This document shows positions 1-32,077 of a DNA stretch of 32,077 nt, piece after piece. The DNA is taken from the NCBI GenBank assembly GCA_016219225.1, contig JACRBX010000261.1, positions 1 through 32,077 on the forward strand, given 5' to 3'. The position numbers and the translations under genes were made by a program. Origin of the DNA: Deltaproteobacteria bacterium. GTDB lineage: Bacteria > Desulfobacterota > RBG-13-43-22. The notes beneath the pieces are model-generated. The model saw only the letters and a list, made by a program, of their open reading frames with translations, was not told the origin of the DNA and did no database searches. How positions within the stretch are numbered: position 1 is the first letter of the stretch; every line of letters begins with the position of its first letter.

Positions 1-127
1 CCCGCCTTTTGGGGCATGGCACCACGAAGCATGAAAATAGGCTCCTTGGAAGACGGATACTATTTTCATATTAAAAGCCCATTGGTATTTTCATATAATC
101 AAACCGAGTTATTCTGTCAAGAAAAAG
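1..127. other. Intergenic segment with short inverted and direct repeats
   Basis: No convincing gene is seen. ATGAAAATAG (31-40) is inverted as CTATTTTCAT (59-68), and TATTTTCATAT recurs directly near 60-70 and 87-97. The block GCACCACGAAGCATGAAAATAG (about 19-40) resembles a block at 19643-19663, so it may be a dispersed intergenic repeat. Confidence 0.4.
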
Positions 128-156
128 TTGACAGACCCCTCCATTTCTGTTAGAAA
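128..156 (+). promoter_or_regulatory. Putative sigma70 promoter upstream of the small membrane ORF and tatA
   Basis: TTGACA at 128-133 is followed after 17 nt by TAGAAA at 151-156. The -35 is perfect and the -10 matches 4 of 6 bases. It lies 36 nt before the putative ACG start and could serve both the small ORF and tatA. Confidence 0.4.
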
Positions 157-191
157 GGAAGTGTCTATAAATATTTCAGGAGGTTATCGTC

Positions 192-365
192 ACGGGACCT
201 CTTACTACCCACAGCATTTGGAGTATCCTTCCCTGGGATGTACCCTGGGATGTAGGGCATGCCTTTTTTCTCGGCCTGACTTATCTGGTCATGGGTATTC
301 TCGGGGTGACCCTGGGCCTCGCGGCATTAAGAACCCGGCGGTCTCTGAGAAAACCCCATCAGTAG
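192..365 (+). CDS. Small single-TM membrane protein with apparent ACG start
   Basis: This frame has no ATG, GTG or TTG until codon 291, but a consensus Shine-Dalgarno AGGAGG (178-183) sits exactly 8 nt before an ACG codon at 192, one base away from ATG. From there it encodes 57 residues: a Trp/Pro-rich start (IWSILPWDVPWDVGHAFF), one strong hydrophobic helix (about residues 28-46) and a basic tail (LRTRRSLRKPHQ), as expected for a positive-inside membrane peptide. It ends 68 nt before tatA and is probably co-transcribed with it. I do not recognise a named family. The start codon may be a real rare start, an inactivating ATG-to-ACG change, or a sequence error. The competing frame at 128-373 gives a low-complexity peptide and is judged spurious. 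Confidence 0.5.
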   Translation, partial: TGPLTTHSIWSILPWDVPWDVGHAFFLGLTYLVMGILGVTLGLAALRTRRSLRKPHQ

Positions 366-433
366 ACATTTAAAAGCAGCCTGGCTTGAAAAAACCAGGA
401 GAGCAACCCATAAAAATCAAACAAGGAGATCCG

Positions 434-637
434 ATGTTCGGTTTAGGAACACAAGAATTGATAATAATTTTGGGCATCGCCATGTTCATCTTCGGGGCCA
501 AAAAATTGCCTGAAATCGGCAAGGGACTGGGGAAAAGTATCCGGGAATTTAAAAGCAGTATCAGTGGGGAGGGGGAAAAAGAAGATCCCGCCAACCCTAA
601 AGAAATCAACAAGGATTCCAAAGGATCGACCCCATAA
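434..637 (+). CDS. tatA: Sec-independent twin-arginine translocase subunit TatA/TatE family
   Basis: The 67-residue protein has the TatA layout: a short periplasmic N-terminus, one hydrophobic helix (about residues 7-21, ELIIILGIAMFIFG), the conserved FGAKKLPEIG hinge, an amphipathic helix (GKGLGKSIREFKSSI) and a charged, flexible Lys/Glu/Pro tail. TatA oligomers form the pore through which folded proteins with twin-arginine signals cross the inner membrane. The ATG at 434 follows an AAGGAG ribosome site at ideal distance; a longer frame from 386 adds a proline-rich peptide with no TatA similarity. tatB and tatC are not nearby, which is common where tatA stands alone. Only the C-terminal tail is variable. 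Confidence 0.93.
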   Translation: MFGLGTQELIIILGIAMFIFGAKKLPEIGKGLGKSIREFKSSISGEGEKEDPANPKEINKDSKGSTP

Positions 638-686
638 ACCCGTTAGCGATCTGTTTGAATAGACCATTCCCCCTGCTTCGCTCAGG

Positions 687-1481
687 TTACGATGACTCCT
701 CAAATTCCTTTGTTCTGGCCCATAATACTTGCCATTCATCAAGAGAGAGGGAGAAAGCACCCTTATCCTTGAAATGCGGTTCGGTCATCATAGATCGAAA
801 ACGCCTTAAAAATTTTTGATTAGTTTTTCGCAGGGCGTTTTCCGCCGGGACCCCCAAGAATCGTCCCACGTTAACCAGGGTGAACAACAGATCCCCCAAC
901 TCTTCTCCTGCCGCTGTCAAATCTTTTTCCCCGATGGCCTCTTCCAATTCCTTCAATTCCTCTCGAACCTTTTCCAGGACACCATTAATATGAGGCCATT
1001 CAAACCCCAAACCGGCGGCCCTTTGAGAAATCCGATGGGCCTTCAGTAAAGAAGGCACATCAACCGGAATGGACTCAAAGGGATCCTGCCCTTCTTTCTC
1101 CCCGGCCTTGATATTTTGCCAGCCTTGCACGACCTGTTCGGCATTTTCCCAATTTTTATCTCCGAAGATATGGGGATGACGGCGCACCATCTTCTGATAA
1201 ATGGTATCTATGACCTGGTCCAAATCAAAATCTCCCTGCTCTTCAAAAACCCTGCTCAGGAAAACGATCTGGAACAGGAGGTCCCCCAATTCTTCTTTGA
1301 CTTCCGCCTGGTCCTTCCGGTCCAGGGCATCGGCCAGTTCATAGGCTTCCTCCAGCAGATAGATCTTAAGGGTCTCGGCACTTTGTTTCCGGTCCCAGGG
1401 ACAACCGTTTTCACCTCGCAACCGATCCATGAGTTCTCTGAGATCCTTTAGGGTTTTCAAACTCTCGGCCTGTTTATTCAT
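687..1481 (-). CDS. mazG: Nucleoside triphosphate pyrophosphohydrolase MazG
   Basis: The 264-residue protein has the two tandem MazG domains of the classical enzyme. The first (about residues 15-130) has the metal-binding pattern EEAYELADALD followed by EELGDLLFQIVFLSRV; the second (about 165-250) has ELKELEEAIGEKDLTAAGEELGDLLFTLVNVGRFLG. HRISQRAAGLGFEWP between them is also characteristic. MazG hydrolyses (d)NTPs to NMP and pyrophosphate, cleansing pools and affecting ppGpp levels. Length matches the family (about 260). Its start overlaps the end of cvpA by 8 nt, so the two are translationally coupled. It converges on tatA with a 49-nt gap. Confidence 0.93.
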   Translation of the reverse strand: MNKQAESLKTLKDLRELMDRLRGENGCPWDRKQSAETLKIYLLEEAYELADALDRKDQAEVKEELGDLLFQIVFLSRVFEEQGDFDLDQVIDTIYQKMVRRHPHIFGDKNWENAEQVVQGWQNIKAGEKEGQDPFESIPVDVPSLLKAHRISQRAAGLGFEWPHINGVLEKVREELKELEEAIGEKDLTAAGEELGDLLFTLVNVGRFLGVPAENALRKTNQKFLRRFRSMMTEPHFKDKGAFSLSLDEWQVLWARTKEFEESS

Positions 1482-2043
1482 CCCCGGGAACCTTTTGCAT
1501 TTTTTTGATGGTTCTTTTTTTGCCGGTCCAATATTCCTGAAGCTCCTTTTTTTTATTCATATAGTCATTTTTTATCTTAAACGGAATCAAGAGGGCCAAT
1601 TTTTCATTAACCGTCTGGATGGCAGGAAAAAAACGGGAATCTTTGACTAAAGGAGAACTTTTCGGGCTAAAAAGGGTAAGGAGTGTAACCAGGAAAAAGA
1701 CAATGACCGCCCCTTTGATCAGACCGAAGAGGCCTCCCAAAACCCGGTCCAACCACCCTAACAAAGCCAGGTGGACCGCCTTTCTGATTATAATAGCAAA
1801 AAAATGAAACAAAAAAAAACTGAGGACAAAGATTAAAATAAAGCAAAAAATCCCTGCCAGGAGGCTATGATGGGGATAGTAACGGCTCAGCCAGGAGGCC
1901 AGTTCTTTATAATAGAAGGAGGCCAGAAAAAAGCTGGCGATGATCCCGAAAAGGGTGGCTGCTTCTTGTATAATCCCTCTGAAAAAACCCCGGAAGGTGG
2001 TCAGGGCGACAATAATAAGGATCCCGATGTCCAGAATGTTCAT
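1474..2043 (-). CDS. cvpA: CvpA family inner-membrane protein
   Basis: The 189-residue protein starts with MNILDIGILIIVALTTFRGFFRG, the typical CvpA N-terminus, and shows four hydrophobic helices (about residues 5-20, 28-45, 62-85, 103-123) with the glycine-rich GWLDRVLGGLFGLIKGAVIV stretch. The C-terminal third is charged and cytoplasmic. CvpA proteins are linked to colicin V production and envelope tolerance in enterics, but their biochemical role is unknown. The gene is upstream of mazG on the same strand, with an 8-nt overlap that makes them one transcription unit. Family assignment is sound; function is not. Confidence 0.85.
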   Translation of the reverse strand: MNILDIGILIIVALTTFRGFFRGIIQEAATLFGIIASFFLASFYYKELASWLSRYYPHHSLLAGIFCFILIFVLSFFLFHFFAIIIRKAVHLALLGWLDRVLGGLFGLIKGAVIVFFLVTLLTLFSPKSSPLVKDSRFFPAIQTVNEKLALLIPFKIKNDYMNKKKELQEYWTGKKRTIKKMQKVPGDE

Positions 2044-2108
2044 GACGCTGTAATAAATTCTGCTAAGCTTATTCTAAGGGTTTAATCTTTAAGATAAACA
2101 CCATCATA

Positions 2109-2201
2109 GGTTACGGGTTACGGGTTACGGGTTACGGGTTACGGGTTAAGAAAGTATAGTTTCCTCTGATGACTCGTAACCCGCAACCCGCAACTCGCAA
2201 C
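2109..2201. repeat. Heptamer array pair: GGTTACG x5, then its reverse-complement-like array
   Basis: Five exact copies of GGTTACG (2109-2143) plus one variant (GGTTAAG) are followed, after about 25 nt, by GTAACCC, GCAACCC, GCAACTC, GCAAC (2176-2201), which read GGGTTAC/GGGTTGC on the other strand. The two arrays could fold into a long imperfect hairpin between the divergent cvpA and phoH genes. The rest of this 304-nt gap holds the phoH promoter. Confidence 0.85.
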
Positions 2202-2299
2202 AGATAATTTTCATTTATCTTTGGTACTTTGGTAGCAGAGGACCGGGAATTAGTCAAGGGAATAGAAAAATGGAAAAAAATCCCCCTTTATGGAAAATA

Positions 2300-2308
2300 T
2301 GATATAAT
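2300..2308 (+). promoter_or_regulatory. Extended -10 promoter for phoH operon
   Basis: TGATATAAT is a perfect extended -10 element (TG-N-TATAAT, hexamer 2303-2308). No good -35 lies 16-18 nt upstream, which suits an extended -10 promoter. It is 40 nt before the phoH start. Confidence 0.6.
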
Positions 2309-2347
2309 ACCTTATTAATTTTATGGGAAGGAACTCACCAAACCACC

Positions 2348-3349
2348 TTGGATTTTGAACCCACAGAAGACCAAACCCAGGAGCGGATGAGCTTTGACAA
2401 TAATCAATTGGCTCAAAGCCTGTTCGGGGAACATAACCAGCACATCCGATTGGTGGAACAACGGCTGGGGCTTCGGATTTCCACCAAAGGGAATACCCTC
2501 CAGATCCGGGGGGAAGAGCCTGATGTCTTTTTAGCCCGCAGACTATTTTCCGAATTGTATGGGCTCTTAAAAAAAGGGTATCCCCTTTATGACAATGATA
2601 TCGATTTTGCGATCCGTTTTCTCAAGGAGAATCATGAGGCCGGCCTCCAGGAAGTTTTTTTGGATGCGGTTTATGTGACCTCCCAGAAACGGGTTATTAC
2701 CCCCAAGACGCAAAACCAGAAGGAATATATTGAAGCCATCCGGAAATATGACATCGTTTTCGGTATCGGCCCGGCCGGCACCGGCAAAACCTATCTGGCC
2801 ATGTCCATGGCCATTTCCGCTCTGATGAAAAATGAGGTGATCCGTATCGTACTGGCCCGCCCGGCGGTTGAGGCCGGGGAGAAGTTGGGGTTTCTTCCCG
2901 GGGATCTTTATGAAAAAGTAAATCCCTATCTTCGCCCTTTATATGACGCCCTGCATGACATGATGAATTTTGAGAAGGCCACCAAGTTGGTTCAACGGGG
3001 AATTATCGAAGTAGCCCCTTTGGCCTTTATGCGCGGCCGGACACTGAACGATTCGTTTGTCATATTGGATGAGGCCCAAAACACGACCTCGGAACAGATG
3101 AAGATGTTTTTAACCCGGTTAGGTTTCAGCTCCAAGGCTGTTATCACCGGGGATATCACTCAGATCGACCTGCCGGAAGGCAAGACCTCGGGATTGGTCG
3201 AGGCCCAACAACTCCTCGTTGGGGTGGAGGATATCGCCTTTATCTATTTCAGCAAAAAAGATGTCATTCGCCATCCTCTGGTCCAGAAAATTATCAAGGC
3301 CTACGAAGAACTGGAGGAGAAAAGACGGATCCTGAAGGAACGCCTTTAA
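2348..3349 (+). CDS. PhoH-like family ATPase
   Basis: The 333-residue protein has an N-terminal single-strand nucleic-acid-binding-like region (residues 15-70, [23 protein letters not shown]...[16 protein letters not shown]) and a PhoH ATPase core with Walker A GPAGTGKT (141-148), the family signature [17 protein letters not shown] and Walker B VILDEAQN (about 238-245), then [11 protein letters not shown]. PhoH-like proteins bind ATP and are implicated in RNA metabolism; linkage to ybeY, as here, is classical and supports an RNA-processing role. The start is uncertain: the TTG at 2348 gives full length, while ATG at 2387 has AGGAG immediately upstream and starts just before the conserved region. 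It leads the operon with the 7TM-HD gene, 9 nt downstream. Confidence 0.92.
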
Positions 3350-3358
3350 AAAATCCTC

Positions 3359-5773
3359 ATGGAAAAATCCGAAAAAGACCTCAAGAAAAAACCCTCCAGG
3401 ATTTCCCGGTTAGGGGAGACCAAAAAAGTTACTCTAAAGGAGACTCTGAATAAATCCTGGAAATATTTTCTTTCCCTGCTTCAGGAAAAATTCTTTCTCC
3501 TGTTTCTGCTTTGTCTGTTTATTATTTTGATCAACGCCCCCAGTCTCTTTATCCCTTCAAAAACCTACCGGCTGGGTGAGGTGGCCGACTTCGATATCAA
3601 GGCCTCTCAAGATATCCTGATGGAAGACAAGATCGCCACCGATCTGAGAAGACAGGAAATCAGAGAATCGTTGTTGTCCGTTTATGATTTTAATGAGAAG
3701 ACCGGTTCGGAGTTACAAAGCAAGATTCACCTGGGGTTTGAAACCCTGAGAGAAGATTTAAAGAAACAAATACCCGGATCCGAGGGAAAAGGGAAAAAAG
3801 AACGACTCCAATTAGAAAAAATCTGGGGGATCGAGCTGACACCGGTTGAGCTGGACGCCTTAATAAAAGAACGTTTTTCGGAATCCTTCGAGATCGGCCT
3901 GATTCAATTGGTTCAATCGGTGCTGACCGTCGGGGTGGTGAGCAGCAAGCTGGCCCTGATGAATGAACAGGGGAAAGGGATTATCGTTCGGAAATTACCT
4001 TCAAAACAGGAATTTCAAATTCATGAGATCGAACGTTTTCCGGACCTGGATGAGGCCCGGGATCGCATAGAAAAAAGGGCGGCCTTTCTTCTGGTGGGCA
4101 AAAAAAGGGCCTTGCGTCCGGTGACGGTCGGTTTGGCCCAAAAACTGATCGTTCCCAATTTATTTTTTAATAAAACAGAAACCGAGGAGCGTATCAACAG
4201 GGCGGTCGCCAAGATCCGCCCTGTTTTTTTCCAGATAAAAAAAGGGGATGTTCTGGTTCGGGAAGGGGAAAGGATTTCGGAGGCTCAACTGACCAAGATC
4301 CGGATGGGGACGCAAACCATGAAAGGGGTTGAAGCCCTGTTGAACTCCCTGGGTCTGGCCCTGATCTGGGGTTTGTTCATCTATATGGTTTATCTGGCTG
4401 CCACCCAGGGCGGTCTGGTTCTTTCCGGGGATCTTAAAGATCTGATCTTTTTAACTTCTTTATTAGCCATATCTTTTCTCGGTATCCGGACCGCTGATTT
4501 TTTGGCCCGTATATTGGCGGCTGGTTTCCCCTGGCTCAGTCCTTATGGGGTCCTTTTAGCCATGCCGATAGCCGCTGCTTCGATGATGACCAGTCTGGTC
4601 TTAGGTCCCTGGCCGGCCCTCTTGTTCGGTCTGGTGCAAGCCTTTTTGGCGATTTTATTCTGGGAAGGGAATCCTGAACTGGCCCTCTATTTTGCCGTTG
4701 CCGGACTCTGGTCCTCACAGGCCCGGCGCATCTGCAATACCCGCTGGGACCTGATACGGATGGGGTTTATCCTGGGCCTGATTAATATGGCCGGCGTTCT
4801 GGCCCTCCAATTGATCCATGGGAAATTGATCCACATCGAAACACCGGTTAATCTTTTTTTCGGTTTTTCAGGAGGGATCGTCACCGGCATAGTCGTAACC
4901 GGATTCAGCCCCTTGATTGAAAAAATATTCGGGTATACGACGGACATGAAACTGATGGAGCGGGCCAATATGGACCAGCCTCTGTTACGGGAGTTGATGG
5001 TGCGGGCCCCGGGCACCTATCATCACAGCATCATCGTCGGCAATATGGTGGAAGCGGCCGCCGAAGCGATTGGGGCCAATGCCCTCCTGGCCAGGGTCAG
5101 CGCCTATTATCATGACATCGGAAAAATCCAAAAACCCCTCTATTTCATCGAAAACCAGACCGGTTATGAAAACAAACACGAAAAACTGGCCCCTTCCATG
5201 AGCAGCTTGATCCTGATCGGACATGTTAAAGACGGAGTCGAATTGGCTTTTCAGGAGAAACTGGAGGCCCCCATCGTGGAAATCATCAGCCAGCACCATG
5301 GAACCGGACTCATTTCCTTCTTCTATCAAAAAGCCGTGGAAATCAAAGGCGGGGACGTGAGTCAGGTATCCATGGAGGATTTCCGGTACCCCGGTCCGAA
5401 ACCCCAGACCCGGGAGGCCGGTCTGGTTATGCTGGCCGATTCTATTGAAGCCGCCTCCAGAACCCTGGTGGACCCCGCTCCGGCCCGTATTCAGGGTCTG
5501 GTGCAAAAGATCATTCAGAACGCCATTTCCGACGGGCAATTAGATGAATGCGACTTGACTTTAAAGGACCTTTCTCTCATCGCCGTAAGTTTCAATAAAA
5601 TTCTGAACGGGATCTTCCATCACCGGATCGAATATCCCGGGTCTCCCGTTAAGGGTGGAACAACCAGGAAAAAAACCGATGGAACTACAGATAAACAATC
5701 GACAGAATTTGATAGACCAGGCCGAGATCCGGAAAATCTGCCGCCAGATCTTAGACTCCTGGGAAACCCCTGA
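3359..5773 (+). CDS. 7TM-HD domain phosphodiesterase (PgpH/YqfF-like)
   Basis: The 804-residue protein has a cytoplasmic basic N-terminus, one TM helix (about residues 44-62), a large extracytoplasmic 7TMR-HDED-type domain (about 65-310), a seven-helix membrane block (about 325-520) and a cytosolic HD domain. The HD domain shows TYHHS near 552 and the HD pair in YYHDIGKIQKPLYF (H585-D586), with QHHGT further on. Relatives hydrolyse cyclic di-AMP in Firmicutes; in Gram-negatives the substrate is less certain, so I give no symbol. It sits between phoH and ybeY, the conserved order in many bacteria. Its last 32 codons overlap ybeY in another frame, and this tail (TTDKQSTEFDRPGRDPENLP) looks like a shadow of ybeY rather than conserved protein. 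Confidence 0.88.
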   Translation: MEKSEKDLKKKPSRISRLGETKKVTLKETLNKSWKYFLSLLQEKFFLLFLLCLFIILINAPSLFIPSKTYRLGEVADFDIKASQDILMEDKIATDLRRQEIRESLLSVYDFNEKTGSELQSKIHLGFETLREDLKKQIPGSEGKGKKERLQLEKIWGIELTPVELDALIKERFSESFEIGLIQLVQSVLTVGVVSSKLALMNEQGKGIIVRKLPSKQEFQIHEIERFPDLDEARDRIEKRAAFLLVGKKRALRPVTVGLAQKLIVPNLFFNKTETEERINRAVAKIRPVFFQIKKGDVLVREGERISEAQLTKIRMGTQTMKGVEALLNSLGLALIWGLFIYMVYLAATQGGLVLSGDLKDLIFLTSLLAISFLGIRTADFLARILAAGFPWLSPYGVLLAMPIAAASMMTSLVLGPWPALLFGLVQAFLAILFWEGNPELALYFAVAGLWSSQARRICNTRWDLIRMGFILGLINMAGVLALQLIHGKLIHIETPVNLFFGFSGGIVTGIVVTGFSPLIEKIFGYTTDMKLMERANMDQPLLRELMVRAPGTYHHSIIVGNMVEAAAEAIGANALLARVSAYYHDIGKIQKPLYFIENQTGYENKHEKLAPSMSSLILIGHVKDGVELAFQEKLEAPIVEIISQHHGTGLISFFYQKAVEIKGGDVSQVSMEDFRYPGPKPQTREAGLVMLADSIEAASRTLVDPAPARIQGLVQKIIQNAISDGQLDECDLTLKDLSLIAVSFNKILNGIFHHRIEYPGSPVKGGTTRKKTDGTTDKQSTEFDRPGRDPENLPPDLRLLGNP

Positions 5774-6854
5774 GGGGGAAGTCAGCCTTCTTTTTGTCGA
5801 AGACCGGGAAATGGCCCGGTATAACCGGAAGTACCTCGACAGGAAAGGCCCGACCAATGTCCTGGCCTTTCCCATGAAAGAAGGCCTCTATCCGGAGGTG
5901 AGTCCCCTTCTCTGGGGAGATGTGGTCATTTCCACCGAAACCGCCCTGAGAGAGGCTGGGGAAGCAGGGATTTCCCTGGCCGACCGGATCCGCTTTTTGC
6001 TGATCCATGGTCTTTTACATCTGATGGGCTATGATCACGAAGGCTCCCGGTACGAGGCCCGAAGGATGGAGGCCAAAACCGAAGAAATAATCAACCGTAT
6101 CGAGGTGAATAAAAAGGAGGAAAGAAGCATGCAAGTTCCCCGTTTGGCCGTTAATGTGGATCACGTGGCTACGGTCCGCCAGGCCAGAAAGATTAATGAA
6201 CCCGACCCGGTCATAGCCGCCGGCATAGCCGAACTGGCCGGGGCCGAAGGGATTATCGTTCACCTGCGCGAGGATCGGAGGCATATTCAGGATCGCGATC
6301 TTTTCATATTGAAAGAAACCATCAAAACCAAATTGAATTTGGAAATGGCCGCAGCCGAAGAAATCATAAGGATCGCCCTGAAAGTCCGTCCTCCGATGGT
6401 TACCCTCGTCCCGGAAAAGAGACAGGAGTTGACCACCGAAGGGGGACTCGACGTTCGGGGACAGCAGAAAAGCCTGAAAGAAACGGTCCGCCGGTTGCAC
6501 AAGGGGAAGATAGCCGTAAGCCTGTTTGTGGATGCCGATCCGGCTCAGATCCGGGCCTCCAGTGAAATAGGGGCTGACATTATCGAACTCCATACCGGTC
6601 ATTATGCCGAGGCCAAAAAAGAATCCGAGGCCATGCGGCTTTTTGAGCGCATTGTAAATGGCGCCCAGTTGGGTGTTCAACTGGGGATGAAGGTCAGCGC
6701 CGGACACGGGCTTAATTACACCAATATTAAACGGTTTCAGGGTCTGGAAGAAATCGAGGAATACAGCATCGGCCATAGTATCATAGCCCGGGCAATCTAT
6801 GTGGGGTTGGACCTGGCTGTGCGCGACATGGTAGCCCTGGTGGAACAATTATAA
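5679..6854 (+). CDS. ybeY: YbeY endoribonuclease in continuous frame with PdxJ (fusion or read-through ORF)
   Basis: One uninterrupted frame encodes YbeY (about residues 1-150) and then PdxJ with no stop between them. The YbeY part has MELQINNRQNL, LLFVEDREMARYNRKYL, the TNVLAFPM strand and the zinc site HGLLHLMGYDHEG, whose three histidines are intact. YbeY is the single-strand endoribonuclease of 16S rRNA 3' maturation and ribosome quality control. Start ATG 5679 begins exactly at the usual YbeY N-terminus; an ATG at 5655 is possible. The linker (NRIEVNKKEERS) encodes a perfect AAGGAGG 8 nt before an internal ATG at 6129. So PdxJ may be made both fused and alone. The 5' end overlaps the HD gene by 95 nt. 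Confidence 0.85.
   Translation: MELQINNRQNLIDQAEIRKICRQILDSWETPEGEVSLLFVEDREMARYNRKYLDRKGPTNVLAFPMKEGLYPEVSPLLWGDVVISTETALREAGEAGISLADRIRFLLIHGLLHLMGYDHEGSRYEARRMEAKTEEIINRIEVNKKEERSMQVPRLAVNVDHVATVRQARKINEPDPVIAAGIAELAGAEGIIVHLREDRRHIQDRDLFILKETIKTKLNLEMAAAEEIIRIALKVRPPMVTLVPEKRQELTTEGGLDVRGQQKSLKETVRRLHKGKIAVSLFVDADPAQIRASSEIGADIIELHTGHYAEAKKESEAMRLFERIVNGAQLGVQLGMKVSAGHGLNYTNIKRFQGLEEIEEYSIGHSIIARAIYVGLDLAVRDMVALVEQL
6114..6131 (+). promoter_or_regulatory. Internal Shine-Dalgarno and ATG for pdxJ
   Basis: AAGGAGG at 6114-6120 is followed by an 8-nt spacer and ATG at 6129-6131, inside the continuous ybeY-pdxJ frame. The strength of this site argues that pdxJ is also translated independently. 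Confidence 0.8.
6129..6854 (+). CDS. pdxJ: Pyridoxine 5'-phosphate synthase PdxJ
   Basis: From the internal ATG the product is 241 residues, the normal PdxJ size. It carries the hallmark stretches LAVNVDHVATVRQAR, GAEGIIVHLREDRRHIQDRD (catalytic His), LNLEMA (catalytic Glu), PEKRQELTTEGGLDV, SLFVDAD, IELHTGHYA and VSAGHGLNYTN (second His). PdxJ condenses 1-deoxyxylulose 5-phosphate with 3-amino-2-oxopropyl phosphate to make pyridoxine 5'-phosphate in the DXP-dependent vitamin B6 route; it acts as a cytosolic octamer. It is the last gene of the phoH operon. PLP produced here is the cofactor of BioA and BioF encoded next door, though no functional coupling is shown by the sequence. Confidence 0.93.
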   Translation: MQVPRLAVNVDHVATVRQARKINEPDPVIAAGIAELAGAEGIIVHLREDRRHIQDRDLFILKETIKTKLNLEMAAAEEIIRIALKVRPPMVTLVPEKRQELTTEGGLDVRGQQKSLKETVRRLHKGKIAVSLFVDADPAQIRASSEIGADIIELHTGHYAEAKKESEAMRLFERIVNGAQLGVQLGMKVSAGHGLNYTNIKRFQGLEEIEEYSIGHSIIARAIYVGLDLAVRDMVALVEQL

Positions 6855-6862
6855 GCCTGTAC

Positions 6863-6984
6863 GATTTCGGATTTCGGATTGCGGATTGCGGAATTTGAAA
6901 AAGGCAGAAATAATATGACTAATGAAGTAATCGCTTTACCTTCCTTCGACATTCAGGATTCGATATTCAAGATTCGATATTTCC
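6863..6984. repeat. Heptamer words between convergent pdxJ and bioD
   Basis: GATTTCG x2, GATTGCG x2 and GAATTTG run from 6863 to 6897. After a spacer, two 14-mers (two heptamers each) GATTCGATATTCAA and GATTCGATATTTCC fill 6957-6984, close to the bioD stop. The period is 7 nt throughout. No classical terminator is visible between the converging genes. Confidence 0.75.
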
Positions 6985-6989
6985 TGTTT

Positions 6990-7742
6990 TTAACGCCTCC
7001 ATGGAGTATGAGGCCGGACCAGGAAATTTTCGGGTAGTAAGCCGGCCAGCTTCCCGGGCATGGAGCCAAGATTAAAGGCTGTTTCAGAGACCCTGGAATC
7101 AAAAGGCAGGCTCCCCCAATAAGGCACACCGGAAATCCCGGAAATCACCGCCGGGGCCGTCTTCTCCGCCAGTCCGGGCCTTCCTTTCCGGCCATTAAAA
7201 AGAAATCCAAGGACCGGCAGGCCCCTTTGCTTTAATAGAAAAAGGGTCATCAGGGTATGATTGATGGTCCCTAATGACGGTCTGGCCACCACCAGCGTCG
7301 GCAACCGCAATTTTTCAATCAGGTCGATCACCAGAACCTTTTTTTTCAAGGGAACCAATATCCCGCCCACCCCTTCGACAACCAGGAAGGGATATCGTTT
7401 TTGAAGGAGTTGAAATTTTTGAATGATCGTCCGGAGCTTCCAGTCAGTCCGGGTTATTTCTGCTGCTGTCAGCGGAGCCAGGGGTGGCACCAGGCAGACC
7501 GGGTTGATCCGATCAAGGGGATCATCTATACCGGTGGTTTTTCGGACGAAATCCACATCCGGGGCTATAAGCCCCCGAGGGGTTCTAACGGCCCCGCTGG
7601 CCACCGGTTTGAAATAGCCGACCTCCATTCCCTGCCTTTTAAAGGCCTTGATTAAACCGGCCGCCACCACAGTCTTGCCAACACCGGTATCCGTGCCGGT
7701 GATGAAAAGACCGCCGGCGGTTTTAAATTGATTGGTTTTCAT
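6990..7742 (-). CDS. bioD: Dethiobiotin synthetase
   Basis: The 250-residue protein has the P-loop GTDTGVGKT (residues 16-24), followed by GYFKPVASGA with the substrate-contact Lys, a VEGVGGILVPL strand and the P-loop-NTPase core typical of BioD. It closes the ureido ring of dethiobiotin from 7,8-diaminopelargonate, CO2 and ATP. I chose ATG 7742 because AAGGA lies 6 nt before it; a GTG at 7769 would add nine residues with no support. It is the last gene of the bioB-bioA-bioF-bioD cluster and is separated from bioF by a 271-nt repeat-rich gap, so it may need read-through or its own promoter. Confidence 0.93.
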   Translation of the reverse strand: MKTNQFKTAGGLFITGTDTGVGKTVVAAGLIKAFKRQGMEVGYFKPVASGAVRTPRGLIAPDVDFVRKTTGIDDPLDRINPVCLVPPLAPLTAAEITRTDWKLRTIIQKFQLLQKRYPFLVVEGVGGILVPLKKKVLVIDLIEKLRLPTLVVARPSLGTINHTLMTLFLLKQRGLPVLGFLFNGRKGRPGLAEKTAPAVISGISGVPYWGSLPFDSRVSETAFNLGSMPGKLAGLLPENFLVRPHTPWRR

Positions 7743-7782
7743 TCCATTCCTTCCTTCAATCGATTCCACTCGTCAGACTTCA

Positions 7783-8001
7783 TGATTCGATATTCAATAT
7801 TCGTATTTCCGAACTACCTCTCATGCCCCATAAGGGCGCTACGGGGCATGAAAGCAGGTCTGCAGAAGGCTATAGGCTATAGGCAATGGGCAATAAGTAA
7901 AAAGATTTTTCGGATTTTTCTTTTCCTATAGCCTATAGCCTCTTGCCTCTTGCCTATCTCCTGTTTTTCCGATCTTGGACCTTAAACCTTGGACCTTGAA
8001 C
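7783..8001. repeat. Several heptamer arrays in the bioF-bioD gap
   Basis: The gap holds three sets. GGCTATA x2, GGCAATG, GGCAATA (7868-7895) face CCTATAG x2, CCTCTTG x2 (7925-7952), which form the complementary arm of a hairpin. CTTGGAC, CTTAAAC, CTTGGAC, CTTGAAC follow (7974-8001). GATTCGATATTCAATATTCG near 7784-7803 echoes the 14-mer beside the bioD stop. No coding signal was found. Confidence 0.8.
7821..7851. repeat. Perfect 9-bp inverted repeat TCATGCCCC / GGGGCATGA
   Basis: Arms at 7821-7829 and 7843-7851 enclose a 13-nt loop. A hairpin in the bioF-bioD transcript is possible. No U-tract follows on either strand, so it is not a classical terminator. GGGGCATG also occurs at 11-18. Confidence 0.65.
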
Positions 8002-8013
8002 CTACTTTTCTTA

Positions 8014-9186
8014 TTAAAACACCTTCCCCAAAGCATCCAACAAGATATCCAGGTGTTCTTTGGTGTGCGTAGCCATCAAACTGATCCGCAAACGGCTTTC
8101 GTTCTCAGGGACCGTAGGAGGCCGGATGGCCGGAATAAAAATGCCTTCTTCCCACAAGGCCTTGGAAACAGCCAGTGTTTTTTCCTCTGTGCCGGTTATG
8201 ATCGAAAAAATCGGGACAGAACAGGGTTGGGGATCGATCCCTAAGGTTTCCAATCCTTTTTGAAAATAGGCCATATTCTCCCGGAGCCGGTCCAGCCATA
8301 AGGGTTCTTCCTGAAGGATGCCCAGGGCGGTCAATCCGGAAGCACAAACCGAAGGCGGCAGGGCCGTAGAGTAAATCAAGGTTCGGGCCTTGTTCCTTAA
8401 AAAAGCAACCATGATTTCCGGACCGCTGATAAAACCACCCAGACAGCCCAAAGCTTTGCTGAAGGTCCCCATGGTTAATAGATCTTGCGCCGGCATTTTC
8501 CAAAAAGCAGCCGATCCCTTCCCACCCGGTCCCAGAACACCGGTGGCGTGGGCATCATCCACTAAAACCAGGGCCTCGTACTTCCTGGCCAACCGGAGTA
8601 AGTCCGGTAAGGGGGCCAGGTCCCCGTCCATGCTGAAGACCCCGTCGGTAACAATGAGTACTTTTGAGCCCGGTTTTCTTTGGGCCGAGCGCAGCCTGGA
8701 TTCCAGGACCTCCATTTGTAAATGGGGATAGATGACGACCTGGGCCCGGCTCAATCGGCAGGCATCGACAATACTGGCATGGTTCAGGGAGTCGCTGAAG
8801 ATCAGGTCATCCTCTCCGGCCAAAGCGGGGATAGTGCCCAGGTGGGTCAGATACCCGGAAGAAAAGACCAGGGCCGCCTCGCTCTCTTTGAAGGCCGCCA
8901 TCTCCTGCTCAAGCCGGTGGTGCAGACGATGATTCCCCGAAACCAGACGGGAAGCCCCCATGCCTGTTCCATACTGTTCTATCGCCTCTTTGGTTTTTCG
9001 GATCATCAAGGGATGGGCGGCCAGGCCCAGATAATCATTGGAGGCAAAAAGGAGCAGGGAACGGCCGTTGATCCGGATGGTCGGTCCCACAGGACCTTCA
9101 AGTACCAGTAAGGACCGGAAGCGGTTCTGTCCTTTGATTCGGCTTAATTCTTTTTGAAAGAACTGAATAAAAGAAGAAGAGACCAT
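8014..9186 (-). CDS. bioF: 8-amino-7-oxononanoate synthase
   Basis: The 390-residue alpha-oxoamine synthase has LLFASNDYLGLAAHP, GTGMGASRLVSGNHRLHHRLE, SDSLNHASIVDACRLS, VTDGVFSMDGDLAPLP, LVDDAHATGVLGPGGKG (D210/H213 region) and the PLP lysine K244 in MGTFSKALGCLGGF. It condenses pimeloyl-thioester with L-alanine, releasing CO2, to give 8-amino-7-oxononanoate (KAPA). Length equals the family norm. The genetic context (bioB, bioA upstream, bioD downstream) separates it from KBL or ALA synthase relatives. A GGAA-type ribosome site is weak. The 5' gap of 96 nt to bioA holds a GAATTCA heptamer array. Confidence 0.93.
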   Translation of the reverse strand: MVSSSFIQFFQKELSRIKGQNRFRSLLVLEGPVGPTIRINGRSLLLFASNDYLGLAAHPLMIRKTKEAIEQYGTGMGASRLVSGNHRLHHRLEQEMAAFKESEAALVFSSGYLTHLGTIPALAGEDDLIFSDSLNHASIVDACRLSRAQVVIYPHLQMEVLESRLRSAQRKPGSKVLIVTDGVFSMDGDLAPLPDLLRLARKYEALVLVDDAHATGVLGPGGKGSAAFWKMPAQDLLTMGTFSKALGCLGGFISGPEIMVAFLRNKARTLIYSTALPPSVCASGLTALGILQEEPLWLDRLRENMAYFQKGLETLGIDPQPCSVPIFSIITGTEEKTLAVSKALWEEGIFIPAIRPPTVPENESRLRISLMATHTKEHLDILLDALGKVF

Positions 9187-9195
9187 AAATTCCGA

Positions 9196-9260
9196 GAATT
9201 CAGAATTCAGAATTCAGAATAAATCCAAAATCCCTTTGGATTCATCCTCATTCTGAATTC
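9196..9260. repeat. GAATTCA heptamer array with inverted partner
   Basis: GAATTCA x3 and GAATAAA run from 9196 to 9223. Near 9250-9263 the complementary word recurs (TTCTGAATTCTGG), giving a possible hairpin inside the bioA-bioF spacer. Confidence 0.75.
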
Positions 9261-9282
9261 TGGCTCCTGGATTTAAAAATTT

Positions 9283-10659
9283 TCAAATATCGTTAAAAGT
9301 GATCTTTTTAATGGCCTGAAAGGTCCCAGCCACCAGCTCTTTTAACCCTTTTAAGGAGATGGTCAGGGGCGGCATCAGGACGATCACATCGCCCAGGGGC
9401 CGGATGATAATCCCCTGTTTCCGGGCTTCCATAATGACTTGATAGCCCATCCTTTCCTGCACAGGAAAAGGTCCCCTGGTTTTTTTATCCTTAACCAGTT
9501 CAATGCCCACCATAAACCCCTTTTGCCGTACCTCTCCGACTTGAGGAAGGTCCCGGAAGGGGATGAGGGCCTGTTCCAGCCAGCGGATCTTTTTTTGCAA
9601 TTCGGGGAAAAAGGTCTCTTTTCCCATCAATTCAAGATTGGCCAGGGCCACGGCGCAGGCCAGGGGATTGCCGGTGTAGGTGTGGCCATGATAAAAGGTT
9701 TTGGCCTCTTCCACCTTGCCTAAAAAGGCCCGATAAATCTTTTCGGTAGCCAGGGTGGCGGCCAGGGGCAGGTAGCCGCCGGTCAGGCCTTTCCCGAGGC
9801 ATAACAAATCCGGACTGATCCCTTCCTGTTCACAGGCAAACAGGGTCCCGGTCCGGCCGAATCCCACAGCCACCTCATCGGCAATGAGGAGAATGTTATG
9901 TTTTGTGCATAATTCCCGGACCCTTTTTAAATACCCGCCGGGATAACCAATCATGCCGGCCGCACCCTGGACCAGGGGTTCAAGAATAAAGGCCGCCACC
10001 CCCTCCCTATGCCTTTCCATTAATTGTCCCAGACGGTCCAGGCAGGCCATTTGACAACGGACGGGATCTTTTTTTAACGAACAGCGGTAACAATAGGGGG
10101 AAGGGGCCTGATAGGTCTTGAAAAGCAAGGGTCGATAGACCTGGTGAAAAAGGGGGATCCCGCCCACACTGACGGCCCCCACCGTGTCCCCGTGATAGGC
10201 ATTTTCCAGGCAGATAAAGGATTTTTTTTGGGGCTTCCCCCGGTTGGCCCAGTATTGAAAGGCCATCTTGAGGGCGATCTCCACGGCCGTGGAGCCGCTG
10301 TCCGAATAAAAGACCCTTTTCAGGCCTTTGGGTGCAATCCCGATCAGTTCCTTGGCCAGGATAACGGCTGGGGGATGGGCAAGTCCTAATAACGTCGAAT
10401 GGCTGATCCGGTTGATCTGGGCCTTCAGGGCCCCATCCAACTTTGGATGGCCGTGGCCATGGACCGTCACCCAGAGAGAGGAAACCCCATCGATATACCA
10501 GCGGCCTTCCGTATCCTGAAGCCGATAGCCCTTGCCCCGCTGGATGACCAGAGGCTTTTCCTTTTCCCAATATTGCTGGGGGGTAAAGGGATGCCAGAGG
10601 TATTGATGGTCCCAGGCGGTAAGGTTTCGGGTATCGGGAATGGGGGGATTGGTTTTCAT
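9283..10659 (-). CDS. bioA: Adenosylmethionine--8-amino-7-oxononanoate aminotransferase
   Basis: The 458-residue class-III aminotransferase shows LWHPFTPQQYW (substrate-side start typical of BioA), SSLWVTVHGHGHP, FYSDSGSTAVEIALKMA, the aspartate of ADEVAVGFGRTG (D261) and the PLP lysine K290 in CLGKGLTGGYLPLAATLA. It makes 7,8-diaminopelargonate from KAPA with SAM (usually) as amino donor. A region with several cysteines (CYRCSLKKDPVRCQMAC, residues 190-206) is present as in related bacterial BioA proteins. AGAGG lies upstream of the ATG. It sits 94 nt downstream of bioB. Confidence 0.94.
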   Translation of the reverse strand: MKTNPPIPDTRNLTAWDHQYLWHPFTPQQYWEKEKPLVIQRGKGYRLQDTEGRWYIDGVSSLWVTVHGHGHPKLDGALKAQINRISHSTLLGLAHPPAVILAKELIGIAPKGLKRVFYSDSGSTAVEIALKMAFQYWANRGKPQKKSFICLENAYHGDTVGAVSVGGIPLFHQVYRPLLFKTYQAPSPYCYRCSLKKDPVRCQMACLDRLGQLMERHREGVAAFILEPLVQGAAGMIGYPGGYLKRVRELCTKHNILLIADEVAVGFGRTGTLFACEQEGISPDLLCLGKGLTGGYLPLAATLATEKIYRAFLGKVEEAKTFYHGHTYTGNPLACAVALANLELMGKETFFPELQKKIRWLEQALIPFRDLPQVGEVRQKGFMVGIELVKDKKTRGPFPVQERMGYQVIMEARKQGIIIRPLGDVIVLMPPLTISLKGLKELVAGTFQAIKKITFNDI

Positions 10660-10707
10660 CGCAACCTCTTATGTCAGCAATCAATATTAATTATTTTTTC
10701 TTTCTTT

Positions 10708-10755
10708 GAGTTTTCGGCTTTTTTCGCCGAACTCTCAACTCCGAACTCCGAACTT
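10708..10755. repeat. CGAACTC heptamer array adjoining the bioB stop codon
   Basis: CGAACTC, TCAACTC, CGAACTC, CGAACTT (10728-10755) abut the bioB stop (10754-10756). Just left, GAGTTTTCGGC (10708-10718) can pair with GCCGAACTC across a T-rich loop. Confidence 0.75.
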
Positions 10756-11737
10756 AACCTCTCGGTACAAGTCCCAGGTCCCTGATCTCCTGGACATCCA
10801 CCTGGGGGCTTCTGCCCTCGGTAGTCAAATAGTTCCCGATCATCGTCCCGTTGCAACCGGCCAGATACATCAGGGGCTGCAATGTGCGGAGCCCCTTTTC
10901 CCGGCCGCCGCAGGTCCGGATATCGGCCTCGGGTAGTAAGAAGCGAAACAAGGCGATGGTCTGTAAACATTCAAGCGGGGTCAGGGTTGGACGGTTTTCC
11001 AGGGGCGTGCCCGGTATAGGGTTTAAAAAATTCACAGGAACGGAATCCACCCCCAAGGCCTTCAGGGTAAAAGCCATCTCTATCCTCTGTTTCATGGTCT
11101 CGCCCAGGCCGAAGATACCGCCGGAACAGATACGCCAGCCGGCCTCCCTGGCTGTTTGAATGGTCTTGGCCCTGGCTTCAAAAGGATGGGTGGTGCAGAT
11201 GGAGGGATAAAAGCTGGAGGCTGTTTCAATATTGTGATGATACGAAACCAAACCGGCCTGTTTTAAGGCCTGGACCATCTCCGGGGTGAGAAGCCCCAGC
11301 GAAGCACAGGGACTGATTTTACCTTCCCGAGTCAGAGTTGCAATAACCTGGCAGACCCGGTCTAATTCCTCCGGTTTGGAAAGGGAGCGCCCGCTGGTCA
11401 CAATGCCAAACCGCCCGGCCTGGTTCTTATATGCCTTTTCAGCAGCTTCCAGCAGCTCTCCGACCTCCATGAGAGGATAATGGGGGGCCTCGGTGGGATA
11501 CCTTACGGATTGGGCACAAAAGGTACAGTCTTCGGAACAGCGCCCTGATTTGGCGTTGATAATAGCGCACAGATCGACGGTCGCACCTTTATATTTCTGC
11601 CTGATTTTATTGGCCCAGAAAATAAGGTCGAATATCTGTTCCGGCCCGTTCAGTTCAGCCAACCGCCCGGCTTCGGTTTGACTGAGGGATTCTCCGGCTA
11701 AAACTTTTTCCCCCAAAAGGGCGATACTATTTTCCAA
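10754..11737 (-). CDS. bioB: Biotin synthase (radical SAM)
   Basis: The 327-residue radical-SAM enzyme carries the [4Fe-4S] motif C67-x3-C71-x2-C74 in SGRCSEDCTFCAQSVRY. Further BioB motifs are YHHNIETASSFYP, CSGGIFGLGETMKQRIEMA, VNFLNPIPGTPLE and RTCGGRE, and ligands of the auxiliary [2Fe-2S] cluster are present. It inserts sulfur into dethiobiotin. Translation starts at TTG 11737, five bases after a strong GGAGGG site; no better start exists. It is first in the bio operon, and a BirA-like dyad overlaps its promoter, indicating repression by biotin. Confidence 0.95.
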   Translation of the reverse strand: MENSIALLGEKVLAGESLSQTEAGRLAELNGPEQIFDLIFWANKIRQKYKGATVDLCAIINAKSGRCSEDCTFCAQSVRYPTEAPHYPLMEVGELLEAAEKAYKNQAGRFGIVTSGRSLSKPEELDRVCQVIATLTREGKISPCASLGLLTPEMVQALKQAGLVSYHHNIETASSFYPSICTTHPFEARAKTIQTAREAGWRICSGGIFGLGETMKQRIEMAFTLKALGVDSVPVNFLNPIPGTPLENRPTLTPLECLQTIALFRFLLPEADIRTCGGREKGLRTLQPLMYLAGCNGTMIGNYLTTEGRSPQVDVQEIRDLGLVPRG

Positions 11738-11750
11738 TGGACCCTCCAGT

Positions 11751-11780
11751 AGTTAACCGTTAAAAATAATTTGGTTAACT
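11751..11780 (-). promoter_or_regulatory. BirA-type biotin operator
   Basis: AGTTAACC (11751-11758), a 14-nt AT-rich spacer and GGTTAACT (11773-11780) form a perfect inverted repeat. It matches the known BirA operator pattern (TTGTTAACC, 14-15 nt, GGTTAACAA) in core and spacing. It touches the -10 of the bioB promoter and ends 13 nt before the TTG start. Confidence 0.8.
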
Positions 11781-11809
11781 ATTTACAGGAAAGGAATCCC
11801 TTTTGTCAA
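11780..11809 (-). promoter_or_regulatory. bioB promoter
   Basis: On the minus strand TTGACA (plus 11804-11809) is followed after 18 nt by TAAATA (plus 11780-11785). The -10 meets the BirA dyad, the expected arrangement for repression. The promoter lies inside the 3' end of the RelE-like ORF. Confidence 0.6.
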
Positions 11810-12103
11810 GAAATAATCCAAGCAATTTCGTAAGGCAATTACCCCTGGTTCCGGACCATATTCAAAGGTGACCCTAAGATCCTTGGAGGCATAAGCGATA
11901 TACACATCTTCCCCACCAAGGGGATATTTGCCTTTAATGTTTTTGGCTTTGTGCACTTGGAGGGATGGATGTCGAGGATTTTTGGCAAGAAATCGCACGG
12001 ACTTATCGATCAATTTCCTTTCCTCAGATCCAAGTCGGGAATAGCTTTCCAGAAAAAAGACCTCGAAGAAAAGATCAAGGGGAAAAAACCAGGGGCAAAG
12101 CAC
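11783..12103 (-). CDS. RelE/ParE-superfamily toxin-like protein, no antitoxin seen
   Basis: The conserved part (about residues 16-105) runs FEVFFLESYSRLGSEERKLIDKSVRFLAKNPRHPSLQVHKAKNIKGK...YIAYASKDLRVTFEYGPEPGVIALRNC, with the RelE/YafQ/HigB-like helix pair and terminal beta strands. Such toxins are mRNA interferases acting at the ribosome. The start is unclear: the only in-frame start is GTG 12103, too close to its purine tract, and the first 14 residues look non-native. A short frame (ATG near 12133, after GGGAG) gives an 18-residue peptide that stops just before it. No antitoxin gene is recognisable, so this is an orphan or decayed module. Its 3' end hosts the bioB promoter. Confidence 0.6.
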   Translation of the reverse strand: MLCPWFFPLDLFFEVFFLESYSRLGSEERKLIDKSVRFLAKNPRHPSLQVHKAKNIKGKYPLGGEDVYIAYASKDLRVTFEYGPEPGVIALRNCLDYFLTKGIPFL

Positions 12104-12145
12104 CTTTCTCTTGACCCGCCATCCACTCCATTTTATACTCCCTGA

Positions 12146-12508
12146 CTAATAAAAAAAGCCAATGCCTGTCAGGTGGCGACAATAAGTGTAGACTACCGCT
12201 CCAGGACTATGGAATGGTTTCATGAAAATTACGCTCCCAGGGAAAAGTGGCGCCATCCCGAGGTATCCCCGCTCTACGCCGACCTGAAGGGCCTGCCAAG
12301 CGCCCTTTTTACCGTTGGCACCCCTGACCCTCTGCTGGACGATTCCCTTTTTATGTATTCCCGCTGGGTCGCCGCCGGCAATGAGGCCGATCTGGCCCTC
12401 TACCCCGGGGGCATTCATGTCTTTAATCTTTTTCCCATCCGACTGGCCGAAATGGCCAATGCCCGAATCAGGGATTTTATCAAGAAGAGATCAACAGGAA
12501 TTTCCTGA
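12146..12508 (+). pseudogene. Remnant of an HSL-type alpha/beta-hydrolase
   Basis: After an in-frame TGA (12143), the frame reads ANACQVATISVDYR, like the LAN..GCVVVSVDYRLAPE strand of hormone-sensitive-lipase-type esterases. It jumps directly to a C-terminal part: EKWRHPEVSPLYADLKGLPSA, the acid residue in VGTPDPLLDD and the catalytic histidine in GGIHVFNLFP. The oxyanion HGGG and nucleophile GDSAGG segments are missing, so the 5' part and an internal block are both deleted. The product cannot be an active esterase. GTG 12173 could start a 111-residue peptide, with little support. It lies between the orphan toxin and the MCP gene. Confidence 0.75.
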
Positions 12509-12574
12509 TTCGTCGGTCCTGCCACCTTTTGTTTGATCAGGCGGGGCATTCCTTCTGTATCGGTCCGACCTTCC

Positions 12575-14179
12575 CTAAAAATCCCGGAAATCCCCTGCAT
12601 CCATAGGGATTACCTGGCTTGGGTTCACTTCCTTTGCCTTCCGGGTTTGTTTTATCTTCTTTTCAGGCTGATGCTCAATCGCCCTGTTGGAACGGTGGAC
12701 TCCGACCAAACGGGGATCCTTGCCGGGTTTTGGCCCCTGGCCGATTCCATTTCCACCCATAATCACCACCAGTTCACCAACGAAGCCTTTCAACGACTCG
12801 GCCTGGGTAGTCATCTCTTCGGCCGTGGAAGCCGATTCTTCGGCACTGGCGGCATTTTTCTGAACCACCTTGTCCATTTCTGCTACGGCCTTGTTGATTT
12901 GATTAACACCCTGATCCTGTTCACTGGTAGCGGCCGAGATATCCCCCACCAGTTCACCGACCTTCCTGGCCCCTGAGGCCACCTTGACAAAGGCTTCGTT
13001 GGTCCTGGCAACCGTATTCGATCCGTTCTTTATTTTTTTAACGGTATCTTCAATTAAATTTGCCGTATTCCTGGCGGCCGTTGCGGCCCGCATGGCCAAA
13101 TTCCTTACCTCATCGGCCACCACTGCAAATCCGGCACCGGCCTCCCCGGCCCGGGCCGCCTCTACTGCCGCATTCAAGGCCAGGAGATTGGTTTGAAAAG
13201 CGATTTCATCAATCGTCTTGACGATCTTGGCCGTCTCTTCACTGGCTGTGGAGATCTCTTTCATCGACTCGGTCAGATCCGACATCGAGTTATTGGCATC
13301 GTCAACAACCCGACTCGTTTCTGCCATCAAGGTATTGGCCTGATTGGCGTTGTCGGCATTCTGTCTGGTCATGGAAGTCATCTCCTCAATCGAGGAAGAG
13401 GTCTCTTCGAGACCCGCGGCCTGCTCCGAGGCCCCTTGGGCAAGTTGTTGACTGGTTGACGAAACATCCGCGGAGACCATGGCGACCTGCTGTGCCGTGC
13501 TTTGAAGGCCGGCAATGATGCCGACCATCTTCCGGACAATCCGAAACTCGACAAAATACCAGGTCAGGGATAACGACAGGGCAATGATCGCAATGGCCAA
13601 AGCAATCAGAAAGATTCCCCTTTGGCGAATAGTGGTTGAAGCCTCCGCTTCTGTCCTTTTAAATCGCTCATTGGCCAATTTGACTACCTCATCAATAGCC
13701 AGCCGGTGTTCCTGATATTTTACGCTGAGGGTACCCCTTATTAAATTCTGGGCCTTCTCCCTGTCACCCTGCAGGATAGCCGGAAGAAAGTCGTGATTTA
13801 CAATTTGGAAGAATTCTTTGGCCGGTTGATAGGACTTTACGACCATTTGGTCTTTCAATTTCCCATCAGGCAGATTTTTTAACCAAAACCCGTGTCGCTC
13901 TTCAAATTCCCCGGATAGGTTTTTAACCTTTTGAAACAAATCCTTCAACTTTCCATTGTCCTTTTCCTCCATGATTTCATATAACAGCAGGCGGGATTCA
14001 ATGATGTATTCAGGCGGCGGCAGGATGTCCGCGATGAGGTCTTTATCCAGCACTATTTTTTCATAATACGCTCCGTTTACTTTTACCACATTCAATGTGT
14101 TCCAGGTAATCAAGCCGAAAATGATGAAGCCGATTACGCAGATTCCGGGAATGGAAAGAAGTTTTAATTTTAAGCTCAT
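12575..14179 (-). CDS. Methyl-accepting chemotaxis protein
   Basis: The 534-residue receptor has TM1 (about residues 9-28), a periplasmic four-helix-bundle-type sensor (about 30-187), TM2 (about 188-208) and a long cytoplasmic signalling coiled coil. The hairpin tip [24 protein letters not shown]...[12 protein letters not shown] is intact and would contact CheA/CheW; candidate methylation helices ([19 protein letters not shown] and the [13 protein letters not shown] counterpart) flank it. A recognisable HAMP domain is weak or very short. The C-terminus ends [11 protein letters not shown]. The ATG at 14179 has AAGGAG 7 nt upstream; a longer start at 14239 is unlikely. No che genes are nearby, so it is a stand-alone receptor of unknown ligand. 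Confidence 0.93.
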
Positions 14180-14312
14180 GATGCCGCTCCTTTTTGTGAA
14201 TGATTCTTTTAGCCTGCCTGTCACAATTATTTTCGACATTTTTTTAAAAAAACTTAAATCCTATCTAAGGGATTAAGTATGGTCTTGACTCTTATTACCT
14301 AAGGAATTAGTC

Positions 14313-15730
14313 ATGAGCAGATTGGAAACAACGGATATTTGGCGTTTGGGGGTTCTGGAAATCGCCCAGGCGGTTCGCCATAAAGAACTCTCCTGTCGGG
14401 AGGTGATCCAGGCCCATCTCCATCGCATAGAGGCGGTCAACCCAAAGGTCAATGCCATAACCGTTGTCCTACGGGAAGAGGCTCTTCGCCTGGCCCAGGA
14501 GGCGGATCAAAAGTTGGCTCAAGGAGTCGAAGTCGGACCGCTATGCGGGGTTCCCATGACCATCAAGGAAAACATCGATTTGGTCGGATCAGCGACCACC
14601 TGCGGTATCCCCATGATGAAGGAGGCCCTCCCTCCAAGGGATGCCCCCCATGTGGTGCAGCTCAAAAGGGCCGGGGCCATACCGATCGGCAGAACCAACA
14701 TCCCCGATTTAGGTTTAAGACCCACACCGGGAATCGGTTATGGGGGAAGACCTTGAACCCCTGGGACCCGTCACGCACCCCGGGTGGATCGAGCGGCGGC
14801 GATGCCGTCGCAGTGGCCACCGGAATGGTCCCCTTGGGCATCGGTAATGATTATGGGGGATCTCTCCGCTGCCCGGCCCAATTCTGCGGGACTGCAACGG
14901 TTCGGCCGACCCTGGGTCGGGTTCCGGATCACATATCCCTGATGCCCGCTGAGCCGGCAATCACCCTTCAACTTTTTATGGTCCAAGGGCCTATAACCAG
15001 GCAGGTGCGTGATCTCAAGGCCGTTCTCAAAGAAATGAGCGGTCCCGATGCCCGTGATCCCCGGTGGGTGCCGGCGCCTTTGCAGGGACCGACCCTTCCC
15101 CGGCCAATAGGGATCGCCGTAACCACGGATCCCGGAGGACAAGGAACAGACCCGGCGATTGCCGACAAGGTACGAAAAGCCGCTCGCTTGCTCATGGATG
15201 CCAGCTATAGGGTCGAAGAAGTGGAACCCTCTTCCGTCATGGAGGCCATGAATCGGTGGCTCGAAGCAACCGGCGCCGAACTCCAGGCCCTGATGGGGCC
15301 TGAAATAGAATCCTATATGTCACCAGACGCCTTGAAATTCTTGAAGTATTGGATAGAGGTTTTCCCTGAAAATAATCTTATGGCTTACATGCAGAGTCTG
15401 GCCGAGAGAAACCGGATAGCCCGGGAGTGGGCGCAGTTCCAGGAACACCATCCGCTGCTGCTCGGTCCGGTCAATACCATCCAACCCTTCAAAGTGGGAT
15501 ATGACATTTTAAGCAGGGAGTCCTTTCAAGAGGTCATTCTTTCTTTCCGGCTCAATATGACGGTCAATCTGCTGGGGCTGCCCTCGGTAGTGGTGCCGGT
15601 CGGTTTGGTCGATGGATTGCCCCAAGCGGTGCAAATCATCGGCCCGCGCTTCAGAGAAGACCTCTGCCTGGGGGCCGCCGAACTCATCGAGGGAAGCATT
15701 GGATCCCTGACCCCAATTGATCCCAAGTGA
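14313..15730 (+). pseudogene. Amidase-signature family enzyme, frameshifted
   Basis: Two frames together make one amidase of about 470 residues. The first (14313-14756) holds the N-terminus and catalytic Lys85 (GVPMTIKENIDL). The second, entered near 14740, holds NPWDPSRTPGGSSGGDAVAV (cis-Ser loop) and DYGGSLRCPAQFCG (nucleophile Ser), then runs to 15730. The break is at a run of five G (14742-14746): one more G, or two fewer, restores the expected YGKTLNPWD. All catalytic Ser-Ser-Lys residues are otherwise kept, so the lesion is recent or a sequencing error. AAGGAA precedes ATG 14313. The substrate cannot be predicted. Confidence 0.85.
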
Positions 15731-16005
15731 TGGTTTGTCTTGAACAGATTGTCCTTCTTCGAAGATAAACTTCTCCCATGAAACTCCGCATTTTGCGGGT
15801 CTCCTGATCGTGAGAGATTCATAAGGGCCGACAGGGAATTATCACGGCAATCGTCATTGCAGTCTTTGCCGATTTTCCTGATCAAAAACACTGCACCCGG
15901 CAGAGATTCCTTTTCTTCCGAAAAGGCCGGGCCTGCAAAGGTTAAGAGGAAAAATAGCACTAACAAAAACAGAACGAATAAGGCTTTCTCTGTCTTAATA
16001 ACCAA
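15526..16005 (-). CDS. Doubtful secreted protein, partly antisense to amidase
   Basis: From a TTG at 16005, preceded by GGAAGG at 7 nt, the frame encodes KTEKALFVLFLLVLFFLLTF then AGPAFSEEKE, a textbook signal peptide with AFS cleavage site. The following 35 residues include CNDDC. Further on the frame becomes unconvincing and runs 205 nt into the amidase coding region on the opposite strand. It may be a remnant whose true 3' end is lost or shifted. No family recognised. Confidence 0.25.
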   Translation of the reverse strand: MVIKTEKALFVLFLLVLFFLLTFAGPAFSEEKESLPGAVFLIRKIGKDCNDDCRDNSLSALMNLSRSGDPQNAEFHGRSLSSKKDNLFKTNHHLGSIGVRDPMLPSMSSAAPRQRSSLKRGPMICTAWGNPSTKPTGTTTEGSPSRLTVILSRKERMTS

Positions 16006-16118
16006 ATCAATTTCCTTCCAATGAATCGGAAAATCGATAGGCTGCCTTCCCATCCGGCCGAGCTGTGTTGAGATCTTGATTTTAATAAAACTCATCAACA
16101 AAATGGGAGCACCCCTCA

Positions 16119-16328
16119 TTAAGGATCGGGCCGGTACTCCAGAATATCCCCCGGCTGGCAATCCAGGTACTTGCAAATGGCATTCAGGGTAGACAGACGA
16201 ATGCCTTTTACCTTCCCCGTTTTGATGAGCGACAGATTCTGATCGGTGATCCCAATAAACTCGGCCAGCTCTTTCGATCTGACTTTCCGTTTGGCGAGCA
16301 TGACGTCCAGGTTAATGATGATGGCCAT
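16119..16328 (-). CDS. Small XRE/Cro-type HTH regulator
   Basis: The 69-residue protein is almost entirely a Cro/CI helix-turn-helix: VMLAKRKVRSKELAEFIGITDQNLSLIKTGKVKGIRLSTLNAICKYLDCQPGDILEY, resembling the YozG-like regulators that accompany DUF2975 membrane proteins. AAGGGG precedes its ATG. It begins 8 nt after the DUF2975 stop, so both are on one transcript from the promoter at 16906-16934. The dyad over that promoter is a plausible self-binding site. Its regulatory target beyond this locus is unknown. Confidence 0.88.
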   Translation of the reverse strand: MAIIINLDVMLAKRKVRSKELAEFIGITDQNLSLIKTGKVKGIRLSTLNAICKYLDCQPGDILEYRPDP

Positions 16329-16336
16329 ATCCCCCC

Positions 16337-16873
16337 TTAAATAATCAAAGCCTGATCTTCTTGAATCTTGCGGCCTTCGTCCATTACCCAGGAAATGACC
16401 AGTATGACAAGGCCCACGAAGATACCGGTGAAGTCGGCAGAATAAAGTCCGAAGGAGATCATTCTTTGGCCCGGTGGGTTGTTCAGTGTCAGGACGACAG
16501 TCAACAGGGAGTTTCTGACTACATCGCCGATGACCCAGAAAATCAAAATCCGACCCAGGCTGCGGAAACAGTCCACGTTTTGCTTTGTGAATATCAATTG
16601 GTTTTCATAAAGCCCAAACAAGCTTCTGAGCTTTTGCAGGCCGTAAATGACGATACCCAAAGGGATCAGATCAACTAGAAAGGCCAGGAGACGAGTCAGT
16701 GCAGTTAGATCGGATTTGACATGAACCGGCAGAGGTATCATCGGCATCAGGGCATAGAGCCGGTTAAAGAAAATCCAGAACAGGGCACAGGCTATTGGCA
16801 GTCCGTAAATCAGTCCCGTGCAGATTCGCCTCAGGTTGCGGCTGACCTTTGTGATCCGTTGCGTGTTTTCCAT
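16337..16873 (-). CDS. DUF2975 family membrane protein
   Basis: The 178-residue protein has four hydrophobic helices (about residues 19-40, 60-80, 105-128, 145-165) with IPLGIVIYGLQKLRSLFGLYENQLIFTKQNVDCFRSLG between helices 2 and 3, a pattern typical of DUF2975. ATG 16873 follows AGGAGG by 9 nt; the longer frame from 16924 runs back over the promoter. Members are commonly paired with a small XRE regulator, as here. The biochemical role is unknown; the pair may be a self-regulating membrane-stress or growth-state module, which is inference. Confidence 0.85.
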   Translation of the reverse strand: MENTQRITKVSRNLRRICTGLIYGLPIACALFWIFFNRLYALMPMIPLPVHVKSDLTALTRLLAFLVDLIPLGIVIYGLQKLRSLFGLYENQLIFTKQNVDCFRSLGRILIFWVIGDVVRNSLLTVVLTLNNPPGQRMISFGLYSADFTGIFVGLVILVISWVMDEGRKIQEDQALII

Positions 16874-16905
16874 AATCCAATTCCTCCTCTGCTGGAATGA
16901 AAGAC

Positions 16906-16934
16906 AATTTACCGGTACGCCCATTTTTTGTCAA
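16906..16934 (-). promoter_or_regulatory. Promoter of the DUF2975-XRE unit
   Basis: TTGACA (plus 16929-16934) and TAAATT (plus 16906-16911) are 17 nt apart on the minus strand, 33 nt before the DUF2975 start codon. Confidence 0.65.
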
Positions 16935-16968
16935 TAAAAAAATATCGTTTATTGTTATTTTTTTATTG
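16932..16968. promoter_or_regulatory. 13-bp perfect dyad overlapping the -35: probable operator
   Basis: CAATAAAAAAATA (16932-16944) and TATTTTTTTATTG (16956-16968) form a perfect inverted repeat with an 11-nt spacer. It overlaps the -35 by three bases and extends upstream. The nearby XRE protein is the obvious candidate ligand. Confidence 0.6.
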
Positions 16969-16993
16969 TTTTACAGTAAATATTAATAAACAC

Positions 16994-17020
16994 TTGATTC
17001 CCGTTCCCATGGGAATGACG
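16994..17020. repeat. Partial CGTCATTCC-type palindromic repeat
   Basis: TTGATTCCCGTTCCCATGGG followed by AATGACG is half of the double-hairpin repeat seen complete at 20190-20308 and 28309-28403. Confidence 0.6.
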
Positions 17021-17126
17021 AAAATGGGCTCTTTTTGCGGACTTCCAAATAACTTAACCTTTTTTGGATAAGTTATTCCTTGATACAGCGCCGCTATGTG
17101 GCGTCCAAAAGCTTTTTACCAATCCA

Positions 17127-19550
17127 TCACTCTTTATCCGGCTTGGTTTTTTTAAATTTCCCGACCAACAGATACAGCAGTAAAAACGGCCAATTGTAGA
17201 TAAGGCCCGCCCCGCTTGAAAATCCGATATTCCTGATCAATTTCAGACCGGGAAGATTTTCAAAGGGATCGTCATTAATCAGGTACGTCCAGGTGGCCGA
17301 AGGCCTTTTCAGGGCCTGTCCCGCAGGCGCAATTTTTTTTCCGGTGACTCTCATGGTGTTAAATATTTCAACGGCTTTAATTTCCACCGCTCTTAATAGA
17401 TCACTGAATCTGATAACGGCCAATTTTTGAAATTCGAAAAAGGGTTCCAGCCCGCCAAGCCGTTGCAAGTGGATGCCCTCCCGGATTTCAGTCATATCGG
17501 CAAGGTACTGAGACCAAGAGGCATCAAGGCAGTGCAGCAGGATCTTTTGACTCATGCGGTTCAAGTGGTTGTCGTCAATCAGTAATCGGTATTCATGCCG
17601 TTTCTCCGGCGAACTCGAAATAAATAATTCCAATGCAAAATGGTCATTCAGAAATTCACACCGTTTATCAAACATAATCCGGCGTTGCTGTTCGATGGTG
17701 TCCGAATATTTAAAAAGCGTCTTTTTGATTTCCAGATTCTGTCCTTCGATAATGCGCTGCATGCGGTCTATTTCTCTCCGGAGAACTTTTTTTTCAATTT
17801 CTCCCTGTTGATGATCCCTTAAGATGCCAGAGGGGAGGAGGTCCTTAAATCGATATCGGACAAACAAATCATCTTCCAGACTGATAAAAAAGCGGGAAGA
17901 GCCGGGGTCCCCCTGCCGCCCGGCCCGGCCGCGAAGCTGCATGTCGATTCTTTGGCTTTCATGGCGGTTTGTTCCTATCACATATAATCCGCCTAAGGCC
18001 AGGACTTGCTCTTTTTCTACTTCATCATCTTCACCCAACCGGATATCCGTCCCCCGTCCGGCCATATTCGTCGATATGGTTACAGCCCCAAGCCTGCCGG
18101 CCCGGGCGATAATGCCGGCTTCGTATTCATCGTTTTTGGCATTGAGCACCGCGCACCTGATGCCCTGTTCCTGTAAGGCCTGGGCAAGCTCGGCCGATTC
18201 AGCTACGCTTCGCGTGCCTGCCAGTACGGGACGCCGGGTCCAATGGACATTGACGATCTCAGCGATTAGGGCAGTCTGTTTTTCCGTTCTGGTCCTGAAG
18301 ACAAGGTCTTTATGGTCGATTCTTATGCAAGGCCTATGGGGAGGTATCGAAACGATACTGAGATTATAAAATTGTCGAAACTCTTCTTCGGCTGACCGGG
18401 CCGTAGCGGTCATGCCGCAGATTTTAGGATATAATTGTAAAAAGTGCTGTAGGGTTATGGAATTGAGAACCTGGCCGTGGGTCCGCGTCGGGACGTTTTC
18501 TTTAGCCTCCAAGGCCGCCTGAAGTCCGTCCGGCCAGCGCCGTTTATCGGCAACGCGACCGGTGAACTCATCCACCAACTCAATTTTTCCATTTCGAACA
18601 ATGTAATCGACGTCCCGATGCAACAGTAATTCCGCATGAAGGGCACAATTCAATTGGGGCAGGAGGTCGGTATTCTCAGAAGCATAAAGATCCCCGCATG
18701 CCAAGAGCTTTTCCACACGTTCCACCCCCGAATCGGTCAAGTAGATATTTCGCTCCGAGTCATGGAATTCCACATCAACCCCGAGGGTTAATCTTCGGGC
18801 AATATCCGTCAGGCGACAGGGTTCTGGGATGAATTCCTCTGAAGCCCCGGCAATAATCAGGGGAATGCGGGCTTCGTCGATCAAGATGGAATCGGCTTCA
18901 TCGATAATGGCAAAGTTGAATGGTCGTTGCACACACTCTTCCGGCTTATAGCAAAGGCTGTCCCGCAAAAAATCAAATCCTGCTTCTTTGGCCGTGAGGT
19001 AGGTCACATCCGAGACATAGGCCTTTTGCCGTTCACCAGGACTCATCCCTTCCTGGACGTGGCCCACGGAAAGCCCCAGGAAATGATAAATCGGACCCAT
19101 CCACCGGGCATCACGGCGGGCCAGATAATCGTTAAAGGTCAGGACATGAACCCCTTTCCCCGTAAGGGCATTGAGGAAGGCGGGGAAAACGGCCGTTAAT
19201 GTCTTGCCCTCCCCGGTTTGCATCTCGGCCAGCTTTCCTTGATGAAGAACAATGCCCCCGATGAGTTGCACATCAAACGGCCTTAGCCCCAATACGCGCC
19301 GGACAACTTCAGCCACCAGGGCAAAGGCCTCTATCAAAAGATCGTCCAAGGAGCCTTCCTGGCGGGCACGAAAAGACAATTGACCGGAAATATCTTTCAG
19401 TTGAATGTCGGTTTTCTCATGAAAAGTTTTCCAACATGGATTAATTTCATTAAGTATCTGATTATAATGACTCATATCATTTTCAATGGTTTGTCCGTTA
19501 AGACGTTGGCAAAGTCTTTCTAACAATGTCGTTATGCGTTTAGTTAGCAT
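17127..19550 (-). CDS. SecA paralogue (accessory SecA-like ATPase) with hydrophobic C-terminus
   Basis: The 807-residue protein is a SecA-type DEAD motor. It has VQLIGGIVLHQGKLAEMQTG with Walker A MQTGEGKT (110-117), NDYLARRD, DEAD (217-220), the preprotein-crosslinking region, GMTATA, TISTNMAGRGTDI and RGRAGRQGDPG, then the helical scaffold and wing (SWSQYLADMTEIREGIHLQRLG). The C-terminal linker and CxCx8CH zinc site of housekeeping SecA are absent; instead it ends in a hydrophobic segment (GLIYNWPFLLLYLLVG, about 782-797) and a basic tail. This suggests a membrane-anchored or accessory SecA. ATG 19550 has AGAGGAG upstream; the longer frame reads through repeats. No secY2 or accessory Sec partner was found. 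An undescribed secreted protein lies just upstream. Confidence 0.85.
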   Translation of the reverse strand: MLTKRITTLLERLCQRLNGQTIENDMSHYNQILNEINPCWKTFHEKTDIQLKDISGQLSFRARQEGSLDDLLIEAFALVAEVVRRVLGLRPFDVQLIGGIVLHQGKLAEMQTGEGKTLTAVFPAFLNALTGKGVHVLTFNDYLARRDARWMGPIYHFLGLSVGHVQEGMSPGERQKAYVSDVTYLTAKEAGFDFLRDSLCYKPEECVQRPFNFAIIDEADSILIDEARIPLIIAGASEEFIPEPCRLTDIARRLTLGVDVEFHDSERNIYLTDSGVERVEKLLACGDLYASENTDLLPQLNCALHAELLLHRDVDYIVRNGKIELVDEFTGRVADKRRWPDGLQAALEAKENVPTRTHGQVLNSITLQHFLQLYPKICGMTATARSAEEEFRQFYNLSIVSIPPHRPCIRIDHKDLVFRTRTEKQTALIAEIVNVHWTRRPVLAGTRSVAESAELAQALQEQGIRCAVLNAKNDEYEAGIIARAGRLGAVTISTNMAGRGTDIRLGEDDEVEKEQVLALGGLYVIGTNRHESQRIDMQLRGRAGRQGDPGSSRFFISLEDDLFVRYRFKDLLPSGILRDHQQGEIEKKVLRREIDRMQRIIEGQNLEIKKTLFKYSDTIEQQRRIMFDKRCEFLNDHFALELFISSSPEKRHEYRLLIDDNHLNRMSQKILLHCLDASWSQYLADMTEIREGIHLQRLGGLEPFFEFQKLAVIRFSDLLRAVEIKAVEIFNTMRVTGKKIAPAGQALKRPSATWTYLINDDPFENLPGLKLIRNIGFSSGAGLIYNWPFLLLYLLVGKFKKTKPDKE

Positions 19551-19640
19551 GGCATTCTCCTCTGGGCAGCGGGCACCCTTTCGTCTTGCCTCCCTCCCAC
19601 ACCTTCCCCATCCGATGGAGGAGGGCAGGTGTGGGGGTGG

Positions 19641-19729
19641 GGTGCCACGGAGTATGAAAATAAGGTCAAGGTTCAAGGTACAGGGTTCAAGGTTTTTCAC
19701 GCTTGAAACTTGCATCTTGCAACTTAAAA
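19641..19729. repeat. AGGTTCA/CTTGCAA heptamer arrays upstream of secA-like gene
   Basis: AAGGTCA, AGGTTCA, AGGTACA, GGGTTCA, AGGTTTT (19662-19696) are followed by CTTGAAA, CTTGCAT, CTTGCAA, CTTAAAA (19702-19729), roughly complementary. The preceding GTGCCACGGAGTATGAAAAT (19643-19662) matches the block near 19-40. Confidence 0.75.
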
Positions 19730-19750
19730 CTGTTTTATCGTAATAATCAG

Positions 19751-20164
19751 CTATGACAGGGAGAATTCGTGAGGGAGAGGGTCGTTATCCGAGGATTGAT
19801 GACAACGGTTTTTTTTCTTAAGAATTGACAGTAGGTGGTGGGTGGGTGTATGGACTGGCTGATCGTCCGTCGACTGCTCCAGGAAGCGAAATGATTCAAT
19901 GAAAGGCCGGGCACTGTGTTTATCAAGGATCTCTAAATGGCCGAAAAATAAACCCTTGTTTGGTTTTAACGAAAAAAGATGGTTAGGATTTTTGAGATGG
20001 CCGCCTAATGGCTTTTGAACAACAAGCTCAATCTGGGCAGCGCTGGGATTATGGAATTGTTTGGTTAAAGAGCATAGGCCATTGCCGCCTTGCAGCAAGA
20101 ATACCCAGGTAATCGCAATACAAAAAAGCTTCAGGAATGAATGGTTCTTTTGTCCGGTATTCAT
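19751..20164 (-). CDS. Hypothetical secreted protein upstream of the SecA paralogue
   Basis: The 137-residue product starts MNTGQKNHSFLKLFCIAITW followed by VFLLQGGNGLCS: a basic n-region, a hydrophobic core and small residues, like a Sec signal peptide. The mature part is basic and His-rich in its second half (PVHTPTHHLLSILKKKNRCHQ) with no recognised domain. Two Cys remain after the signal core. A weak AGG lies 7 nt before ATG. It is on the same strand as, and 200 nt upstream of, the SecA paralogue, so they might be co-transcribed. No opposing frame competes. It could also be a decayed gene; I cannot name a family. Confidence 0.45.
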   Translation of the reverse strand: MNTGQKNHSFLKLFCIAITWVFLLQGGNGLCSLTKQFHNPSAAQIELVVQKPLGGHLKNPNHLFSLKPNKGLFFGHLEILDKHSARPFIESFRFLEQSTDDQPVHTPTHHLLSILKKKNRCHQSSDNDPLPHEFSLS

Positions 20165-20189
20165 ATCGGCCTATCGATATTTGATGCTT

Positions 20190-20308
20190 TCGTAAAAAGT
20201 CCTGAAGCGTACATTTGCGTCATTCCCGTGAAAACGGGAATCCAGTGATTTTAATTAGTTACTCATGACCTGGATTCCCGCCTACGCGGGAATGACGACT
20301 TTTTACGA
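20190..20308. repeat. Nested palindromic interspersed repeat (MITE/REP-like)
   Basis: Outer arms TCGTAAAAAGTC (20190-20201) and GACTTTTTACGA (20297-20308) are a perfect 12-bp inverted repeat. Inside lie two hairpins: GTCATTCCCGTG/ACGGGAAT and ATTCCCGC/GCGGGAATGAC, plus the CCAG/CTGG arms. Related copies occur at 16994-17020 and 28309-28403. Confidence 0.85.
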
Positions 20309-20358
20309 GACCATCAATTTTTGAATCCTATCAATTTATTCGGTTCAAATTTTACATC

Positions 20359-21000
20359 TCATTTCCTGATAAACCGGTCCTTGAAAAACCCCTGACTGAG
20401 GTAGAGGGCGGCTACCGGGTTATGGCCCAAGGCCCGGTCCTTGACCACCAGGGGGGTGGTCTCCGCTTTACAGTTGCGTAAAAACAGGATGTCGTGTCCC
20501 AGGCAGAGGCCGACCATGATATTCAGCTCGGTTTTCTCCCGGTTGAGCACCTCGGCCTGCAGGATGGGATTGCATAAAATATTGCCCGGCATGCCCACCT
20601 CTTTGGGATGCACCTCCCCGCAGAGACAGGATACGGAGACCACCTCGAATCTATTGTTTTCGAGAACGTCGGACAAAAATCTCGATTCGCGCATCAGGGC
20701 ATAACAGGTGGCGATTCCAATTCTATTCATGCCCCTTATCCGGGCATATTCCATAATTTCATCCACCCTGGTCCAGGAAAACATCTCTCTCGGTCTTTCC
20801 GGGTTGCGCACCTTATCCATCAAACCCTGCCAACCCTTGTTCACCGCTTCGTTCTCGGGCAGCCGGTATTTCTCCGTCACCTCCCGGATCAGGCCCGGGT
20901 ATTTTTCCGTCGGGCAGGACGGCGGCACTTTTTTGTCCTTATCTTCAGCACCGCATCGAAGGACGGTACATTTTACGCATTGTGGAGCAGGCTTTTCCAT
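20359..21000 (-). CDS. DUF1847 domain protein (Cys-rich, putative metal-binding)
   Basis: The 213-residue protein opens with four cysteines (C8-x2-C11-x4-C16 ... C29) in PQCVKCTVLRCGAEDKDKKV, then the DUF1847 core: RIGIATCYALMRESRFLSDV, VVSVSCLCGEVHPKEVG, CNPILQAEVLN and NIMVGLCLGHDILFL...CKAETTPLVVKDRALGHNPVAALY. The numerous conserved cysteines suggest metal or Fe-S binding; function is unknown. It is frequent in anaerobes, in line with the inferred host. AGGAGG stands 7 nt before the ATG. It lies downstream of the ATPase gene on the same strand (84-nt gap). Confidence 0.88.
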   Translation of the reverse strand: MEKPAPQCVKCTVLRCGAEDKDKKVPPSCPTEKYPGLIREVTEKYRLPENEAVNKGWQGLMDKVRNPERPREMFSWTRVDEIMEYARIRGMNRIGIATCYALMRESRFLSDVLENNRFEVVSVSCLCGEVHPKEVGMPGNILCNPILQAEVLNREKTELNIMVGLCLGHDILFLRNCKAETTPLVVKDRALGHNPVAALYLSQGFFKDRFIRK

Positions 21001-21084
21001 AGGAGACCTCCTGGTATTTTATCGAATTTAATGAATATTTTTTATCGTCCGTGTGCGTCTGAGTGGGTCCGTGGCTAATTGCAG

Positions 21085-22389
21085 TTACTCCGTCAATTCC
21101 GGAAGATCAAGCAGAAAACGCCATATGGGGACCACCTCAATGGCCCCATCAATCCGTTCGACATCGTTCCGGGTCACAATGGTTCCGGTCTTGAGATTTA
21201 GTTCGGCCATCGCTTCGCTCAGAGCCGCAACCTCCCGCTTCCTGGTCTGCGGTCCGGTCAGAGACTCGCACACCTGGAACAACATCGGCTTGCGGTTCTG
21301 TCCCGAAACGATGAAATCGACCTCCTTGCCGATCTTCGTTCTGTAATAGAAGATCTCCGGATAAAGACGACGCAGGGCCGTGAAGGTGAGATTCTCCAGG
21401 AGATGTCCGGAATTAACCAGAATCCCAGACGACACTGAACTGACCAGGGCGTGATCAATGCAATAAATTTTTTTCGGATTAGTGTTACTGCGCATTAGCG
21501 ATGCGTCGAATAGCCGCACCGTAAAGAGGAAATAGGCGTCTTCAAACCATTCCAGGTAATCCGCCACTGCCGACTTGGGGGCCTTGTGACCCAACGATTT
21601 CAGGTATCCTGTCAGTCTATTGATAGAATACATGGAGGCCGTGCTGTCCACAAGCCAATGGGCGAGATCGGACACCGCCTTGGGATGGGAGATGTCGTGA
21701 CGCTCGATCAAGTCCCTGAACATTATGGTGTGAAAATATTCCTGATGGATCTTGATTCTTAAGATTCGGCTAAGGCCGGCAACCTCGGGGAAGCCCCCGG
21801 TTTCCCAGTATTCTTCAAAGGCCCTCTGGATGAGGAGACGCTTCTTAGTCGATAGGGGACCTACGCTTTCGATACCCTTGTAATCCAGAAATTCTCTGAA
21901 CGAGAAGGGAAACATCTCCCATGACAACGCCCGCCCGCGCATTTGAGTGGCAATTTCCTTTGAAAGCATCTGCGACGATGATCCCGTGAGATAGACCTGA
22001 CATTTCTCGGTCCGCATGAGCCGGTCCATGAAAGGCTCCCAGCCGGGAATAGCCTGGATTTCGTCGAAAAAACAATAAACCGTCTCGGTATTTTTCTTCT
22101 CCGGATAAATCGAAAAGTAGGCTTCGCTGATCAACCCGAGATTGTCCTCTCGAAGGTTATGGAGACGGTCGTCGAAGAAATTAAGGTATAAAATATTTTT
22201 TACCGAAACTCCACTCTCCAGAAGCCGCTGGATGACTTGAAACAGGTAGGTGGACTTACCGCCTCGGCGCACACCGATGCAGACAGCAGCCTTTCCCGGC
22301 ACCGCTTCGATACGTAAGCGTCGGGGGACTCCAGTCTGTTGATGAACCTCCTGGAAGTCAAGGATGATGGACTTGATCGTCTCTTTCAT
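21085..22389 (-). CDS. AAA ATPase with DUF4143 C-terminal domain
   Basis: The 434-residue protein has an N-terminal AAA domain with P-loop GVRRGGKST (39-47), Walker B YCFFDEIQAIPGW (105-117), sensor-like YLTGSSSQML and RGRALSWEMFPFSFREFLDY. The DUF4143 part (about 200-420) ends in a PD-(D/E)xK-like pattern (YYRTKIGKEVDFIVSG...LFQVCES). The family is widespread, often patchy and in many copies; no firm function is known, though nuclease-like or conflict-related roles have been considered. A sigma70 promoter overlaps a long palindrome directly upstream, so expression is probably self-limited. Length is normal. Next to it is an intact IS. Confidence 0.9.
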   Translation of the reverse strand: MKETIKSIILDFQEVHQQTGVPRRLRIEAVPGKAAVCIGVRRGGKSTYLFQVIQRLLESGVSVKNILYLNFFDDRLHNLREDNLGLISEAYFSIYPEKKNTETVYCFFDEIQAIPGWEPFMDRLMRTEKCQVYLTGSSSQMLSKEIATQMRGRALSWEMFPFSFREFLDYKGIESVGPLSTKKRLLIQRAFEEYWETGGFPEVAGLSRILRIKIHQEYFHTIMFRDLIERHDISHPKAVSDLAHWLVDSTASMYSINRLTGYLKSLGHKAPKSAVADYLEWFEDAYFLFTVRLFDASLMRSNTNPKKIYCIDHALVSSVSSGILVNSGHLLENLTFTALRRLYPEIFYYRTKIGKEVDFIVSGQNRKPMLFQVCESLTGPQTRKREVAALSEAMAELNLKTGTIVTRNDVERIDGAIEVVPIWRFLLDLPELTE

Positions 22390-22398
22390 TGAATAATC

Positions 22399-22450
22399 CT
22401 GGATATATTTATTACCGATTAAGCCATTAACCGGTAATAAATATATCCAG
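22399..22450. promoter_or_regulatory. 19-bp-arm palindrome (probable operator) of the ATPase gene
   Basis: CTGGATATATTTATTACCG (22399-22417) and CGGTAATAAATATATCCAG (22432-22450) are a perfect inverted repeat. After one mismatch, pairing continues (TTAA/TTAA) to a 4-nt loop, so 23 of 24 positions pair. The right arm contains the -10; the left arm lies in the leader, 9 nt before ATG. Confidence 0.85.
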
Positions 22451-22468
22451 TTTTAAATATATTGTCAA
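22440..22468 (-). promoter_or_regulatory. Sigma70 promoter of the ATPase gene
   Basis: TTGACA (plus 22463-22468), 17 nt, then TATATT (plus 22440-22445) on the minus strand. The -10 is embedded in the palindrome. Confidence 0.75.
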
Positions 22469-22567
22469 GCCTTTTCCCGGACTCGACTAAATCCTTTCTC
22501 TCGTCGGCTACAGGAATGGAAAGCTGGGAAAGGCGATAAAAGGACATCCTGGAAGGGTACGATTTCG

Positions 22568-22592
22568 TTCCTTTAACAGCGATTTTCGCAGA
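22568..22592. repeat. IS left terminal inverted repeat
   Basis: 25-bp arm, 24/25 identical to the reverse complement of 24671-24695. It lies 37 nt beyond the transposase stop. Confidence 0.8.
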
Positions 22593-22629
22593 GCCTTAAC
22601 CGTCATTTCAATATAAGATTTTGAGGTCA

Positions 22630-24348
22630 TTATTTAAACTCGAGATTTAACTTGGCGCCATCGAGCCAGGAGAGGGTCTGAGGAAGACGGGGCCAAGGAA
22701 CATTACGCAAAATAGGATTATGAGCTTGTCGTGGATAAGTAACCAGGATTTCCTCGCCTTTGATTCGAACCGTACCTTTGCCTTTTACGAAATGGCGATA
22801 AATTGTTGGGGCATCACATTGTTCGAATCCTCTAAGTTTTTGTGCCAGCATACTATAGAGGGTATCAGCCATCATGGTCATAAGAACATCAAAGTGGACC
22901 TTGACCAGAATAGGAGACGACAGGGCATTGAGATGGAAGAATTTAACCGCTTCGGAAATCACATTTTCGACCCGCCACCTTCTGGCATAATCTCCCACCA
23001 GGCGCTCCACCGGGGAACTGAAATCATTGGAGATGAGGAAGGCCGGCTCTTCCCGGCCATTTCCCCTGATGATAACCTGTCGAAGGGTTCCTTCGTAATC
23101 CCCCAGGGTAATCTCCGATTGATGAACCAAAGGGTTGGGGTATTTCCGTTTGTCGTGGGGGATATGGATCTTGTCCCAGGGTTTGAGCTTATCCAGATTC
23201 TCAATCAGTTTTTTCCCCCTTCGTCTAAGGGTAATAAACTTAACTCCTTGCTCATTCAACTGCGAAAGATGTTGGTAGGTCGTGAATTTGGAATCAAAGA
23301 TCAAGGTGGAAGAAACGCCTCTTCTCATCTTTTTCCAGAAGGCCAGAAAGTCCAGAACCTGATCGCTGGCCTCCTCCCATTGAATATCGGCCGCCGTGTA
23401 CAGGATCAGCTTGGAGGAGGCATCTTGGGCCACCAAAGTCAAGGCCCCCTTCATCCTTTTCCCTCTGGCCCCCGCCCAATGTTCCTGAAGAACCGATTCT
23501 TCCCCATAATGGGGGATGGTATGGAAGTCGAGGTTAATGATGTTGCCATCGTACAGGCCCAGGGCAACGGCCTTTTTCACAAACCCTTTCTGAAGGTTCA
23601 GCAAATGGACCGCGTCCAGGGAATAAGAATAGGTCGACATGGCCGTACATTTGGGCAGGACATTAAGCCCAGCCAACAGACCCAGGCCGGGATCGAAGGC
23701 ATGATCACCGATATGAGCGTATCGTTCAGTACCCAAGAGCTTCAGCGCCAGGAAGGACAAAAAGTAGCTTGTGGCCGGAATGATTTTGGTTCCCGGCAAT
23801 CCTGCGGCCCGAATCAATTCCGGCAGATTAAATTTTTCGATAAAGGGGGCAAAAAGGAAGACCCCAGCCGAGGCACATTCATAACTGGACCCATCCAAGT
23901 TTCTGATGGAAATACCCTCCGATTTAAGGGGTACAGCCGCTCCTTTAACGGTCAGGCCGATCTTAAGGCGAGTCCGCCGGGGAAGCTTAGGAAACCCTTC
24001 TTCAGCCAAGACGCGCTCCACGGTTCGGACCGAGATCTCTGTCCCTTCCTCGGAAAGCAATTGAGAGATCTCTCCGGCGGAAAGATGACCCTGCCTCCAG
24101 GTACGGATCTTTTGACGGATTTCATTGGTAACGCGATAACGGGCCGCCGTTCCTTCCGGAACGGGTTCGGAGAAGTCTATCAGGCCGGTCATAAACTGGT
24201 GACGAAGGAGATGAATATATCCTGGGGTGTACCCGAATCGTTCCCCGACTATAGCGGCGGGAAGGCGATCGACAAAGGAAGCTCGTAAGGCTTCATAGCG
24301 CCGTTGCCAGTCATGGACAGGGTTGGTGAAGAAGGCCGCATCCCGCAT
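22630..24348 (-). CDS. DDE transposase, IS4 superfamily-like, with N-terminal HTH domains
   Basis: The 572-residue protein has a first HTH region (about 10-50: AAIVGERFGYTPGYIHLLRHQF), a second helix-turn-helix (about 85-125: LSAGEISQLLSEEGTEISV) and a DDE core: first Asp in IINLDFHTIPHYGEE, second Asp in STLIFDSKFTTY, and the glutamate in YARRWRVENVISEAVKF, a variant of the Y-R-E-K signature of the IS4 superfamily. All catalytic residues are present, so it appears active. I chose ATG 24348, the first position after a near-consensus promoter; the frame is open to 24462 but those codons are AT-rich and unlike protein. The transcript would be nearly leaderless. Exact IS family was not resolved. 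Confidence 0.88.
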   Translation of the reverse strand: MRDAAFFTNPVHDWQRRYEALRASFVDRLPAAIVGERFGYTPGYIHLLRHQFMTGLIDFSEPVPEGTAARYRVTNEIRQKIRTWRQGHLSAGEISQLLSEEGTEISVRTVERVLAEEGFPKLPRRTRLKIGLTVKGAAVPLKSEGISIRNLDGSSYECASAGVFLFAPFIEKFNLPELIRAAGLPGTKIIPATSYFLSFLALKLLGTERYAHIGDHAFDPGLGLLAGLNVLPKCTAMSTYSYSLDAVHLLNLQKGFVKKAVALGLYDGNIINLDFHTIPHYGEESVLQEHWAGARGKRMKGALTLVAQDASSKLILYTAADIQWEEASDQVLDFLAFWKKMRRGVSSTLIFDSKFTTYQHLSQLNEQGVKFITLRRRGKKLIENLDKLKPWDKIHIPHDKRKYPNPLVHQSEITLGDYEGTLRQVIIRGNGREEPAFLISNDFSSPVERLVGDYARRWRVENVISEAVKFFHLNALSSPILVKVHFDVLMTMMADTLYSMLAQKLRGFEQCDAPTIYRHFVKGKGTVRIKGEEILVTYPRQAHNPILRNVPWPRLPQTLSWLDGAKLNLEFK

Positions 24349-24354
24349 GGCGAT

Positions 24355-24383
24355 CTTATATAATATGACGATTAAAATGTCAA
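24355..24383 (-). promoter_or_regulatory. Transposase promoter
   Basis: TTGACA (plus 24378-24383), 17-nt spacer, TATAAG (plus 24355-24360). The -10 ends only 6 nt before the ATG at 24348, leaving essentially no leader and no Shine-Dalgarno. Confidence 0.65.
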
Positions 24384-24670
24384 GTACTATTTTATTAAAA
24401 TAGATCCCCCGGCTTGAATTTATTTTCATACGCTGGCCACAATTGATAATTTTACTTGTCATTACTGAATTATTGGCCTTAATAATAACGTTTTAAAAAT
24501 GAATATTGCTGGGTGTATGAGATTTAATCTATTATATTCCAACTTATAATCGTCACCTTATATAAGATTGACTGGCAGCGAAAAACCGATGCCAATGTTA
24601 ACATATTTAAATCATTTAACTTTTTAAAGATGCGCGCCATAAAATCTGGCTATAAAAGAAAAAACGGGCG

Positions 24671-24695
24671 TCTGCGAAAATCGCTGTTTAAGGAA
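24671..24695. repeat. IS right terminal inverted repeat
   Basis: Starts TCTGCGAAAATCGCTG on the plus strand; complementary to 22568-22592 with one mismatch in 25. Confidence 0.8.
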
Positions 24696-24729
24696 AAATG
24701 AAAAAAATTTAAGGGCAAAGAAAAAAAGC

Positions 24730-24757
24730 TTGCATTTAAATAAAATTGCTATATATT
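24730..24757 (+). promoter_or_regulatory. Putative promoter of the TetR gene
   Basis: TTGCAT (24730-24735), 16-nt spacer, TATATT (24752-24757), 35 nt outside the right IS end and 55 nt before the start codon. Confidence 0.5.
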
Positions 24758-24812
24758 AAACTTAACAAATATGGATTTAATATGAAGTTAAAAATATTAA
24801 AAGGTGGCAACG

Positions 24813-25595
24813 ATGAAGATCAGCAACGAGAAAAAAATGGAAACCCGGCTCAAGATAATCAAGATCGCCGTGGAAATCATCACTGAAAAGGGCCTTAAGG
24901 ATACCACGATGCGGGCCATCGCCAAGGGGGCTGACATCGGGGAAGCGACGATCTATAACTATTTTCCGACCAAGGAATCGATTCTCTTTGCCTATTATGA
25001 GCAACAGCTTCAGACTTGTGCGATGCGGCTTAAATCCATCCGGGGCTTTAATAAATTCACCCTCCAGGAGCAACTGCAAACCTTCCTGGAAACAAACCTG
25101 GAGCTTTTTTTGCCGGACCGGGAGTTTGTCCAGGAGAGCTTTAAGACGATTTTCTTTTCCTTAATCCAACAGGTTAAACAACTGCAGGCCATTCGGGCCA
25201 TTTTTTTCGATACCGTCAACGCCCTGTTCGAGGCCGCCGTGGAAAAGGGAGAAATACCGGAGCAGGTCTTTCAGGAAATACTGGTACAATTTGTTTGGGA
25301 TTATTATATCGGCGTCATTCTCTATTGGTTAAACGACAAATCCGACCAGTTCAATGATACCAGCCTGTTGATCGACAAAAGTCTCAGTCTGGCCACCAGC
25401 TTTCTTAAGGCCGGCATCGTGAATAAAATCTTTGATATCGCCCAGTTTTTATTCAAACAACATGTTTTGACCCGATTTGATTTTTTCCGTCAGCAGGTCG
25501 ACACCCTGCATAAAATGAAACGCGCCTTTATGGATGAAACCGATGAAAAACGAAATACCCCAGGGGAAATGGCGAAGAAGCCTCGCCGGAAGTAA
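24813..25595 (+). CDS. TetR/AcrR family transcriptional regulator
   Basis: The 260-residue protein has the TetR DNA-binding domain at its N-terminus (residues 10-56): IIKIAVEIITEKGLKDTTMRAIAKGADIGEATIYNYFPTKESIL is the classical HTH with its YxYFxxKE end. The C-terminal ligand domain is all-helical and has no recognised signature; it is longer than the 190-220 residues common in the family, with a basic tail (MAKKPRRK). ATG 24813 is preceded by AAAGG at 8 nt; a GTG at 24804 is possible. Its last 62 nt overlap the ABC1-kinase gene, showing translational coupling and suggesting regulation of that gene or a shared process. Confidence 0.9.
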   Translation: MKISNEKKMETRLKIIKIAVEIITEKGLKDTTMRAIAKGADIGEATIYNYFPTKESILFAYYEQQLQTCAMRLKSIRGFNKFTLQEQLQTFLETNLELFLPDREFVQESFKTIFFSLIQQVKQLQAIRAIFFDTVNALFEAAVEKGEIPEQVFQEILVQFVWDYYIGVILYWLNDKSDQFNDTSLLIDKSLSLATSFLKAGIVNKIFDIAQFLFKQHVLTRFDFFRQQVDTLHKMKRAFMDETDEKRNTPGEMAKKPRRK

Positions 25596-26838
25596 AACCG
25601 CGGTCCAGGTGGGCGGCAAATTATTAAAGTACGTCGCCCAAAAACCGTTTTTATCCGCAACCGGCAGGGAAGAGGCCAGGGCCGATCTGGAACGCGAAAG
25701 CGCCAGGATTGTATTTCAAGGTTTGAGCGTACTGAAAGGCACGGCCATAAAGATCGCCCAACTGTTGAGTCTGGAACTGGACATTTTCCCTGCCGCGGTG
25801 CGGAAAGAACTGGAAAAATCTTATAACCAGGTGCCGGCCATGAATCAGGCCCTGGTACGGAAAGCCATCCAAAATGCCTTTGGCCAAGCGCCGGAAAAGG
25901 TTTTTCATACCTTCGAACCCCAGGCCTTTGCTGCGGCCAGCCTGGGACAGGTCCACCGGGCCACGGACCGCCACGGCACCCCATTGGCGGTCAAGGTGCA
26001 ATATCCCGGCATTCGGAGCACCATCACCAGCGATATTCAATTGATCAGAAACCTGACCCGGCCCCTGGCCGAGTACGACCTGATCGGTCCGGCCTTACAG
26101 GAAATTGAAGGACGGCTTCTGGAAGAGGTCGACTACCAACAGGAAGCCCGCCATATCCTTTTTTTCCGCAGGCACCTAAAAATGGACCACTTGCAAATTC
26201 CGGAGGTCAGAAAAGATAAAACCTCCGCCAACGTCTTGAGCACAACCTTTATATCCGGAAGGCCGCTCCATATATGGCTGAGGTCAAACCCCGGCCGGGA
26301 GGCCCGGGATACCGTGGCCCAGCGGTTGTACGACTTGTTTATAACGAGCCTGTATAACCTTAATTGTTTCCATGCCGATCCCAATCCGGGCAATTTTATC
26401 ATCAACCGGGATTTGACCGTCGGGCTGGTCGATTTCGGCTGTGTCAAACGGCTCAGCCCGGATTTTGTTCATCATTATCGGCAACTTCCCGGGGCAATCC
26501 TAAAACAGGACCAGGAAGCCCATTTCCATTTGTTTCGGAAACTGAGACTGATTCGCCCCGGTATCGAACCGGAGGTCCAGGAACAGTTGTTTCAGGTTAT
26601 GCAGCGCTTTGGAGAATGGTTTGGCCGGTTGTACCGGGAAGAGGTTTTTGATTTCAAAGCCAACGGAAACTTTATCCGCGAGGGCCGGGCACTTTCCAAC
26701 GAAATGTTTAAATTGCGCCGCCATATAGAGATGAACCCGGATTTTCTTTTCCTGGATCGGACCCGATACGGTCTTTTCCGTTTGTTCGAACAAATGGGCG
26801 CCCGGGTACGGATCCGGAATGCCTATGAATTAAATTAG
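25534..26838 (+). CDS. ABC1 (UbiB/ADCK-type) atypical kinase family protein
   Basis: The 434-residue protein carries the ABC1 motifs: SVLKGTAIKIAQLLSLE (68-82, the KxGQ helix, here KIAQ with Ala for Gly), AAASLGQVHRA (Ala-rich loop), LAVKVQYPG (ATP Lys154), FHADPNPGNFII (catalytic Asp and Asn) and VDFGCVKRL (metal Asp). Such proteins support quinone or prenyl-lipid metabolism, probably as ATPases; substrate here is unknown and no ubi genes are near. Start ATG 25534 or 25543 overlaps the tetR gene. The stop TAG is supplied by the first bases of an interspersed repeat (26832-26914), so the native C-terminus may have been altered. No TM tail is present. Confidence 0.9.
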   Translation: MKPMKNEIPQGKWRRSLAGSKTAVQVGGKLLKYVAQKPFLSATGREEARADLERESARIVFQGLSVLKGTAIKIAQLLSLELDIFPAAVRKELEKSYNQVPAMNQALVRKAIQNAFGQAPEKVFHTFEPQAFAAASLGQVHRATDRHGTPLAVKVQYPGIRSTITSDIQLIRNLTRPLAEYDLIGPALQEIEGRLLEEVDYQQEARHILFFRRHLKMDHLQIPEVRKDKTSANVLSTTFISGRPLHIWLRSNPGREARDTVAQRLYDLFITSLYNLNCFHADPNPGNFIINRDLTVGLVDFGCVKRLSPDFVHHYRQLPGAILKQDQEAHFHLFRKLRLIRPGIEPEVQEQLFQVMQRFGEWFGRLYREEVFDFKANGNFIREGRALSNEMFKLRRHIEMNPDFLFLDRTRYGLFRLFEQMGARVRIRNAYELN

Positions 26839-26914
26839 GACGCAGATTTTCGCCGATACCCGCAGATCACTATTCTTTCTATTCAAAATCTTGGTAACCT
26901 GCGTCGATCTGCGG
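26832..26914. repeat. GGACGCAG repeat, copy A (about 83 bp)
   Basis: Shares AAATTAGGACGCAGATTTTC followed by GCCGATAC and then TATTCAAAATC with copy B at 30875-30957. Its ends can pair (CGCAGAT with ATCTGCG). It contains the stop codon of the ABC1 kinase gene. Confidence 0.85.
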
Positions 26915-26924
26915 AAAAAAGTTC

Positions 26925-27017
26925 AAAGATGAAAGCTCAAAGCTCAAAGTGAACCTCCCGGACAGGGCTCAAGGTTTTTACCCTTGCAACTTGAGACTTG
27001 CTTCTTGCAACTTAATT
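26925..27017. repeat. AAAGCTC and CTTGCAA heptamer arrays
   Basis: AAAGATG, AAAGCTC x2, AAAGTGA (26925-26952), then CTTGCAA, CTTGAGA, CTTGCTT, CTTGCAA, CTTAATT (26983-27017). CTCAAGG between them (26969-26975) pairs with CTTGAG. Confidence 0.8.
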
Positions 27018-27037
27018 ATCGGACTAAGGAGGAAAAA

Positions 27038-27661
27038 ATGAAACGTCAGCCCAATTATCCCTTGCTCTTAGGAGCGTGGTTGAGCCTCCTGGCTGCTTTT
27101 CTGCACATTGCCATTATCATCGGCGGCGCCGAATGGTATCGTTTTTTCGGGGCCGGCGAACGATTATCCGCCATGGCCGCCGCTGGCTCGCCTGTGCCGG
27201 CGATATTGGCCGTTGGCATGACCCTTATCCTCTTTCTCTGGGCCGGTTATGCCTTTTCCGGGGCCGGGGTCATATCCCCCTTTCCCCTCCTCAAACCGGC
27301 CCTGGTCATCATTTCGGGCATCTACCTGGCCCGCGGCCTGGTCCTGGTCCCGGCCGCCCTTTTTCGGCCGGAATCCCTGAACGGGGTCAAGATCTGGACT
27401 TCGCTGGTTTGCCTTGGAATGGGCCTGTCTTATGCGATCGGTACCTGGCAGGCAAAAAGAATTATAGACAACGAACCGGAGAGACGGGTGGATCCCCGAA
27501 TCTTGTCCAGGGCTAAATTTTGCAAGGACACCTGTCCCATCTGCCGCTACGGCCGTAAAAAAGGCAAAGGGGTTGCCTTCCAACTGGTCAGGCTGGAACG
27601 CCGATTCTGCCCCTTTTGCCGTGCCTATGAGCAGGTATACCGCAAGCCTGCCTATCGATAA
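27038..27661 (+). CDS. Four-TM membrane protein with C-terminal double-CxxC domain
   Basis: The 207-residue protein has four hydrophobic helices (about 9-29, 55-74, 85-107, 119-137) and then a basic, cysteine-rich cytosolic tail: C162, C166-x2-C169 in FCKDTCPICRYGRKKGKG and C191-x2-C194 in RFCPFCRAYEQVYRKPAYR, apt for Zn or Fe-S binding. I do not recognise the membrane part; the tail resembles short stand-alone CxxC proteins I associate with this bacterial group, so this may be a fusion (inference). AAGGAGG precedes ATG 27038 at ideal distance. The longer frame from 26984 reads into heptamer repeats. It precedes the PNPOx-like gene by 43 nt and is probably co-transcribed with it. Confidence 0.75.
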   Translation: MKRQPNYPLLLGAWLSLLAAFLHIAIIIGGAEWYRFFGAGERLSAMAAAGSPVPAILAVGMTLILFLWAGYAFSGAGVISPFPLLKPALVIISGIYLARGLVLVPAALFRPESLNGVKIWTSLVCLGMGLSYAIGTWQAKRIIDNEPERRVDPRILSRAKFCKDTCPICRYGRKKGKGVAFQLVRLERRFCPFCRAYEQVYRKPAYR

Positions 27662-27704
27662 AGCTTGATCTTTTGAAAAAAATCATCGGATCGGAGGAAA
27701 AAAT

Positions 27705-28193
27705 ATGGATATCACCCCTCATTGGCCGGCCATACGAAGGACTTTCGGGGACGCCTTGAGCACCTCCCTGCATTCCGCCATCGCCACCATTAATGATGAC
27801 GGCACACCTCATCTGACCCCTATCGGGTCTTTGATATTGCGGGAGGCGCCCAGCGGTTTTTTCTTTGACGAGTTTTCTTATACCCTGTCCAGAAATGTAA
27901 AACATAACCCGCGGGTTTGTGTGCTGGCCGTCAACAGCAGCCGATTATTCTGGTACCGATCCCTCTGGCAGGGCCGGTTCGGCAAGGCGCCGGCTGTCCG
28001 CCTCCTCGGTACCGTCGGTGACCGGCGCCAGGCTACCGCAATCGAAATGGAATTATTTCATCGAAAGCTGAAACCCTTCCGTCGGCTTAAAGGCTACCAG
28101 ATGCTGTGGCAGAACATGAAAACCGTACGGGATCTCTCTTTTGACGGATTCGAACCGGTTCACTGCGGGGCCATGACCCAGGGGCTTTGGTAG
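27705..28193 (+). CDS. Pyridoxamine 5'-phosphate oxidase-family flavoprotein
   Basis: The 162-residue protein has the FMN-binding split-barrel pattern: ALSTSLHSAIATINDDGTPHLTPIGSLILRE, YTLSRNVKHNPRVCVLAVN and a late GYQMLWQNMKTVRDLSFDGFEPVHCGAM. It is a general PNPOx-like protein; the specific reaction (F420/FMN-linked reduction, heme or other) cannot be told, and it is shorter than true PdxH. GGAGG lies upstream of the ATG. Adjacent to the membrane CxxC gene, it may work with it in redox chemistry (inference). Confidence 0.82.
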   Translation: MDITPHWPAIRRTFGDALSTSLHSAIATINDDGTPHLTPIGSLILREAPSGFFFDEFSYTLSRNVKHNPRVCVLAVNSSRLFWYRSLWQGRFGKAPAVRLLGTVGDRRQATAIEMELFHRKLKPFRRLKGYQMLWQNMKTVRDLSFDGFEPVHCGAMTQGLW

Positions 28194-28308
28194 CAGATGG
28201 AGGTCTTCCACTCGGGCCGGACACAGGGAAAAGGGTAAATTGCCAAACCTTTAAAAATTGTATAAAATAAAACCACACTGGTTTTTATATCGATGCGTTT
28301 CTTTAACC

Positions 28309-28403
28309 GTCATTCCGGCATGCTTTTAGCCGGAATCCAGGGACTTTGATTTTCTCATTTTCCTAAAAAACCTGGATTCCCGATAAAGACAATCGGGAAT
28401 GAC
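28309..28403. repeat. Second full double-hairpin CGTCATTCC repeat
   Basis: GTCATTCCGG/CCGGAATCCAGG and CCTGGATTCCCGAT/ATCGGGAATGAC make two hairpins joined by CCAGG/CCTGG pairing. Same architecture as 20190-20308 without the outer TCGTAAAAAGTC arms. Lies in the 256-nt gap after the PNPOx-like gene, which has no gene. Confidence 0.8.
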
Positions 28404-28449
28404 AAAAAAAACATGCTGTAGTGATAATAAAGATTAAAATGGGAGCATC

Positions 28450-28675
28450 ATGAGAAAAGGAGATGTAAAAAAGACCACCGCCTGGATTGAAAGTTGGAAG
28501 GAAATCGGCCCCAGATTGGAACATCTTCGCCGCCAGGAATTGAGAAAGATTTCCACGGCCCGATCCCTGCAAAATTTATCCGGAGCCTTTGAGTCCTGCC
28601 GCCTTCATTTTAAACCTAAGCTCCACCTCCGGATTGGTGGAGCAACAGGCCTGGTTTAAAAAAATGCGCTCATGA
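28450..28675 (+). pseudogene. Small charged protein gene with a 3' frameshift
   Basis: The frame from ATG 28450 encodes MRKGDVKKTTAWIESWKEIG then PRLEHLRRQELRKISTARSL, QNLSGAFESCRLHFKPK, an apparently genuine helical, basic protein, and then a doubtful tail to 28659. Shifting frame by one base near 28621 instead gives TSGLVEQQAWFKKMRS before a TGA at 28673. The second ending looks more natural (compact, Trp/Phe-containing), so one base is probably extra at the CTCCACCTCC stretch. I have seen similar short proteins in this bacterial group but cannot name a family. It is separated from the fosX stop by 21 nt. Confidence 0.5.
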
Positions 28676-28696
28676 TCGAATTATTTCAGATCGCCC

Positions 28697-29131
28697 TTAC
28701 TCTTGCTTGATCTTACAGAAACCGATGCAATGTCCGTAGGCCTGAAGCCGCTCTTGAAGGGTGCCCGTGTGCAATTCAAACAGGTGGTTGTCGTAATCAT
28801 AGAAATATAGCGATCGCCCTTCCCCTTGGACCCGCGGCCGCCCCTCCCGGAACTCAACGCCGGCCTCTTCCAGACGTCTTTTATATTCCTCAAATTCACT
28901 TTCCGGGATTTTGAAAGCAATATGGTTGTAGCTCCGCTCGGAAAGGGGGCGGCCTTCCATGATGGCCAGCCATACCCCCGCACAAAAGAAAAATTTTTCC
29001 TTAGACAAAGAAAACGTTTGTTCCCCACTGGAGTAGACCTCTTCAGCGCCCAATACCGACTTGAACAGGTTTGCCGTCCGTTCAAGGTCTTGAACGATGA
29101 GGGTAATATGGCTGATTCCTTCAATAGGCAT
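28697..29131 (-). CDS. fosX: FosX-type fosfomycin epoxide hydrolase (VOC family)
   Basis: The 144-residue vicinal-oxygen-chelate protein has the FosX pattern: ISHITLIVQDLERTA, TFSLSKEKFFF, LAIMEGRPLSERSYNHIAFKI, GRPRVQGEGRSLYFYDYDNH and LFELHTGTLQERL. The metal ligands H8, H70 and E119 are all present, and Glu45 matches the FosX catalytic Glu44 that activates water. FosX opens the fosfomycin epoxide with water, needing Mn2+. A short C-terminal extension (AYGHCIGFCKIKQE) exceeds known proteins. ATG 29131 is chosen at the family start; TTG 29164 adds residues. It lies 19 nt after a GNAT gene and follows an MFS gene on the same strand. Confidence 0.9.
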   Translation of the reverse strand: MPIEGISHITLIVQDLERTANLFKSVLGAEEVYSSGEQTFSLSKEKFFFCAGVWLAIMEGRPLSERSYNHIAFKIPESEFEEYKRRLEEAGVEFREGRPRVQGEGRSLYFYDYDNHLFELHTGTLQERLQAYGHCIGFCKIKQE

Positions 29132-29150
29132 CGCCGACCGCCAGAGGCCT

Positions 29151-29591
29151 TTATCCGCCGGCAAAGGTGGGTCTATCCGGCCTGGGTTTCATGAGGGACA
29201 TCCATTTCTCCGGATTTGTTAAGGGCTCGAAGCCCAATTTTTTGTAAACCCCATGGGCATCCAGTGTGCCGAGAAGCCATTGATAGACGTCTTTCAGTTC
29301 CGGATGGGAAAGGGCAAACCTGACCATCTTCTGGCCTATCCCTTGGCGGCGGTAGTTTTCATGGACCACCACATCCATGAGATAAGCAAACCGCACCTTA
29401 TCGGACACCACCCTCAGGAAACCAATCTGCTGACCGGTTTCCATATAGGCCCCGACGACCAGTGCGGAATTTTTTATCCCTTTCAAGATCTCATTTTTGG
29501 TTATTCCGGGACTCCAAAATACTTTGGATAGCATGTGTTCTATATCATCTATACAAAAGTTGTCTCTATCAGCCCTTATTTCAACCGCCAT
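29151..29591 (-). CDS. GNAT family N-acetyltransferase
   Basis: The 146-residue protein has the GNAT fold: acetyl-CoA pyrophosphate loop NYRRQGIGQKMVRFAL (residues 80-94), preceded by AYLMDVVVHENY and followed by GTLDAHGVYKKLGFEPL. The substrate is unknown; relatives acetylate amines, aminoglycosides or proteins. AGGAG is close to ATG 29591. It sits between the MFS gene (50-nt gap) and fosX, so the three probably form one transcript. The position beside fosX suggests, but does not show, a detoxifying role. Confidence 0.88.
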   Translation of the reverse strand: MAVEIRADRDNFCIDDIEHMLSKVFWSPGITKNEILKGIKNSALVVGAYMETGQQIGFLRVVSDKVRFAYLMDVVVHENYRRQGIGQKMVRFALSHPELKDVYQWLLGTLDAHGVYKKLGFEPLTNPEKWMSLMKPRPDRPTFAGG

Positions 29592-29641
29592 CCTTTTCTC
29601 CTAAAATATCTCATTGAATATCCTCCATCCAATTTGTGGAT

Positions 29642-30835
29642 TCATTTTCGGGCGATCTTTTCCGATGAAGACCTGAGTAAACCGGAAGCCAGAAAGGCCA
29701 TAGCAGCGAGGAAGGCAGCGGGGACGCACACAGCCCACAGTCCCAGGCCGACCGAGTGATGGTCGGCGATATAGCCGATCAGGACCGGGGCCAGGGTGGC
29801 CAGGGCATAACCCAGGGTGGTGATCAGACCAAGGGCCAGTCCTTTAAAATCGGAAAAGATCAAGCCGGTTGAGGTCCACAGGGCGCCCATGACCCCTGAG
29901 CCGATAAAGCCGGCCAGAAGGGTAAACAGACCCTGGGAGGTCGGATGTTTTACGGCCAGGGCCAGGATGAAAAAAAGGGTCAGGGCCAGGCCACTGATCG
30001 TTCCCACCTTATGATAGCCCACCCTGTCGGATATCCAGCCCAGGACAGGCCGTCCGATAAATTGACCCAGGCCGTAAAAACCGGCCATGACCCCGGCCAC
30101 GGCCGTGGTCAGCCCAACTTCCAATTCCAGGTAGGCCGGATACCACATGGTAAACCCGAATTCGGCCGAGATCTGGAAGGCGGCCACCAGACCCAATAAG
30201 ATCAGCATCAGGATACGGCCTGATTTGAAGAATTCCCTTTTGAAATAGGGGCCTGAGGGTTTTTGAATCTCCAACCTGGGCCAGAACTGAAAAAGCAATC
30301 CACCCAGGGCCAATCCGATTATTCCGGCCAGCCAGAAGGGGCTTCGCCAATTGCCGGAAGCATTTAAAAGCCAACCGGCCAGGGCCGGGCCGACAAACCA
30401 GCCCAGGGACGACCCGGAGGACATAAGGGTCAGAAAAAATCCGGGGCGCTCCGGGAAAAGCTCCAGGGTAAAGGCCAACAGGGGGATGAAAAAAAAGGGC
30501 TCTGTCACACCGGTGAAAAAACGGGCCAGGAATAACTGATTGGGGTTCTGAGCCAGCCCGCAAAGAACCGTCATGGTTGAAAAGCCGAAGATCCCAAACA
30601 GGATAGCTCGTTTTCGGCCGAAGCGGTCCGACAGCCACCCGGCCAGGATGGGCGAGAGCATATACCCCATGATGGAGGCCGAGCCGATCGTTCCCACTGC
30701 GGTTTTGGTGATCTGAAACTCTTTCATCAAGGCCGGGATGACCGGTCCGAAGATCCAGCGCTGGGTGAAATAAAGGACCATCCCCAGCCAGCATAGGAAG
30801 AAAAAGATCCATTTAACACGAAAATCAAGTTTCAA
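29642..30835 (-). CDS. Major facilitator superfamily transporter
   Basis: The 397-residue protein has twelve predicted helices in two halves with MFS motif A GWLSDRFGRKRAIL after TM2 and the counterpart LGWISDRVGYHKVGT in the second half, and Trp-rich TM1 (FFFLCWLGMVLYFTQRW). It resembles 12-TM sugar-phosphate/drug-type symporters; substrate is undetermined. Start is TTG 30835, within a heptamer array (30827-30854), with no Shine-Dalgarno; the next ATG is inside TM1. So the repeat seems to have reached, or now provides, the start codon. Being first of the MFS-GNAT-fosX row, it may export drug or metabolite. Confidence 0.88.
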   Translation of the reverse strand: MKLDFRVKWIFFFLCWLGMVLYFTQRWIFGPVIPALMKEFQITKTAVGTIGSASIMGYMLSPILAGWLSDRFGRKRAILFGIFGFSTMTVLCGLAQNPNQLFLARFFTGVTEPFFFIPLLAFTLELFPERPGFFLTLMSSGSSLGWFVGPALAGWLLNASGNWRSPFWLAGIIGLALGGLLFQFWPRLEIQKPSGPYFKREFFKSGRILMLILLGLVAAFQISAEFGFTMWYPAYLELEVGLTTAVAGVMAGFYGLGQFIGRPVLGWISDRVGYHKVGTISGLALTLFFILALAVKHPTSQGLFTLLAGFIGSGVMGALWTSTGLIFSDFKGLALGLITTLGYALATLAPVLIGYIADHHSVGLGLWAVCVPAAFLAAMAFLASGLLRSSSEKIARK

Positions 30836-30854
30836 GTCTCAAGTCCCAAGTTAG
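30827..30854. repeat. AAGTTTC heptamer array at the MFS start
   Basis: AAGTTTC, AAGTCTC, AAGTCCC, AAGTTAG in tandem. Its complement reads CTTGAAAC, overlapping the TTG start codon of the MFS gene. Confidence 0.8.
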
Positions 30855-30874
30855 AAGCATTCATAAAATTCAAT

Positions 30875-30957
30875 AAATTAGGACGCAGATTTTCGCCGAT
30901 ACACGCAGATAACTATTTTTTATTCAAAATCCTGGAAATCTGCGTTCATCCGCGTCC
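30875..30957. repeat. GGACGCAG repeat, copy B
   Basis: Matches copy A (26832-26914) at AAATTAGGACGCAGATTTTC, GCCGATAC, CGCAGAT and TATTCAAAATC. Ends GGACGC and GCGTCC can pair. Located in the 261-nt gap between MFS and higB. Confidence 0.85.
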
Positions 30958-31061
30958 AAAATCCTAATTCCAGCATTAAGTATCCCTCAGACCCCTGAAC
31001 GCCGCAGTTATTAGTACCTCAAAAAAGAAAATATTTCAAGCCGTCCAAGGGACATTTATCC

Positions 31062-31090
31062 TTGACATTCATAAACAATATGTTTATAGT
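31062..31090 (+). promoter_or_regulatory. higBA promoter
   Basis: TTGACA (31062-31067), 17 nt, TATAGT (31085-31090). The -10 ends 6 nt before the GTG start of higB, so the message is probably leaderless. Confidence 0.8.
31071..31087. promoter_or_regulatory. HigA operator dyad
   Basis: ATAAACA-ATA-TGTTTAT is a perfect inverted repeat between -35 and -10, overlapping the -10. Antitoxin autorepression at such a site is typical of HigBA. Confidence 0.7.
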
Positions 31091-31096
31091 AGCCCC

Positions 31097-31378
31097 GTGA
31101 TTCAAACTTTTGCCTCTTCCGAAACGGAACACTTCTTTGCCACCGGGAAATCACGCCGCTTGCCGTCGGAAATACTGAAACGCGCAGCAATGCGCTTGAC
31201 CCAGTTGGATGGGGCCGTCTGCCTCGACGATCTACGTATCCCCTCTTCCAACAGACTGGAAGCGTTGGCTCGTGACCGCATGGGTCAATGGAGCATTCGC
31301 ATTAACGACCAGTGGCGCGTTTGTTTTCGCTTTGAAAATGGTGATGCTTATGAAGTGGAAATCGTTGATTATCACTAA
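31097..31378 (+). CDS. higB: HigB-type toxin (RelE superfamily mRNA interferase)
   Basis: The 93-residue protein matches host-inhibition toxin HigB: MIQTFASSETEHFFATGKSR, SEILKRAAMRLTQLDGAVCLDDLRIPSSNRLEAL and RMGQWSIRINDQWRVCFRFENGDAYEVEIVDYH, with the conserved Arg and terminal HxH-like residues. It cleaves mRNA at the ribosome. The GTG at 31097 is the natural family start. No ribosome site precedes it and the promoter is only 6 nt away, which implies leaderless translation. The antitoxin gene follows 13 nt downstream, the usual toxin-first order of higBA. Confidence 0.92.
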   Translation: MIQTFASSETEHFFATGKSRRLPSEILKRAAMRLTQLDGAVCLDDLRIPSSNRLEALARDRMGQWSIRINDQWRVCFRFENGDAYEVEIVDYH

Positions 31379-31391
31379 AGGAGACACAAAC

Positions 31392-31688
31392 ATGGTTAAG
31401 AATGGTTTGCCCGCAATGCATCCGGGAGAATTCCTGGTAGAAATTTTGAGAGAAATGGGGCTATCTCAAGCTGAGTTCGCGCGCACCATCGGGGTATCGC
31501 CTATGCGTATTTCTCATGTTGTCAAAGGTGATCGTCCGGTGACAGCAGAACTGGCGTTGCTGTTTGGTCGTGCATTCAATCAGTCACCACAATATTGGCT
31601 CAATCTTCAAGCATCTTACGATTTAAAGATTGCAAGGGCGAGTATCGGCAAACGCCTTGCTGGTATACAGGCCCTCGCGCATGCCTGA
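31392..31688 (+). CDS. higA: HigA-type antitoxin (XRE HTH)
   Basis: The 98-residue protein shows MHPGEFLVEILREMGLSQAEFARTIGVSPMRISHVVKGDRPVTAELALLFGRAFNQSPQYWLNLQASYDLKIA, an XRE HTH in HigA form. It neutralises HigB and, through its HTH, represses the operon, probably at the 31071-31087 dyad. AAGGAG lies 8 nt before ATG 31392. An earlier start at 31209 is a shadow of higB. Intact and adjacent to its toxin, the module should be functional. Confidence 0.93.
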   Translation: MVKNGLPAMHPGEFLVEILREMGLSQAEFARTIGVSPMRISHVVKGDRPVTAELALLFGRAFNQSPQYWLNLQASYDLKIARASIGKRLAGIQALAHA

Positions 31689-32077
31689 TTACCGCCTTAC
31701 ATCGCCAGATAGCAACTCCAAATGCCAATACAGTAATCCAGAACGTGCTTTAAAATTCAATGTCAATCAGGTAAGGATAAGGAAAGGCCATCCCCAGGTT
31801 AGCCGGGCAGTGAATTGCGCCGGGAAAATCTGCCGTTAATAACAAAGCACGTTCTGCACGAACGTCTCGTTCACCGTTCATTTAGTCTGGCTTTTCCCTT
31901 TATTCGTAAACAAATTATTCAATAATCGTGTCAAATTAATTATGGCGGTTTTCAAAAAAATATGATTCGAAATGGCCTATTTTTAGAGGTTCCCAGGTTT
32001 CGGCTAAAACCAAGCTTCAGAAATTACCGCCATATTTTATTTTACAAAAAACATTTCGAGTTAATCAATTGTCTCGA
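31689..32077. other. 389-nt gene-free end with two long-range inverted repeats
   Basis: No gene is seen; the 69-residue frame at 31630-31839 is not convincing. CAGAACGTGCTTT (31739-31751) is complemented by AAAGCACGTTCTG (31844-31856), and TATGGCGGT (31941-31949) by ACCGCCATA (32026-32034). Their role is not clear. Confidence 0.6.

Follow-up and report, generated by a model that had tools for sequence, protein, structure and literature searches.

Related systems

P1 ParA, DnaA and archaeal Orc1/Cdc6 are ATPases with a DNA-binding part that repress themselves by acting on sites in their own promoters. Toxin-antitoxin operators are likewise autoregulated, as palindromic half-site arrays that lie over the promoter of a mobile gene. 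The repressor RptR of a phage-defence island is described as a small dedicated protein that represses its own promoter and recognizes 6-bp palindromes arranged in 9-bp direct repeats; these repeated short sites overlap the -10 of the defence promoter and are conserved with the gene across diverse bacteria (PMC12255303). One survey (PMC12988326) ranks the putative system PDC-S01 as the fourth most common defence across prokaryotes, and describes it as a single gene, widespread and transferred between lineages, in which an ATPase is fused to a PD-(D/E)XK member; experimental validation is given there as pending for most such candidates, and the survey's account of PDC-S01, in the passages devoted to the system, mentions neither an operator nor regulation.

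An ATPase gene of the same design, a widespread and transferred single gene for an ATPase with a PD-(D/E)XK-like domain, is found in a 32,077-nucleotide stretch of the genome of a Deltaproteobacteria bacterium (contig JACRBX010000261.1, assembly GCA_016219225.1), the whole of which is referred to here as the window. In contrast to what is described for PDC-S01, its promoter carries an ordered array of half-sites, which is best read as a member of the known class of autoregulatory operators and which draws its weight from the size of the family. The array resembles the RptR sites in that repeated short elements overlap the -10 and are retained with the gene across diverse bacteria, but its half-sites alternate in direction at 16 bp, a separate regulator was not seen, and the array is probably bound by the ATPase effector itself. 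Unlike toxin-antitoxin genes, the ATPase has no conserved partner gene beside it; unlike ParA, DnaA and Orc1/Cdc6, from which it differs in family by sequence, it has no replication or partition genes conserved alongside (81 loci). No published report of such operators was found in a literature search on AAA_14/DUF4143 and PDC-S01 ATPases.

The ATPase gene and its promoter palindrome

The gene (21085-22389, minus strand) encodes a protein of 434 amino acids, in which the only Pfam families found are AAA_14 (PF13173, residues 33-168, 120.3 bits) and DUF4143 (PF13635, residues 225-374, 57.7 bits), both above their curated cut-offs of 27 and 28.1. PADLOC matches residues 33-428 to PDC-S01 (PDLC04787, E 4.9e-104), and by this match to a putative defence system the gene is a candidate anti-phage gene. 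A helix-turn-helix predicted at codons 256-288 (21526-21624, minus strand; helices 256-265 and 272-288) is conserved within the subfamily and is a candidate for the DNA-binding part. The full-length structural model has a pLDDT of 72.8 overall and of about 30-60 at this region, while a model of the fragment, at 60.0 overall, has block means of 71-84 for approximately residues 256-286. The fragment model gave no significant match in a PDB fold search, and the best match of the full model is a DNA-bound Orc1/Cdc6 initiator (2qby, E 3.3e-5), at a low TM of 0.33-0.37. D358 and Q372 are invariant in 81 rows, and C374, which the window protein shares with at least 90% of homologues, takes the place where we would presume the lysine of the PD-(D/E)XK motif (catalytic D ... 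(D/E)xK) to fall, a lysine that might lie elsewhere, for example at K384. Given a cysteine at this position, one would not begin by supposing that the protein cuts the palindrome.

The first-pass annotation had drawn attention to a near-perfect 52-bp palindrome at the ATPase promoter, and the palindrome is indeed there (22399-22450), with 19-bp perfect arms, one mismatch, four further pairs and a 4-bp loop, that is, arms of 24 bp each with 23/24 positions complementary. In a scan of the whole window it is the strongest, with a score of 21 against 12 for the runner-up, and a 91-base query around it found no second copy in the 5.9-Mb genome. On the gene (minus) strand a sigma-70 promoter match, with 11 of 12 positions, consists of the -35 hexamer TTGACA (22463-22468), a 17-bp spacer and the -10 hexamer TATATT (22440-22445). 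The predicted -10 thereby sits inside the palindrome, as the annotation had it, and so does the predicted transcription start at about 22433. The further claim that the palindrome forms the mRNA leader needs to be cut back: from a start near 22433 the mRNA would include only the gene-proximal two thirds or so, which rules out the full hairpin in a transcript from the predicted promoter.

Taken together with the homologue upstreams described below, the sequence reads as an operator array of four half-sites, H1 to H4. H1 is CTGG on the gene strand (22447-22450, minus; extended AACTGGATA); H2, inverted, is CCGG (22431-22434, plus); H3 is TCGG on the gene strand (22415-22418, minus), one departure from CYGG; and H4, inverted, is CCAG on the gene strand (22399-22402, plus) and overlaps a weak Shine-Dalgarno sequence, CCAGGA. 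The -10 falls between H1 and H2. An outer half-site, H0, is CCGG followed by GAAAA (22477-22480, minus) and lies ahead of the -35, 30 bp from H1 in the window and 32 bp in most homologues. The gene of a DDE_Tnp_1 transposase (22630-24462, minus) ends about 160 bp from the -35 and leaves H0 and the array intact; beside the transposase gene, and upstream of a TetR gene, an imperfect inverted repeat of about 20 bp can be seen by eye at 24354-24570 (CTTATATAATATGACGATTA / TAATCGTCACCTTATATAAG).

A conserved array with 16-bp spacing in homologue promoters

From a scan of 84,980 species' genomes, which returned 339 related stretches, 80 with 71-83% amino-acid identity were kept; together with the window gene they make up the 81 genes over which the array was counted. 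Their promoters carry a fixed array, CYGG-N12-CCRG-N12-CYGG-N12-CCRG, about 60 bp ahead of the start codon, with half-sites exactly 16 bp apart and alternately inverted. By a strict test (at least 13 of 16 positions, start at -58 to -68) the array is present in 61/81 genes, and matches of 15/16 and 16/16 are reached in 47 and 21 of the 81; upstreams shuffled in 300 rounds gave a mean of 0.01 genes with a strict array and a maximum of 1. The spacing is equally regular, since CYGG/CCRG motifs lie 16, 32, 48 and 64 bp apart in 130, 120, 85 and 24 cases, respectively, against 0.1-0.4 expected. In 56 aligned upstreams the -10 is found between H1 and H2, H4 overlaps the ribosome-binding site, and an outer half-site, CCGGAAA, stands 32 bp before H1 and ahead of the -35. 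Once oriented, the half-sites of 67 arrays have the consensus AACYGGNWA common to all four, H4 being loosest at the outer bases, although H1 and H2 flank the -10 and H4 overlaps the Shine-Dalgarno sequence.

Aligned in this way, the upstreams of the homologues reveal that the element does travel with the ATPase gene, in the form of an array of half-sites at 16-bp steps rather than of a long palindrome. Arm complementarity, 23/24 in the window, averages 14.3 over the 61 arrays. The near-perfect symmetry of the window palindrome is the extreme of a range and no separate feature; what is conserved is the half-site rather than the pairing of the arms. Nor do the half-sites of one array make a concerted choice between C and T (agreement 0.528 against 0.511 when shuffled, P 0.28, 66 arrays); only H2 and H3 correlate, with r 0.53.

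The strict array is missed by 20/81 close homologues. These include L115 and L131, whose array-like sites lie upstream beyond the match start, L096, with an array at -215, and L133, with an array at -1118. One spacing is 15 or 17 bp in L066, L107 and L125, and some of these, L107 not among them, score 15 or 16 once such a spacing is allowed. The L133 locus, from Desulfamplus magnetovallimortis, has about 1.1 kb with a 154-aa frame between array and ATPase start (L133:3883-5000), and its start-proximal operator stretch is present twice.

Spread and surroundings of the gene

On a quick tree of the proteins 22 phylum labels are mixed, with 38 changes against a minimum of 21, a count to be read with the caution that a number of small metagenome contigs must have been mis-binned: the identical proteins of L090 (Desulfobulbus rhabdoformis DSM 8777, a cultured strain) and L091 carry two phylum labels. 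Most of the labels retain the array, and their mixing makes a host regulator common to all of them unlikely. Among 559 flanking frames of the 81 loci there is no conserved neighbour gene, the commonest family, in 10/81 loci, being other ATPases of the same superfamily. Where pairwise DNA similarity extends to the edges of the gene, it seldom continues beyond about 100 bp upstream (95th percentile 100) and, on the 3' side, mostly stops a few bases from the stop codon (median 2). Array matches of at least 14/16 number 118 in the 81 loci, with 103 in the promoter zone and the rest scattered (2 in the gene, 7 downstream, 6 further upstream). The lack of a second array on the 3' side and of a conserved neighbour argues against both a mobility site and a co-encoded repressor.

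A close homologue is present on the viral contigs L220 and L221, and in its promoter all four half-sites read (A/T)AGTGG while the 16-bp spacing is unchanged; because the upstream is shared by both contigs, the half-site change counts as one event. On L220 (1407-9311) the homologue and its own array lie between the genes for the terminase large subunit and the portal protein, a location that fits a self-regulated cassette. Just past the ATPase stop codon, L056 and L089 have longer frames starting M(R)LLLISDTHGKLG, and several other loci have, by eye, seeming truncated remnants of the same gene. The motif suggests a metallophosphoesterase gene, perhaps the ancestral downstream neighbour of the ATPase.

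Specificity of the site

With one mismatch allowed, the array pattern occurs genome-wide at 17 sites, against 5 for a reversed control pattern, and one match outside the window that was opened (L242) lies inside a gene. A relaxed pattern for one H1-H2 unit, applied to five family genomes, recovers the ATPase promoters of G000, G003 and G004. The surroundings of these relaxed 24-mers were inspected at L229, L231-L236 and L238-L241, where scattered matches fall within genes (L235, L239, L240, L241) or between genes (L234, L238). The two intergenic cases, each resembling one H1-H2 unit, are both in the relative G004, so that the site may not be wholly dedicated; to judge from the sequence matches, exclusive use of the array by the ATPase gene is nonetheless likely.

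The same pattern also picks up a dispersed, near-identical 24-mer palindrome, ATCCGGAAATTCRAATTTCCGGAT, with further symmetric flanks, of which G002 has about 15 copies; others are at G000:C220:12795-12818 and G000:C314:10323-10346 and in G001:C26 and G004:C334. Each of the five copies opened (L229, L231, L232, L233, L236) is intergenic, at the end of a gene, or within a short frame of doubtful reality. The repeat has the CCGG half-site and the 16-bp spacing in common with the ATPase operator, was not seen in front of ATPase genes, and is probably a REP-like or MITE-like repeat.

Distant family members

Palindromes with sequences of their own are also seen over the promoters of more distant family members, whose identity is mostly 25-38%. 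The 100 nt before each start were compared with shuffles of the same composition, with a threshold of P <= 0.01; start codons were taken as the first possible ones, which are wrong for some genes. Control genes came from the distant members' loci and from the flanks of the 80 close loci; genes with less than 100 nt of upstream were left out, as were repeated upstreams, and a separate count was kept of genes whose upstream falls inside another gene (3 family, 124 control). Palindromes pass the threshold in 33/106 distant family genes as against 20/343 controls (Fisher P 1e-10). Those of the family are for the most part no more than 46 nt from the start codon, and those of the controls are mostly further up. 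The remaining 73/106 relatives fall short of it, and a promoter palindrome is thus a common, not a universal, trait at the given sensitivity; by the same plain palindrome score, 15 of the 82 family genes at the 80 close loci pass. An earlier comparison across the superfamily (40/86 against 20/129 at a score of at least 8) was discarded on finding family members among its controls.

A paralogue in the window's own genome, L013, has a 36-bp perfect palindrome directly before its start codon, and in L184, the corresponding gene of a congeneric relative, both arms differ while the symmetry is kept. Six upstreams of plasmid-borne relatives have modest palindromes only, the best score being 9 (L223), and viral contigs scanned with three plasmid-borne relatives yielded no match. 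By eye, many of the distant members (L006, L007, L008, L013, L038 and L042-L045) have leaderless-looking promoters, built as TTGACT/A, 17 bp, TAWAAT, about 6 nt and ATG; the palindrome covers the -35 or the -10.

Alternative explanations

An operator for a host regulator, such as a TetR- or Fur-type repressor controlling the ATPase gene and perhaps others, is the rival that deserves the most attention, although we regard it as unlikely. Dimer-type half-sites over a promoter are what any repressor typically has, the window contains a TetR-family gene (24804-25595) at a distance of 2.4 kb, and G004 has its two intergenic look-alike 24-mers. Yet the array sequence is kept over 22 phylum labels with no regulator gene conserved nearby, the transposase gene separates the TetR gene from the ATPase gene, most other inspected pattern sites in relatives are inside genes or in the dispersed repeat, and the paralogues in the window's genome carry palindromes that are different.

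The first-pass annotation had also offered two further readings, and neither fared well. A 5'-terminal mRNA hairpin, hiding the start or protecting the message, might be suspected from the entire 71-nt stretch, which folds far better than shuffles (-32.1 kcal/mol, z -7.9), but the leader from the predicted start, which lies inside the palindrome, folds no better than shuffles do (z 0.0 and 0.8). Pairing across the central dyad, 0.58 in 61 arrays, is at the 0.56 that column composition alone would give, there is no covariation, and Rfam gives no match, so that an RNA role appears very improbable. Scarcely more probable is that the palindrome serves the nuclease-like ATPase for recognition, cleavage or mobility, with gene and palindrome forming a mobile element. 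The gene with about 100 bp is a unit common to unrelated contigs, and close homologues occur in viral contigs, one of them flanked by the terminase and portal genes. The same similarity edges would, however, be left by selection acting on promoter and gene, no array marks the 3' side, where array matches are few and scattered, and the cysteine at position 374 may count against cleavage.

Probable autoregulation by the ATPase

The remaining possibility raised by the annotation, an autoregulatory site, gains support from the retention of the array with the gene. As would be expected of an autoregulatory operator, the site overlaps the gene's own promoter, with the -10 between H1 and H2 and the Shine-Dalgarno sequence under H4, and its spacing and promoter placement are kept with the gene across the labelled phyla. 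Protein binding, the ATPase as the binder, repression as the effect and any inducing signal are what we infer; the palindrome is probably the operator through which the ATPase binds and represses its own gene. The ATPase is favoured as the binder by the mixed phylum labels, the absence of a conserved neighbour, the ends of DNA similarity close to promoter and stop codon, the change of all four half-sites in L220 and L221, the predicted helix-turn-helix and the differing promoter palindromes of distant relatives. The product, an AAA ATPase followed by the predicted helix-turn-helix and then the PD-(D/E)XK-like part, would bind the alternately inverted AACYGGNWA half-sites in 16-bp steps, probably as cooperating dimers. 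Bound protein would cover the -10 and the ribosome-binding site and so repress its own transcription, the pool of free ATPase would set the ATPase level, and anything that draws the ATPase off the promoter, be it a nucleotide state or foreign DNA, would relieve repression.

Several findings weigh against this reading: the low confidence of the helix-turn-helix in the full model, the C/T choice that is not concerted among half-sites, the 73/106 distant relatives below the palindrome threshold, the 20/81 close homologues that miss the strict array, and the look-alike 24-mers in G004. Within the subfamily, moreover, no residue of the recognition helix clearly tracks the half-site variants, and the best columns seem to follow kinship. 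K272R, in 5/81 rows, four of them from Hydrogenedentota (three with altered half-sites, one without a clear array), was considered as a half-site determinant and dropped, the fifth (L130) having ordinary half-sites.

A wider proposal, which we put forward tentatively, is that PDC-S01-type ATPases in general are sequence-specific DNA binders that silence their own gene through a subfamily-specific operator, here by a 16-bp-stepped assembly, and that release on infection could be the sensing event. If so, these ATPases would be self-contained cassettes that need no partner regulator to enter a host of any kind, a phage packaging operon included. The ordered operator would be the first concrete handle on the biochemical function of a very large ATPase family, as it predicts the DNA sequence bound, the stoichiometry (four to five half-sites), the binding domain and a reporter assay for the releasing signal. 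Were self-regulation general, it would help to explain how these ATPases spread so freely as single genes.
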